55,140 bases of DNA, from positions 1 through 55,140 of the forward strand of contig SGZG01000005.1 of NCBI GenBank assembly GCA_004214185.1, written 5' to 3'. The position numbers and the translations under genes are program-made. Origin of the DNA: Flavobacteriales bacterium. GTDB lineage: Bacteria; Bacteroidota; Bacteroidia; Flavobacteriales; Flavobacteriaceae. Within the stretch, counting starts at the first letter, position 1. Every line of letters begins with the position of its first letter. This document shows positions 1-55,140 of this stretch, one piece after another. Under the pieces are notes generated by a model, which had not been told where the DNA came from, did no database searches, and saw only the letters and a list, made by a program, of their open reading frames with translations.

Positions 1-965
1 GTGGAGGTAGTTGGGGAACTGCAATTGTAAAAATGCTTTGCGAAAATGTTAACTGTGTTAATTGGTACATTAGAAATGAAGAAAACGTTTTGTCGCTTAC
101 TAAAAGTGGGCGAAACTCTAATTACCTAAGATCTGTAAACCTTAATGTAAATAAAATAAAGCCAAGTTCATCAATTATTGATGTTGTTAAAAACTCTGAT
201 GTTTTAATACTAGCTATTCCTTCTCCATTTGTAGATTTAGAACTACTTAAAATAAAAGATGTTCTTTGCGAAAAAAAAATTTTCTCAGCTCTAAAGGGGG
301 TAATCCCAGAATCTAATCTAATAGTCAGCGAACACCTTAATAAATATTACAAAGTTCCAACTTCCAATATTGGAATTATAACGGGACCTTGTCATGCTGA
401 AGAGGTTGCCCTTGAAAAACTTTCTTATCTAACTGTAGCTTCTCAGAACAAAGACATTGGGATAGCTATGACAAAATCTTTGTCTTCAAATTATATAAAT
501 GTAAAATATTCAAAGGATACTATGGGTGTTGAATATGCTGCTATGTTGAAAAACGTTTATGCAATTATGGCTGGAGTATGCCACGGTTTAGGCTATGGAG
601 ATAATTTTCAAAGCGTATTAATAAGCAGTTGTGTAAGAGAAATGAAAAAATTTGTTTTAAAAATTTATAAAACAACAAGAGATATAAATGATTCTGAATA
701 TTTAGGTGACTTACTTGTTACATGTTATTCATCATTTAGTAGAAACCGAACATTGGGCAATATGATTGGAAAAGGCTACAGTTTAAGATCTGCAATTTCT
801 GAAATGTCAATGATTGCTGAAGGATACTACGCCACTAAAAATGCATTTGAACTAATTTCTGATAAAAAAGAGGATTTTAAAATAATTCATTCAGCATATA
901 AAATTCTTTACGAAAAGAAAACACCAAAAACAATTATAAAGGAGTTAAGTATTAATTTAGATTGA
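1..965 (+). CDS. gpsA: Glycerol-3-phosphate dehydrogenase [NAD(P)+], 5'-truncated by window edge
   Basis: Makes sn-glycerol-3-phosphate from dihydroxyacetone phosphate for phospholipid synthesis; cytosolic. The reading frame is open from the first base and encodes GGSWGTA, the glycine-rich nucleotide-binding loop that normally lies a few residues from the GpsA N-terminus, so the true start is just left of the window and the ATG at 33 is internal. Counting from that [12 protein letters not shown] (118-126) matches the family GPxxAxE segment, Lys173 in MLKNVYAI is the expected catalytic lysine, and the stretch around [12 protein letters not shown] matches the conserved substrate-binding region. 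About 320 residues are present, close to full length. The 3' end overlaps pheS by 9 bases, tail to tail. Confidence 0.93.
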
Positions 966-1976
966 ATCTTTGAATTGGCTATTAAATCTGATATCATTTT
1001 CATAAAGAATTCTAATATCTTCAATTTGATAAAGAAGCATTGCAATACGTTCAATTCCCATACCAAAGGCAAAACCAGAGAATTTGTTTGAATCTATTTT
1101 ACAGTTTTCTAAAACGTTAGGGTCTACCATTCCACATCCCATTATCTCAAGCCATCCAGTTCCTTTTGTTATTCTATAGTCAGTTTCTGAATTTAATCCC
1201 CAATAAATATCAACTTCTGCACTTGGTTCGGTAAATGGAAAATAAGAGGGTCTAAGTCTAATTTTAGATTTCCCAAACAGCTCTTTAGTAAAGAAAAGTA
1301 ATGTTTGTTTTAAGTCAGCAAACGAAACATTTTCGTCAATATATAAACCCTCAATCTGATGAAAAAAACAGTGAGATCTTGCAGAAATATCTTCGTTTCT
1401 GTAAACCCTTCCGGGTGATATAGTTCTGATAGGAGGCTCATTATTTTCCATATGACGAATCTGGACCGAGGATGTGTGAGTTCTTAAAAGGAGATCTGGA
1501 TCTTTTTTTATGAAAAAAGTATCTTGCATGTCCCTTGCTGGATGATGAGGTGGGAGATTGAGAGCTGTAAAATTATGCCAATCATCTTCAATTTCTGGAC
1601 CTTCCGAAATATTGAATCCTATTTTATAAAAAATATCAATAATTTTATCTCTTATAATAGATATTGGATGGCGTGATCCGAGCTCAATAATTGAAGCTGG
1701 CCTAGTTAAATCAACATCATCTGACTGTCCCTCACTAATTTTTGAAACTGTCTTTTTTAGTAGTTCAATTTTTTCTAATGTCGATGATTTTAATTTGTTT
1801 ATTGCAAGTCCGTATTCTTTTTTCTGTGAATTATCTACATTCTTAAATTCAGAGAAATATCTTGATATGTGCCCTTTCTTTCCAAGAAACTCAATACGAA
1901 ACTTTTCAATTTCTTCGCTACTATTACTTGAAAAATTTAAAACCTCTTTAATTTTTCCTTCAATCTCTTCGATCAT
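957..1976 (-). CDS. pheS: Phenylalanyl-tRNA synthetase alpha subunit
   Basis: Catalytic subunit of the alpha2beta2 enzyme that charges tRNA-Phe with phenylalanine. The 339 residues match the family length. An N-terminal helical region (1-85) that would contact tRNA precedes a class II core: [11 protein letters not shown] (164-174), [14 protein letters not shown] (from 188, motif 2), [12 protein letters not shown] (246-257) and [14 protein letters not shown] (301-314, motif 3). The ATG at 1974-1976 gives the usual N-terminus. pheT is not adjacent; the two subunits are commonly unlinked in Bacteroidota. The gene ends inside the last codons of gpsA. Confidence 0.96.
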
Positions 1977-2015
1977 AAACTAATAAAATAGTGTCTCAAA
2001 AATACTCAATTTGAT

Positions 2016-2372
2016 TTATTCAATCAGCTGTTTTTCTATAAAATAATTAATTATTGCTTCTTTCATTAAAATAGTTTGTTCACCAGACTTTAAGTTTGGA
2101 AGCTTAGCAATTGATTTATAATGAGGCCAACCCTGATTATCAACATAATCAAATCTGTAATAGCCAAGAGGTTCTAATAATTTACATATTGCTATATGCA
2201 TAAGATCAATTTTTTGATCCTTGCTAAATTTCAAAGTTGGTTTCCCTAATTCTTGAACTCCAATTAAAAAAATAATTCCTTCAATATCCAAGATTTGACC
2301 ATCGTTAAACTTTTTGGATAAAAGATCAACAATCAAATTCCACTTTTCTTTTAAATCATATTCTTTCTTCAT
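2016..2372 (-). CDS. Conserved hypothetical protein (Bacteroidota-type, about 118 aa)
   Basis: I recognise this from memory as a small protein conserved across Bacteroidota with no assigned function. It has no signal peptide or membrane segment and looks like a soluble, mainly helical protein. Visible features are a central segment reading LIGVQELGKPTLKFSKDQK, then a region rich in Trp, Tyr and His (GYYRFDYVDNQGWPHYK), and a helical C-terminus. The frame is open 10 codons further upstream, but the ATG at 2370-2372 (MKKEYDLKEKW) gives the N-terminus I expect for the family and leaves 31 bases to the divergent cvpA-family gene. It lies 39 bases from pheS on the same strand and may be cotranscribed with it. 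Confidence 0.7.
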   Translation of the reverse strand: MKKEYDLKEKWNLIVDLLSKKFNDGQILDIEGIIFLIGVQELGKPTLKFSKDQKIDLMHIAICKLLEPLGYYRFDYVDNQGWPHYKSIAKLPNLKSGEQTILMKEAIINYFIEKQLIE

Positions 2373-2403
2373 AAGCTCAAATTTACAATATGATGAAAAC
2401 AAT

Positions 2404-2949
2404 ATGTCTATATTTGCAAATAAAATCTTGAACTATATTGATATTTTTATTGTTTGTTTAATCTTTCTAGGATTTTACAGAGGCTATTCGAAAGGATTTA
2501 TAATAGAGTTAAGCTCTTTGCTGGCTATTGTTTTAGGTGTTTATGGTTCTCTCAAGTTCTCAGATTTAACATTAAATTTTATTACTATTTATTTCTCTGA
2601 AAAACTAGAAACAATTGATAGTAATTATTTAAAAATATTTTCTTTTGCTTTCACTTTTATTGTTATCATAGTATCTATTTCTTTTTTAGCTAAACTTTTG
2701 ACAAAAATTGTAAAAATTTTATTTCTTGGGTTTATTAACAAGATTTTTGGAGGAATTCTTGGAGGACTAAAATATGTCTTAATAATTGTATTTTGCGCAT
2801 CATTTTTTGAGAGCTTAAATTCAGAATTTTCATTAGTTAATGAAAAACATCTAAAAGAACTTGTTTTTTATTCTCACAGTTTAGAGATAGGTAACTTTCT
2901 ATTGAAAACTATTGACTTTGAAAATAACCTATTCAATCTTTTTAATTGA
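2404..2949 (+). CDS. CvpA family membrane protein
   Basis: A 181-residue integral membrane protein of the CvpA family (named for colicin V production). Four hydrophobic helices can be seen, at about residues 9-27, 30-50, 75-100 and 112-135. The segment GFYRGYSKGFIIELSSLLA near the N-terminus is characteristic: the family has a conserved G-xxxGF turn after helix 1. The frame extends upstream to 2314, but the ATG at 2404 (MSIFANKILNYID) places the first helix at the N-terminus and avoids overlap with the divergent gene. Its biochemical role is not established. The last 21 bases overlap the convergent batE. Confidence 0.82.
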   Translation: MSIFANKILNYIDIFIVCLIFLGFYRGYSKGFIIELSSLLAIVLGVYGSLKFSDLTLNFITIYFSEKLETIDSNYLKIFSFAFTFIVIIVSISFLAKLLTKIVKILFLGFINKIFGGILGGLKYVLIIVFCASFFESLNSEFSLVNEKHLKELVFYSHSLEIGNFLLKTIDFENNLFNLFN

Positions 2950-3687
2950 ATTGAGCTTCAACCATCCACTAGAACCGTTAGTTAGCTCTACTAAAACCCA
3001 CTCGTCAAGTTCTTCTTTAATCAGAACCTTAGTTCCCTCATGTAAATTAAATTGAACTTCGCTTCTATAGTTTGGTTCAGTTCTAAAGTCGATTTTCTTA
3101 TCAAAAATTATGGCTTCAATATTAGATTTTTGATTTTCATGTTTTGTAAGTCCAGTCAAAATAGAAATAATTGTCATACAAAAAAATATTGACGAAAATG
3201 TGAAATATTTTTTCTTAGATTTTGTATCATTTTTAAAAAAGTATAGTAAAAAAAGAGCTAGAGATGAATAAAGAGAAATTATTCCAATTAAAATCCAATG
3301 ATTAATTGAGAAAAAATTTGAAATAATATTAAAAAAATTTGATAATTGATTTACAGGCAACTCATCAATTTTGTCTATTAACATGTTTTGAGTAAAAGCC
3401 AAATTGTTATGAATGTCTATATCGCTTGAATCAAGCTTCAAAGCTTTTTCATAAAAATAAATACTATTAGCTATATCATTTATTTTATAGTAACAGTTCC
3501 CAAGATTAAAATATAATTCTTTAGAATGTTCCCCATTTTTAATAATTTCTAAGAAGTTTTCTATAGATTCATTGTAATTACCGATATTGTAATTGTTGAT
3601 ACCCTTTTTAAATATTATTTCATTATTTGACTGAGAAAATGTACCTACAGAAAAAAACAAAATAATTAGAATAATATAATTTTTCAT
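2929..3687 (-). CDS. batE: BatE-like TPR and SH3-domain membrane protein
   Basis: Last gene of the Bat operon. The 252-residue protein starts with a signal peptide (MKNYIILIILFFSVGTFSQ). Tetratricopeptide repeats follow over residues 22-105, with the typical pattern ELYFNLGNCYYKINDIANS. There are two membrane helices (about 130-150 and 163-182) and a C-terminal bacterial SH3-type domain (about 190-250) ending in GSSGWLKLNSI. This domain order is that of BatE. TPR and SH3 modules suggest a scaffolding role in the cell envelope, which is inference. It lies 2 bases after batD, and its 3' end overlaps the convergent cvpA-family gene by 21 bases. Confidence 0.85.
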   Translation of the reverse strand: MKNYIILIILFFSVGTFSQSNNEIIFKKGINNYNIGNYNESIENFLEIIKNGEHSKELYFNLGNCYYKINDIANSIYFYEKALKLDSSDIDIHNNLAFTQNMLIDKIDELPVNQLSNFFNIISNFFSINHWILIGIISLYSSLALFLLYFFKNDTKSKKKYFTFSSIFFCMTIISILTGLTKHENQKSNIEAIIFDKKIDFRTEPNYRSEVQFNLHEGTKVLIKEELDEWVLVELTNGSSGWLKLNSIKKIE

Positions 3688-3689
3688 TT

Positions 3690-5462
3690 TTATAATAAAT
3701 TATCAAGTTCGGAAATTACTTTTACTGCATTTTCGTAATCTTTGTTTATAGCTACATTTGACGCAGGAGTATATCTAGCAAATTCACAATTTTCAATTAA
3801 TCTAATGAATAATTTTTGTGTATCATCATCAACGTTCCTATTCTTCAGTAAATCTTGAATTCTTTCTTTACTGTAATCAGATGTTTCTATTGATAGTTTA
3901 GATTTTAAGAAATTATGCATTGCTTTTTCAAGAGATACATAGAACATATCTTTTTTATCTAAATTTTTCTTTGCTTCAAACAGGTACTTTTTTGCTAATT
4001 TGTTTGTGCTAATGGATTTATATTTTTTTAAATCTGAATCTGTAATTTTTTTTGATTTGAAAAATATCACTATCAAAATTATTATAAAAAATGGCAAGAA
4101 AATTATTATGTAGAAATAGGTTGAGTTTATAAAAGAACTAGAATTGATATTGACTAGATTAGGTTTTGTTTTAATAAACTTAAATTGATTTATTAACGGT
4201 AAAATGTTAGATGGTGTTGTGGAATTTTGAGGATCTACTTTCTCAGTCAGCAATGTCGGTCCTTCAAGAACATTAACGATTATTTCTTTAGTTTTTAATG
4301 TCTCATATTTTTTTAATGAAGTATTAAAAAAAGTAAAATCTACAGAACTTATTGGATACTTGCCTTGGAATTGCGGAACTAAGGTGTAGGTATTGGAAAT
4401 ATTTCCATTCATCCCTGCTAAGTTTGTGGAAACATTTTCAGTGTATTCAGGATCATATTTTTCAAGAGAACTTGGGGCTTCAATTGATGGTGGAGAAAAT
4501 AATTTTAAATTCCCTTTACCAGATATTTTAATTGTAGCCTGTAAAGATTCAGAAGCGTTCAAGTCTGTTTTGGTAGTAGTTAGTTCGATATTAAAATCTC
4601 CAACAGCTCCATTAAAACTAGATGGAGCGTTATCAGGAAGTTCACTAACCTGAATAACTCTTCTTCCAGCAGTGATTTTTTTTGAAACTTGATTATATAT
4701 TCTGTTGCCAAAGAAGTCTCTTCTATTTGTAGGAACATCAACTGAAACATCGAGTGAAAGAGGAAGTATTTCTAATCTTCCTGTTTTTTGAGGATATAAA
4801 ACAGTTTTTTTCCAAATCACATAATTATAGCTCTCACCATTGTATGAACCCCTCTCGATTTGTAACCTTGGAATTTTGATATTTTGTGACCAGAAATTTT
4901 CAAATTCAGGTGTTTCTATTTCTCCAACATTTGTAACATTAATTTGAGGAGAATAATATAATTTATAAACAATAGAAATTCCCTCATTTAAAAAAGGTTT
5001 TGGGTTAGATACTTCTGCAACTAAATGCAAGTTTTCGTTTACAATATAGTTTGGATCATTTGGATCTTTACTAATCTCAACTGATTCACTAACATTAACT
5101 TCAACAGGTAGTGTCTTAAAAATCTTTCCATTAATTTCGATTGTAGCTTGGCCAACAGTTATTAAACCTTTTTCAAGTGGGCTTAAAAAATAAGAATAGG
5201 TTTTTGAGAAAGTTCTTTTGCCATTTACAAACATGTTGCTTACTGATTGGTTTGGGCCACCAACAACCCTAAACCCCTCAAAACTGGGAGGATTAAAATT
5301 ATCTCCATCTTTATTCATTTTAAAGTCAACCCTTAGATTTTCATTTAAACCCAAGGTTTTCTTGCTGACAAGCGCTTCAAAATTTACAGATTCTTCCTGT
5401 GAAGTCAACCTTGTGATTGTCAGTAATGATATTAATACAATAAAAAAAATTCTTGATTTCAT
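3690..5462 (-). CDS. batD: BatD, envelope protein of the aerotolerance operon
   Basis: A 590-residue BatD (oxygen tolerance) family protein. A signal peptide (1-21) leads to a long beta-rich periplasmic region containing family signatures such as SVSNMFVNGKRTFSKTYSY (about residues 72-90) and YNYVIWKKTVLYPQKTG (about 208-224). One membrane helix follows (about 447-469) and then a cytoplasmic helical domain of about 120 residues. It is separated from batC by 5 bases and from batE by 2, so it is clearly part of the operon. Bat proteins were first linked to aerotolerance in Bacteroides; the biochemical activity of BatD is unknown. Confidence 0.9.
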   Translation of the reverse strand: MKSRIFFIVLISLLTITRLTSQEESVNFEALVSKKTLGLNENLRVDFKMNKDGDNFNPPSFEGFRVVGGPNQSVSNMFVNGKRTFSKTYSYFLSPLEKGLITVGQATIEINGKIFKTLPVEVNVSESVEISKDPNDPNYIVNENLHLVAEVSNPKPFLNEGISIVYKLYYSPQINVTNVGEIETPEFENFWSQNIKIPRLQIERGSYNGESYNYVIWKKTVLYPQKTGRLEILPLSLDVSVDVPTNRRDFFGNRIYNQVSKKITAGRRVIQVSELPDNAPSSFNGAVGDFNIELTTTKTDLNASESLQATIKISGKGNLKLFSPPSIEAPSSLEKYDPEYTENVSTNLAGMNGNISNTYTLVPQFQGKYPISSVDFTFFNTSLKKYETLKTKEIIVNVLEGPTLLTEKVDPQNSTTPSNILPLINQFKFIKTKPNLVNINSSSFINSTYFYIIIFLPFFIIILIVIFFKSKKITDSDLKKYKSISTNKLAKKYLFEAKKNLDKKDMFYVSLEKAMHNFLKSKLSIETSDYSKERIQDLLKNRNVDDDTQKLFIRLIENCEFARYTPASNVAINKDYENAVKVISELDNLL

Positions 5463-5467
5463 TTAAA

Positions 5468-6214
5468 TTACCAATCTTTTTTGTTCTTTACAGGTTTACC
5501 TTTCATTTTATTTTTATTCACCTTTTTAAGGACATTTTTTTCTTCATTATCCATCGCTTTAAGTAAATTTTCAAGTTGGTTAGGTGATATTTTATTTTGT
5601 CTTGGCTTTTTATTTTTATCACTGTTGTCAGTATCATTATTTCTATTGTTTTTCTGTTTATCTTTTTCTTTTTCCTTCTGATCTTCTTTGTCTTCCCCCT
5701 TTTTATTTTCTTTATTATCTTTTTTATCCTTATCGTTTTTATTATCCTTATCGTCCTTTTTGTTATTATCCTGATTTTTTAACAGCTCTTTAGCCAATAC
5801 ATAATTATACCTAGTTTCATCGTCTTCAGGGTTATTTAATAGTGCATTTTTAAAAGAATCCATAGCGTTTTGATAATCCTCGCTTTGCATGTATAGATTC
5901 CCTAAATTATGATAAGATTTATGAAGTGTTGATTTGTCGTTAGAGTTTTTAATAGATAAACGGTATTGATTCAAAGCTTCTTCGTTTAATTTATTGGAGT
6001 AAAACGAATTTCCCAAATTATATTTTGCAGCGAAATTCATTGAGTCTTTTGAAATAGATTTTCTATACAAAGCCTCAGCTTCAATTAAATTATCCTCAAC
6101 ATACTCAATATTTCCGTCTAATGTTAAATTATTAGATTCCTTATTAATTTTAGTTTGTTGCGCACTTAAGCTAACAACACATGAAAGCAAAACTATAAGA
6201 TTAACTTTTTTCAT
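5468..6214 (-). CDS. batC: BatC, TPR protein with a highly charged tail
   Basis: A 248-residue secreted or membrane-tethered TPR protein. A signal peptide (MKKVNLIVLLSCVVSLSAQ) is followed by three or so tetratricopeptide repeats (about residues 40-140; for example YNLGNSFYSNKLNEEALNQY and YHNLGNLYMQSEDYQNAM). Then comes a tail of about 65 residues made almost only of Lys, Asp, Asn and Glu (about 150-210). The C-terminus, QLENLLKAMDNEEKNVLKK, is a short conserved block seen in BatC proteins. The start codon lies 14 bases inside batB. TPRs suggest protein binding within the Bat complex (inference). Confidence 0.87.
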   Translation of the reverse strand: MKKVNLIVLLSCVVSLSAQQTKINKESNNLTLDGNIEYVEDNLIEAEALYRKSISKDSMNFAAKYNLGNSFYSNKLNEEALNQYRLSIKNSNDKSTLHKSYHNLGNLYMQSEDYQNAMDSFKNALLNNPEDDETRYNYVLAKELLKNQDNNKKDDKDNKNDKDKKDNKENKKGEDKEDQKEKEKDKQKNNRNNDTDNSDKNKKPRQNKISPNQLENLLKAMDNEEKNVLKKVNKNKMKGKPVKNKKDW

Positions 6215-7238
6215 TAAATAAATTTAATTTTTTTACCCAATATGTCTTTTTTTCAAAAATGAATAATTCCAAACATAAAAAAAGAATAGCAAAACCTATA
6301 AACCATTGAAATTGATCTTTGTAAGCTACATATTGTTTAGATTCAAATTCTTTTTTGTCCATTTCTTTTAATCTTTCAAAAATAGATTCTACAACAATTT
6401 CAGTGTTTGACCCATCTACATAAATCCCATTTGACGAACTGGAGATTGAGCTCAAAAGATCTTTGTTAAGCTTAGTTATTACGACGTCTCGATTTTCATC
6501 TTTTTTATAAGATTTTACAATATTTTTTTCTTTAATTGGAATTGGCGAACCCTTTTGAGATCCTAAACCTACAGTTATGATTGTAATTCCAGATTGTTGT
6601 GCTAATTGAATGATATTTTGATTTTCAATCTCATGATCTTCCCCATCTGAAAGAATACATAAAACTTTGTTGGTTTGATCCTCATTATCAAAGAACTTTT
6701 TAGCTAAATTTATGGACTCTGCTATTGCAGTGCCTTGTGAAGATAACATTTCAGTATTTAAGCTTTGTAAAAAAGTTTTTGCAGTTGAATAATCATCAGT
6801 TATAGGTAAAATTGGCAATGCGGATGCGGCATAAGCTATTATTCCAACTCTGTCATTGTTTAGAGTATTTATCAGCTCAGAGACAATCCTTTTAGCTTTT
6901 TCTAATCTATTTGGAGCAATATCTTCAGCTAACATACTTTTAGAAACGTCGAGAGCAAAAACAATATCGACACCCTCTCTTTTAACAGTTTTTAGTTCTG
7001 TTCCAACTTTAGGATTAACCAATGCAATGGTTGAAAAAAGTAAAAAGAGAATAAGAAAAAACAATTTAATTTTTGGTTTAAAAGTGGATCTATCAGGGCT
7101 TAAGACTTTTAGTAAATTTTCTGAAATATATTTTTTTTGGATATTTTTTTTCCATGAACTCAATAGTATAAAACCTACTATCATAAAAGGTATTATGAAA
7201 AGTATATAAAAATAAAATGTTTCTTCAAGTTGATACAT
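6201..7238 (-). CDS. batB: BatB, von Willebrand factor A domain membrane protein
   Basis: A 345-residue protein with membrane helices at about residues 8-27, 58-76 and at the C-terminus (about 312-330). A vWA domain (about 90-290) lies between them. The metal-ion-dependent adhesion site is intact: D97-V-S-K-S101, followed by the SSQGTAIAES loop and SDGEDHE. The block SMLAEDIAPNRLEKAK is typical of BatA/BatB. It overlaps batA by one base (TAATG) and batC by 14, implying translational coupling. It presumably pairs with BatA in a membrane complex; this is family-level inference. Confidence 0.92.
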   Translation of the reverse strand: MYQLEETFYFYILFIIPFMIVGFILLSSWKKNIQKKYISENLLKVLSPDRSTFKPKIKLFFLILFLLFSTIALVNPKVGTELKTVKREGVDIVFALDVSKSMLAEDIAPNRLEKAKRIVSELINTLNNDRVGIIAYAASALPILPITDDYSTAKTFLQSLNTEMLSSQGTAIAESINLAKKFFDNEDQTNKVLCILSDGEDHEIENQNIIQLAQQSGITIITVGLGSQKGSPIPIKEKNIVKSYKKDENRDVVITKLNKDLLSSISSSSNGIYVDGSNTEIVVESIFERLKEMDKKEFESKQYVAYKDQFQWFIGFAILFLCLELFIFEKKTYWVKKLNLFNEKS

Positions 7239-8245
7239 TAAATAAAACTTTTAAATATTGTTGTCCTAAGAATCCATTCTAAAAGAATTAATGAAATTGA
7301 AATAAGAACAAATATTCTGTAAACCTCTTCTGCATTAGTATACTTAAATTCTTGAATCTCTGTCTTCTCTAATTTGTTTATTTCGTCGTAAATATCTTTC
7401 AATTTTTTATTGTCAGTAGCCCTAAAATATAATCCACCTGTAGTCTCTGCAATAGTCTTTAAAAGTTTTTCATCAATCTCTACTTTAGTTAGACCGTATC
7501 TAAATGATCCATCTGTGTTTAAGCCAATTGGAGCTAATGCGTTTCCATTGCTACCAAGCCCTATGGTATAAGTTTTTATCCCAAATGACAAAGCTAAATT
7601 TGCAGATGTATTAGGGTCTATAAAACCAGAATTATTAACACCATCCGTTAGTAATATAATAACTTTACTTTTCGCTTTACTTTCTTTCAATCTGTTAACA
7701 GATGTAGCCAATCCCATTCCAATAGCTGTACCATCCTCAATGATGCCATCAAAAACAATTTCATTTAATGAATTTACAATAATAGATTTATCTGATGTAA
7801 CCGGGGTTTTCGTATAACTTTCACCGGCATAAACGACTAGCCCAATCCTATCGTTCACTCTTTCATTAATAAACTCTTTAGCAACTGATTTTAAAGCTTC
7901 TAACCTATTGGGTTTTAAATCCTGAGCTAACATACTTGATGATACATCGACGGCCATAACAATATCTATACCTCTACTTTTTTTTGTTTGGACTGAAACA
8001 TCTAAAATTTGAGGTCTTGCTAAAGCTATTATCAAAAAGGTTATTGCCAAATATCTAAGTGCAATCAAAAAAGGATAAACTTTTGATTTAAAAGAAGGTT
8101 GATTTAAAAATTTTAAAGAAGAGACTTTAAAATTAGAATTTTTTAATTTTTTAAAACTAAAATCAAACCCAATGACAATTAGTAACATTATAAAAAACCA
8201 CAAAAATTCAGGATTTAAAAAAGTTATGTCATTTGTCATTTTCAT
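7238..8245 (-). CDS. batA: BatA, von Willebrand factor A domain membrane protein
   Basis: A 335-residue paralogue of BatB with the same plan: membrane helices at about residues 14-30, 58-77 and 309-328, and a vWA domain at about 92-290. The MIDAS is complete (D100-V-S-S-S104, the EDGTAIGMG loop and LLTDGVNN), so divalent-metal-dependent ligand binding is expected. ATG at 8243-8245 overlaps the upstream gene by 4 bases, and the stop codon overlaps the batB start by one. BatA was first described in the Bacteroides aerotolerance operon. It is usually encoded with MoxR and DUF58 proteins, as here. Confidence 0.93.
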   Translation of the reverse strand: MKMTNDITFLNPEFLWFFIMLLIVIGFDFSFKKLKNSNFKVSSLKFLNQPSFKSKVYPFLIALRYLAITFLIIALARPQILDVSVQTKKSRGIDIVMAVDVSSSMLAQDLKPNRLEALKSVAKEFINERVNDRIGLVVYAGESYTKTPVTSDKSIIVNSLNEIVFDGIIEDGTAIGMGLATSVNRLKESKAKSKVIILLTDGVNNSGFIDPNTSANLALSFGIKTYTIGLGSNGNALAPIGLNTDGSFRYGLTKVEIDEKLLKTIAETTGGLYFRATDNKKLKDIYDEINKLEKTEIQEFKYTNAEEVYRIFVLISISLILLEWILRTTIFKSFI

Positions 8246-9801
8246 AGTTTTTTAAATTCTATTGATTTTTCAATTCTTTCATAAATAGATGAAGCGTATT
8301 TATTGTTTCTATCCATAACGAAAGTTACAACTTGTAAACCTCCATTTTCAGAAAACACCAAGCTCATATATTCTTTTTTTACATTTTCTTGTTCATTGTT
8401 TTCGTAATCGAATGATCCAAAAAACTTTAGAGATTTTACCCCCTCTTCTGTTAAAAACTCTTCTACTTGAGTCAAAATATTTGAACCTTTTTTACTTTTG
8501 ATATTGTTCAAAATTAAGGCTTGATAATCTTCATCTTCTGAAAATGGCTTTGTAAAAACTGAAATATAAACAGGATAATCTAAATTTTGAAATTCAAATA
8601 ATTGGCCAGAATCAGATTTAGATCTTTTTAAAACATCTGGTGTTACCAAGTTAATTGGATATGCCCCATAACTACTTTCAATCCAATTTTGCTTGTTTAA
8701 TAGATCCTTTGTGTCATTTCCAATTATAAAATCTTTTGTACTCTGTAATCCAAAAATTGAGATTAAGCCTATAACTGAAATCCCAAAAAATACACCAAAC
8801 CATTTTAATCCTTTTTTAAATAACTTCTGACGATTCTCCTCTTTTAATTTTAATTGATATATTTCACTCTTCAACAACTCCTCTTCAGTTGGCTTAGGAA
8901 TAGCTTTTTTAGTGTCAATTAAAATGGATTTCACAAGCTTTTTATCTTGAACTGCCGTATCAAGTCCTGGATTAGATTTGGCAAATTTTACTAAATCTGC
9001 ATTATTAAGAACAGATTTAAAATTGTTTAAGGTTTCTTTACCAATGTCTAACTTTCCTGAGTCTTTAAGTAATTCTAATTTATTTAAAAGTTCATTAGTA
9101 GTACTTTCAATTGCATCAACCTTAACTTCTTTCTCATAATATGACTTTACAATTTCAGTCAATTTTGAATAATACAATTTATAATTCTGCTTGTTGTTTT
9201 TTTCTGTCAGTTCTAAAAATTTTAATGCTTTTATAGCCTGCTCCAATGGTGGTATGATCTCTTCTTTTGAGTCTTTAAACCAATTAGACTGCCTAAAGAT
9301 TATAATTAGCAAAAAAACCATAAGACCAATAGAAATAACAATAAAATATTTTTTCCACCATCCTTCAGTATTTTTTTCGACTGCAATAATATTTTTGATA
9401 TCAAAAAATTTCTTGCTTACAGTATCAACCTTAACATTTGAAACATTAATTATAATAGAGTCTTTAGTTCTTAAGATTTGATTATTAATATTTAGGGGTG
9501 CAATAAGAGGAAATGATCCTGGCTCAAAACTAGTTATTGAATATTTTTTAATTAGACGATATTTATTATTAGTCAATATTGTATCGAAGTCATATTCTTC
9601 AAGAATTTCAAAAGGCAGGTTTATTTTTTGGAGTTTAAAATTTAAAGTCTCTATTGAGTCTAAAGCAAAACTAAATTCATATCTAATCTCTTCACCAACT
9701 TTTATAGAATCTGTATCTACTTTGGATTCAATAAGAAAAGACTGAGAAAATGCCTTTGTACTTAATAAAAGAAAAATTAATACTATTTTAAACCTAACCA
9801 C
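8242..9801 (-). CDS. Uncharacterised two-helix membrane protein of the Bat operon (BatD-like N-terminus)
   Basis: A 519-residue protein between the DUF58 and batA genes, a position usually held by a poorly characterised protein in Bacteroidota Bat operons. A signal peptide (1-19) precedes a beta-rich domain (20-145) that resembles the N-terminus of BatD (VDTDSIKVGEEIRYEF). Then come a membrane helix (about 153-169), a helical segment (about 180-300), a second membrane helix (about 333-350) and a C-terminal domain (about 370-519). The start is GTG at 9799-9801: no ATG follows nearby and GTG puts the signal peptide in frame. It overlaps DUF58 by 8 bases and batA by 4. I know of no assigned function. 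Confidence 0.8.
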   Translation of the reverse strand: MVRFKIVLIFLLLSTKAFSQSFLIESKVDTDSIKVGEEIRYEFSFALDSIETLNFKLQKINLPFEILEEYDFDTILTNNKYRLIKKYSITSFEPGSFPLIAPLNINNQILRTKDSIIINVSNVKVDTVSKKFFDIKNIIAVEKNTEGWWKKYFIVISIGLMVFLLIIIFRQSNWFKDSKEEIIPPLEQAIKALKFLELTEKNNKQNYKLYYSKLTEIVKSYYEKEVKVDAIESTTNELLNKLELLKDSGKLDIGKETLNNFKSVLNNADLVKFAKSNPGLDTAVQDKKLVKSILIDTKKAIPKPTEEELLKSEIYQLKLKEENRQKLFKKGLKWFGVFFGISVIGLISIFGLQSTKDFIIGNDTKDLLNKQNWIESSYGAYPINLVTPDVLKRSKSDSGQLFEFQNLDYPVYISVFTKPFSEDEDYQALILNNIKSKKGSNILTQVEEFLTEEGVKSLKFFGSFDYENNEQENVKKEYMSLVFSENGGLQVVTFVMDRNNKYASSIYERIEKSIEFKKL

Positions 9802-10678
9802 GATTTTTAAAATAATTTAATAGTTTTTTTATATAACTTTCATCTGTTCTACAACTAATAGTTCCTGCTCCATTTCTTGTAAAAACATCGTTAAATTTTT
9901 TGAAATTCATAAACATCTGATTTTTATAATTTTTTCTTATTTTACTTGAAGAAGTGTCTATTAATTTAATTTCTCCTAATTCCTGATCAAACATTTGTAC
10001 TAATCCTAAGTTTGGAATAAATTCCTCTAATTTATCATAGACTTTAATCCCAGTTAAATCATGTTTCTTAGAAACAATTTTTAAGGATTTTTCATAATCT
10101 GAAGAAATAAAATCTGATAAAAGAAATGCTATAGATTTCTTTTTCATTACTTTATTTAAGAACTCCAGGGCAGAATTAATATCAGTTTTTTTACTATAAG
10201 GTTTAAATTCAATAAGTTCTCTTATAATTCTTAGCACGTGAGTTTTGCCTTTACTTGGAGGGATATACAGCTCTATTTGATCACTAAATAAAATTAATCC
10301 AACTTTATCATTATTTTGGAGAGCTGAAAAGGCTAAAGTGGCTGAAATTTCTGTTAGTATATTTTTTTTTAATGCACTATCTGTTCCAAATAAAGCTGAA
10401 CTACTAACGTCAACTATTAACATTAAAGTAAGTTCCCTTTCTTCTTCAAAAACTTTGACAAATGGTTCATTATAGCGAGCGGTTACGTTCCAGTCAATTG
10501 TTCTTACATCATCTCCGAACTGATAACTTCGAACCTCACTGAAAGTCATTCCCCTCCCTTTGAATGCACTATGATATTCACCACCAAAAATATTATTACT
10601 TAATCTTCTGGTTTTGATTTCAATTTTTCTGACTTTTTTTAATAATTCCTTGGTTTCCAAAATATTGAAATTAATCAA
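9794..10678 (-). CDS. DUF58 domain protein (MoxR-associated)
   Basis: A soluble 294-residue DUF58 protein, the usual partner of MoxR ATPases. The conserved stretch GRGMTFSEVRSYQFGDDVR then TIDWNVTARYNEPFVKVFEE (about residues 41-80) is diagnostic. The following IVDVSSSALFGT belongs to a degenerate vWA fold. No membrane helix or signal peptide is seen. No ATG lies at the 5' end: the frame begins with TTG at 10676-10678, and a second TTG at 10658-10660 (LETKELLKKVRK) is equally possible, shortening the protein by 6 residues. It is 18 bases after moxR and overlaps the next gene by 8. Confidence 0.88.
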   Translation of the reverse strand: MINFNILETKELLKKVRKIEIKTRRLSNNIFGGEYHSAFKGRGMTFSEVRSYQFGDDVRTIDWNVTARYNEPFVKVFEEERELTLMLIVDVSSSALFGTDSALKKNILTEISATLAFSALQNNDKVGLILFSDQIELYIPPSKGKTHVLRIIRELIEFKPYSKKTDINSALEFLNKVMKKKSIAFLLSDFISSDYEKSLKIVSKKHDLTGIKVYDKLEEFIPNLGLVQMFDQELGEIKLIDTSSSKIRKNYKNQMFMNFKKFNDVFTRNGAGTISCRTDESYIKKLLNYFKNRG

Positions 10679-10696
10679 TAAAACTTGATTATTATT

Positions 10697-11692
10697 TTAA
10701 GGCACTTCGACCTGATTGACTATCTTATTTATAATATCTTCAGAGTTTATACTCTCAGCTTCAGCCTCATACGTAAGACCTATTCTATGTCGTAAAACGT
10801 CATGAATTACTGCTCTAACATCCTCTGGGACAACATACCCTCTTCTTTTGATAAATGCGTAACATCTAGCTGCGTTAGCAAGATTAATACTACCTCTGGG
10901 TGAAGCTCCAAAACTAATCAAAGGTTTTAATTCGTCTAAACCATATTTTTCAGGATACCTTGTTGCAAATACAAGATCTAAAATATACTTTTCAATCTTT
11001 TCATCCATATAAACCATTCTAACAGAATCTTGGGCTTTTATTATTTGCTTAATCGTTACAACAGGTTTTACTTTCTCAAAACTGTTATTAATATTTGCTC
11101 TAACTATTAACTGTTCATCCTCTAACTTTGGGTAATCAATAATTGTTTTTAACATAAACCTATCAACTTGAGCTTCAGGTAGAGGGTAAGTACCCTCTTG
11201 TTCAACTGGATTTTGAGTAGCCATTACTAAAAAAGGAGGTGTTAACTTGAATGTAGAATCCCCTATTGTGACTTGTTTTTCTTGCATTGATTCTAAAAGA
11301 GCTGATTGCACTTTAGCAGGAGCTCTGTTAATTTCATCCGCTAAAACAAAATTTGCAAAAATGGGCCCTTTTTTTATTGAAAAATCATTTTCTTTCATGT
11401 TGTAAATCATTGTACCAATAACATCAGCAGGCAATAGATCAGGTGTAAACTGAATTCTGCTAAAACTCCCCTTTACTGCTTTACTTAAAGTGTTAATTGC
11501 TAATGTTTTAGCTAGGCCAGGAACTCCCTCAAGTAAAATGTGGCCTTGGCCTAATAATCCAATTAAAAGTCTTTCAATCATGTGTTTTTGGCCAACAATT
11601 ACCTTGTTTATTTCTAATAATAATAAATCGATAAAAGCACTCTCTTTTTCTATGATTTCATTTATCTCTTTAATGTCAATTTCTTTACTCAT
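10697..11692 (-). CDS. moxR: MoxR family AAA+ ATPase
   Basis: First gene of the Bat operon. The 331-residue AAA+ ATPase has Walker A GVPGLAKT (56-63), Walker B LVLADEINRAP (about 131-141), the sensor 1 region ATQNPVEQEGTYPLPEAQ, and a C-terminal lid helix with a sensor 2 arginine in GASPRGSINLA. Members act as chaperone-like remodelling ATPases, often with vWA proteins as partners; here those would be DUF58, BatA and BatB (inference). The ATG at 11690-11692 gives a full-length product. The 96 bases upstream hold an inverted repeat and a weak promoter match, so transcription probably begins there. Confidence 0.94.
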   Translation of the reverse strand: MSKEIDIKEINEIIEKESAFIDLLLLEINKVIVGQKHMIERLLIGLLGQGHILLEGVPGLAKTLAINTLSKAVKGSFSRIQFTPDLLPADVIGTMIYNMKENDFSIKKGPIFANFVLADEINRAPAKVQSALLESMQEKQVTIGDSTFKLTPPFLVMATQNPVEQEGTYPLPEAQVDRFMLKTIIDYPKLEDEQLIVRANINNSFEKVKPVVTIKQIIKAQDSVRMVYMDEKIEKYILDLVFATRYPEKYGLDELKPLISFGASPRGSINLANAARCYAFIKRRGYVVPEDVRAVIHDVLRHRIGLTYEAEAESINSEDIINKIVNQVEVP

Positions 11693-11739
11693 ATTAATAT
11701 TTATTTCTTTATAAAATTACTCATTAAACTAAGGGGGTG

Positions 11740-11769
11740 CAATTTGAATAAAAAAAATGATTCAAATTG
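11740..11769. repeat. Inverted repeat between nadD and moxR
   Basis: CAATTTGAA (11740-11748) and its exact complement TTCAAATTG (11761-11769) are separated by 12 bases. The element lies 3' of nadD and 5' of moxR, both on the minus strand. It could form an RNA stem after nadD or serve as a binding site upstream of moxR; no U-run follows on the minus strand, so a terminator is unlikely. Its outer part supplies a possible -33 ATTG, 20 bases from TAATTTTA (11712-11719, minus), a weak match to the Bacteroidota -7 element. Confidence 0.4.
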
Positions 11770-11788
11770 TTAATAATTGGTTAAATAT

Positions 11789-12370
11789 TTAACAGACCTT
11801 ATTATTATTTAGTAACATTTCCTCAATTTCTTGTGGTACTAAATTTGAAATTGAAATGTTTTTTTCAATATTGTTTCGTATTAAAGTTGATGAAATTTCC
11901 ATGATTGGAGCGTCGTAAAGGTTTACGTTTGGATGATCTAATAATTTACTCTTTTTATTAACCTCACTTTTTCTTGGGTAAACACATATTTTATGATCTA
12001 GAATGAGACTATAATTACTCCACAAATGAAGGGTATTTAAATTATCCTGACCTAAAATAATTGTAAAATCTTTTTCTGGATATTCTTTGGTTAAAAACTC
12101 AAGTGTTTCGGATGTATTGAAAGGTGGGTTTAAATTAAATTCTACATCGGAACATATAATATTTTCGTTTTTTTTGCAGTAGCTGTCAATAATTTTAAAC
12201 CTTTTATAATAATTCGAAACCTTATTTGCTTTCTTGAATGGACTCAGTGGGGTTATAACTAGCCAAATTTTATCAAGATTAAGTTTAGTTAAAAAATATT
12301 TAGCAATTGAAATGTGTCCATTATGTAAAGGATCAAAAGTTCCAAAAAACAAACCAATACTTTTATCCAT
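11789..12370 (-). CDS. nadD: Nicotinate-nucleotide adenylyltransferase
   Basis: Adenylates nicotinate mononucleotide in NAD biosynthesis; cytosolic. The 193-residue protein carries the nucleotidyltransferase motif GTFDPLHNGH (10-19) and a C-terminal ISSTLIR motif matching the family ISSTxIR. Both the length and the motifs are typical of NadD. It overlaps the 3' end of gmk by 8 bases, forming a tight yicC–gmk–nadD unit, an arrangement common in Flavobacteriaceae. The 96 bases downstream separate it from moxR. Confidence 0.94.
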   Translation of the reverse strand: MDKSIGLFFGTFDPLHNGHISIAKYFLTKLNLDKIWLVITPLSPFKKANKVSNYYKRFKIIDSYCKKNENIICSDVEFNLNPPFNTSETLEFLTKEYPEKDFTIILGQDNLNTLHLWSNYSLILDHKICVYPRKSEVNKKSKLLDHPNVNLYDAPIMEISSTLIRNNIEKNISISNLVPQEIEEMLLNNNKVC

Positions 12371-12938
12371 TAATCAAAAATTTTTTGACAACATCATAAG
12401 ACTCCTTTTTTGCTACTTCCAAATTATCATTTGTTAAAGTTAAATCAAACTCGGGTTCTCTTAAAATTTCTAATTCTGCTTTTAAAACTCTTGACTGAAT
12501 TGATTTTAACGAATCTGAGTCTCTTGAAACTAATCTTTGTCTTAGTATATCAATGCTTGGTGGTTTGACAAAAACTGACAAAGCATCATCTTTAAAAAAA
12601 TTTTTTAACTTAATTCCTCCAACCACATCAATATCAAAAATAACATTCTGAATTTTTAATAATTTAGAGACTTCTTCTTTTAAAGTTCCATAAAAAATAT
12701 CTTTATAAACTTCCTCATACTCTAGTAATAAATCATTTTTTATTAATTTATTAAACTCTTTTTTTGATTTAAAAAAATAATCTTTTCCGTCAACTTCTCC
12801 AGTTCTTTTATTTCTAGTAGTTGCAGAGACAGAAAAGCTTAAATTAAGATCAGCTTTATGCAATAAATCTTTAACTAAAGTTGTTTTCCCACTTCCGGAT
12901 GGGGCTGAAAAAATGATACATTTACCAAAATTTTTCAT
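12363..12938 (-). CDS. gmk: Guanylate kinase
   Basis: Phosphorylates GMP to GDP with ATP. The 191-residue protein opens with the P-loop SAPSGSGKTT (11-20). It contains the GMP-binding segment reading SATTRNKRTGEVDGKDYFF (38-56) and the later DIDVVGG, all in family order. The ATG at 12936-12938 forms an ATGA overlap with the yicC stop, so translation is probably coupled, and the 3' end overlaps nadD by 8 bases. Confidence 0.95.
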   Translation of the reverse strand: MKNFGKCIIFSAPSGSGKTTLVKDLLHKADLNLSFSVSATTRNKRTGEVDGKDYFFKSKKEFNKLIKNDLLLEYEEVYKDIFYGTLKEEVSKLLKIQNVIFDIDVVGGIKLKNFFKDDALSVFVKPPSIDILRQRLVSRDSDSLKSIQSRVLKAELEILREPEFDLTLTNDNLEVAKKESYDVVKKFLING

Positions 12939-13789
12939 AAAACATTTAATAGTTGTTCTTTGATTTTTTCAAGACTGTTTTTCATTTCAACTACGTGCAC
13001 CTGAATAGTTGAATAATTCGCTTTTGATCCAATGGTGTTAATTTCTCTACCAATTTCTTGACTTATAAATCCAAGTTTTTTTCCTTTTTGAGCCTCATCG
13101 GATGTAATTTCTTTTTTAAAAAAATCTAGGTGACTCTCGAGTCTCACTATTTCTTCATTAATATCATATTTTTCTAAATAATAAATTAACTCTTGCTCAA
13201 ATCGATCTGTATTAAACTCTATTTCTAAATCCTTAAAACTTTTTCTAAGTCTATTTTTTATGGATTCTATTCTTTTTGGAGCTAATAAGATGACTTCTTC
13301 AAGGTTATTTTTTATTACTAGTAGCTGATTTAAGAGATCGATTTCTAAAACCTCTCCTTCTTTTTTTCTAAAATCAATCACTTCTTCAGATGCCTTTTCA
13401 ATTTTATTTATCAATTGTTTTTTATCAGAGGGGCTAATTTCTAAATTTTGTTTAGAAAAAGTGTCTGGGAGTTTTACAGCAATTTTTAAAAGTTCTATCT
13501 CATCAGCCTTAACAACAGAATTAAGTTCATTTATATATTCTTTGATAATATTTTTATTAATTTTTGCAAAAGATTCTTCAGTAGAAAGCGATATTTTGAA
13601 TTCTATTTTACCTCTAAAAAAAACTGAAGACAAAAAAGATCTTAATTCATTTTCAATAGATCTAAAAAAAGGATGAATATTGAAACTAATATCTAAATTC
13701 TTGCTATTTAAGGATTTTATCTCAATCGTGATTTCGCCCAATTCAGAATTATAAGCAGATTTTCCAAATCCGGTCATTGATTGTAACAT
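12935..13789 (-). CDS. yicC: YicC family endoribonuclease-like protein
   Basis: A 284-residue YicC family protein. The N-terminus MLQSMTGFGKSAY is the family hallmark. The C-terminal part (DUF1732) includes LIYYLEKYDINEEIVRLES and GKKLGFISQEIGREINTIG, both strongly conserved blocks. YicC of E. coli is reported to be an endoribonuclease; activity here is inferred. It heads the yicC–gmk–nadD unit and is preceded by a good -7 promoter element only five bases before the ATG. Confidence 0.92.
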   Translation of the reverse strand: MLQSMTGFGKSAYNSELGEITIEIKSLNSKNLDISFNIHPFFRSIENELRSFLSSVFFRGKIEFKISLSTEESFAKINKNIIKEYINELNSVVKADEIELLKIAVKLPDTFSKQNLEISPSDKKQLINKIEKASEEVIDFRKKEGEVLEIDLLNQLLVIKNNLEEVILLAPKRIESIKNRLRKSFKDLEIEFNTDRFEQELIYYLEKYDINEEIVRLESHLDFFKKEITSDEAQKGKKLGFISQEIGREINTIGSKANYSTIQVHVVEMKNSLEKIKEQLLNVL

Positions 13790-13794
13790 GAATG

Positions 13795-13802
13795 CAAATT
13801 TA
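13795..13802 (-). promoter_or_regulatory. Putative -7 promoter element of yicC
   Basis: On the minus strand the bases read TAAATTTG, an exact match to the Bacteroidota -7 consensus TAnnTTTG. It is followed by CATTC and the yicC ATG, implying a very short leader or leaderless mRNA. No convincing -33 TTTG is seen at the usual 17-23 base spacing. Confidence 0.45.
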
Positions 13803-13816
13803 CAAAAAAGTAGGGC

Positions 13817-14545
13817 TTACTCTAATTTCCTAATCCATATATTTCTAAAGCTTAATGGAATACAACAATGATCTTGTAACATTATGGGAGCATCTCCGTG
13901 AGGAGAGTATCTTGGTTTTCCAACATTTGTAGTAGTTCCTTTAATTTCAACATGGTTTTGAATTAGAACTCCATTGTGAAAAACAGTAAAGAAACCAGGT
14001 TTTTCAAGTTCTTTATTTTTAAATTTTGGAGCAGTAAAAATTATATCGTATGATTGCCAATCCCCAGGCTTTCTGGAAACATTTACAAGAGGAATGTGTT
14101 GTTTGTAAACTGAACCCGCTTGCCCGTTTACATATGTTGGGTTTTTATAACTGTCTAAAATTTGTATTTCATAATTTTTCTGTAGAAATACCCCACTATT
14201 GGATCTACTTTGATCCTTATGCTTTTCTAAATTTTCTGTGCCTGTACGCCATTCTATGTGTAACTGTACAGATCCAAAAGATTCTTTAGTAAAAATTGAC
14301 CCTTTACCATTTACAACTGTCATAGAACCATCTTCATTTATTGTCCATCCTGGTTCTTTGTTGCCCCAGGTTTCCCACTTTGAAAAGTCAGAACCGTCAA
14401 ACAAAACAATTGCATCACTTGGGGGTGAGAAATTAGAAAAAGAATTTACTTCATTAGGGATAGGCTCCCAAACTTCTGTCAATTTACTTTGAGAATAAAT
14501 AACATGGTAACCAATGAAAAATAAAAAACACAAAAGATTCTTCAT
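13817..14545 (-). CDS. DUF1080 (3-keto-disaccharide hydrolase-type) secreted protein
   Basis: A 242-residue exported protein: a signal peptide (MKNLLCFLFFIGYHVIYSQ) and one DUF1080 domain, a concanavalin-like beta sandwich. Diagnostic pieces are IVLFDGSDFSKWETWG (about 47-62), SVQLHIEWRTG, SNSGVFLQKNYEIQILDSYK and QDHCCIPLSFRNIWIR at the C-terminus. The family includes 3-keto-glycoside hydrolases and many uncharacterised members, so the substrate is unknown. It lies 2 bases after a cytochrome c lipoprotein gene, suggesting a shared role in periplasmic sugar oxidation or breakdown (inference). Confidence 0.85.
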   Translation of the reverse strand: MKNLLCFLFFIGYHVIYSQSKLTEVWEPIPNEVNSFSNFSPPSDAIVLFDGSDFSKWETWGNKEPGWTINEDGSMTVVNGKGSIFTKESFGSVQLHIEWRTGTENLEKHKDQSRSNSGVFLQKNYEIQILDSYKNPTYVNGQAGSVYKQHIPLVNVSRKPGDWQSYDIIFTAPKFKNKELEKPGFFTVFHNGVLIQNHVEIKGTTTNVGKPRYSPHGDAPIMLQDHCCIPLSFRNIWIRKLE

Positions 14546-14547
14546 GA

Positions 14548-15030
14548 CTAAAGTGTTCTAAAGTATTCGGCAAGTTTTTTAGCCTCTTCAACTGTAAGAT
14601 TTTGATTTATCATTATGATGTTATTGTATTCTTTTAATAAAGCGACAGCAATTGGATCCTCTTTGAGCATTTGATCAGGGTTTAGCATTATGTTCATTAC
14701 CCATTCCGGACTCCTCCTATCATATATTCCCTTCATTGCTGGACCTATTAATCTTCTATTTGCATTATGACAAGCAGTACATTTAGCATCAAAAATTTGT
14801 TTGCCCTCAGAAGCAAGGGCTTGGTTAATTTCTGTTTCAAAAATATGTTCTTTAATTGGTCCTAAACCTTTATTATTTAAATCAACAGGTGTAATATTAT
14901 TAGACTGCTTGATCTCTTTTTTTTCAGTTTTTGTTCTTTTATAAATTGTCTTTTCTTCAGGTTTTGTTGAATTTCCACATCCTGATAAAACAAATATTAA
15001 AAGAAGAATTGATAATTTTAAAACTTTCAT
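14548..15030 (-). CDS. Monohaem c-type cytochrome lipoprotein
   Basis: A 160-residue lipoprotein: the signal MKVLKLSILLLIFVLSGC places the lipobox cysteine at residue 18. After a charged linker comes a class I cytochrome c domain with the haem motif C84-T-A-C87-H88 and downstream methionines, including the one in GPAMKGIYDRR, that could supply the sixth ligand. The frame has a GTG one codon upstream, but the ATG at 15028-15030 gives a clean signal peptide. It is upstream of, and nearly abuts, the DUF1080 gene; the cytochrome may take electrons from a periplasmic dehydrogenase (inference). Confidence 0.87.
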   Translation of the reverse strand: MKVLKLSILLLIFVLSGCGNSTKPEEKTIYKRTKTEKKEIKQSNNITPVDLNNKGLGPIKEHIFETEINQALASEGKQIFDAKCTACHNANRRLIGPAMKGIYDRRSPEWVMNIMLNPDQMLKEDPIAVALLKEYNNIIMINQNLTVEEAKKLAEYFRTL

Positions 15031-15194
15031 CACGTTATTTTATTTAAAATTAAGTATTAATGATTTTTTATAAAAGAAATTTAGATTAAACTAACTTTTA
15101 GAGAGTTCAATTTCAAACTCTTGAACAGTTTTTGTAGAATTTCCAACAAAAACTTTAATGTATAATATATATTTGATAAACCAATTATGATAAA
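15031..15194. promoter_or_regulatory. Divergent intergenic region, cytochrome c / cystathionine gamma-synthase family gene
   Basis: 164 AT-rich bases between divergent genes. On the plus strand TATATTTG (15168-15175) matches the -7 consensus TAnnTTTG, 19 bases before the ATG at 15195. The nearest TTTG (15131-15134) is 33 bases further away, too far for a normal -33. GTTCAA (15105-15110) and TTGAAC (15121-15126) form a short inverted repeat with a 10-base gap. No RNA gene or small coding sequence is supported. Confidence 0.4.
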
Positions 15195-16334
15195 ATGAAA
15201 TTCAATACAAAAACTATTCATGGAGGGCAGATATTGGAAAAAGGATACAATGCTGTTATGCCACCTATATACCAAACATCAACTTATGCTCAAAAAAGTC
15301 CAGGAACCCACAAAGGTTTTGAATATAGTAGAACTCACAATCCCACTAGAACAGCTTTGGAGAACTCGCTCGCAAGTATTGAAAATGGGAAATATGGTCT
15401 TGCTTTCGGCTCAGGACTTGCTGCTATCGATGCTGTTCTGAAACTACTCAAACCCGGTGATGAAGTAATTTCAACTAATGATCTTTATGGCGGATCATAC
15501 AGACTATTTACCAAAATTTTTGAAAAATATGGGCTAGTTTTTCATTTTATAAATATGCAAGATTTAAGTGATATTGAAAAACTTGTAAATAAAAAAACTA
15601 AATTAATTTGGGTTGAAACACCTACAAATCCCATGATGAACGTGGTAGATATTTCTGCATTGAGTTTGGTTGCGAAAAAATATGAAATTTTATTAGGTGT
15701 AGATAATACTTTTGCAACTCCATACCTTCAACAGCCTTTAAAATTGGGGGCTGACATTGTAATGCATTCAGCTACAAAATATCTTGCTGGACACAGTGAC
15801 GTAATACTAGGTGCACTGGTAGTAGATAATAAAGAACTTTCCGAAAAACTTTATTTCATCCAAAATGCTAGTGGTGCTATATGCGGTCCTATGGACAGTT
15901 TTTTAACTTTAAGAGGAATAAAAACCTTGCATGTAAGAATGCAAAGGCATTGCGAAAATGCTCACACTGTTGCTAATTTTCTAAACGATCACCCTAAAAT
16001 TGAGAAAGTTTATTGGCCTGGTCTAAAATCTCATACAAATCATAATATTGCAATAGATCAAATGAAAGATTTCGGTGCTATGATTTCTTTTACTACAAAA
16101 GGGAATGATTATGAAAAATCAATTAAAATCATTGAATCTTTAAAGATTTTTACTCTTGCTGAATCTCTTGGTGGGGTTGAAAGTTTAGCGGGTCATCCGG
16201 CTTCAATGACACATGCATCTATTCCTAAATTAGAAAGAGAAAAAACTGGTGTTGTTGATTCATTGATTAGACTAAGTGTAGGGATTGAAGATTCTGAAGA
16301 TTTAATCCAAGACTTAAATCAAGCCATCAGTTAG
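15195..16334 (+). CDS. Cystathionine gamma-synthase/lyase family PLP enzyme
   Basis: A 379-residue enzyme of the Cys/Met metabolism PLP family. The PLP lysine is K195 in HSATKYLAGHSD. EYSRTHNPTR (43-52) supplies phosphate-binding residues from the neighbouring subunit, and D170 in GVDNTFATPY binds the pyridine nitrogen. SLGGVESLAGHPASMTH near the C-terminus is typical of cystathionine gamma-synthases and lyases. It could act in transsulfuration either toward methionine (MetB) or from cystathionine to cysteine (MccB-like); sequence alone does not decide. It stands alone, with its own probable promoter. Confidence 0.88.
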   Translation: MKFNTKTIHGGQILEKGYNAVMPPIYQTSTYAQKSPGTHKGFEYSRTHNPTRTALENSLASIENGKYGLAFGSGLAAIDAVLKLLKPGDEVISTNDLYGGSYRLFTKIFEKYGLVFHFINMQDLSDIEKLVNKKTKLIWVETPTNPMMNVVDISALSLVAKKYEILLGVDNTFATPYLQQPLKLGADIVMHSATKYLAGHSDVILGALVVDNKELSEKLYFIQNASGAICGPMDSFLTLRGIKTLHVRMQRHCENAHTVANFLNDHPKIEKVYWPGLKSHTNHNIAIDQMKDFGAMISFTTKGNDYEKSIKIIESLKIFTLAESLGGVESLAGHPASMTHASIPKLEREKTGVVDSLIRLSVGIEDSEDLIQDLNQAIS

Positions 16335-16395
16335 TTCTAAAAAATTATTTGATTAACTTAGATACATATTCTATCATTTAATAATTGTTTTTATT

Positions 16396-17736
16396 ATGAA
16401 AAAAATTATTGAAAACTTTATAGCAGAAATTGACAGAAAAAACTCAAATGAACCTGAGTTTATGCAAGCTGTCAGAGAAATTTCTGAAAACGTTCTTCCA
16501 TACATTGTTTCTAAAGACATATATCACGGTAAAAATATTCTAATGAGAATGGTTGAGCCAGAGAGAGTTCTTATGTTCAGAGTTAACTGGGTTGATGATA
16601 AAGGAGAAATTCAAGTCAATCGTGGTTACAGAGTTCAAATGAATTCGGCAATTGGCCCTTACAAAGGAGGGTTAAGATTTCACCCAACGGTTAACTTAAG
16701 TATATTGAAATTTTTAGCTTTAGAGCAGGTTTTTAAAAACAGTCTAACGACCCTTCCAATGGGGGCAGGTAAAGGTGGATCTGATTTTGATCCAAAAGGT
16801 AAAAGCGATGGGGAGATCATGAGATTTTGTCAAAGTTTTATGACTGAGCTATACCGATACATAGGTCCTAATACTGATATTCCAGCCGGAGATATAGGAG
16901 TGGGAGGAAGAGAAATTGGATATATGTTTGGGCAATACAAAAAACTTAAAAAAGAATTTACAGGGGTTCTCACAGGAAAAGGATTGTCTTGGGGAGGGTC
17001 TTTAATTAGGCCTGAAGCAACTGGCTATGGCACAGTTTATTTTGCAGAGAATATGCTTAAACATGTTGATAATTCAATTTCTGGAAAAACCGTTACTATT
17101 TCGGGGTCAGGAAATGTTGCACAATATGCTGCTGAAAAATGTATTCAGCTTTCTGCTAAAGTTGTTTCAATGTCAGATTCGTCCGGGGCAATTTTTGATA
17201 ATGATGGTATAGATGAAGAAAAGTTAGCTTTTATTATGGACTTAAAAAATAATAAAAGAGAAAGAATAAGTGAATATATAAAGAAATATCCAACAACTAA
17301 GTTTTTAAAAAATAAAACACCCTGGGAAATTCCTTGTGATATTGCTCTTCCTTGTGCAACTCAAAATGAATTAAATGAACAAGATGCAAGTTGTCTTATT
17401 AAAAATGGTTGTATTTGTGTAAGTGAGGGAGCTAACATGCCTTGTACACCAGAAGCGATAAAAATTTTTAAATCCAATAAAATTTTATATGCTCCTGGAA
17501 AAGCTTCCAACGCTGGTGGTGTTGCAGTCTCGGGGCTAGAAATGGCTCAAAATTCATTGAGATATAGTTGGTCTAGGGACGAAGTTGACTCAAAACTTAA
17601 AGAAATTATGAACGATATTCATAAATCCTGTTTAATTCATGGTGAAGAAAAGGGTTGGGTTGATTATGAAAAGGGGGCCAATATTGCTGGATTTATAAAA
17701 GTAGCTGATGCAATGTTAGCTCAAGGTGTAGTTTAA
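16396..17736 (+). CDS. gdhA: NADP-type glutamate dehydrogenase
   Basis: Interconverts 2-oxoglutarate plus ammonium and glutamate, linking nitrogen assimilation to the TCA cycle. The 446 residues match the hexameric bacterial NADP-dependent class. Motifs: GYRVQMNSAIGPYKGGLRFH (78-97), the catalytic lysine K126 in PMGAGKGGSDFDPKGKSDGE, and the dinucleotide-binding turn GSGNVAQYAAEK (about 236-247). ATG 16396 is preceded by an A/T-rich leader. The stop codon is directly followed by the recO ATG, so both are likely cotranscribed. NADP specificity is inferred from overall type. Confidence 0.95.
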   Translation: MKKIIENFIAEIDRKNSNEPEFMQAVREISENVLPYIVSKDIYHGKNILMRMVEPERVLMFRVNWVDDKGEIQVNRGYRVQMNSAIGPYKGGLRFHPTVNLSILKFLALEQVFKNSLTTLPMGAGKGGSDFDPKGKSDGEIMRFCQSFMTELYRYIGPNTDIPAGDIGVGGREIGYMFGQYKKLKKEFTGVLTGKGLSWGGSLIRPEATGYGTVYFAENMLKHVDNSISGKTVTISGSGNVAQYAAEKCIQLSAKVVSMSDSSGAIFDNDGIDEEKLAFIMDLKNNKRERISEYIKKYPTTKFLKNKTPWEIPCDIALPCATQNELNEQDASCLIKNGCICVSEGANMPCTPEAIKIFKSNKILYAPGKASNAGGVAVSGLEMAQNSLRYSWSRDEVDSKLKEIMNDIHKSCLIHGEEKGWVDYEKGANIAGFIKVADAMLAQGVV

Positions 17737-18456
17737 ATGCTTGTATCAACAGAATCTATTTCTTTAAACTACGTTAAGTATTCTGAAACTAGTATAATTG
17801 TAAAATGTTATACGAAATCTGATGGAATAAAATCCTATCTATTAAAAGGGATTAGGTCTCCTAAAAAAAAATCTCTAAACATTGGATTATTTCAACCTTT
17901 AACAATTTTAGAGATAGATGCAAACCATAAAAATAGAGGAAATTTAGAAATAATTAGATCAGCAAAAATCAGTAGGGCGTATAAAACAATTCATTTGGAT
18001 GTTTATAAAAATTCAATGGTACTTTTTTTATCAGAAATATTATCAAAAACTATTAAAGAAGAGGAGGCAAATATCGAATTATTTAATTTTATTAAAAATT
18101 CGATGATTTGGCTTGACACTTCAAATAATTTTAGCAATTTTCACATCCATTTTTTAGTAAAACTTTTGCCTTTTTTAGGAATACTTCCTGAAAAATCAGA
18201 TAATAAATTAGAAGCCTTTAATATGATTGAAGGTATTTTTTGTGAATATGATCACAGTGAGTTTTGCATAAATGGTAAATTAGTTCAATATTTTAAATCC
18301 TTTTTGGGCACAGAATTTGATGATGTATTGATCGAGATAAATTCAATAACTAAAAGAAGAGAATTAATTGAGTTTTTAATTAAATACATGCAAATTCACA
18401 TCCCTGACTTTAATAGACCAAAGTCTATAAACATACTTTATGAGTTATTTCAATAA
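17737..18456 (+). CDS. recO: DNA repair protein RecO
   Basis: Recombination mediator that helps load RecA at gaps with RecF and RecR. The 239-residue protein has the N-terminal OB-fold pattern (ISLNYVKYSETSIIVKCYTK, then SYLLKGIRSPKKK) followed by the helical domain. The C-terminal cysteines that bind zinc in some RecO proteins are not present as a CxxC pair. ATG 17737 directly abuts the gdhA stop. The last 17 bases overlap the start of the next gene. Confidence 0.88.
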   Translation: MLVSTESISLNYVKYSETSIIVKCYTKSDGIKSYLLKGIRSPKKKSLNIGLFQPLTILEIDANHKNRGNLEIIRSAKISRAYKTIHLDVYKNSMVLFLSEILSKTIKEEEANIELFNFIKNSMIWLDTSNNFSNFHIHFLVKLLPFLGILPEKSDNKLEAFNMIEGIFCEYDHSEFCINGKLVQYFKSFLGTEFDDVLIEINSITKRRELIEFLIKYMQIHIPDFNRPKSINILYELFQ

Positions 18457-20908
18457 GCTTTCTCAACTTCTCTTTTTTTTAATTTTTACAAACTTTTGTT
18501 TCTCTCAAAAAGTTTTTATAATTGATGCTGATAACGGAAATAAAATTGTTAATGCCACTGTTTTTAGCAAACAAAACTTAAAGTCTGTTATTTCTAATAT
18601 AAACGGTGAAGTAGATTTAAGCTCATTTAGTTCAAATGATTCTTTGGTATTTGGACATATCTCTTATAAAAATTTAACAACTCAGAAAAAATCTATAAAA
18701 GGTTCAATAGTTAGCTTGCAACCAGCCGCTCATGCTCTAAACGAAGTTGTTCTTTCGGTAGCTAGAAGTAAAGAAAGTAAAGAAAAAATCTCAAAAAAAG
18801 TCTCTGTACTTACTTCAGATGAATTAATACTAAATAATCCTCAAACTTCAGCTGATTTACTAACATATACAAGTGGAATCAGGGTCCAAAAATCTCAAGG
18901 TGGTGGTGGAAGTCCATCAATAAGAGGATTTGAAGCAAATAGAATTTTGTTAGTTATTGATGGCGTAAGAATGAACAATGCAATTTACAGATCTGGCCAC
19001 CTACAAAACTCTATTACAATAAGCCCTTACAGTCTGGAAAGAACGGAGATTATTTATGGGCCATCGTCTGTGGGTTACGGATCAGATGCTCTTGGTGGGG
19101 TTATTCATTATTTTACCAAAACTCCAAGATTTAATAATACAGAAAAATGGATTATAAATGGACTATCTTCATACAACACAAGACTAAAGAATAGTGTTCA
19201 GAATTTTGATATTGAACATAGTTCAAAAAGATGGGCTAGCTACACAAATTTTTCTTTTTCTAAGTTTGGAGATATAATCATGGGGGCTAATAGAAATCAT
19301 GGTTTTAAGTCGTGGGGATTGGACAATCATTATCTCAACCCTGAAAGGTTTAATGAGTCCAGTATCTCCAATAATGACCCAAAGGTTCAGAAACATACTG
19401 GCTATGAACAATTTGATTTCTTGCAAAAATTTAATTTTAAATTAACAGAGTTTTCAAACATGGTATTAAATTTTCAAAAATCACAATCCTCAAAAATAAA
19501 AAGATATGATAAGTTAAATGAAATGAACGAGGAAGCTTATAAATTCGCTGAATGGTATTATGGACCTCAAGACAGAACCCTAGCTTCGGTTAAAATTAAA
19601 TCTTCTAGAAAAAATAAGTTTAGTGATAGTAGAAAAATTTTGTTCGCTTATCAAAAAATAAAAGAATCACGTCATGCAAGGAAGTTTAATCAACTTTCAA
19701 GGACAAATCAATTAGAAAACTTAGACATTTTTTCGTTAAACATTGATCTACAAAAAATTCTTTCAAATAATTCCTCGATAGCTTATGGATTTGAATTTGC
19801 TACAAATAATGTTTATTCTGATGCCTATCAACAAAACTTCATTGTGTTGTCAGATATGATTTTAAGTGAAACTAATAAAATTTTTGAAACACCAACAAGA
19901 TATCCAAGTGCAAAAGGATCTTATAATACATCAGCTATGTACTATGAAATAAGAAAAGATATATCACAAAATTTCAACATTAACATAGGAATGAGATATA
20001 CAAACACACACCTTGAAGCAAAGTGGGATGACAACGAAATTATTAAAGCCAAACTAAATGATGTTACGACCACTAATTCTTCTTTAACAACTAGTATAGG
20101 TTTTGTATACAGGCCGAAAAACAAATGGAAATTAAATGCAAACTTTTCAAGCGGTTTTAGATCTCCAAATATTGATGATATAGGAAAAATTCGAGAACAA
20201 AAAGGAATTCTTTCTGTACCTAATTCATCACTTAAACCTGAATATGCTTACAACTCTGAAATTGGAATTTCAAATTTCTCTGAAAAAACAAAAAGTGGTT
20301 TTTCTCTCAACGTTTATTACACTCATATTTCTAAACATATTATGAGAGATTTTTTTGAAGTTATTGATGATGTAACAACAAATGACTCTAAAACCATATT
20401 ATTTGACAATGAAGAAGTTATAACTATGGCAAATGTTAACAGAGGCAATGGATATATTTTTGGATCAACATTAGATTTTAGAAAAACATTTACAAAGAAC
20501 TTGTATTTAAAGGGAAACGTTAGTTACACATTTGGTAAAAACACCAAATTAAATCAATTTATACCCTCAATTTCACCTGTTTTTGGAAGATTGACATTAA
20601 ACTTAAGTCATGTTAAGTCTGAAAGTGAAATTTCATATAAATTTTCAGGTTCTAAGTCTCCCCACAAATATAGCGTGGGAGGTGAAGATGGATTAGAAGA
20701 GACTCCTGTAGCTTATGATTTAAAATATGGTTTTCATGGAATGCCCTCATGGGGAGTTTTAAAAATATCCTCATCTTACATCTTTTCCGAAAACCTTAAA
20801 ACTACGCTAATTTTAGACAATTTGTTTGACATACACTACAGAGAATTTGCCTCAGGAATATCAGCTCCTGGACGAAATCTAAACATTGTTTTAAGTTATC
20901 GTTTTTAA
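18440..20908 (+). CDS. TonB-dependent outer-membrane receptor (haem/siderophore-receptor-like)
   Basis: An 822-residue outer-membrane receptor. A signal peptide (1-23) is followed by a short carboxypeptidase-regulatory-like domain (24-95) and a plug domain (about 115-230) with the line SIRGFEANRILLVIDGVRMN and the family block SSVGYGSDALGGVI. A 22-strand barrel ends in aromatic Phe (LSYRF). GFRSPNIDDIGK and VPNSSLKPEY resemble the FRAP and NPNL boxes of haem receptors, so haem or a metal chelate is the best guess for substrate, at low certainty. ATG 18440 lies within the last codons of recO. No SusD-type partner is adjacent. Confidence 0.88.
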   Translation: MSYFNKLSQLLFFLIFTNFCFSQKVFIIDADNGNKIVNATVFSKQNLKSVISNINGEVDLSSFSSNDSLVFGHISYKNLTTQKKSIKGSIVSLQPAAHALNEVVLSVARSKESKEKISKKVSVLTSDELILNNPQTSADLLTYTSGIRVQKSQGGGGSPSIRGFEANRILLVIDGVRMNNAIYRSGHLQNSITISPYSLERTEIIYGPSSVGYGSDALGGVIHYFTKTPRFNNTEKWIINGLSSYNTRLKNSVQNFDIEHSSKRWASYTNFSFSKFGDIIMGANRNHGFKSWGLDNHYLNPERFNESSISNNDPKVQKHTGYEQFDFLQKFNFKLTEFSNMVLNFQKSQSSKIKRYDKLNEMNEEAYKFAEWYYGPQDRTLASVKIKSSRKNKFSDSRKILFAYQKIKESRHARKFNQLSRTNQLENLDIFSLNIDLQKILSNNSSIAYGFEFATNNVYSDAYQQNFIVLSDMILSETNKIFETPTRYPSAKGSYNTSAMYYEIRKDISQNFNINIGMRYTNTHLEAKWDDNEIIKAKLNDVTTTNSSLTTSIGFVYRPKNKWKLNANFSSGFRSPNIDDIGKIREQKGILSVPNSSLKPEYAYNSEIGISNFSEKTKSGFSLNVYYTHISKHIMRDFFEVIDDVTTNDSKTILFDNEEVITMANVNRGNGYIFGSTLDFRKTFTKNLYLKGNVSYTFGKNTKLNQFIPSISPVFGRLTLNLSHVKSESEISYKFSGSKSPHKYSVGGEDGLEETPVAYDLKYGFHGMPSWGVLKISSSYIFSENLKTTLILDNLFDIHYREFASGISAPGRNLNIVLSYRF

Positions 20909-20968
20909 GTTCTGTAATTTGAACTAAAATAGTTACTTTCGCTTTTTATCAAAATCTGATAATCAGAA

Positions 20969-23900
20969 ATGAAATTTAAAGAATATAATGGATTGGATTT
21001 ATCCAAGCTTGCGGTTGAAATTCTAGAGGACTGGGAAAGTAATAAAGCTTTTGAAAAAAGTATTGCTCTCAGAAAAGACTCCCCTCAATTTATTTTTTAC
21101 GAAGGACCGCCTTCTGCAAATGGAATGCCCGGAATTCACCACGTCATGGCCCGCAGTATAAAAGATATTTTCTGTCGATATAAAACTCTAAAAGGCTTTC
21201 AGGTTAACAGAAAGGCCGGTTGGGATACACATGGTCTTCCAATTGAGCTTAGTGTTGAAAAAGAACTTGGAATTACAAAGGAAGATATAGGTAAGAAAAT
21301 TTCAATTGAAGAATATAATAAAGCTTGTAAAAAGGCTGTAATGAAATATACTGGAGTATGGAATGATCTGACAAGAAAAATGGGTTACTGGGTTGATATG
21401 AGCGATCCATATATTACATATGAATCAAAATATATTGAATCTGTTTGGTGGTTATTAAAAGAGCTTTACAATAAAAAGCTTATTTATAAAGGATACACTA
21501 TTCAGCCATATTCTCCAAAAGCTGGTACTGGGTTGAGTTCTCATGAACTCAATCAACCAGGAACATACCAGGATGTCAGCGATACAACAGTTACTGCACA
21601 ATTTAAAACAATCGAGAGTTCCTTACCAAAATCTCTAATACCATACAAAAACTTGTTTATTTTGGCATGGACAACTACTCCATGGACACTCCCTTCAAAT
21701 ACTGCACTTACAGTTGGCTCAAAAATTGATTATGCTGTCATTTCAACTTTTAATCAATACACAAAGGAATTTACAAATGTGATTTTAGCTAAAGATCTTG
21801 TTTCAAAGGTTTTTGGAAATAACTTTCAACAAGTAAAAAGCATATCTGATTTAGATTTTATCCCAGAAAAAGACAAAAAAATCCCTTTTTACGTAAATGA
21901 GTTCTTAAAAGGGAAAGAATTAGTTGATATAAAGTATGAACAAATTTGGAATGAGTCTCCTTTACCACATGAAAATCCAGAAAATGCGTTTAGAGTAATT
22001 GAAGGAGATTTTGTAACAACTGAAGACGGAACTGGTATTGTGCATACTGCTCCAACATTTGGTGCGGATGATGCCCGAGTTGCAAAACTTGCTAACCCAC
22101 CTATACCTGCACTTTTAATATTAGATAAAAACAATCAATTGGTTCCTCTTGTGAACCTACAAGGTAAATTTGTAGATGAGTTAGGTTTTTTAGGTGGAAA
22201 ATATGTCAAAAATGAGTATTACGAGAAGAATGAAGTTCCTGAAAAATCTGTAGATGTTGAAATTGCTATCAAATTAAAAGAAGAAAATCGTGCATTTAAA
22301 GTTGAAAAATATGTTCACAGTTACCCAAATTGCTGGAGAACAGACAAGCCAATTTTATATTACCCTTTGGATTCGTGGTTTATAAAGGTTACTGAGCAAA
22401 AAGACAAGTTGGTTGACTTAAACAAAACCATCAATTGGAAACCAAAATCCACTGGTGAAGGTAGGTTTGGGAACTGGCTTATAAATGCAAACGACTGGAA
22501 TCTTTCAAGATCAAGATTTTGGGGGATACCTCTTCCAATATGGAAGACATCTGACTCTAAAGAGACTTTAGTGATTGGATCAATGAGCGAGCTCAAAAAA
22601 GAAATTTCTAAATCAATAGAGAAAGGTTACATGAAACAGGATCCTTTTAAGGATTTTGACCCTAAGGATATGAGTAGTTCTAATTACAATAAGATCGATC
22701 TTCACAAAAATGTAATTGATAAAATTGTTCTTTGCTCACCTGAAGGTGAAAAAATGTTTAGAGAATCTGACCTTATCGATGTTTGGTTTGATTCAGGGTC
22801 AATGCCCTATGCACAATGGCATTATCCTTTTGAAAACAAATCAAAAATTGAAAACAATGAGGCTTTTCCTGCCGATTATATCGCCGAGGGTGTTGATCAA
22901 ACAAGAGGATGGTTTTACACACTTCACACAATTGCAGGAACCGTATTTAATTCGGTAGCCTATAAAAATGTTATTTCTAATGGTCTTGTTTTAGACAAAA
23001 ACGGACAAAAAATGTCAAAAAGACTTGGAAATGCGGTAGACCCTTTTGAAACAATTTCAAATTATGGCCCTGATGCAACTAGATGGTACATGATTAGCAA
23101 TGCCAATCCTTGGGATAATCTAAAATTTGATATTGAAGGGATAGAAGAAAGCAAAAGAAAGTTTTTTGGAACACTCTACAATGTTTACTCATTTTTTGCT
23201 CTTTATGCTAACATAGATAAGTTCAACTATTCAGAAAAAGAAATTAATCTAAGTGATAGGCCTGAATTAGATCGCTGGATAATTTCAGAACTAAATTCAC
23301 TGATTTTTGAAGTAGATAATCATTATGAAAATTATGAACCAACAAAAGCTGCCAGAGCCATTTCTGACTTCGTTCAACTTTATTTAAGTAATTGGTACGT
23401 CAGGCTTTCGAGAAGAAGATTTTGGAAAGGTAGTTACGAGCAAGATAAAATTAGTGCATACCAAACTTTGTATAAATGTCTTATTCAAATTTCAATCATA
23501 TCCTCTCCGATAGCTCCTTTTTTTATGGATCGTCTTTATAAAGATTTGACAAATTGTACTAAAAAAAACTCATTAGAATCTGTTCATCATGAATATTTTC
23601 CAGTTTCAAATGATTTAGAAATAAATGCAACCCTACAGAACAAAATTAGAAAAGCTCAAACAATTTGCTCTTTAGTTTTGTCTTTAAGAAAGAAAGAAAA
23701 AATTAAAGTTAGACAACCTTTATCTAAAGTTATGATTCCTTTTTCAAGTGAATTAGAAAAGAAAGAAATTACTGATATTTCTGATCTTATTAAGTCTGAG
23801 GTAAACGTTAAAGAGATAGAACTAATTGGCAATTCCTCAGGAATTTTAATTAAAAAAGCCAAACCTAACTTTAAAACTTTAGGGCCTAAGCTTGGTAAAA

Positions 23901-24373
23901 AACTTTCAAAGGTAATTGCATGTATCAATGAACTAGATGATTTAGATATTGAAAAAATTGAGTTAGGAAACTCCATTGTAGTTGATGTTGAAGGTGAGGA
24001 AATAATTTTAGAACCAACTGATTTAGAAATTATTTCTGAAGATATAGAAGGTTGGCTTGTTGCTTCAGAAAAAGGAATAACGGTTGCTCTTGATATTAAA
24101 TTGAATGAGCGTTTAATTAATGAGGGTATTTGTCGTGAACTAGTAAATAAAATACAAACTTTAAGAAAAGACTCTGGTCTTCAGGTAACTGATAAAATAA
24201 TTTTAAAAATTCAGAAGGATAATATAATTGAAAAAGCTATTTTTGAAAACCAAAATTATATTTTAAACGAAACTTTAGCTGAAAGCCTAGAGTTTGTTGA
24301 TTCAATTGAGGATGGCGTTGAAATACAATTTGATAATATTAATTCTAAACTATATTTAACTAAAATAGAATAG
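20969..24373 (+). CDS. ileS: Isoleucyl-tRNA synthetase, IleRS2-like with GIHH signature
   Basis: Charges tRNA-Ile; cytosolic. At 1134 residues it is longer than the E. coli-type enzyme and fits the IleRS2 (eukaryote-like) class. The ATP-binding signature, normally HxGH, reads G55-I-H-H58 within PPSANGMPGIHH, i.e. positions 1 and 3 are swapped. The second signature is KMSKR (from K681, 23009-23023), also typical of IleRS2, rather than KMSKS. An editing (CP1) domain with VHTAPTFGADD separates the two halves. The C-terminus lacks the zinc finger of IleRS1. It begins the ileS–DksA-like–lspA cluster conserved in Bacteroidota; a weak -7-like TACTTTCG lies at 20934-20941. Confidence 0.96.
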   Translation: MKFKEYNGLDLSKLAVEILEDWESNKAFEKSIALRKDSPQFIFYEGPPSANGMPGIHHVMARSIKDIFCRYKTLKGFQVNRKAGWDTHGLPIELSVEKELGITKEDIGKKISIEEYNKACKKAVMKYTGVWNDLTRKMGYWVDMSDPYITYESKYIESVWWLLKELYNKKLIYKGYTIQPYSPKAGTGLSSHELNQPGTYQDVSDTTVTAQFKTIESSLPKSLIPYKNLFILAWTTTPWTLPSNTALTVGSKIDYAVISTFNQYTKEFTNVILAKDLVSKVFGNNFQQVKSISDLDFIPEKDKKIPFYVNEFLKGKELVDIKYEQIWNESPLPHENPENAFRVIEGDFVTTEDGTGIVHTAPTFGADDARVAKLANPPIPALLILDKNNQLVPLVNLQGKFVDELGFLGGKYVKNEYYEKNEVPEKSVDVEIAIKLKEENRAFKVEKYVHSYPNCWRTDKPILYYPLDSWFIKVTEQKDKLVDLNKTINWKPKSTGEGRFGNWLINANDWNLSRSRFWGIPLPIWKTSDSKETLVIGSMSELKKEISKSIEKGYMKQDPFKDFDPKDMSSSNYNKIDLHKNVIDKIVLCSPEGEKMFRESDLIDVWFDSGSMPYAQWHYPFENKSKIENNEAFPADYIAEGVDQTRGWFYTLHTIAGTVFNSVAYKNVISNGLVLDKNGQKMSKRLGNAVDPFETISNYGPDATRWYMISNANPWDNLKFDIEGIEESKRKFFGTLYNVYSFFALYANIDKFNYSEKEINLSDRPELDRWIISELNSLIFEVDNHYENYEPTKAARAISDFVQLYLSNWYVRLSRRRFWKGSYEQDKISAYQTLYKCLIQISIISSPIAPFFMDRLYKDLTNCTKKNSLESVHHEYFPVSNDLEINATLQNKIRKAQTICSLVLSLRKKEKIKVRQPLSKVMIPFSSELEKKEITDISDLIKSEVNVKEIELIGNSSGILIKKAKPNFKTLGPKLGKKLSKVIACINELDDLDIEKIELGNSIVVDVEGEEIILEPTDLEIISEDIEGWLVASEKGITVALDIKLNERLINEGICRELVNKIQTLRKDSGLQVTDKIILKIQKDNIIEKAIFENQNYILNETLAESLEFVDSIEDGVEIQFDNINSKLYLTKIE

Positions 24374-24375
24374 AT

Positions 24376-24750
24376 ATGGAAGTTACAAGATATTCTGATA
24401 AAGATTTAAAACATTTTAAATCTTTGATTGAAGGAAAAATTGAAAAGGCTCAAAATGACCTTGCATTAATTAAAAGTGCATATATGAATGATGGTGATAA
24501 TGGCACTGAAGATACTTCGCCTACTTTTAAAGCTTTTGAAGAGGGGTCTCAAACAATGTCTAAAGAGGCTAATACTCAACTTGCTATAAGACAAGAAAAA
24601 TTTATAAGAGACTTACAGGCGGCTTTGATCAGAATTGAAAATAAAACCTATGGAGTATGCAGGGTAACAGGTAAATTAATAAACAAAAAAAGACTTGAAC
24701 TAGTCCCGCATGCTACACTAAGCATTGAAGCTAAAAATATGCAAAAATAG
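24376..24750 (+). CDS. TraR/DksA family protein with degenerate zinc finger
   Basis: A 124-residue protein of the DksA/TraR superfamily, which binds the RNA polymerase secondary channel. A coiled-coil hairpin (about 5-88) with an acidic tip region (DGDNGTEDTSPT) is followed by a short C-terminal domain. That domain keeps the DksA layout (YGVCRVTGK then RLELVPHATLSIEAKN), but of the four zinc cysteines only C95 remains; the others are T98, S116 and A119. This form is common in Bacteroidota. It starts 2 bases after ileS and precedes lspA. A role in transcription control is family-level inference. Confidence 0.85.
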   Translation: MEVTRYSDKDLKHFKSLIEGKIEKAQNDLALIKSAYMNDGDNGTEDTSPTFKAFEEGSQTMSKEANTQLAIRQEKFIRDLQAALIRIENKTYGVCRVTGKLINKKRLELVPHATLSIEAKNMQK

Positions 24751-24779
24751 CTTCTGCTATTATTTAATATATTTCGACT

Positions 24780-25412
24780 ATGACTTTAAATAAATCTTTA
24801 ATTATTGTCTTTCTAATATTAATAGTCGATCAAATTTCTAAAGTTTATATTAAGTTAAATTTTCCTCTCACTCTTTATGGTGAATTACCATTGTTTGATT
24901 TGGGATGGTTTAAATTACTTTTTATTGAGAATAAAGGGATGGCCTGGGGAGCAACTATCAATGATTTTCTGCCTTTTATTTCAGAAAGAGATGGAAAACT
25001 GTTTTTAACTCTTTTCAGAATGGCGGCTGTAACTTTTATTTTTTATTGGCTCTACAATAGTGTTAAGCAACATTCTAGCAAGCTTTTAACAATCAGTTTA
25101 TCCCTAATTTTAGCTGGTGCAATTGGCAATATAATTGATTCAGTATTTTACGGATATTTCTTTACCAATAGCTATTACAATGTGGCTCAGTTTAGCCCGG
25201 GAAATGGATATGAATCTTTTTTTCATGGGCATGTGGTTGACATGCTTCAATTTCCGATGTTTACCTGGGTGTGGCCTGATTGGATTCCATATTTTGGAGG
25301 AAATGAGTTTACTTTTTTCGAACCTGTATTTAATATAGCAGATACTTCAATCTCAATAGGAGTAGGAATTATGCTTTTATTTAATAAAAAAATCTATTCA
25401 GAAAACTTATAA
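24780..25412 (+). CDS. lspA: Lipoprotein signal peptidase (signal peptidase II)
   Basis: Inner-membrane aspartyl protease that cleaves signal peptides of lipidated prolipoproteins. The 210-residue protein has four membrane helices and the family blocks VDQISKVYIK (16-25), the ENKGMAWG segment (50-57), AGAIGNIIDSVFYG with catalytic D120, and FNIADTSISIG with catalytic D188. It is about 40 residues longer than E. coli LspA because of an insertion between the catalytic blocks (about 125-180), a common Bacteroidota trait. It ends 19 bases inside the convergent cyclo-ligase gene. Several predicted lipoproteins in this window are substrates. Confidence 0.95.
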   Translation: MTLNKSLIIVFLILIVDQISKVYIKLNFPLTLYGELPLFDLGWFKLLFIENKGMAWGATINDFLPFISERDGKLFLTLFRMAAVTFIFYWLYNSVKQHSSKLLTISLSLILAGAIGNIIDSVFYGYFFTNSYYNVAQFSPGNGYESFFHGHVVDMLQFPMFTWVWPDWIPYFGGNEFTFFEPVFNIADTSISIGVGIMLLFNKKIYSENL

Positions 25413-25954
25413 ACTTTATTTGGAGTAATACAATAGTCTAGCTTAATATCTTTACTGTTTATATCTTCAATTTTATTAATTGGATCAAAATAAGATAGCC
25501 CAACTTTTATTGCACGCGGACATTTAGATAAAAACTTGTCATAATATCCTCCTCCGTACCCCACTCTATGCCCGAAATTATCAAATGCAAGTAAAGGAAC
25601 AAAAACAAGATCTATTTGATTGTTATTAATTTGAATCCCATTGAAAGGTTCCGATATCCCCAAATGATTGGTTTTTATTAGCGTAGAATCTGTTAACAAA
25701 AAACTATCTATAGTTTTAGATTCTAAATTTAATTTTGGCAAGATTACATTTTTGTCTTTTCCTTGAACAATTTGGATTATTAATTTACTGTCAACCTCTT
25801 TGTGTTTTTCAATTGGGAAAAAAACATGATAATTTTGAAAATTCCAAATATCAATCTCAAGAGTTTTATTAGCAATTTCTAAGCTGAGTGTTTCAGTGTT
25901 TGTTAAAGAGCTTCTTTTAAGTTTGTAAACTTTCCTTAAGTCTCCCTTAAACAC
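25394..25954 (-). CDS. 5-formyltetrahydrofolate cyclo-ligase
   Basis: Converts 5-formyltetrahydrofolate to 5,10-methenyltetrahydrofolate with ATP in one-carbon metabolism. The 186-residue protein begins with the family-like N-terminus FKGDLRKVYKLKR. It carries the signature VPLLAFDNFGHR followed by VGYGGGYYDKFL (131-142). The start codon is GTG at 25952-25954, whose first base is the last base of the preceding gene's TAG (TAGTG), so translation is probably coupled. The 3' end overlaps lspA by 19 bases. Confidence 0.92.
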   Translation of the reverse strand: MFKGDLRKVYKLKRSSLTNTETLSLEIANKTLEIDIWNFQNYHVFFPIEKHKEVDSKLIIQIVQGKDKNVILPKLNLESKTIDSFLLTDSTLIKTNHLGISEPFNGIQINNNQIDLVFVPLLAFDNFGHRVGYGGGYYDKFLSKCPRAIKVGLSYFDPINKIEDINSKDIKLDYCITPNKVYKFSE

Positions 25955-26277
25955 TACTTTTTAATTTTGAATTTATAAAGCCCTTTATATATGAAAAAGG
26001 GCATAGGGACAAGAACAGAAACAAAATATGCTATAAATGCTGAGGTTTCGTCAAGGGCAACAAAAAACGTTAGGAAAATAAGCGAACTGTATATTGTTAG
26101 ATTAACAAAAAACTTTCTAAAAAAAATTAAATAATTCTTTAGATCAAAAGACTCTTTTTCTTTTTTAGACATAGTATTGTAACCAGCGAGTAACATATCT
26201 GCGTTTTTTTCATTAATCATATATGCACAAATAATGAATGTAAGATCACAAATAATGACTCCCCAAAACATTTCCAT
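25954..26277 (-). CDS. Small membrane protein, DUF3784-like
   Basis: A 107-residue protein with three predicted membrane helices (about 3-20, 49-66 and 73-92). The block MLLAGYNTMSKKEKESFD between helices 1 and 2 resembles DUF3784 proteins. The frame extends to a TTG at 26293-26295, but that codon lies within a -7 promoter match (TAAATTTG, 26293-26300). I therefore take the ATG at 26275-26277 (MEMFWGV) as the start. It shares one base with the next gene and is divergent from uvrC. Function unknown. Confidence 0.65.
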   Translation of the reverse strand: MEMFWGVIICDLTFIICAYMINEKNADMLLAGYNTMSKKEKESFDLKNYLIFFRKFFVNLTIYSSLIFLTFFVALDETSAFIAYFVSVLVPMPFFIYKGLYKFKIKK

Positions 26278-26292
26278 ATTATCCTTTTTATA

Positions 26293-26300
26293 CAAATTTA
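26293..26300 (-). promoter_or_regulatory. Putative -7 promoter element of the DUF3784-like gene
   Basis: The minus strand reads TAAATTTG, an exact TAnnTTTG match, 15 bases before the chosen ATG. It lies in the short gap to uvrC. A -33 element is not clear. Confidence 0.45.
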
Positions 26301-26320
26301 AAAAGAATTAATTTAGAAAT

Positions 26321-28117
26321 ATGATTAGCTCATCAATAAAAATTGAACTTTCTACAATGCCTACACAACCTGGAGTCTATCAATTTTTAAACAAAGAGAA
26401 TAAGATAATTTATATTGGGAAAGCAAAAAATTTAAAAAAAAGAGTCTCGTCCTATTTTAGAGGGACCATATCTTCAAGAAAAACAAAAAACCTTGTTAAA
26501 AATATTGCAGAAATCAAGCATGTAGTTGTCAATTCTGAATCAGATGCTCTTCTTTTAGAGAATACTTTAATAAAAAAGTTTCAACCCAAATACAATATCC
26601 TACTCAGGGACGACAAAACATATCCATGGATAGTAATTAAAAATGAAGCTTTCCCTAGGGTTTTAACAACCAGAAGAGTAGAAAAAGACGGATCTGAATA
26701 TTTTGGCCCTTTTACAAATTATAAAACAGTTAGAACAATTATGGGAATTTTTTCAAATCTATATTCCCTAAGAACTTGCTCTTTTGATCTTTCCTCTAAA
26801 AATATTGAAAATAAAAAATATAAAGTATGTCTCGAATTTCACATTGGAAATTGTTTGGGCGGATGTGAAGGAAAACAAACTGAAGATAACTATCAAATTT
26901 ACATTTCTAATATTAGAGATTTTTTAAAAGGTAAGATCTCAAGCTCCATAAATTACTTTAAAAATGAAATGAACATAGCTTCAGAAAATTTAAATTTTGA
27001 AAAAGCCCAAAGGGCAAAGGAAAAAATAGACCTTTTAAATAATTATCAATCAAAATCCACAGTTGTAGACTCAAAACTTAAAAGTATCGACGTTTTTAGT
27101 ATTATTTCAGATGCGACTCATGCTTATGTAAATTATCTTCAGGTCGCATACGGAAGAGTTGTGAGATTTGATAATATTGAGATTAAAAAAAAATTAGATG
27201 AATCTGACAAGGAAATACTTTTAATGTCCATCCTTAACTTGAGAGATAAATTCTCTTCAAAAAATAAGATGGTTATAGCAAATGTTGATTTTGATAATAT
27301 CTTGGACATTAAATTTATAAATCCTAAAACTGGTGACAATAAAAAGATTTTAAATTTATCATTAAGAAATGCGACACAATTTAAACTCGAAAAACTAAAA
27401 CAAATTCAAATAGTTGACCCGGAAAGACACTCTAGCAGAATCATGAATCAAATGAAATCAGATTTGCGTTTGAATGAAAATCCTGTTCATATTGAGTGTT
27501 TTGATAATTCTAATATCCAAGGCTCAAACCCTGTTGCTTCATGTATAGTTTTTAAAAACGCAAAGCCATCTAAAAAAGACTATAGACTGTTCAATATAAA
27601 AACCGTGGACGGGCCTGATGATTACGCCTCAATGGAAGAAGTAGTTTTTAGAAGATATAAAAGAATTCTTAATGAAAAATCTCATTTGCCTAACTTAATA
27701 GTAATAGATGGCGGAAAAGGTCAGTTAAGTTCTTCGATAAAAGCTCTTAAAAAACTTAATTTGGATAAAAAAATTGCAATTCTTGGTATAGCAAAAAGAT
27801 TAGAGGAGATATTTTATCCTAACGATCCAGTTCCCCTTTATTTAAACAAAAAATCAGAAACCCTTAAGGTAATTCAACAAATGAGGAATGAAGCGCACAG
27901 ATTTGCTATCTCATTTCATAGAAAAAAAAGAAGTAAGCAGGCTCTTAGCTCAACTTTCGATTCAATTCCCGGAATTGGAGAAAAAACAAAAATTCAACTT
28001 TTAAAAAAATTTAAATCCCTGAAAAAAATAAACGAAATTTCAGATGAATTACTCATTAAAGAAATTGGCATTAGTAAAACAAAAAAATTAAGAGCATTTT
28101 TAAACTCCAAAAATTAA
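26321..28117 (+). CDS. uvrC: Excinuclease ABC subunit C
   Basis: Makes both incisions around bulky DNA lesions in nucleotide excision repair, with UvrA and UvrB. The 598 residues contain the N-terminal GIY-YIG nuclease (PGVYQF 17-22, IIYIGKAKNLKKRV 29-42), the conserved cysteine segment CLEFHIGNCLGGCEG, a UVR motif (FEKAQRAKEKIDLL), the RNase H-like C-terminal nuclease (LIVIDGGKGQLSS), and a helix-hairpin-helix tail (DSIPGIGEKTKIQLLKKF). All family parts are in order and apparently intact. The ATG at 26321 follows an A-rich leader and is divergent from the DUF3784-like gene. Confidence 0.96.
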   Translation: MISSSIKIELSTMPTQPGVYQFLNKENKIIYIGKAKNLKKRVSSYFRGTISSRKTKNLVKNIAEIKHVVVNSESDALLLENTLIKKFQPKYNILLRDDKTYPWIVIKNEAFPRVLTTRRVEKDGSEYFGPFTNYKTVRTIMGIFSNLYSLRTCSFDLSSKNIENKKYKVCLEFHIGNCLGGCEGKQTEDNYQIYISNIRDFLKGKISSSINYFKNEMNIASENLNFEKAQRAKEKIDLLNNYQSKSTVVDSKLKSIDVFSIISDATHAYVNYLQVAYGRVVRFDNIEIKKKLDESDKEILLMSILNLRDKFSSKNKMVIANVDFDNILDIKFINPKTGDNKKILNLSLRNATQFKLEKLKQIQIVDPERHSSRIMNQMKSDLRLNENPVHIECFDNSNIQGSNPVASCIVFKNAKPSKKDYRLFNIKTVDGPDDYASMEEVVFRRYKRILNEKSHLPNLIVIDGGKGQLSSSIKALKKLNLDKKIAILGIAKRLEEIFYPNDPVPLYLNKKSETLKVIQQMRNEAHRFAISFHRKKRSKQALSSTFDSIPGIGEKTKIQLLKKFKSLKKINEISDELLIKEIGISKTKKLRAFLNSKN

Positions 28118-28124
28118 TAATGGT

Positions 28125-28132
28125 TATTTTTG
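28125..28132 (+). promoter_or_regulatory. Putative -7 promoter element of the DUF3108 gene
   Basis: TATTTTTG matches TAnnTTTG and ends 7 bases before the ATG at 28140, implying a near-leaderless transcript if used. The gap to uvrC is only 22 bases, and no -33 TTTG is seen within the uvrC 3' end at normal spacing. Confidence 0.35.
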
Positions 28133-28139
28133 TATTTAA

Positions 28140-28958
28140 ATGAATTTTAAAAAAATTAGTACGCTCTTAATTATTTTAAATTGTTTCATAATTACCGGTC
28201 AGGGTTATGTTGGTGTAAAAGCTCCATTTATCAACACATCATTTGATTCTTTTAAAGCAGGAGAATCCTTAAAATTTCGAATTCATTATGGTTTTTTTAA
28301 TGCAAGCTATGCCACGCTGGAATTGAGTGAGGAAGTTTTAAATAATGAAAAAATTTTAAAAGCAACAGCGATCGGAAGAACAACTGGGCTAGCAAGATTT
28401 TTTTTTAAAGTTGAGGATATTTACGAAACCTACTTTAATAAGTCTTTAGTAAAACCTTTAAAATCTACAAGAAATATTTATGAAGGTGGTTACACTAAGA
28501 ACACGGAAACATACTACGACTATAAAAAAAATGTTGCTAATATAAATGACATAAAAAACTCTAAACTAAGTACTGTAAAAATTGAAAAAAATGTTCAAGA
28601 TTTAATTTCTACTTTTTACTTTTTAAGAAATCACTTTGATGTAAAAAATTTAAAAATCAATGACTATATAAGAATCACTATCTTTTTTGACGCTGAAAAT
28701 TACCCCTTTAGAATGAAATTTTTAGGATATGAAAATATCAAAACTAAATTTGGTGAGATTAATTGTCTAAAATTTAGGCCATACATAGAGTCTGGAAGAG
28801 TTTTTGGTGATAGTGAAAGTTTAACTCTATGGGTTAGTAATGACAAAAACAAAATCCCTATAAAAATTGAAGCTGGACTAAGAATCGGCTCGATTGAAGC
28901 AGATTTAGAAGAGTTTAGGGGCTTAAAACATCCTTTTAAAGTCAACATAAATGAGTAG
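28140..28958 (+). CDS. DUF3108 domain-containing exported protein
   Basis: A 272-residue protein with a signal peptide (1-21) and a DUF3108 domain, a beta-rich fold. Recognisable blocks are FKAGESLKFRIHYGFFNASY (about 38-57), TSRNIYEGGYTKN-like text near 115, and LRIGSIEADLEEF near the C-terminus. DUF3108 proteins are thought to be periplasmic or envelope-associated, but no activity is established. Its last codons overlap the next gene by 8 bases, so it is probably cotranscribed with the M23 peptidase gene, which fits an envelope role (inference). Confidence 0.83.
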   Translation: MNFKKISTLLIILNCFIITGQGYVGVKAPFINTSFDSFKAGESLKFRIHYGFFNASYATLELSEEVLNNEKILKATAIGRTTGLARFFFKVEDIYETYFNKSLVKPLKSTRNIYEGGYTKNTETYYDYKKNVANINDIKNSKLSTVKIEKNVQDLISTFYFLRNHFDVKNLKINDYIRITIFFDAENYPFRMKFLGYENIKTKFGEINCLKFRPYIESGRVFGDSESLTLWVSNDKNKIPIKIEAGLRIGSIEADLEEFRGLKHPFKVNINE

Positions 28959-30198
28959 AATTCTCTCAATATTATTTATCATTTTTTTTCTTTTTTCATG
29001 TCAAGAGAATAAAAAAGAAGAACAAAAAGCAGAAAAAAAACCAGAAAAAATTATTACCCAATTTGGTTATACTTTAAATAATTATAATGTAAAAAGAGGA
29101 AGGGTTAAAAGTGGTGACTCGTTTGGAACAATTCTAGAAAATAATAATCTGTTCTATCCACAAATTTATAACATCGTTCAAAAGGTTAAAAAAGTGTATG
29201 ATATAAGAAAAATTAATATTGGAAAACCATACACAATATTATCTTCAAAAGATTCTCTTAACACTCCTCAAGTATTTATTTACCAACCAAATTTAATTGA
29301 CTATGTGGTTGTTTCTTTAACCGACTCGCTTTGGGCTGAAAAAAAATCAAAAGCTATTCAATTAAAAGAATTTAAAGCTGAAGGTGTAATAACTAGTTCA
29401 CTTTCTGAAACTATGGAAGAAAAAAGACTTTCTCCGTTATTATCTAACGAATTATCAGAAATTTATGCTTGGACTATCGATTTTTTTAGACTTGAAAAAG
29501 GGGATAATTTTAAAATAATTTACTCTGCTAAATTTGTAGATGATTCTATTTATGTTGGTTTAAACAGAATTCATTCTGCTTTTTTCGAACACAGAGGAAA
29601 GCCCTTTTACGCAATTGAATTTGAAACTGATCCAAAAAGAGGAATTTTCGAATATTTTGATGAAAATGGTAAAAATTTAAGAAGAGCATTTTTAAGATCT
29701 CCTGTTCAGTTTAGTAGAATTTCATCCAGATATAATCTAAAAAGAAGGATTGCTTATTATGGTTACAGAGTGAGGCCACATAAAGGAACTGATTTCGCAG
29801 CACCAGTTGGAACACCGATTAGGGCAACAGCCAGTGGAACAGTAACAAAATCTAGTTATACTAGATCAAATGGTAAGTATGTAAAAATTAAACATAACGC
29901 TACTTATTCTACTCAATACCTTCATATGGATAAAAGGGCCGTCAAGGTAGGTCAGTTTGTTAAACAAGGAGATTATATTGGAACTGTTGGTATGACAGGA
30001 AACACAAGTGGGCCTCATGTTTGTTACAGATTCTGGAAAAATGGAAAGCAAGTAGATCCTTTGAAACAAAAACTGCCTGAGGCAAAGCCTATTTCAACAG
30101 GATTAAAAAATAGATATTTAGAATATATGGGGCCGATAAAAAAACAACTTGATGCTATTGAATCAAATGTTAACTTTGGTCAAAATTTAAAGACTTAA
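28951..30198 (+). CDS. M23 family metallopeptidase-like lipoprotein with a Cys-substituted zinc site
   Basis: A 415-residue lipoprotein: a signal peptide with lipobox LFSC (Cys17), a Lys/Glu-rich linker, an N-terminal domain (about 40-250), and a C-terminal LytM/M23 domain (about 265-370). Expected zinc and catalytic residues are H277 and D281 (HKGTD) and H325 (QYLHM). The final HxH motif, however, reads H356-V-C358 in SGPHVCYRF, so the usual third zinc ligand is Cys. Such enzymes cut peptide crosslinks in peptidoglycan. Whether this variant is catalytic or regulatory cannot be told. It overlaps the DUF3108 gene by 8 bases. Confidence 0.87.
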   Translation: MSRILSILFIIFFLFSCQENKKEEQKAEKKPEKIITQFGYTLNNYNVKRGRVKSGDSFGTILENNNLFYPQIYNIVQKVKKVYDIRKINIGKPYTILSSKDSLNTPQVFIYQPNLIDYVVVSLTDSLWAEKKSKAIQLKEFKAEGVITSSLSETMEEKRLSPLLSNELSEIYAWTIDFFRLEKGDNFKIIYSAKFVDDSIYVGLNRIHSAFFEHRGKPFYAIEFETDPKRGIFEYFDENGKNLRRAFLRSPVQFSRISSRYNLKRRIAYYGYRVRPHKGTDFAAPVGTPIRATASGTVTKSSYTRSNGKYVKIKHNATYSTQYLHMDKRAVKVGQFVKQGDYIGTVGMTGNTSGPHVCYRFWKNGKQVDPLKQKLPEAKPISTGLKNRYLEYMGPIKKQLDAIESNVNFGQNLKT

Positions 30199-30202
30199 TT
30201 AA

Positions 30203-31843
30203 ATGAGTTTAAAAAAAATTAATCCAACCCAAACAAAGTCTTGGAAAAAGCTTTTGAAACACTTTGAAAGTATCAAAAACAAAAAGATTGAGGATCTTCT
30301 TGGTTCTAGAAAAAGCCCAGTAAAATTTAATTTGGTTTGGGATGATTTTATTATTGACATATCAAAAAATATAATTGATAATACAACTTTAGAACTACTT
30401 TTAGAATTAGCCGATGAATGTAATTTAGGTGATGCTATATTAAAGCAATTCAGAGGCGATTCAATAAATGAAACCGAGAATAGAGCTGTTCTTCATACTG
30501 CTGTAAGAACATTTAAAAAAGATAGCATTAACATTAATGGAAAAGATATAATTCCATCAATTTTTGAAACAAGAGAAAAAATAAAAAGGTTTACTAATAA
30601 TATCTTAAACGGCAACTTAAAAGGGGCAACAGGAAAGCCCTTCACTGATGTCGTTAATGTTGGTATTGGTGGTTCTGATTTAGGTCCGGTTATGGTTGTG
30701 GAAGCTTTAAAGCATTACTGCACTAAATTAAATACTCACTTTGTCTCTAACGTTGACGGAGATCATGTTTTTGAGGTTATTAAAAATTTGGACCCAGAAA
30801 CAACTTTGTTTATTGTAGTTTCAAAAACTTTTACAACTCAAGAAACTTTATCAAACGCTAATACAATAAAAAGTTGGTTAACAAAACAGCTTGGAGAATC
30901 CTCAGTATCAAAGCATTTTGCAGCAGTCTCTACTAATCAAAAAGCAATAAAAGAATTTGGGATTAATCCTGCGAACGTTTTCCCTATGAACGATTGGGTT
31001 GGAGGAAGGTTTTCTTTATGGAGTTCAGTAGGACTCTCTATTAGTCTTTCTGTTGGGTACGAGAACTTTAGCAATTTATTACTTGGTGCTAATAAAATGG
31101 ACGAGCATTTTAAAACGACAAAATTTGATTCTAATATTCCAGTTGTTTTAGCGCTTTTAAGTATTTGGTATAATAACTTTTTCAAAGCTGAAACTGAAGG
31201 GGTGATCCCCTACACTCAGTATTTAAACAGACTACCTGCTTATCTTCAACAAGCTATTATGGAAAGTAATGGCAAAAGTGTGGATCGCAGTGGAAATAAT
31301 ATTAGTTACCAAACTGGAAACATAATTTGGGGAGATACAGGAACCAATTCTCAACATGCTTTTTTTCAACTAATTCATCAAGGGACCAAACTAATACCTT
31401 GTGATTTTATAGGCTTTAAAAAGCCTTTGAAGAAAGAGAATAAACAACATGACAAACTAATGTCTAACTTTTTCGCTCAAACTGAAGCTCTAATGATGGG
31501 TAAGTCTGAAAAACAAGTTCTGGAAGAGCTTAAGCAAACTGATTTAAGTGCTAAAGAGTTTGAATTTTTAAAAAACTTTAAAGTTTTCAGTGGCAATAAA
31601 CCAACCAACACAATACTAATTGATAAATTAACTCCTAAAAGTTTAGGTTCTTTAATAGCAATGTATGAGCATAAAATATTTGTTCAAGGTGTAATTTGGA
31701 ATATTTTTAGTTACGATCAGTGGGGGGTAGAGCTAGGGAAACAGCTTGCCTCTAAAGTACTAAGAGAAATAAATGGTAACAAAATTTCAAGCCACGATAA
31801 GTCTACAGAATTTCTTTTAAAAAATTATTTATCAAATTCATAA
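30203..31843 (+). CDS. pgi: Glucose-6-phosphate isomerase
   Basis: Interconverts glucose 6-phosphate and fructose 6-phosphate. The 546 residues match the long bacterial Pgi type (E. coli enzyme 549). Family blocks: VGIGGSDLGPVMV, FIVVSKTFTTQETLSNA, FSLWSSVGLSI, WGDTGTNSQHAFFQLIHQG and YDQWGVELGKQLA. ATG 30203 is 4 bases after the M23 gene stop, so transcription from upstream is likely. The 145 bases downstream lead to a TonB receptor. Confidence 0.96.
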   Translation: MSLKKINPTQTKSWKKLLKHFESIKNKKIEDLLGSRKSPVKFNLVWDDFIIDISKNIIDNTTLELLLELADECNLGDAILKQFRGDSINETENRAVLHTAVRTFKKDSININGKDIIPSIFETREKIKRFTNNILNGNLKGATGKPFTDVVNVGIGGSDLGPVMVVEALKHYCTKLNTHFVSNVDGDHVFEVIKNLDPETTLFIVVSKTFTTQETLSNANTIKSWLTKQLGESSVSKHFAAVSTNQKAIKEFGINPANVFPMNDWVGGRFSLWSSVGLSISLSVGYENFSNLLLGANKMDEHFKTTKFDSNIPVVLALLSIWYNNFFKAETEGVIPYTQYLNRLPAYLQQAIMESNGKSVDRSGNNISYQTGNIIWGDTGTNSQHAFFQLIHQGTKLIPCDFIGFKKPLKKENKQHDKLMSNFFAQTEALMMGKSEKQVLEELKQTDLSAKEFEFLKNFKVFSGNKPTNTILIDKLTPKSLGSLIAMYEHKIFVQGVIWNIFSYDQWGVELGKQLASKVLREINGNKISSHDKSTEFLLKNYLSNS

Positions 31844-31988
31844 TTTTTACACTCTTTTTTTTTCAAAAAACTAAAAAAAAACCAAAACGCTGAGTTATAC
31901 ACATAGTTTGTTAAAAAAAAGTAACATCTATTTAACAATTATTTAACAAAATTTGAGCACATTTGCATTTATAAACTACAAATAAATT
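31844..31988 (+). promoter_or_regulatory. Upstream region of TonB-dependent receptor gene with direct repeats
   Basis: 145 AT-rich bases. TATTTAACAA occurs twice, at 31929-31938 and 31940-31949, 11 bases apart. Downstream, CACATTTG (31958-31965) resembles the -7 element TAnnTTTG with one mismatch, 24 bases before the ATG, and TTTG at 31907-31910 is a possible but distant -33. The repeats may be an operator or simple AT-rich sequence. I see no small gene here. Confidence 0.35.
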
Positions 31989-34697
31989 ATGAAAAAAATA
32001 ATCTTACTTTTTACAGCTATCTTAATCTCAGGATTCAGTTATGCTCAAAATGCTATTACAGGTACGGTTGTTGATTCAGAATTAGGGTCTCCCCTTCCTG
32101 GAGCAACAGTGCTTGTAAAAGGAACTTCTAACGGAGTTTCTACAGATTTCAATGGAACTTTCACTATCAATGTTTCTGATTCAGGAACATTAGTTGTTTC
32201 TTACATTGGTTATGATACTCAAGAAATATCATTTAGTGATGGAGTTAATCTTGGTAATATTGCTCTAGTAGCGAGTGCCAACGAATTAGAAGGAATAACT
32301 GTTTTTGGAACAGTTGACTTTGCAATTGATAGAGAAACACCAGTTGCTGTTTCTACATTAACGGCTTCAGACATTCAAGAAAGAATTGGAAATTTAGAAC
32401 TGCCTGAAATGCTTAACTCAACACCAGGAGTGTATGCTACAAGAGCTGGTGGTGCTTTTGGGGATTCAAGAATTAATGTAAGAGGATTCGATTCTAAAAA
32501 CACTGCTGTTTTAATCAATGGTATTCCTGTTAATGATATGGAAAACGGAAGAGTTTTCTGGTCTAACTGGTCCGGTTTAACTGATGTTGTTTCTGCCATG
32601 CAAGTTCAAAGAGGACTTGGTGCATCTAAATTAGCTATTTCATCTGTTGGTGGTACAATTAACGTACTAACAAAATCTACAGAACTTACTAGAGGGGGTA
32701 AAATAGCTGCTACTGTTGGTAATGACGGTTATATGAAAAATGTAGTTTCATATAATACAGGGGAAATGGATGGAGGACATGCTCTTTCATTGCTATTTTC
32801 TCATGTTGAAGGAGATGGATATGTAAACGGTACCATGTTTGAAGGATACAACTATTTCTTAGGATACGGTTGGGAATCTGAAGATGATAAGCATAACGTA
32901 CAAGTAATTGTTACTGGTGCGCCTCAAACTCATAATCAAAGAACAAGCAGTTACTTTAATATGGCTACAGCAGGAGATTATGAAAAATATGGTATTCGCT
33001 ATAACTACAACCACGGATATCTTGATGGTCAAGAGTTTAACTGGAGAAAAAACTTTTATCACAAACCTATTGCGTCAGTAAACTGGGAGTGGGATATAAA
33101 TGAAACTACAGATCTTTCTGCATCAGCATATTATTCTGTAGGTAGAGGTGGTGGAACTGGAGATATTGGTCGTTTAGGCGGCAACTATGCTAGTAGTTCT
33201 AGATTTAGAAATGCAGAAACTGGAGAAGTTGAATGGGATGAAATTGTAAAATCAAATTCAGGTCAAGGAGGAAATTGGAGTGGAGGATACAGCTACAACA
33301 ACGTTGTAGACCAAGCTACAGGTCTTTACATCGTAAATGATCAAGACGAAAGAGTTGATGGAGTTAAAAGAAATGGTTTTGTAAGAAGAGCTTCTATCAA
33401 TTCTCATAATTTTGTTGGGACTTTAATTAATCTTAAAAAACAACTTTCAGACAAACTTACATTAGACTTTGGGGCTGACTTAAGAACTTATAGAGGAATT
33501 CACTACAGAAGACTTGATAATCTTTTAGGAGCTGATGGATATAGAGACTTTGACAATGTAAACTATGCTGGAGGAAGTGCAGTGAGAACAACTACTTATA
33601 GTTCTAATTTAGGTGAACTTTGGAATGTTTTTAGAGACACAGATGATGAAGAAAAAATAGATTATCACAATGATGGTTTTGTTAGATGGAGCGGGGTGTT
33701 TGGACAGCTTGAATATAAAAATGATAACATTTCTGCTTTTGTTCAAGGAGCTGTTTCTAACCAAGGTTTCCAAAGAGAAGAGTTTTTTAATCAAACTCCT
33801 GGAAATCAAAAAACTGACTGGAAAAATATTTCTGGAGGAAATATAAAAGGGGGGATGAATATAAATATAGATGCTAAAAATAACATCTATTTCAACGCAG
33901 GTAGATATTCAAAGCAACCTAATTTCGATGCCGTTTGGATTAATTTTAGCAACACTTTAAACCCAGACTTAAGAAATGAAAAGGTTGTTGGATTAGAAGC
34001 TGGATACGGATACAGATCAGAAAAACTTAGTTTTAACATTAATATCTACAAAACAACTTGGGAAGACAGATTTTTATCTGATGGTGTTAGGATAGATGGA
34101 GTTAATGGTAGTGCTAATTACTACGGTATAAAACAAGTTCACACTGGATTTGAGTTTGATGGTGTTTGGGAACTTAGCCCTTTTGTGAAACTTGAGGGGA
34201 TGTTATCTCTAGGGAACTACAGATATGGTTCTGATGTTACAGCAAGTGTTTTTGACTCAAGTCAAAATCTTCTAGGAAATTCTACTATTTACTTAGACGG
34301 AGTTAAAGTTGGTGATGCTGCTCAAACTACTTCGAGAATAAATTTAGTAGTAACTCCAACAGACTTGTTCAAATTTAATTTAAGCATGTTCTCAGCGTCT
34401 GATCTTTATTCTGACTTTAATCCAGAAGACTTTACAGACCCAAGTGATGAAGCAATGATGCTTCCTGCATACGAGCTTTTTGATTTTGGAGCCTCTTATA
34501 AATTAAATATTTCAGGAGAAACTATTTACTTAAGAGCTAACATTAATAATATTTTTGACAACTTCTATTTTGCTGAATCTAAAAACAACTACTTAGCTGG
34601 TCCAGATGATTCTACATATTTAGGTGTTAATACTAGAAATAGAGTGTTCCCTGGATGGGGAAGAACTTGGAACGTAGGATTTACTTACAGATTCTAG
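31989..34697 (+). CDS. TonB-dependent outer-membrane receptor with carboxypeptidase-like domain
   Basis: A 902-residue receptor. A signal peptide (1-19, ending SYAQ) precedes a carboxypeptidase-regulatory-like domain (about 20-93; AITGTVVDSELGSPLPGATV), the plug (about 105-230; RINVRGFDSKNTAVLINGIP and ASKLAISSVGGTINVL), and a beta-barrel ending WNVGFTYRF. This architecture is typical of Bacteroidota nutrient receptors, but no SusD-like lipoprotein gene is adjacent and the substrate cannot be inferred. It is monocistronic: a 145-base leader region precedes it and an intrinsic terminator follows within 25 bases of the stop codon. Confidence 0.9.
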   Translation: MKKIILLFTAILISGFSYAQNAITGTVVDSELGSPLPGATVLVKGTSNGVSTDFNGTFTINVSDSGTLVVSYIGYDTQEISFSDGVNLGNIALVASANELEGITVFGTVDFAIDRETPVAVSTLTASDIQERIGNLELPEMLNSTPGVYATRAGGAFGDSRINVRGFDSKNTAVLINGIPVNDMENGRVFWSNWSGLTDVVSAMQVQRGLGASKLAISSVGGTINVLTKSTELTRGGKIAATVGNDGYMKNVVSYNTGEMDGGHALSLLFSHVEGDGYVNGTMFEGYNYFLGYGWESEDDKHNVQVIVTGAPQTHNQRTSSYFNMATAGDYEKYGIRYNYNHGYLDGQEFNWRKNFYHKPIASVNWEWDINETTDLSASAYYSVGRGGGTGDIGRLGGNYASSSRFRNAETGEVEWDEIVKSNSGQGGNWSGGYSYNNVVDQATGLYIVNDQDERVDGVKRNGFVRRASINSHNFVGTLINLKKQLSDKLTLDFGADLRTYRGIHYRRLDNLLGADGYRDFDNVNYAGGSAVRTTTYSSNLGELWNVFRDTDDEEKIDYHNDGFVRWSGVFGQLEYKNDNISAFVQGAVSNQGFQREEFFNQTPGNQKTDWKNISGGNIKGGMNINIDAKNNIYFNAGRYSKQPNFDAVWINFSNTLNPDLRNEKVVGLEAGYGYRSEKLSFNINIYKTTWEDRFLSDGVRIDGVNGSANYYGIKQVHTGFEFDGVWELSPFVKLEGMLSLGNYRYGSDVTASVFDSSQNLLGNSTIYLDGVKVGDAAQTTSRINLVVTPTDLFKFNLSMFSASDLYSDFNPEDFTDPSDEAMMLPAYELFDFGASYKLNISGETIYLRANINNIFDNFYFAESKNNYLAGPDDSTYLGVNTRNRVFPGWGRTWNVGFTYRF

Positions 34698-34717
34698 TTT
34701 AAAATTAAAATATCCAC

Positions 34718-34749
34718 AAAAAAGCCTCTTTGAACAAGAGGCTTTTTTT
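34718..34749. terminator. Intrinsic terminator between TonB receptor and recJ (bidirectional)
   Basis: AAAAAAGCCTCTT (34718-34730) pairs perfectly with AAGAGGCTTTTTT (34736-34748) around a 5-base loop, TGAAC. The plus strand has a T-run in the 3' arm and the minus strand has the complementary one, so it can stop transcripts of both convergent genes. The recJ stop codon lies at its right edge (34748-34750). Confidence 0.9.
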
Positions 34750-36433
34750 ATTTTAAATCCTTTAGATTAAGTTGGATAGTAGTTCTGTCTTTCCAATTAT
34801 TTTCCTCTATTGTATAAGCAGCAGAAAAATTTGATTTATTTTCAAGTAAGCTAAACTTTGATGTAAACCAAAAACCAATTGACGAGAAAACAGTCTTTTT
34901 ATCTTGAGTTAAATTTAATTTTATATGCTCTTTATCTTTCCCAAGTTCAAATGGTTTCCCCTTAAGAGAAATGTTTTCAGTTAAAAATACAGGAGCTCTA
35001 TTTCCGGTTCCAAAAGGTTCGAATTGCTTTAAAATTCTAAAGAACTTCGGAGTAATTTGATCAAAATTAATTATCGATTCTATATTAAGTTCTTGTTCAA
35101 TTACTTTTTCTTTATGTAAATTCTCAACAGCACTTTCAAATGCCTCTTTAAACAACTGCAAATTTTCATTTTTAATAATAAGCCCAGCTGCATATTTATG
35201 CCCCCCATGCTGTTCAAGGATATGACTACAGCTTTCTAATACAATGTTTAAATCAATTTCTTTTATAGACCTAAGTGACGCGCTTAGCATTCCATTCGAT
35301 GAGTCTGTAAAGACAGCTGTGGGTTTATAAAATTTATCTACAAGACGAGATGCAACAATTCCTATAACTCCTTTGTTCCAATTTGAGGAATAAACAACAA
35401 TTGAACTTTTATTTTTGGATTGCTCAGCCTGATTAACGGCTTGTTCTGTCATTTCTTTTTCCAATAATTTTCTTTTGGAATTTAGAAGTTCTAATTCATT
35501 TGATAATTGATCGCTTTCTTGTTGATCGGTGGACATAATAAGCTTCAAGGCTTTATTTGCATGATTAATTCTTCCTGCTGCATTTATTCTTGGAGCTACA
35601 TAAAACATTAAGTCACTTATTATGTATTCTTTCTTAGGTTTTAACTTAAGAAGGCTATAAAGTCCTAGTTTGGGGTTTGAGTTTATGATTTGTAAACCTA
35701 AAAAAGACATTATTCTATTTTCTCCAGTTAAGGGAACAATATCAGCGGCAATAGCAAGAGAAACTAAGTCCAAATAATAGATTAAATCTTTCTTTAATGA
35801 TAAAGATGTATTAATTGCTTGTATTAGCTTAAAGCCTACTCCACAACCACAAAGGTCTTTATAAGGATAAGAACAATCATTTCTTTTAGGGTTTAATATT
35901 GCTGTAGCATTTGGAATATTATCGTCAGGGCTGTGATGGTCACATATAATGAATTCAATATTATTTTCTTTAGCATATTCCACTTGTTTAAAGGCTTTGA
36001 TTCCGCAGTCCAAAGCAATGATTAATTTAATTTCACTTGATTTAGCAAGATCTATTGCATTAAAAGAAATACCATATCCTTCACTAACTCTATCTGGAAT
36101 ATATTCAATCACTGAAAGGCCTGCTGCTGATTGTAAAAACATAGAAAGTAAGGCAACTGAGCAAGTGCCATCTACATCGTAGTCTCCAAAAATCATAATC
36201 TTTTCCTTTTTTTCAATAGCAGTCTTAATTCTTGAAGTTGCTTTAGTCATATCTTTCATCAAAAAAGGGTCATGAAGTTTCTCGAAATTTGGTCTAAAAA
36301 AATCTTTGGCCTGTTCAAAAGTTGTAACTCCTCTTTTTACAAGCATTGATGAAAGAACAGTAGAAATATTTAATTCTCTTGCTAGGCTATCGATAACTTT
36401 AGTTTCAGAATTCTTATTTATAATCCACTTCAT
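34748..36433 (-). CDS. recJ: Single-stranded-DNA-specific exonuclease RecJ
   Basis: A 5'-3' exonuclease acting in recombination and mismatch or base repair. The 561 residues carry DHH-family motifs: DYDVDGT (84-90), IALDCGIKAF (139-148), CDHHSP (164-169) and the DHHA1 motif EQHGGHKYAAGLI (about 403-415), then an OB-like C-terminal domain. All metal-binding aspartates and histidines are present. Its ATG overlaps the rsmI stop by 4 bases (ATGA), so rsmI–recJ are translationally coupled. The gene runs into the shared terminator. Confidence 0.95.
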   Translation of the reverse strand: MKWIINKNSETKVIDSLARELNISTVLSSMLVKRGVTTFEQAKDFFRPNFEKLHDPFLMKDMTKATSRIKTAIEKKEKIMIFGDYDVDGTCSVALLSMFLQSAAGLSVIEYIPDRVSEGYGISFNAIDLAKSSEIKLIIALDCGIKAFKQVEYAKENNIEFIICDHHSPDDNIPNATAILNPKRNDCSYPYKDLCGCGVGFKLIQAINTSLSLKKDLIYYLDLVSLAIAADIVPLTGENRIMSFLGLQIINSNPKLGLYSLLKLKPKKEYIISDLMFYVAPRINAAGRINHANKALKLIMSTDQQESDQLSNELELLNSKRKLLEKEMTEQAVNQAEQSKNKSSIVVYSSNWNKGVIGIVASRLVDKFYKPTAVFTDSSNGMLSASLRSIKEIDLNIVLESCSHILEQHGGHKYAAGLIIKNENLQLFKEAFESAVENLHKEKVIEQELNIESIINFDQITPKFFRILKQFEPFGTGNRAPVFLTENISLKGKPFELGKDKEHIKLNLTQDKKTVFSSIGFWFTSKFSLLENKSNFSAAYTIEENNWKDRTTIQLNLKDLK

Positions 36434-37110
36434 TTAGACAGTTTATATCCTTCAACAATAACTACTATCTCTCCTTTAATAGACTTTTCGGTTAAAGATT
36501 CTAAAACACTGTGAATAGTTCCTCTAATTGTTTCCTCATATATTTTAGTTAGTTCTCTGGAAATAGAAACTTTTCTGTTTGATCCAAAATGAATCAAAAA
36601 ATCGTTGAGAGTTTTTAAAATTTTATGAGGAGATTCGTAAAAAACCATAGTTCGTTCCTCCCTAGAAAGTATTTCTAATCTTGTTTTTCTTCCTTTTTTT
36701 AACGGTAAAAATCCTTCAAAAATAAATTTATCACTAGGAATTCCACTATTAATAAGAGCAGGAACAAATGCTGTTGGGCCTGGTAAACAATCAATTTCTA
36801 TGTTGTTTTGAATACAGGTTCTGACAATTAAATATCCTGGATCTGAGATTCCTGGTGTACCAGCATCTGAAATTAAAGCAACTTTAGTTCCGCTTTTAAT
36901 TTTTTCTATTATAATATCAACTTCTTGGTGTTCATTAAATTTATGATGAGATCTCAGTGGTGTTTCAATTTCATAATGAACAAGTAGTTTTTTGCTTCTT
37001 CTGGTATCTTCACATAATATTAGATCCACATCTTTTAAAACATTAATTGCACGTAACGTAATATCATCAAGATTTCCTATGGGAGTTGGAACAATATATA
37101 TTTTTGCCAT
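36430..37110 (-). CDS. rsmI: 16S rRNA (cytidine1402-2'-O)-methyltransferase
   Basis: Methylates the ribose of C1402 in the 16S rRNA decoding centre using S-adenosylmethionine. The 226-residue tetrapyrrole-methylase-fold protein opens with YIVPTPIGNLDDITLRA. It has LCEDTRRSKKLL (about 33-44), SDAGTPGISDPG (about 80-91) and VFYESPHKILKTL (about 157-169), all diagnostic for RsmI. It is slightly shorter than E. coli RsmI (286), lacking the C-terminal extension. It is divergent from tdk across a 77-base gap. Confidence 0.94.
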   Translation of the reverse strand: MAKIYIVPTPIGNLDDITLRAINVLKDVDLILCEDTRRSKKLLVHYEIETPLRSHHKFNEHQEVDIIIEKIKSGTKVALISDAGTPGISDPGYLIVRTCIQNNIEIDCLPGPTAFVPALINSGIPSDKFIFEGFLPLKKGRKTRLEILSREERTMVFYESPHKILKTLNDFLIHFGSNRKVSISRELTKIYEETIRGTIHSVLESLTEKSIKGEIVVIVEGYKLSK

Positions 37111-37187
37111 GTTGAATTAAATTTAGGACATTTGTCTAGTCTTTAAAGTTAATTACTTTATAACGGTTTGCAATAAATAATTAGTAG

Positions 37188-37763
37188 ATGAATTCTAGCG
37201 ATAATTTTAAAGGAAAAATTGAAGTGATTTGCGGTTCGATGTTTTCGGGTAAAACTGAGGAATTAATAAAAAGGTTAAAAAAAGTTGAATTAAATGGTTT
37301 AAAATATATCGTATTTAGACCTAAACTTGACTCTAGAAATCCTGAAAATAAAATTATTTCTCACGCAAAAAGTGAAATTTCTGCATCTATAGTTTCCTCA
37401 GCTGAAGAAATTTTGAAATTATCAAAGGAATATCCGGTTATTGGAATTGATGAAGCTCAATTTTTTGATCGATCTATTGTGGAAGTCTGTAACACACTTG
37501 CTAATCAGGGAGTTAGAATTATAGTTGCTGGATTAGACATGGATTATGAAGGAAATCCTTTTGGCCCAATGCCTTACTTAATGGCATGTGCAGAAGAAGT
37601 TACAAAAGTTCATGCTATTTGTGTTGAAACTGGAAATCCTGCAGGATATAGTTTTAGAAAGAATGAAAGCAATGACTTGGTTTTAATTGGTGAGAAAAAA
37701 GAGTATTCTCCTCTTTCAAGAGAGGTGTTTTTTAAAAAAATGGCTAAAAGAAAAGAACAATAA
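37188..37763 (+). CDS. tdk: Thymidine kinase, type II, with degenerate zinc site
   Basis: Phosphorylates thymidine for dTTP salvage. The 191-residue TK1-type enzyme has the P-loop GSMFSGKT (16-23), catalytic base E89 in GIDEAQFF and the lasso region. The structural zinc site of TK1 enzymes is eroded: where CxxC is usual there is C145-V-E-T148, and the distal pair is replaced around SPLSREV. This matches the form I know from other Bacteroidota. Its TAA shares a base with the alr ATG (TAATG), so tdk–alr are coupled. Confidence 0.93.
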   Translation: MNSSDNFKGKIEVICGSMFSGKTEELIKRLKKVELNGLKYIVFRPKLDSRNPENKIISHAKSEISASIVSSAEEILKLSKEYPVIGIDEAQFFDRSIVEVCNTLANQGVRIIVAGLDMDYEGNPFGPMPYLMACAEEVTKVHAICVETGNPAGYSFRKNESNDLVLIGEKKEYSPLSREVFFKKMAKRKEQ

Positions 37764-38860
37764 TGGCAGTAAAAGAAACTACCATCGAAATAAAACTTCA
37801 AAACTTAAAGTCAAATTTTAAGTTTTTAAAATCCAAAATTAATACTGATACGAAATTTATGGCCGTTGTAAAGGCATTCTCTTATGGTTCCGACTCTTTA
37901 ATAATCTCAGAAGAACTTGAAAAAAATGGAGTAGATTATTTAGCAGTAGCATACGTCCGTGAGGGAATTTCCTTGAGAAAGGGAGGAATTAAAATTCCTA
38001 TTTTGGTGCTGCATCCTCAAGAGGAAGATTTTAATGATATTGTTAATTATTCTCTTGAACCAAGTATATATTCATTTAGGGTGTTAAATCTTTTCTTTAA
38101 ATCTCTCTCTGAAAAAAATATTAAAAAATATCCCTATCAAATAAAATTCAATTCAGGATTAAATAGACTAGGCTTTTCTGAAAATGATGTAAAACAACTA
38201 TGTGATAAGATAAAAAACAACATACCAAATTATATTTTCTCTCACCTAGGAGCTTCAGAAGATCTTAATGAAACTATCTTCACTAGAAAACAAATTGCTG
38301 AATTTGAATTAATTTCTGAAAAAATTGAAAAACAATTAGGGCTTACAATTAAAAAACATTTGCTTAATACGTCTGGAATTCTAAATTATTCAAATTACCA
38401 ATACGATATGGTTAGATCTGGAATTGGTTTATACGGTTTTGGTAACGATGTTAAATTCAAAACTGATTTAAAGCCAGTTTTAACTTTAAAAACTGTAATA
38501 TCGCAAATTCATCATTTAAATCCAGGGGATTCAGTCGGATACAACCTTGGATATACTGCAAAAGAAAATACTGTTATTGCAACACTTCCAATTGGACATG
38601 CTGATGGAATTGGAAGGCAGTATGGAAAAGGAGTTGGGGAATTGGTTATTGCAAAACAAAAAGTTAAAATAGTTGGAAATGTCTGTATGGATATGCTTAT
38701 GATTGATATCACTGGAGTTAATTGCAATGAAGGAGACGAGGTCATTATTTTTGATGATACTAATTATACAGCTGAAGAGTTTTCTAAAAAAGCAGACACA
38801 ATTTCATACGAACTGGTAACATCACTTTCTAGAAGAATTAAAAGAAATATTCTTAACTAA
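37763..38860 (+). CDS. alr: Alanine racemase
   Basis: PLP-dependent racemase making D-alanine for peptidoglycan. The 365-residue protein keeps the PLP lysine in VVKAFSYGSDS near residue 36; the family usually has VVKANAYG, so the neighbouring residues differ. Further family blocks are DMVRSGIGLYGFG, PGDSVGYNLGYTAKENTVIA (bearing the likely catalytic tyrosine) and GNVCMDMLMIDITG. A TAATG overlap with tdk implies coupled translation. The next gene, asd, is 98 bases on and probably has its own promoter. Confidence 0.93.
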   Translation: MAVKETTIEIKLQNLKSNFKFLKSKINTDTKFMAVVKAFSYGSDSLIISEELEKNGVDYLAVAYVREGISLRKGGIKIPILVLHPQEEDFNDIVNYSLEPSIYSFRVLNLFFKSLSEKNIKKYPYQIKFNSGLNRLGFSENDVKQLCDKIKNNIPNYIFSHLGASEDLNETIFTRKQIAEFELISEKIEKQLGLTIKKHLLNTSGILNYSNYQYDMVRSGIGLYGFGNDVKFKTDLKPVLTLKTVISQIHHLNPGDSVGYNLGYTAKENTVIATLPIGHADGIGRQYGKGVGELVIAKQKVKIVGNVCMDMLMIDITGVNCNEGDEVIIFDDTNYTAEEFSKKADTISYELVTSLSRRIKRNILN

Positions 38861-38933
38861 TGTTTCATTTATAACTTTTTGTTTTAAAATTGACTTATTT
38901 TTTTGAACTCTAAAAAGAAACCTTTTTTATACA

Positions 38934-38941
38934 TATTTTTG
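38934..38941 (+). promoter_or_regulatory. Putative -7 promoter element of asd
   Basis: TATTTTTG fits TAnnTTTG, 17 bases before the asd ATG. A TTTG at 38902-38905 is 28 bases upstream, longer than the usual spacer. A weak 6-bp hairpin (AAAAAG at 38912-38917 with CTTTTT at 38922-38927) in the same gap could be a feeble alr terminator. Confidence 0.35.
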
Positions 38942-38958
38942 AGTAAAATTTATAAAAA

Positions 38959-39942
38959 ATGAAATTAGCAGTTGTAGGTGCAACCGGAATGGTTGGAACA
39001 GTTATGCTTGACGTATTAAAGGAAAGAAAATTTCAATATGATGAATTGCTTTTAGTTGCTTCAAAAAAATCTGTAGGTAAACTCATTGATTATTGTGGCG
39101 AAAAATATTCATTAATTGATGTGGAAATGGCTATTGAAAAAAAGCCAGATATCGCTATTTTTTCTGCTGGCGGCGATACTTCTTTAAAATGGGCTCCAAA
39201 ATTTGCAGAAATTGGCACTATAGTTATTGACAACTCATCTGCATGGAGAATGGATCCTTCAAAAAAATTAATTATTCCTGAAATCAACGGCGATTTAATT
39301 TCAAAAGAAGATAAGATTATTGCAAATCCTAATTGTTCAACCATACAGATGCTGATGGCTCTTTCCCCTATTCACAATAAATTTGGAATAAAAAGAGTTA
39401 TTGTGTCAACTTATCAATCCATAACCGGGACTGGAGTTAAAGCTGTTCAACAGTTAGAAAATGAATATAATAATATTGAGGGTGAAATGGCTTATAATTA
39501 TCAAATACATCAAAATGCTATTCCACAATGTGATGATTTTTTAGACAACGGCTATACAAAAGAAGAAATGAAGTTGTCAAACGAAACTAATAAAATTCTT
39601 GATCCTAATATTAAAGTAAGCGCTACAGCTGTTAGAATTCCAGTAATGGGAGGACATAGTGAATCAGTAAATTTGGAACTTAATAAAAGTTTTGATGTTG
39701 GTGAAATAACTAGCCTTTTAACGGATACTGAAGGTGTTACTGTAAAAGACGATATATCAAATTTCGAATATCCAATGCCTTTTTATTCAAAAAACCAAGA
39801 TGAAGTATTTGTTGGAAGGATAAGAAAAGATTTTTCGCAAGAAAATTCACTCAATATGTGGATTGTAGCAGATAATTTAAGAAAAGGTGCTGCAACTAAT
39901 GCTGTTCAAATCGCTGAGAAAATTACTAAAGATTTCTTTTAA
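38959..39942 (+). CDS. asd: Aspartate-semialdehyde dehydrogenase
   Basis: Reduces aspartyl phosphate to the semialdehyde, the branch point for lysine/diaminopimelate, threonine and methionine. The 327 residues include the N-terminal NADP loop VVGATGMVG (5-13), the catalytic C126 in NPNCSTIQ, STYQSITGTGVKAVQQL, and the catalytic histidine in VMGGHSESVN (about residue 234). Length and motifs match the family. It ends one base before the convergent accC stop, with no room for a separate terminator. Confidence 0.95.
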   Translation: MKLAVVGATGMVGTVMLDVLKERKFQYDELLLVASKKSVGKLIDYCGEKYSLIDVEMAIEKKPDIAIFSAGGDTSLKWAPKFAEIGTIVIDNSSAWRMDPSKKLIIPEINGDLISKEDKIIANPNCSTIQMLMALSPIHNKFGIKRVIVSTYQSITGTGVKAVQQLENEYNNIEGEMAYNYQIHQNAIPQCDDFLDNGYTKEEMKLSNETNKILDPNIKVSATAVRIPVMGGHSESVNLELNKSFDVGEITSLLTDTEGVTVKDDISNFEYPMPFYSKNQDEVFVGRIRKDFSQENSLNMWIVADNLRKGAATNAVQIAEKITKDFF

Positions 39943-39943
39943 A

Positions 39944-41281
39944 CTATTGAATTTCAAAAGTTTCCATGAACTTAGTTGTATAATCACCTTTTACATAAGC
40001 TGGATCATCCATTAATTGTCTATGAAAAGGAATTGTAGTTTTTATTCCTTCAATAATAAATTCATCAAGTGCTCTTCTCATTTTATCAATAGCCTCCTCT
40101 CTTGTTTGTGATGTAACGATTAACTTTGCAATCATAGAGTCATAATTTGGGGGAATAACATATCCGCTGTAAACATGTGTATCTAATCTTACTCCGTGAC
40201 CTCCAGGTAAATGAAGATTTGTAATCTTTCCAGGAGATGGTCTAAAATTATTGTATGGATCTTCTGCATTAATTCTACATTCTATTGAATGAAGTTTTGG
40301 AAAATAATGTTTTCCTGAAACTTTAATACCAGATGCAACTTTTATTTGTTCTCTTATTAAATCATAATCAATAACCTCTTCAGTTATGGGATGCTCAACC
40401 TGAATTCTAGTATTCATTTCCATAAAATAAAAGTCTCTATTTTTATCAACTAAAAACTCAACAGTACCAGCGCCCTCATATTTAATATACTCTGCGGCTT
40501 TTACTGCAGCCTCTCCCATTCTTTTTCTTAAATCATCGGTCATAAACGGAGATGGAGTTTCCTCAGTAAGCTTTTGATGCCTTCTTTGTATAGAGCAATC
40601 TCTTTCTGACAAATGACATGTTTTTCCTGATTTATCAGAAACTATTTGAATTTCAATATGTCTAGGGTTCTCAACAAATTTCTCCATATACATACCGTCA
40701 TTTCCAAAGGCAGCTTTTGCTTCCTGTTTAGCGCTTTCCCATAAATCTAAAAACTCTTCTTCACTCCAAACGGCCCTCATTCCTTTTCCTCCTCCACCTG
40801 CTGTGGCTTTAATCATGACTGGATAACCTATCTTCTTTGCTATTTTCTTTGCTTTATCAAAGGACTCAATTAAACCTTCAGAGCCTGGAATGGTTGGAAC
40901 TCCTGCAGCCTTCATGGTGGCAATCGCTGATGCTTTATCCCCCATTTTATCAATCATTTCTGCAGAAGCACCGATAAACTTTATTTTATGTTCTTCACAT
41001 ATTTTTGAAAACTTGGAGTTCTCGGAAAGGAAACCATATCCCGGATGAATTGCGTCAGCATTTGTTATTTCAGCTGCAGCAATAATATTGGGAATTTTTA
41101 AATATGAGTCTGAACTATTAGCTGGACCAATACAAACTGCTTCGTCTGCAAATTTTACATGTAAACTTTCTTTATCCGCAACTGAATAAACAGCCACTGT
41201 TTTAATGCCCATTTCTTTACACGTTCGAATAATTCTTAAGGCTATTTCACCTCTGTTGGCAATTAATATCTTTTTAAACAT
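39944..41281 (-). CDS. accC: Acetyl-CoA carboxylase, biotin carboxylase subunit
   Basis: ATP-dependent carboxylation of the biotin on AccB, the first step of fatty acid synthesis. The 445-residue ATP-grasp protein begins [18 protein letters not shown]. It contains the glycine-rich ATP loop [12 protein letters not shown] (about 159-170), [16 protein letters not shown] and [15 protein letters not shown], all standard. It is 13 bases after accB. The downstream carboxyltransferase genes (accA, accD) are not in this window. Confidence 0.97.
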
Positions 41282-41294
41282 AAGTTAGTGTTTA

Positions 41295-41765
41295 TTATGA
41301 TGGATCAACTAAAAACAGGGGTTGATCAAATTCTACTGGTGATGCATCATCAACTAAAATTTTAACAATTTTTCCTGAGCATTCAGACTCAATCTCATTA
41401 AATAGTTTCATTGCTTCTACAACACACAATACACTTCCTTCACTTATGCTATCACCTACTTCAATAAAATTTGGCTTATCCGGAGAAGGTTTTCTGTAAA
41501 AAGTTCCAATTATTGGAGACTTAATAGTTATTAAGCCCTCGTCTTCTTTAGAGGATATAGCCTCATTATTTTCTTCGTTTTGTAATTCTACCACTGGTTC
41601 GTTATGAACTGGGGCTGAATAAACTACTTGAGGATCACTTTGAACAATTGTTGGGGTTTTTCCTGTCTTTACACTAAGTTTTAAGTCCTTTGATTCGATT
41701 TTTACTTCACTAACGCCAGACTTGGCTACAAACTTGATTAATTGTTGAATTTCTTTAATATTCAT
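41295..41765 (-). CDS. accB: Acetyl-CoA carboxylase biotin carboxyl carrier protein
   Basis: Carries the biotin shuttled between biotin carboxylase and carboxyltransferase. The 156-residue protein has an N-terminal helical segment (1-35), a flexible Pro/Glu-rich linker (38-78) and a biotinyl domain with the biotinylation site K120 in VVEAMKLFNEIES. The upstream thumb segment is the usual PDKPNFIEVGDSISEG. It sits between fabH (10 bases) and accC (13 bases). Confidence 0.96.
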   Translation of the reverse strand: MNIKEIQQLIKFVAKSGVSEVKIESKDLKLSVKTGKTPTIVQSDPQVVYSAPVHNEPVVELQNEENNEAISSKEDEGLITIKSPIIGTFYRKPSPDKPNFIEVGDSISEGSVLCVVEAMKLFNEIESECSGKIVKILVDDASPVEFDQPLFLVDPS

Positions 41766-41775
41766 AATAAAATTG

Positions 41776-42768
41776 TTATTGGTTATAAGCCCACTTTAAA
41801 AACATAGCTCCCCATGTGAAGCCAGCTCCGAAAGAGGCAAAAATAATATTATCTCCTTTTTTAAATTTTGATTCGTAATCATGAAGCAAAAGTGGAATAG
41901 TTGCTGCTGTAGTGTTCCCATACCTGCTAATATTCATTAAAACCTTGTCATCTTCTATTCCCATTCTGTTTGATGTAGCATCAATAATTCTCTTATTTGC
42001 TTGGTGAGCTACTAGAAAACTCACATCGGATTTAGTCAATCCATTTCTCATCATTATTTGATCAGCAGCATTAGACATATTAGATACTGCATGTTTAAAT
42101 ACATTTTTTCCATCTTGATAAATGAAATGTTTTTTTGACATTACTGTTTCTTTGGAGGTTGGGTTTATTGAACCGCCTGCTTCAATCCTTAACAAATCTC
42201 TATTAGATCCGTCTGATCTTAAATATTCATCTTGAACTCCAAGACCATTGGTGTTTGGTTCTAATAAAACTGCTCCAGCTCCATCTCCGAAAATGATACA
42301 TGTATTTCTGTCTTGATAATCAACTATTGAAGACATCTTATCTGCTCCAATAAGTAAGACTTTATTATATCTCCCAGACTCAATAAAAGCTGATGCAGTT
42401 GACATACCATATAAAAAACCTGAACAAGCAGCATTAATGTCGTAACCAAAAGCATTTGAAGCGCCAATTTCAGAAGCAACAAAAGCCGCAGTAGCAGTTG
42501 CATGCATGTCAGGAGTTATAGTTGCTACTATAACCAGATCTATTTCAAGGGGATTAATTTGTTTTTTTTCAATTATTGCATTTGCTGCTTTTATGGCCAT
42601 GTAAGAAGTTCCTATCCCTTTGTCTAGAATTCTGCGTTCCTTAATTCCTGTCCGTGTGGTTATCCAATCATCGCTAGTATCAACGATTTTTTCTAAATCA
42701 GAATTACTTAGTATTGTTTTTGGCAAAAAACATCCAACAGATGTTATTGAAGCATATAATTTTTTCAA
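41776..42768 (-). CDS. fabH: Beta-ketoacyl-ACP synthase III
   Basis: Condenses acetyl-CoA with malonyl-ACP to start fatty acid synthesis. The 330-residue thiolase-fold enzyme has the catalytic triad: C115 (NAACSGFLYG), His in LVAHQANKRI, and Asn in SRYGNTTAATIP. DDWITTRTGIKERRI is the conserved CoA-side loop. There is no ATG at the 5' end; the frame starts with TTG at 42766-42768 (KKLYASITSVG follows), the family N-terminus. Upstream lie in-phase A-tracts and the rpmF terminator, so fabH–accB–accC probably have their own promoter. Confidence 0.95.
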   Translation of the reverse strand: MKKLYASITSVGCFLPKTILSNSDLEKIVDTSDDWITTRTGIKERRILDKGIGTSYMAIKAANAIIEKKQINPLEIDLVIVATITPDMHATATAAFVASEIGASNAFGYDINAACSGFLYGMSTASAFIESGRYNKVLLIGADKMSSIVDYQDRNTCIIFGDGAGAVLLEPNTNGLGVQDEYLRSDGSNRDLLRIEAGGSINPTSKETVMSKKHFIYQDGKNVFKHAVSNMSNAADQIMMRNGLTKSDVSFLVAHQANKRIIDATSNRMGIEDDKVLMNISRYGNTTAATIPLLLHDYESKFKKGDNIIFASFGAGFTWGAMFLKWAYNQ

Positions 42769-42790
42769 ACTAGTTGATTAAAATTTGATC

Positions 42791-42857
42791 AAAAATGACA
42801 AAAAATTAACAAAAAATGATAAAAATTGACAAAAAATTGACAAAAAAGACTAAAAAA
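42791..42857. repeat. In-phase A-tracts upstream of fabH (likely bent DNA)
   Basis: Seven A5-A6 runs begin at 42791, 42800, 42811, 42821, 42831, 42842 and 42852, i.e. every 9-11 bases, close to the helical repeat. The unit is a degenerate TGACAAAAAA(T). Phased A-tracts bend DNA. Here they sit 23-90 bases upstream of the fabH start codon and partly overlap the rpmF terminator. Curvature-assisted promoter activity for fabH is inference. Confidence 0.6.
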
Positions 42858-42868
42858 GAGTCTTTTTT
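42842..42868 (-). terminator. Intrinsic terminator of rpmF
   Basis: AAAAAAGACT (42842-42851) and its exact complement AGTCTTTTTT (42859-42868) flank a 7-base loop. On the minus strand the stem begins 3 bases after the rpmF stop and ends in a U-run within the 3' arm. It would separate rpmF from fabH at least partly. Confidence 0.7.
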
Positions 42869-42871
42869 AAA

Positions 42872-43069
42872 TTATGCCTCTGCTTCGGCAGTGTTGTCAA
42901 TTAAAACTTTACCTCTGTAGTATAGTTTACCTTCGTGCCAATGAGCTCTGTGATATAAATGAGCTTCACCTGTTGTTTTGCAAGTAGCTATTTGAGATTC
43001 TGAAGCTTTATAATGAGTTCTTCTTTTATCTCTTCGAGTTTTAGATATTTTTCTCTTTGGATGTGCCAT
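42872..43069 (-). CDS. rpmF: 50S ribosomal protein L32
   Basis: Small ribosomal protein of the large subunit. The 65 residues begin [20 protein letters not shown], the L32 hallmark. The family's four zinc cysteines are lost apart from one ([19 protein letters not shown]), which corresponds to a zinc-independent (C-minus) form. It lies 4 bases after the DUF177 gene, the classic yceD–rpmF pair, and is followed by a terminator. Confidence 0.96.
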
Positions 43070-43073
43070 AATT

Positions 43074-43595
43074 TTAAATTAAGTCTTTTAATTTATCCCA
43101 TCTGGGATCGGTTTTTTTATTTTTTCTATGAACATTTTCCTCATATCTCCTAAGAGCATTTAATGTTTCTGATTCTAATGTTCCGTTTTCAACACCTGGA
43201 TGAATGATTTTAATTGGCAAAGATAATATTATCATTTCATATAAATAATGTGAAACGTTAATTTGTGAAACTCCATTAGGTAGAATCAAAAATTCTTCAT
43301 TATCACAAATCTTTTCTGAACTAAACTTTACAACTAAATTCATTGCATTTTTTTGGGGAAAATCAAAAGGCTCGTTAGAAACGTGACAATTTAGATTGAT
43401 GCTTCCCTTAGAGCAAAAATTTAACTCTAATAAGTTTGACTTTTTATTTAACAGAATCTTTGTTGAAATATTACAACTATTAAAATCATTATAATCAAAA
43501 TGTTCAAAGAACGAATTATCTAAATCAAACTTAAATTCATGCACTCCTAATTTTAGCCCAGAAAAATTAATCACAAACTGATTTAAAAAATGCAT
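43074..43595 (-). CDS. DUF177 (YceD) family protein
   Basis: A 173-residue DUF177 protein encoded directly upstream of rpmF, as in most bacteria. In E. coli, YceD is linked to 23S rRNA maturation. Family features are the mid-region [20 protein letters not shown], which resembles the R-C-RC-L-P segment with retained cysteine, and the C-terminal [20 protein letters not shown]. The ATG at 43593-43595 is preceded by AAACTTTG (minus strand), one mismatch from the -7 consensus. It may begin the DUF177–rpmF transcript. Confidence 0.85.
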
Positions 43596-43645
43596 AATAC
43601 AAAGTTTGAGGCTGCGAATATAAGAAATATTATAATTGTAAAAGA

Positions 43646-44701
43646 CTATTTACTAGACCTTTTAGATCCTGATATTGGTAGAGAATTGGTCTTTAATTTC
43701 TCATACATCTTTCTTGAACTAAATATATCAATAGCAGAATAAATGGCCTTTTTAAACGAACTTGATTCAGCAACACCTTTACCGGCAATATCATATCCAG
43801 TCCCATGATCAGGAGAGGTCCTTATTTTTTCTAGTCCCGCTGTGTAGTTGACACCCTCTCCAAAAGAAAGTGTTTTAAACGGAATTAAGCCTTGATCATG
43901 ATATATAGCTAAAACAGCGTCATACTTCTTGTAAGACCCTGATCCAAAAAAACTATCACTTGAGAACGGGCCAAAGACAAGATCTCCAGTTTTTGAAATT
44001 TCGATTAATGAAGGCTTTAAAATATCTTCATCGTCGTTTCCAATTATACCCCCATCTCCAACATGGGGGTCAATTGATAAAAATGCTATTTTAGGTTTTT
44101 GTATTTTAAAATCCTTAATCAAAGAATTTTTTATAATTGAATGTTTAAGCATTATTAATTCTTTATTAATGCTGGAATGAATATTTTTAATTGGAATGTG
44201 ATCAGTTATAAGCCCTACTTTTAAGCCGTCAGATATCATAAACATTAAACTTTCTCCATCAAGGATTTTTGATAAATAATCAGTGTGTCCTGGAAAATCA
44301 AAATTTTCATTTTGAATATTATTTTTATTTATCGGTGCTGTTACTAAAACATCTATTTTACTTTTAGACAACCAATAAACGGCTTCCTTTAAAGATAAAT
44401 ATGATATTTTTCCAGCCTCTGAACTCTGTTCTCCAAAATTTGTTTTAAACGGCTTTTCCAAGACATCAACAACATTAATTTTTCCGTTTACTGGAACACT
44501 TTTGTTTTTTAACTTGATAAAATCAAGTTCAAAATCAAAATGTTTCATTTGATCTGAAAGAAGCTGATCATTACAAAATAGAACAGGAGTGAAAAGCTTA
44601 AGATTTCTTTTATCACTTAATGTTTTTAGTATAATCTCAATTCCAATTCCATTTGGGTCTCCACATGAAACTCCGACTAAAGGCAAAGATTTATTACTCA
44701 C
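43646..44701 (-). CDS. pdxA: 4-hydroxythreonine-4-phosphate dehydrogenase
   Basis: Oxidises 4-phosphohydroxy-L-threonine in pyridoxal 5'-phosphate synthesis (DXP-dependent route). The 351-residue protein opens VGVSCGDPNGIGIEI and contains FPGHTDYLSKIL (metal-binding His), SIDPHVGDGGIIGNDDEDI and IYHDQGLIPFK, the PdxA signatures. The start is GTG at 44699-44701: no ATG occurs between the upstream stop and this point, and the conserved N-terminus follows at once. It is divergent from ribE and lies upstream of the DUF177–rpmF–fabH cluster, a common Bacteroidota arrangement. Confidence 0.93.
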   Translation of the reverse strand: MSNKSLPLVGVSCGDPNGIGIEIILKTLSDKRNLKLFTPVLFCNDQLLSDQMKHFDFELDFIKLKNKSVPVNGKINVVDVLEKPFKTNFGEQSSEAGKISYLSLKEAVYWLSKSKIDVLVTAPINKNNIQNENFDFPGHTDYLSKILDGESLMFMISDGLKVGLITDHIPIKNIHSSINKELIMLKHSIIKNSLIKDFKIQKPKIAFLSIDPHVGDGGIIGNDDEDILKPSLIEISKTGDLVFGPFSSDSFFGSGSYKKYDAVLAIYHDQGLIPFKTLSFGEGVNYTAGLEKIRTSPDHGTGYDIAGKGVAESSSFKKAIYSAIDIFSSRKMYEKLKTNSLPISGSKRSSK

Positions 44702-44722
44702 TATAATCTCTTTATTTATTAC

Positions 44723-44730
44723 TAATTTTG
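44723..44730 (+). promoter_or_regulatory. Putative -7 promoter element of ribE
   Basis: TAATTTTG matches TAnnTTTG, 30 bases before the ribE ATG, in the 59-base gap between divergent pdxA and ribE. A -33 element is not evident. Confidence 0.35.
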
Positions 44731-44760
44731 AAGTTAAATTAAAGATATAAATTTATACTC

Positions 44761-45351
44761 ATGTTTACTGGAATAATTGAAAACCTTGCTAAAATAATTT
44801 CTATTAAAAAATCTAAAGGCAATCTTGATATTACACTTTCTTCATCGTTAACCTCTGAGTTTAAAATAGACCAGAGTATTTCTCACAATGGAATTTGTTT
44901 AACCATTACTAATATTGATGGAAATAACTATACAGTTACGGCAATTGAGGAAACAATTAATAAAACTACAATCAATAGTTGGAAAAAAGGAGATTCTGTA
45001 AATCTTGAAAGAGCCATGAAGCTTGGTGACAGGCTTGACGGTCATATGATACAAGGACATGTTGACCAAATAGGAACCTGTGTTGATTTTACAATGAAAG
45101 ACGGTAGTTGGGAATATGTAATTCAATATGAAAAGTCTGAAAACATTACTGTTGAAAAAGGATCAATTGCAGTAAACGGAGTAAGCTTAACAGTAATTGA
45201 CTCAAAGACCAACTCATTTAAAGTCGCCATAATTCCTTACACCTATGAGCATACTAGCTTTAAAACTTTAAGAAAAGGTGATTTGATAAATCTTGAGTTT
45301 GATATTCTTGGTAAATACTTATATAAAATGTCTAAAAACTACCTAAGTTAA
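44761..45351 (+). CDS. ribE: Riboflavin synthase, alpha chain
   Basis: Dismutates two 6,7-dimethyl-8-ribityllumazine molecules into riboflavin. The 196-residue protein consists of two lumazine-binding beta-barrels: the first starts MFTGIIENLAKI with SISHNGICLTI, and the second has GSIAVNGVSLTVID. LGDRLDGHMIQGHVDQIG links them. Length and motifs are typical. No FMN riboswitch is visible in the short upstream gap. Its stop codon directly abuts the convergent EnvC-like gene. Confidence 0.95.
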   Translation: MFTGIIENLAKIISIKKSKGNLDITLSSSLTSEFKIDQSISHNGICLTITNIDGNNYTVTAIEETINKTTINSWKKGDSVNLERAMKLGDRLDGHMIQGHVDQIGTCVDFTMKDGSWEYVIQYEKSENITVEKGSIAVNGVSLTVIDSKTNSFKVAIIPYTYEHTSFKTLRKGDLINLEFDILGKYLYKMSKNYLS

Positions 45352-46563
45352 TTACATCTTTAAAATCCAACTCAAGGGATTTAAAGCTGTGGTTCTTTTA
45401 AAAATGCTAAACTGAATTGATGATTCACCTGTTGAACTATTTGTAAATACCTCTCCAATAACTTCTCCAGATTGCAAATCATCTCCTTTAGCAACATAAA
45501 CTTTATATAGATTTTTATAAGCAGTTATATAATTTCCGTGTTGAATTAAAATTGTAGGGTTGCTACCTTTAAAACTTAAAACAGACAAAACCTTTCCTTT
45601 AAAAACTGTTTTTACTTTGGCTGATGTTTCGGTGGCTATTACAATTCCGTTACTCTTAATTTTAGCTGTTTTTACCACAGGATGAGGTTGAGTACCAAAC
45701 TTTTGAATAACCACTCCTCTTGAAACTGGCCAAGGTAATTTTCCTTTATTTAATTCAAAGTTTTTTTCAAGGGCAATTGCTTCAGGTGTTAAAGTAAATG
45801 AATCAGATTTTTCTTTATTCTTGTTGGAAGCTGCAATCGCATCTCGAATTAATTTATCAATTTGTTTATCAATTCTAGTTCTTTCTCTCTGTTTTGCTAA
45901 AATATTTTTTTTATATTTTTTTTCTTCCTTTCTTAGATTGAAAGCGATTTTGTCAGCTTGTTTTTTCTCGTTTTCAAGACTTTTTTGAGTCAAACGATTA
46001 TCGTTTAAAAGCTGCTGTTTTATTAATTTTCTTTCATTTAATTCTTCCTTGATTTTATTCAACTGTTCCGAAAGCTTTAAAATTTTGTTAGCTTGTGCTT
46101 TTCGGTAAACAGCATATTGTTTTATGTATTGTGTTCTTTTAAAGGCCTGAAAGAAAGTCTCAGAGGATAAAACAAACATTAGTCTGTTTTTGCCTGACCT
46201 TGCCTTATAAGATTGTAAAATCAATTCTTTATAAGCGCTTCTAACTTGGCTTAATTCTCTTGAAAGCTGATCTTGTTTTTTTTGATTTTCTTGTAAATCT
46301 TTGTTGAGTAAATTGATTTGTTTATTTGTAAGTTTAATAAACTCTTGTTTTCTTTCAATTTTAAGACTTAATTTTTCAATATCTGAAAATGTCTCTGCCC
46401 TCTGTTTCTTGTTTTTAAATAATAACTCATTAATCTGTTTTAATTCCTTTTGAATTGCTGCCTTTTGGCTTTCAAGTTGTTTTCTAGTTGTCTGAGAAAT
46501 AATAAGCTGAGAAAATATTAATAAACAAAAAATAGAGACGCTAAGTTTTGTTATTCTTTTCAC
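45352..46563 (-). CDS. EnvC-like murein hydrolase activator (degenerate M23 domain)
   Basis: A 403-residue secreted protein: a signal peptide (1-23), a long coiled coil (about 25-245) and a C-terminal LytM-like domain (about 275-402). The LytM zinc residues are absent: where HxxxD is expected the text is HPVVKTAKIKSNGIV, and the final HxH position reads SSIQFSIF. This is the pattern of EnvC/NlpD-type activators, which switch on amidases at division. The start is GTG at 46561-46563, which places the signal peptide correctly. It lies 2 bases after the DUF4292 lipoprotein gene. Confidence 0.88.
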   Translation of the reverse strand: MKRITKLSVSIFCLLIFSQLIISQTTRKQLESQKAAIQKELKQINELLFKNKKQRAETFSDIEKLSLKIERKQEFIKLTNKQINLLNKDLQENQKKQDQLSRELSQVRSAYKELILQSYKARSGKNRLMFVLSSETFFQAFKRTQYIKQYAVYRKAQANKILKLSEQLNKIKEELNERKLIKQQLLNDNRLTQKSLENEKKQADKIAFNLRKEEKKYKKNILAKQRERTRIDKQIDKLIRDAIAASNKNKEKSDSFTLTPEAIALEKNFELNKGKLPWPVSRGVVIQKFGTQPHPVVKTAKIKSNGIVIATETSAKVKTVFKGKVLSVLSFKGSNPTILIQHGNYITAYKNLYKVYVAKGDDLQSGEVIGEVFTNSSTGESSIQFSIFKRTTALNPLSWILKM

Positions 46564-46565
46564 AG

Positions 46566-47318
46566 CTATAAATTAATTTTATTGTATCCTGATGGAATTT
46601 TAAATGGAAAAGAAATTCTTTCATTTATTCTACTAACTTTAGTTTTCATCTCAAACTTAATCGACTTGTCATTGTTTTTAGCAGTTATGGTTACAAATTG
46701 AGGAATGTTATTACTCTCAAATTTTTTATAATTTTCATAATTTACTATTAGTATTTCTCCTTTTTTACTTTCAAAAGACTGTTTTTTTAAAGTGAACTTA
46801 TCAGGATTAAAGTAATATGTTTTGGTTATTTTATTTTTGCGGTCATAAGACTTTAAAATATATTCTGAGTTGCTTGATAACTTAGATACTTTTCTTTTAT
46901 TGAACATAATTGGTTGTCCTAAAATTAAGTTCTCAATTGATTGAAGAGATAAGTTATAATTAAGGATATCAGAAATATATTTATAATCTCCTTTATAAAA
47001 AGATTTATTTAGTTTTTCATAAAACAACATTTCATTTTCAGTAAACATTCCTTTAAATAAAGGCACCAATAAAGAACCGCTTACAAGAATTTTGTCATTC
47101 TTTTTTATTCTCAAAGAGATGTTAAATTGATTTTTTCTATTGTTCTCGATAATGGTTGTTTGTGACCTTAATAATAAATATGTAAAACTTAATTTATTGT
47201 TCTCTATGTTTTCAATGATTAATGGTGTTGGTAAAGGCTTAAAAATACCCGTAGAGCTTGATTTCTTTGACAGTCCACAGCTTGAAATTAAAAAAAATAA
47301 GAATATAAACTTTCGCAT
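46566..47318 (-). CDS. DUF4292 lipoprotein
   Basis: A 250-residue lipoprotein of the DUF4292 family, found mainly in Bacteroidota. The signal MRKFIFLFFLISSC gives lipid attachment at Cys14. The body is beta-rich and resembles outer-membrane lipoprotein carrier folds (LolA/LppX-like), which is my structural guess. The frame extends three codons upstream to a TTG, but the ATG at 47316-47318 gives the better signal peptide. It lies between the nucleotidyltransferase gene (10 bases) and the EnvC-like gene (2 bases), in an envelope-related run. Confidence 0.78.
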   Translation of the reverse strand: MRKFIFLFFLISSCGLSKKSSSTGIFKPLPTPLIIENIENNKLSFTYLLLRSQTTIIENNRKNQFNISLRIKKNDKILVSGSLLVPLFKGMFTENEMLFYEKLNKSFYKGDYKYISDILNYNLSLQSIENLILGQPIMFNKRKVSKLSSNSEYILKSYDRKNKITKTYYFNPDKFTLKKQSFESKKGEILIVNYENYKKFESNNIPQFVTITAKNNDKSIKFEMKTKVSRINERISFPFKIPSGYNKINL

Positions 47319-47328
47319 TGTAAGCAAG

Positions 47329-48345
47329 TTAAATTAACTCACTGAAATCTCCAATATTTACTGATTTATAATTTCCATCGTATTTACAATTGTTCCCAAT
47401 CATAGAGTTTTCAATATTTGCGTTTTTTACATTCGAGCACTCTCCGATGATTGAATTTCTAACCAACGAGTTTTTTATTGTAGCTCCTCTGTATAATGAG
47501 ACATATGGGCCAACTGTTGAATTTTCAATCACGACATCTTTATCAATAAAAACAGGTTCAATTATATTTGAATCAATTGATTTAAAATCATTCGAAATAA
47601 GTTGTTTTTTATCATTATGATGAAACTCTAACATTTTTTGATTTGAAAAAATTGAGCTTTTTACATTTCCACAATCCAGCCATTCGGTTACTTTTCCGGC
47701 TTTGAAAACTCTTCCATTATTGATCATTTTCAATAAACCATCATTAATTTGATACTCTCCAGAATGTATGATTTTTTCATTAATTACATTTTGGAGTTGT
47801 TTTTTTAACTGGGAAGCCTCTTTAAAATAATACATTCCTATTACAGCTAAATTTGAGATATTGTTTTTTGGTTTTTCGACTAAATCAATAATATTTCCAT
47901 CTGAGTTGAGCTTAACAACCCCGTATGCTTCGGGGTTTTCTACTTCTTTAGTCCATATTACAGCATCTGCATCTTTTTCAAAGCTTTCAGAAAATCTTAT
48001 CAATGTATCTGGATAGATAACCATTGCTTTTCCGCTAAGCGAATCAGCTGCACACATAATTGCATGACCAGTGCCTAATGGTTCAAGCTGACGATATATA
48101 GTTGCTTTTGCATCAAATTTTAAAGCAAGACTTTTTAGCTTACTAATAATTTTATTTCCAAAAAAAGATTTGTCACCAACAATAAATGCCATTTCTTCAA
48201 TTGGTTCATTAGCTAATTTAACAGCGTCCTCAACAAGCTGATACAAAATACTTTTTCCTGCAATTTTTACAAGAGGTTTCGCGGTTGTAAGTGTATGAGG
48301 TCTAAGTCTTGATCCTCTTCCAGCCATTGGTATAATTAGTTTCAT
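47329..48345 (-). CDS. Sugar-1-phosphate nucleotidyltransferase
   Basis: A 338-residue nucleotidyltransferase of the RmlA/GlmU-like type. The N-terminal Rossmann-like domain has PMAGRGSRLRPHTLTTAKP (6-24) and LEPLGTGHAIMCA (about 87-99). The C-terminal part (about 250-335) is a left-handed beta-helix of hexapeptide repeats (VGPYVSLYRGATIKNSLVRN). It probably makes an NDP-sugar for envelope polysaccharide; the exact sugar and nucleotide cannot be read from the sequence. It lies 4 bases after dut and 10 before the DUF4292 gene. Confidence 0.87.
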   Translation of the reverse strand: MKLIIPMAGRGSRLRPHTLTTAKPLVKIAGKSILYQLVEDAVKLANEPIEEMAFIVGDKSFFGNKIISKLKSLALKFDAKATIYRQLEPLGTGHAIMCAADSLSGKAMVIYPDTLIRFSESFEKDADAVIWTKEVENPEAYGVVKLNSDGNIIDLVEKPKNNISNLAVIGMYYFKEASQLKKQLQNVINEKIIHSGEYQINDGLLKMINNGRVFKAGKVTEWLDCGNVKSSIFSNQKMLEFHHNDKKQLISNDFKSIDSNIIEPVFIDKDVVIENSTVGPYVSLYRGATIKNSLVRNSIIGECSNVKNANIENSMIGNNCKYDGNYKSVNIGDFSELI

Positions 48346-48349
48346 CTCT

Positions 48350-48784
48350 TTATTTTAAGCCTGTACTACCAAACCCTTTTATGCCTCTTTCTGTATGGTC
48401 TATTATTTTTACTTCTTTAATTTCAACTTGTTCATGCTTGGAAATTACAATTTGTGCGATTCTATCACCAGAACTAATCAAAAAATTTTCACTTGATAAA
48501 TTTATCAAAATCACACCAATTTCACCTCTGTAATCAGCATCAATTGTTCCTGGTGAGTTAAGAACGGTTATTCCTTTTTTCAAGGCAAGACCACTTCTTG
48601 GTCTAACCTGAATTTCATATCCTTTTTCTAATTGAGCATATAGACCAGTATTTATAAGTCTTCTTTCTAGTGGTTGTAAATTAATTGGTGTTTCAATAAA
48701 TGCTCTTAAGTCCATTCCCGCTGAAAGCTCAGTCTCGTACTTAGGGAGAATATTGTTTGATTTATTAACAATTTTCAAAACCAT
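48350..48784 (-). CDS. dut: dUTP diphosphatase
   Basis: Hydrolyses dUTP to dUMP, keeping uracil out of DNA. The 144-residue homotrimeric-type enzyme has the five family motifs: [34 protein letters not shown] (with the catalytic Asp), GDRIAQIVI and the C-terminal [10 protein letters not shown] arm. It is 23 bases downstream of atpG and may be read through from the ATP synthase operon. Confidence 0.96.
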
Positions 48785-48807
48785 CTCTCAAAAATAATGG
48801 TTTAAAA

Positions 48808-49668
48808 TTAATTATTTAGAGCTTCTGCTCCACCAACTATTTCTAAAATTTCATTTGTAATTGAAGCTTGTCTGGCTTTGTTGTATGTTAATTTAAGCTC
48901 ATCCCTAAGCTCAGAGGCATTGTCAGTGGCTTTATGCATTGCTGTCATTCTTGCACCATGTTCACTAGCAAAAGAATCCCTAATAGCTTTAAAGAGTTGC
49001 ATTTTTAAAGATTTAGGAATCAAAGTGTTGGCTATACTTTCTAAAGAAGGCTCAAATATGTAATCTAAGTTTTCTGAGCCTTTACTTTCATTTATTGGAA
49101 TAGGTAGAAATTGCTCAGATTTGATTATTTGAGTTGCGGCGTTTTTAAAAGAATTATACACAATTTCAATGTGGTCGTATTTTTTTGAAACAAATAACTC
49201 AATTAATTGATCAGCTATTTGAGAAACATTTTCATACTTTAAGTCTTCAAAAACGTCACTGTTATTTTGAATTAAAGTATCTGTTTTAGATAATGTGTCG
49301 TTAATTTTTTTCCCAATAGTTAAAAAATCAATTTTTGAGCTTTTGAATTTCTGTTGTGTTTTAAACACAGCTATTTGTTTAGAAATATTGGCATTAAAAG
49401 CTCCACATAAACCTCTATTTGAACTAATTGCAACGACTAGAACATTTCGCAACTCTCTGCTTTCTGTATAGGATTTGCTTGTTGAACCACTAGCTCCGCT
49501 AAAACTTTTCATTAATTCTGAAAGTTTTGTTGAATAGGGTCTCATAGCGGTAATTGCATCTTGTGCTTTTTTTAATTTAGCGGCAGAAACCATTTTCATA
49601 GCACTAGTAATCTGCATTGTAGATGAAACAGATCCTATTCTAATTCTAATTTCTTTTAGGTTTGCCAT
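48808..49668 (-). CDS. atpG: ATP synthase gamma subunit
   Basis: Central rotor stalk of F1. The 286 residues show the family N-terminus ANLKEIRIRIGSVSSTMQIT with TSAMKMVSAAKLKKAQ, the central block ISSNRGLCGAFNANI, and the C-terminal coiled-coil helix ending NKARQASITNEILEIVGGAEA. It is the last ATP synthase gene in this operon; atpD (beta) and atpC (epsilon), which usually follow atpG in many bacteria, are absent here. Confidence 0.96.
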   Translation of the reverse strand: MANLKEIRIRIGSVSSTMQITSAMKMVSAAKLKKAQDAITAMRPYSTKLSELMKSFSGASGSTSKSYTESRELRNVLVVAISSNRGLCGAFNANISKQIAVFKTQQKFKSSKIDFLTIGKKINDTLSKTDTLIQNNSDVFEDLKYENVSQIADQLIELFVSKKYDHIEIVYNSFKNAATQIIKSEQFLPIPINESKGSENLDYIFEPSLESIANTLIPKSLKMQLFKAIRDSFASEHGARMTAMHKATDNASELRDELKLTYNKARQASITNEILEIVGGAEALNN

Positions 49669-49678
49669 TTAATTTCTA

Positions 49679-51253
49679 TTAGTAAGTTGAGCTTAATTCT
49701 TCAGCTGTTTTGGTTAAAACATCTACAACGTCGTCAGTTAATTTTCCTGACTTAATTGTTTCCATCGTCTTTTTATGTTTTGTATTTAAGAAGTCAATGT
49801 ACTTTCTTTCAAATTCTTTTACTTTACCAACTGGAACTTTTCTTAATAAATTCTTTGATCCTGCAAAAATGATTGCTACTTGATCTTGAACAGTAAAAGG
49901 ATCGTTTTGAGCTTGTTTTAAAATTTCAACATTTCTTTTACCCTTTTCAATTACATTTAATGTAGCATCGTCAAGATCAGAACCAAATTTTGCAAAAGCT
50001 TCAAGCTCTCTAAATTGAGCTTGGTCTAATTTTAAAGTACCTGAAACTTTTTTCATTGATTTAATTTGAGCAGACCCTCCAACTCGAGAAACTGAAATAC
50101 CAACGTTAATAGCGGGTCTTACACCAGAGTTAAATAGGTTTGACTCTAAGAATATTTGGCCATCTGTAATTGAAATTACATTTGTAGGAATATAAGCTGA
50201 AACATCTCCTGCTTGAGTTTCAATAATTGGAAGTGCAGTTAACGAGCCACCCCCTTTAACAATTGATTTTAATGAGTCAGGTAAATCATTCATATCTTTA
50301 GCTATATCGTCATCAGCTATTACCTTTGAAGATCGTTCAAGTAATCTAGAATGTAAGTAAAATACATCTCCAGGATAAGCTTCTCTTCCAGGTGGTCTTC
50401 TTAATAACAATGAAACCTCACGATATGCTACAGCTTGCTTAGATAGGTCATCATATATTATAAGCGCCGGTCTCCCCGTGTCGCGAAAAAATTCTCCAAT
50501 AGCAGCTCCAGCGAAAGGAGCATAAACTTGCATTGGCGCTGGATCAGAAGCGTTTGCTGCAACTATTGTTGTATATGCCATAGCTCCTTTATCTTCAAGA
50601 GTTTTTGCAATTCCCGCTACAGTTGAGGCCTTTTGTCCTACTGCAACATAAATACAATAAACGGGCTCGCCAGCATCATAAAATTCTTTTTGATTTAAAA
50701 TAGTATCGATACAAACTGTAGTTTTTCCTGTTTGTCTGTCGCCAATAACAAGCTCTCTTTGTCCTCTACCAACAGGAATCATTGCGTCAATAGATTTTAT
50801 ACCTGTTTGAAGAGGTTCATTAACAGGTTGTCTGAAAATTACACCTGGAGCCTTTCTTTCTAATGGCATTTCATAAAGCTTTCCATCAATACTTCCTTTA
50901 CCGTCAATTGGCTTTCCTAAAGCATTAACCACCCTTCCGACAATATTTTCGCCAACATTAATTGAGGCAATTCTTTGCGTTCTTTTGACTGTATCACCTT
51001 CTTTAATTTCTTTTGAAGGCCCTAACAATACAACTCCGACATTGTCTTCTTCAAGGTTTAGAACAATTCCTTCTAGACCTGAGTCAAATTGAACTAGTTC
51101 TCCGTATTGAACATTTGATAATCCATATACACGAGCAATCCCATCTCCAACTTGTAATACAGTTCCAACCTCATCAAGTGAAGCTGAGGCATCTAATCCT
51201 GTTAATTGTTTTTTTAATATTGCTGATACTTCAGCTGGCTTAATTTGTGACAT
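49679..51253 (-). CDS. atpA: ATP synthase alpha subunit
   Basis: Non-catalytic nucleotide-binding subunit of F1. The 524-residue protein has the beta-barrel N-terminus ([14 protein letters not shown]), Walker A GDRQTGKT (171-178), [17 protein letters not shown], and [15 protein letters not shown] with the arginine that reaches the catalytic site. It is 3 bases after atpH and 10 bases before atpG. Confidence 0.98.
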
Positions 51254-51256
51254 AAT

Positions 51257-51811
51257 CTACGATATTGATAAATTAGTATTTTTAGTAAATACTTGTTTTA
51301 TATTTTTTAATTTATTTTTAAAACTTGCATTATATTCAACGTCTCCAACTCTTAAAATAAACCCTCCAATTAAAGTTTTGTCAATTTTATTTTCCAAAAT
51401 TGTTTTCTTATTAGTGAGTTTGGAAACAGCTTCTAAAACCTCTTGTTCCATTTTATCATTTAACGGAACAGCAGTAGTAACTACAGCTGATTGGATTCCT
51501 TTGTGGTCCTTATAGAGCTCAATGAATTTGAAAGCAACTGTTTCCGTTAAATCAATTCTGTTATTTTCCGACAGAACATCAATAAATTTTAAAGATAATT
51601 TTGTGATGTTTTTAAAAATCAGTTTGAGTGTGCTTAGCTTGAGACTATTTTTAACAACTCTGCTTTCGACAAGAAATTTCAAATCATCATTTTGGTTGAA
51701 AGTGTTTGAAATAATTTGCATGTCTAAATACACTTGCTCAAGACACTTTTTGTCAATAGATTCTTGAACTAATGCTTTAGCATAACGAATTGATGCTCTA
51801 CTAGATTTCAT
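51257..51811 (-). CDS. atpH: ATP synthase delta subunit
   Basis: Peripheral stalk subunit joining F1 to the b subunits. The 184 residues start with SSRASIRYAKALVQESIDK, the typical N-terminal helical domain, and end with the conserved KTLIGGFILRVGDVEYNAS. The 5' end abuts the atpF stop codon without a gap. Confidence 0.95.
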   Translation of the reverse strand: MKSSRASIRYAKALVQESIDKKCLEQVYLDMQIISNTFNQNDDLKFLVESRVVKNSLKLSTLKLIFKNITKLSLKFIDVLSENNRIDLTETVAFKFIELYKDHKGIQSAVVTTAVPLNDKMEQEVLEAVSKLTNKKTILENKIDKTLIGGFILRVGDVEYNASFKNKLKNIKQVFTKNTNLSIS

Positions 51812-52312
51812 TTATTTTAATGTTACGTCCTTTACTAGTTCTTTAACCAAATCCATTTGAGATTTATCGTCAGAAAGCTTCTCTTTTAAAACTTTTTCAG
51901 CAATTTCTATTGAGAGTTCAGCTACTTGATTTTTTAAGTCAGAGATAGCAGCATTTTTTTCACTTGTGATTGTGTCTTGTGCTTGAGAAATAATTTTTTT
52001 CGCCTCAGATTTTGCTTCATTTTTGGCATCATCAATTAATTGTTGTTTAATCTCTCTTGCTTCTTTTAACAACAGATCTCTTTCCGCTCTAGCTTTTTTT
52101 AATGTAGCTTCATTATCAGATTGAAGCGAAACCATTTCTTCTTTGGCTTTTTCAGCTGAAAGTAAAGCATTTTTTATTCCTTCCTCTCTCTCATTTACAG
52201 CGTCTAAAATAGGCTTCCAAGCATATTTTTTTAAAATAAAGATCAAAATAACGAAAATGACTGTTTGCCAAAAAAACAAACCAATCGAAAATTCAGAAAT
52301 AAGTTTTTCCAT
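51812..52312 (-). CDS. atpF: ATP synthase b subunit
   Basis: Peripheral stalk of F0: one N-terminal membrane helix (about 9-27, FSIGLFFWQTVIFVILIFIL) followed by a long charged coiled coil up to residue 166. WKPILDAVNEREEGIKNAL is the family linker. It is separated from atpE by 73 bases that hold a strong hairpin, while its 3' end directly abuts atpH. Confidence 0.95.
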   Translation of the reverse strand: MEKLISEFSIGLFFWQTVIFVILIFILKKYAWKPILDAVNEREEGIKNALLSAEKAKEEMVSLQSDNEATLKKARAERDLLLKEAREIKQQLIDDAKNEAKSEAKKIISQAQDTITSEKNAAISDLKNQVAELSIEIAEKVLKEKLSDDKSQMDLVKELVKDVTLK

Positions 52313-52342
52313 TTTTTTTAGGTTTAAAATTTTCTAAATACA

Positions 52343-52367
52343 GCACTGCTAATAAAATTAGCAGTGC
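52343..52367 (-). other. Perfect intercistronic hairpin between atpE and atpF
   Basis: GCACTGCTAAT (52343-52353) is followed by AAA and then the exact complement ATTAGCAGTGC (52357-52367): an 11-bp stem with a 3-base loop, the strongest inverted repeat I find in the window. On the minus (operon) strand it is not followed by a U-run, so it is not an ordinary terminator there. It may protect the atpE 3' end or set atpE above downstream genes. On the plus strand a T-run does follow (52372-52379). Confidence 0.8.
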
Positions 52368-52385
52368 CATAATTTTTTTCAGTTC

Positions 52386-52577
52386 TTAAAGTGCAAAAAG
52401 CGCAGCGAAACCTATCCCCTCCACAAGTGCTGCTAAAATTAGTGCAGCAACTTGAATTTTTCCACTTGCGTCAGGTTGACGGCCAATAGCTTCCATAGCT
52501 CCTTTTCCCGTTAAACCGATTCCGATTCCAACTCCAATTACTACTAATCCACCACCTACAATTACTGGTATTTCCAT
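52386..52577 (-). CDS. atpE: ATP synthase c subunit
   Basis: Ring-forming, ion-carrying proteolipid of F0. The 63 residues form two membrane helices around the polar loop GRQPDASGKIQ. The ion-binding glutamate is E53 in ALVEGIGF, with no Na+-type ST pattern after it, so proton coupling is expected. It is shorter than E. coli AtpE (79). It is followed by a strong hairpin and then atpF. Confidence 0.95.
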   Translation of the reverse strand: MEIPVIVGGGLVVIGVGIGIGLTGKGAMEAIGRQPDASGKIQVAALILAALVEGIGFAALFAL

Positions 52578-52606
52578 ATTTATATAATTTTAATTAAACA
52601 TTCATA

Positions 52607-53701
52607 TTAATGATCTTCCTCCGCAACAGCAAATCCAAAATACAATGCCGAAAGCATTGTGAAAATATACGCCTGTAATAGTGCTACTAATATTTCAATA
52701 ATTGAAATAAAAAACGCTAAAACAAACGATAAGCTTGAGCCAATCCAGTTCTGAAAAATAAACATTAGCCCAATTAAACTATATAATACAATATGTCCTG
52801 CTTGAATATTGGCATATAGTCTAATAAGTAATGAGAAAGGCTTTATAAAAACCCCTAAAAGCTCAATTGGAGCAAGAACAATTTTGATTAGCACAGGTAC
52901 GCCTGGCATCCAAAAAATATGTCCCCAATAACTTTTATTGGCTGTAAAATTTGTTATTAAAAAAGTTAAAAGAGCTAAAGAAAATGTAACGGCTATGTTT
53001 CCAGTAGCGTTGACACCAAGAGGCGTTAGCCCTAACATGTTTAAAAACCATATAAAAAAGAATATAGTTAGCAAAAAGCTCATGTAATTTTTATATTTTT
53101 TTTCCCCGATATTTGGAATGGCTATTTCGTCTCTGATATATAAAATAATAGGCTCAAAAAACCTTCCTACTCCCTTAGAAATTCCCTTGTTTTTAGAAAA
53201 GGACTTGGCCAAGCCTGAGAACAAGAAAAACATAATAAATGCAACTAAAATTATAGATGTAATATTCTTGGTTATTGAAAAATCTATTGGAGCAAAATTG
53301 ATAATCTTATTGTTTTTGTCATAACTAAACTCTCCTTCTTTGTTTGTTTTAAAGATCTTGCTTTTATCGTAATTTAATCTGTAAAAGTTCCCGCTACTTT
53401 CGACTACAGTTTTTCCGTGCTTTAGCTTAGAAGACATAAAAAAATGAAATCCATTATCATATAATATTACAGGGAGAGGTAATTCCAAATATACTTTTTT
53501 CCCAGTGTCTTCATCAACCCAAGAAGTTAATGAGTAGGAATGGCTGTCTTTTAAATGATGAGAAATGTATTCTTTAATTTCTGTTTTGATATCTCCCTTT
53601 GTATTTTCATTTTTTGAAATATCAGCTGAAGGAGCTCCATGAGTATCAAGCCCAAAAACAAGAGAAAATAAGACAAAAATTGCAAGTTTGATGTTTTTCA
53701 A
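52607..53701 (-). CDS. atpB: ATP synthase a subunit, Bacteroidota type
   Basis: Stator proton-channel subunit. At 364 residues it is much longer than E. coli AtpB (271) because of a signal peptide (1-22) and a periplasmic N-terminal domain (about 25-140), a Bacteroidota trait. Membrane helices follow from about residue 147; the essential arginine is R294 in LLIRLYANIQAGHIV, and the C-terminus has LLQAYIFTMLSALYF. No ATG is available: an in-frame TAA lies just upstream and the start is TTG at 53699-53701. A promoter match lies 37-66 bases upstream of it. Confidence 0.95.
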   Translation of the reverse strand: MKNIKLAIFVLFSLVFGLDTHGAPSADISKNENTKGDIKTEIKEYISHHLKDSHSYSLTSWVDEDTGKKVYLELPLPVILYDNGFHFFMSSKLKHGKTVVESSGNFYRLNYDKSKIFKTNKEGEFSYDKNNKIINFAPIDFSITKNITSIILVAFIMFFLFSGLAKSFSKNKGISKGVGRFFEPIILYIRDEIAIPNIGEKKYKNYMSFLLTIFFFIWFLNMLGLTPLGVNATGNIAVTFSLALLTFLITNFTANKSYWGHIFWMPGVPVLIKIVLAPIELLGVFIKPFSLLIRLYANIQAGHIVLYSLIGLMFIFQNWIGSSLSFVLAFFISIIEILVALLQAYIFTMLSALYFGFAVAEEDH

Positions 53702-53737
53702 TTTAACTCTTTGTTTTTTAGGTTAAAAATATGTGCG

Positions 53738-53767
53738 CAAATGTAAGGTTATTAAGTAAAAAACAAA
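53738..53767 (-). promoter_or_regulatory. Promoter of the atpBEFHAG operon
   Basis: On the minus strand TTTG (53764-53767), an 18-base spacer and TACATTTG (53738-53745) together fit the Bacteroidota consensus TTTG-N(17-23)-TAnnTTTG. It is the best two-part promoter match I found in the window. Transcription would start near 53732, about 30 bases before the atpB TTG, and just downstream of the atpZ/atpI-like stop codon. Confidence 0.6.
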
Positions 53768-53797
53768 AATTAAGAAACAATAAATTTTAAAGATTTT

Positions 53798-53998
53798 TTA
53801 ATTCATTTTTTTTAACTGTTTCAAAAGAATATAAAATGAAATTGCAACTCCAGCTAATGTTAAAGAAACGGTAAAGGTTTTGTCATAACTATACTTTGAG
53901 TCTAAAAATTTGCCAAAGTAAGCAGAGCAAAAAATAGTAACTCCCATTTGAGTTACAAGGCCAATAAAAACAATAAATGGATTACGCTGTTTTTTCAG
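53798..53998 (-). CDS. AtpZ/AtpI-like small membrane protein with non-ATG start
   Basis: A 66-residue protein with two membrane helices: NPFIVFIGLVTQMGVTIFC (6-24) and FTVSLTLAGVAISFYILLK (42-60). They are joined by AYFGKFLDSKYSYDK, the layout of AtpZ/AtpI proteins encoded upstream of atpB, which are thought to aid c-ring assembly or Mg2+ supply. Position, size and the helix–GK-LD–helix pattern support this. No ATG lies before helix 1. CTG at 53996-53998 (KKQRNPF follows) is the best-placed start; the only internal ATG (53945-53947) would remove the helix. It overlaps the bactofilin 3' end by 17 bases. Confidence 0.75.
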   Translation of the reverse strand: MKKQRNPFIVFIGLVTQMGVTIFCSAYFGKFLDSKYSYDKTFTVSLTLAGVAISFYILLKQLKKMN

Positions 53999-54404
53999 AT
54001 TGAATTTTTTCGTTTGAAGAAATAGCCTTCATTTTTTTTGCTCCTTTCATTGAAATACTAGCATCTACATTTGCACCCGATTCAACAGCTAGTTTTCCCG
54101 CAATTACTTCTCCTTCAATTCGTGCTGTTGATTTTAATGATAAAATTCCTGAAACATCAAGATTACCCTTCAGCGAACCAGCTACATCTGAATTTTCGCA
54201 AGATATTTTTCCGTGAACAATTCCTTCTTCTCCAATTACAACTTTTCCTGTTGTAGTGATTGTTCCTTCAACCTTTCCGTCAATTCTGAAATCAGCCTGT
54301 GAAATAATGTTTCCTACAATTCGGGTAGTTTTCTCAATTATATCTATTTTGTTTGTTTCTCTGTTACTTTGCATCTCTTTATTATTTGATAAATTAAAAG
54401 CCAT
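53982..54404 (-). CDS. Bactofilin (polymer-forming cytoskeletal protein)
   Basis: A 140-residue bactofilin. The central beta-helix domain (about 27-118) shows the repeating pattern typical of DUF583 (RIDGKVEGTITTTGKVVIGE then GIVHGKISCENSDVAGSLKG). Short unstructured charged tails flank it. Bactofilins self-assemble without nucleotide and organise envelope processes such as cell shape. It lies 9 bases after the PorW/SprE-like gene and upstream of the ATP synthase genes; the AtpZ/AtpI-like gene begins inside its last codons. Confidence 0.92.
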   Translation of the reverse strand: MAFNLSNNKEMQSNRETNKIDIIEKTTRIVGNIISQADFRIDGKVEGTITTTGKVVIGEEGIVHGKISCENSDVAGSLKGNLDVSGILSLKSTARIEGEVIAGKLAVESGANVDASISMKGAKKMKAISSNEKIQSEKTA

Positions 54405-54413
54405 AATTTTATT

Positions 54414-55140
54414 TTAATCTAAAGTCTTGTAAATCAGCATGTTTTTATACTGGGAAGACAAACTTACAAAATTATTTTTAAGTTGAAACTCTTTAATGTT
54501 TTCCTTTATTTTTAGAGCGTCTTGTGCGGCTAAACTTCTTTCTGAATAATCATGAATTACCAAAAGTTTTCTTTCATAATCATACACGTCAACTGAAACT
54601 CTATGCTGAGGATTAATAATTTGTTTAATTAAACTGACATATTCCTTAATTTGATTTTCAGAAAAATCTGAATTTGACAAAGAAAAGACAAGTTTAAAGT
54701 CCAAATAAGGCTTTAAAGATAAATCAACATCATCAAAATATTTTGCTGAGTTTAGGTCAAATTTAGGTTTGATTGAATTTAAGTCAACTGAGTATTTATT
54801 TTCCAATTCAATCAATGCGCTTAAATAGCTTTTTACGCCCTCCAAACGACCTAATGACTTTGCTTTTAAAATTTCAAATTGAATTTGAATTTCTTCTGAT
54901 TCAATAAGGTCCAATTGACTATCAATTATATTTAAAACTGTTTTAAAGTTTTGCAAATCAAAAGTTTTATTTAAACTATCTAACAATTTATTAGAAGATT
55001 CTATGTCTAGAATTAGAGCGGGATCTTTTGAAAGGATTCTTGCATATCTAGAAAGCGAATCATTCATTATTATATCTTCTTTTATTTTAAGATGTTGTGG
55101 TTCATTGTTGATTTTATATGATTTGTATAAAAGATATTTT
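54414..55140 (-). CDS. C-terminal part of a PorW/SprE-like TPR protein (5'-truncated by window edge)
   Basis: The frame stays open to the right edge of the window, so the ATG at 55065-55067 is internal: the upstream codons read KYLLYKSYKINNE and KIKEDIIMNDSLSRYARILS, a typical TPR-protein phrase. The C-terminal half has a helical segment (FEILKAKSLGRLEGVKSYL) and a compact end domain (RVSVDVYDYERKLLVIHDYS to LIYKTLD). From memory this matches the C-terminus of SprE/PorW, an outer-membrane lipoprotein of the type IX secretion and gliding machinery. That assignment is moderate: the diagnostic N-terminal lipobox and TPRs are outside the window. Confidence 0.6.
   Translation of the reverse strand, partial: KYLLYKSYKINNEPQHLKIKEDIIMNDSLSRYARILSKDPALILDIESSNKLLDSLNKTFDLQNFKTVLNIIDSQLDLIESEEIQIQFEILKAKSLGRLEGVKSYLSALIELENKYSVDLNSIKPKFDLNSAKYFDDVDLSLKPYLDFKLVFSLSNSDFSENQIKEYVSLIKQIINPQHRVSVDVYDYERKLLVIHDYSERSLAAQDALKIKENIKEFQLKNNFVSLSSQYKNMLIYKTLD

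Follow-up and report, generated by a model that had tools for sequence, protein, structure and literature searches.

In one clade of a Flavobacteriaceae genus, atpZ probably starts at a CTG codon that seems to have replaced the ATG of its relatives and would support initiation at a low level, perhaps aided by ribosomes that terminate on the overlapping bactofilin gene. The case comes from a window of 55,140 nucleotides of a marine-type flavobacterium—the whole stretch of DNA analysed—in which three genes follow one another on the minus strand: a bactofilin gene of 140 amino acids (53982–54404; PF04519, 88 bits against a cut-off of 27.9), atpZ, and, directly downstream of it, atpB encoding subunit a (52607–53701, read from a TTG; PF00119, 177.5 bits against a cut-off of 33.9). 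Read from the CTG at 53998–53996 to the TAA at 53800–53798, the atpZ frame (53798–53998) comprises 66 codons plus the stop, and it overlaps the 3′ end of the bactofilin gene, whose TAA lies at 53982–53984, by 17 bases (53982–53998). A previous sequence-only reading had described just such a frame and overlap, and the coordinates agree. It had also pointed to the absence of an ATG before helix 1, which extends to GTG and TTG: the frame is open from stop to stop for 76 codons from 54028, and none of the three codons occurs in it upstream of an ATG at 53947–53945 that lies within the first predicted helix.

Judged by its sequence, the frame is atpZ, a plain member of its family, and the protein that it encodes is ordinary. 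It scores 39.7 bits with the Pfam model PF09527 (AtpZ, ATPase_gene1; curated cut-off 26.6), covering profile positions 3–54 of 54, and the predicted pair of helices and the position beside the ATP-synthase subunit a gene are those of the family. The two helices proposed from the letters reappear at residues 7–36 and 41–65 in the best of five AlphaFold2 models, computed from a 32-sequence alignment (mean pLDDT 85.7, pTM 0.63; pLDDT across the five models from 64.7 to 85.7). The initial label, AtpZ/AtpI, can be narrowed: the AtpZ half is borne out by PF09527, by the neighbouring atpB and by AtpZ homologues found across the Flavobacteriaceae, the comparison that had been suggested, and the AtpI half finds no support, no AtpI model being found among the Pfam matches of the window frame up to E = 1. 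An NCBIfam search with the same frame returned one weak, unrelated match far under its cut-off. The genome to which the window belongs holds a single match to the AtpZ protein. The gene is present in 19 of the 22 genomes of the genus, so that neither a lack of similarity to AtpZ nor a lack of conservation of the frame, which would have spoken against the assignment, was found; the three genomes without atpZ are drafts of 51–80% completeness.

A comparison of these 19 genomes reveals ATG as the usual start state of atpZ in the rest of the genus and a clade without any standard start. A standard start inside the end of bactofilin is found as ATG at one and the same site in 11 genomes and as GTG, nearer to the gene than that site, in one (G007). 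The remaining seven—G000, which contains the window, G014, G009, G001, G004, G021, and G005—contain no standard start codon (ATG, GTG or TTG) in an open frame that leads into helix 1. They form one branch with a support of 100/100, and the tree, built from AtpZ, AtpB and a bactofilin shortened by its 15 C-terminal residues, and rooted by us among the five most distant rows, calls for one change of state. At the position aligned with the relatives' ATG (54011–54013, minus strand), hereafter the old site, five of the seven have CTG, the window has ACG, and G005 has an ATG closed off by a stop, the sequence reading ATG AAA AAA TAA and then ATT CTG; all genomes of the genus set are drafts, and the ACG and the TAA rest on one genome each.

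The CTG at 53996–53998 was singled out in the sequence-only reading as the best-placed start, and no other start-like codon ahead of helix 1 is open to the gene in all seven clade genomes. In G005, the CTG at this position is the only NTG between the in-frame stop and helix 1. A competing ATT one codon earlier occurs in G001, G021, and G005 only (AAT in the window), and the ATT or ATC codons common to all seven genomes lie solely inside helix 1. The bactofilin codon that bears the CTG is TCT, GCT or ACT, so its first base varies while the T is kept, and CTG is nonetheless present in seven of seven. By way of comparison, of the 163 fourfold codons outside the overlap (48 from bactofilin, 17 from atpZ, 98 from atpB), 17 show no variation in the third base; among the 22 whose first two bases have changed, this holds for 1. 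Conservation of the CTG at this one position in the clade lends modest support, from a single site, to its use as a start; two of the 12 genomes with a retained ATG or GTG have CTG at the same position as well, and its conservation follows partly from the EKTA ending of bactofilin. The first base of the CTG precedes the first base of the bactofilin TAA by 14 nt on the same strand.

Relative to the CTG, an A occupies position −3 in all seven genomes, and since only 46% of 167 reference starts (from the window and G014 contig 2) have an A there, this is weak support, and a strong start context was rejected; position −6 carries T or C rather than the favoured A. The CUG is unpaired in the predicted fold. 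Folding is no stronger overall than that of shuffled sequences (z-score −0.35), and the idea that the start depends on a special RNA structure was rejected as well.

Another reading holds that the start codon changed without moving, so that the old site is still used, as ACG in the window and as CTG in five sisters. This site aligns with the ATG of 11 relatives and is start-like in seven of seven genomes (CTG, ACG or ATG), and the CTG of the five sisters is one base away from ATG. With a second CTG in five of the seven, the start could also differ between genomes. However, a TAA separates the old site from the gene in G005, the ACG of the window departs from the NTG pattern, and in all seven genomes the lower CTG alone is open to the gene, which makes translation from the old site unlikely.

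A fusion of bactofilin and AtpZ by +1 slippage of ribosomes or of RNA polymerase on GAAAAAAC (53989–53996) is quite improbable. The run does fall in the region shared by the two genes, and slippage at this point would connect the two frames past all upstream stops, including that of G005. Fusion requires +1, whereas the heptamer A AAA AAC would serve −1 in another phase; moreover, the A run follows from the bactofilin codons GAA AAA AC and is found in 19 of 19 genomes, including those in which atpZ is a separate gene with ATG or GTG. A −1 frameshift was rejected outright because it leads into the wrong frame, atpZ lying in +1 relative to bactofilin.

Returning to initiation at the lower CTG, selection on the frame indicates how far upstream translation reaches. 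Over the 60 codons after the bactofilin stop, pN/pS of atpZ is 0.194 among the seven clade genomes, as against 1.53 and 1.86 for the same DNA read in the other two frames, and 0.307 in seven ATG genomes; a bactofilin value for the ATG genomes (0.716) was set aside as it stems from a crude alignment across an indel. The atpZ frame is thus under purifying selection in genomes that lack a standard start. A start at the internal ATG (Met18, 53945–53947, minus strand) would yield a 49-residue protein missing part of helix 1, and this ATG does give the sole frame of at least 30 residues with a standard start there, its methionine being nearly invariant. Yet across the seven genomes the 11 codons preceding Met18 vary at 2 first, 0 second, and 8 third positions, with a pN/pS of 0.075, and the modelled helix 1 begins at residue 7. 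Such strong purifying selection implies that translation begins upstream of the internal ATG, which was rejected as the sole start and is a very improbable one; the translation start would most likely lie inside the bactofilin overlap. That atpZ is decaying and no longer translated is scarcely plausible, for the loss of the standard start is set against the absence of internal stops in all seven clade genomes and against strong purifying selection among sequences that have diverged widely at synonymous sites. An assembly or sequencing error that erased the start is hardly credible either: the genomes are drafts and two of the states are seen once each, but the standard start is missing in seven genomes.

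To place the loss of a standard start against a broader background, 1.2 Mb of G015, a genome that keeps the ATG of atpZ, served as the reference for open frames taken from the window and from G014 contig 2. This control comprised 227 accepted frames, 225 of them not shadowed by longer ones; an unfiltered version, swamped by antisense frames, was discarded. Nine of the 225 lack ATG, GTG or TTG near the aligned N-terminus. The atpZ frames of the two genomes account for two of these. In three others, both genomes share an ATG at an aligned position further in, and in one an ATG without an exact partner lies about 17 codons into the alignment; two, of 74 and 54 codons, lie at most 125 bases from contig ends; and one is a fragment. 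A standard start is absent where the relative has ATG in three of 225 frames, namely atpZ in both genomes and the fragment, which matches its partner only from residue 340 on. The latter is a long frame on G014 contig 2 (59727–61805) that matches residues 340–1015 of a 1025-residue frame in G015 with 40.6% identity, and it may be a gene that is broken or split, or the product of faulty assembly. Hence, atpZ is the only clear case of a lost standard start in the sample of 225 frames.

A further gene of the genus, outside this sample, appears to lack a usual start. The infC locus encoding IF3 (L275; G000 contig 1, near 94903–95160) and nine other infC loci of the genus have no ATG, GTG or TTG at the beginning of the frame. 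An ATA is conserved in 10 of 10 readable genomes—17 loci were fetched, 10 of them readable with the motif used, an earlier motif having found 2—and an ATT or ATA two codons further on is an alternative candidate. This suggests that ATA is the likely start of infC and that the genus appears to use another rare start. A relaxed initiator tRNA was rejected: the 17 matches to an initiator pattern, which permitted a C30–G40 variant, occur in 16 of the 22 genus genomes and all carry the GGG/CCC arm, and ARAGORN assigned tRNA-Met to 6 of the 6 loci submitted out of these 17. IF3 was found in 17 of the 22 genomes. Among the seven clade genomes, the initiator-type GGG/CCC arm was found in four and IF3 in five.

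Beyond the genus, a search for PF09527 across the family covered 159 genomes, almost one per genus, and matched 145 of them. The survey covers 144 atpZ loci from 143 of these genomes, G000 and G016 being treated in the genus set and the extra matches G022:C13, G080:C161, and G199:C17:65073-65192 being left out; one locus with a contig-edge offset (L047) was re-read separately and has GTG. Counting any start codon that exists between the upstream stop and the domain, and nothing more, 94 loci offer an ATG, 49 only GTG or TTG, and one (G179) none. AtpZ of the window resembles other members of its family in score, helices and neighbourhood and differs in its start, probably a CTG inside bactofilin, whereas ATG, GTG or TTG is available in 143 of 144 other family loci. 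GTG or TTG is the only option at about one third of the family loci (49 of 144). Many loci, by an uncounted impression, lie near the 3′ end of the upstream frame or overlap it, and closeness to or overlap with that frame may drive changes of the atpZ start codon.

The exception, G179, belongs to a second genus, in which atpZ is present in five of six genomes. All five have a CTG at one and the same place, three codons upstream of the position of the window's CTG, where the more distant G007 has its GTG, and the four genomes other than G179 also carry a GTG upstream of it. G179 has lost this GTG; its frame opens after a TAA located five codons ahead of the CTG and reads ATA AAG AAA CAG CTG. Comparison of the two genera thus points to what appears to be a similar course taken twice, an in-frame CTG lying behind a standard start that was then lost; the second case is one draft genome, and its CTG differs in position from that of the window.

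Between atpZ and atpB, a match to the −7 element of Bacteroidetes promoters, TACATTTG (53738–53745, minus strand), is preceded by a TTG at 53764–53766. The resulting TTG-18-TACATTTG arrangement (53738–53766) is clade-specific, a TTG at 18-base spacing occurring in 7 of the 19 genomes, which are those of the clade. The consensus of the −7 element, TANNTTTG according to PMC6847099, follows atpZ at a distance of no more than 200 bases in 19 of 19 genus genomes; as background, it occurs in 333 of 2198 stretches of 200 bases in the window, and the two strands of the window together contain the spaced pair 10 times. These motifs suggest a putative promoter for atpB and the genes that follow, separate from bactofilin-atpZ. 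If it works, atpB and the genes beyond would be transcribed from their own promoter, and atpZ would depend on bactofilin transcripts and a weak start. The apparent start of atpB itself is a TTG (53699–53701, minus strand), and the TTG-AAA pair is present in all seven clade genomes; in G014, an additional in-frame ATG lies six codons further up. Upstream of bactofilin, a 217-residue frame (54414–55067, minus strand) runs on openly to the contig edge and has a match below the cut-off to the T9SS protein PorW/SprE (30.9 bits against 250).

Taken together, the following course of events can be proposed. The small accessory gene atpZ, which lies beside the F1Fo-ATP synthase genes, would probably be expressed from a message in which it follows bactofilin. 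The start probably shifted five codons downstream in the clade's ancestor, from the ATG to the CTG at 53996–53998, both sites lying inside the end of bactofilin, after which the old ATG would have decayed differently among the clade genomes. The initiator tRNA would read the CTG as methionine with low efficiency, in an unpaired stretch with an A at −3 and with no need for a Shine-Dalgarno site, Bacteroidetes being described as lacking such sites and as favouring initiation by an A at −3 and −6 (PMC6847099). In E. coli, CUG is reported to yield 0.86% of the protein output of AUG (PMC11497404), so the output of AtpZ may be very small. Initiation there is probably made more likely by ribosomes that reach the end of bactofilin 14 nt beyond the CTG. 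Termination–reinitiation of this kind is reported to be permitted by closely spaced stops and starts, as tested with other gene pairs in E. coli and Haloferax (PMC6728339). As a result, little AtpZ would be made, and its expression would be separate from that of the ATP-synthase structural genes, which appear to have a promoter of their own. Scarcity of AtpZ would fit a helper role rather than that of a stoichiometric subunit; in B. pseudofirmus OF4, atpZ is reported to support Mg2+ acquisition and atpI the stability and assembly of the synthase (PMC4453477).

Several known systems share features with this arrangement. Termination–reinitiation pairs have the same-strand overlap, and in Bacteroidetes few of them are reported to have Shine-Dalgarno sites (PMC6728339); their overlaps are of the ATGA or TGATG type, in contrast to the 17-base overlap with a CTG at atpZ, where coupling is putative. 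Like atpZ, the rare-start genes infC (IF3) and, in Staphylococcus aureus, cvfC1 (AUU) and ccpN (AUA) have a conserved rare start that probably limits expression. However, the S. aureus genes are described as having extended Shine-Dalgarno sites (PMC13009471), unlike what is described for Bacteroidetes (PMC6847099). According to PMC13009471, IF3 in E. coli controls its own synthesis by way of a rare start, and the same is considered likely in S. aureus. In the open-access literature, no paper was found that joins bactofilin with ATP synthase and atpB, and among the top matches, mostly open access, of searches on CTG/CUG or non-canonical starts, no title reports such a case for atpZ. Since rare-start genes are already known, what seems to be new is a conserved CTG start seemingly replacing ATG in a clade without Shine-Dalgarno sites. 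In its widest form, the proposal is offered tentatively, at somewhat less than even chances: that CUG replaced AUG in a conserved gene of a whole clade and became the sole start in one genome of a second genus, enabled by ribosomes terminating on bactofilin and keeping AtpZ scarce, perhaps under IF3 control as for infC.

A gene caller restricted to ATG, GTG, and TTG would shorten atpZ to 49 residues or miss it. CUG is reported to be far rarer as a bacterial start than AUG, GUG or UUG, accounting for 0.024% of bacterial start codons (PMC11497404). The steps preserved among the relatives—ATG, ATG closed by a stop, CTG, and ACG—form a natural series for studying start choice without Shine-Dalgarno sites, and they also bear on how gene overlap drives start-codon change. 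Bacteria that do without the usual ribosome-binding signal may make lasting use of a weak CTG start.
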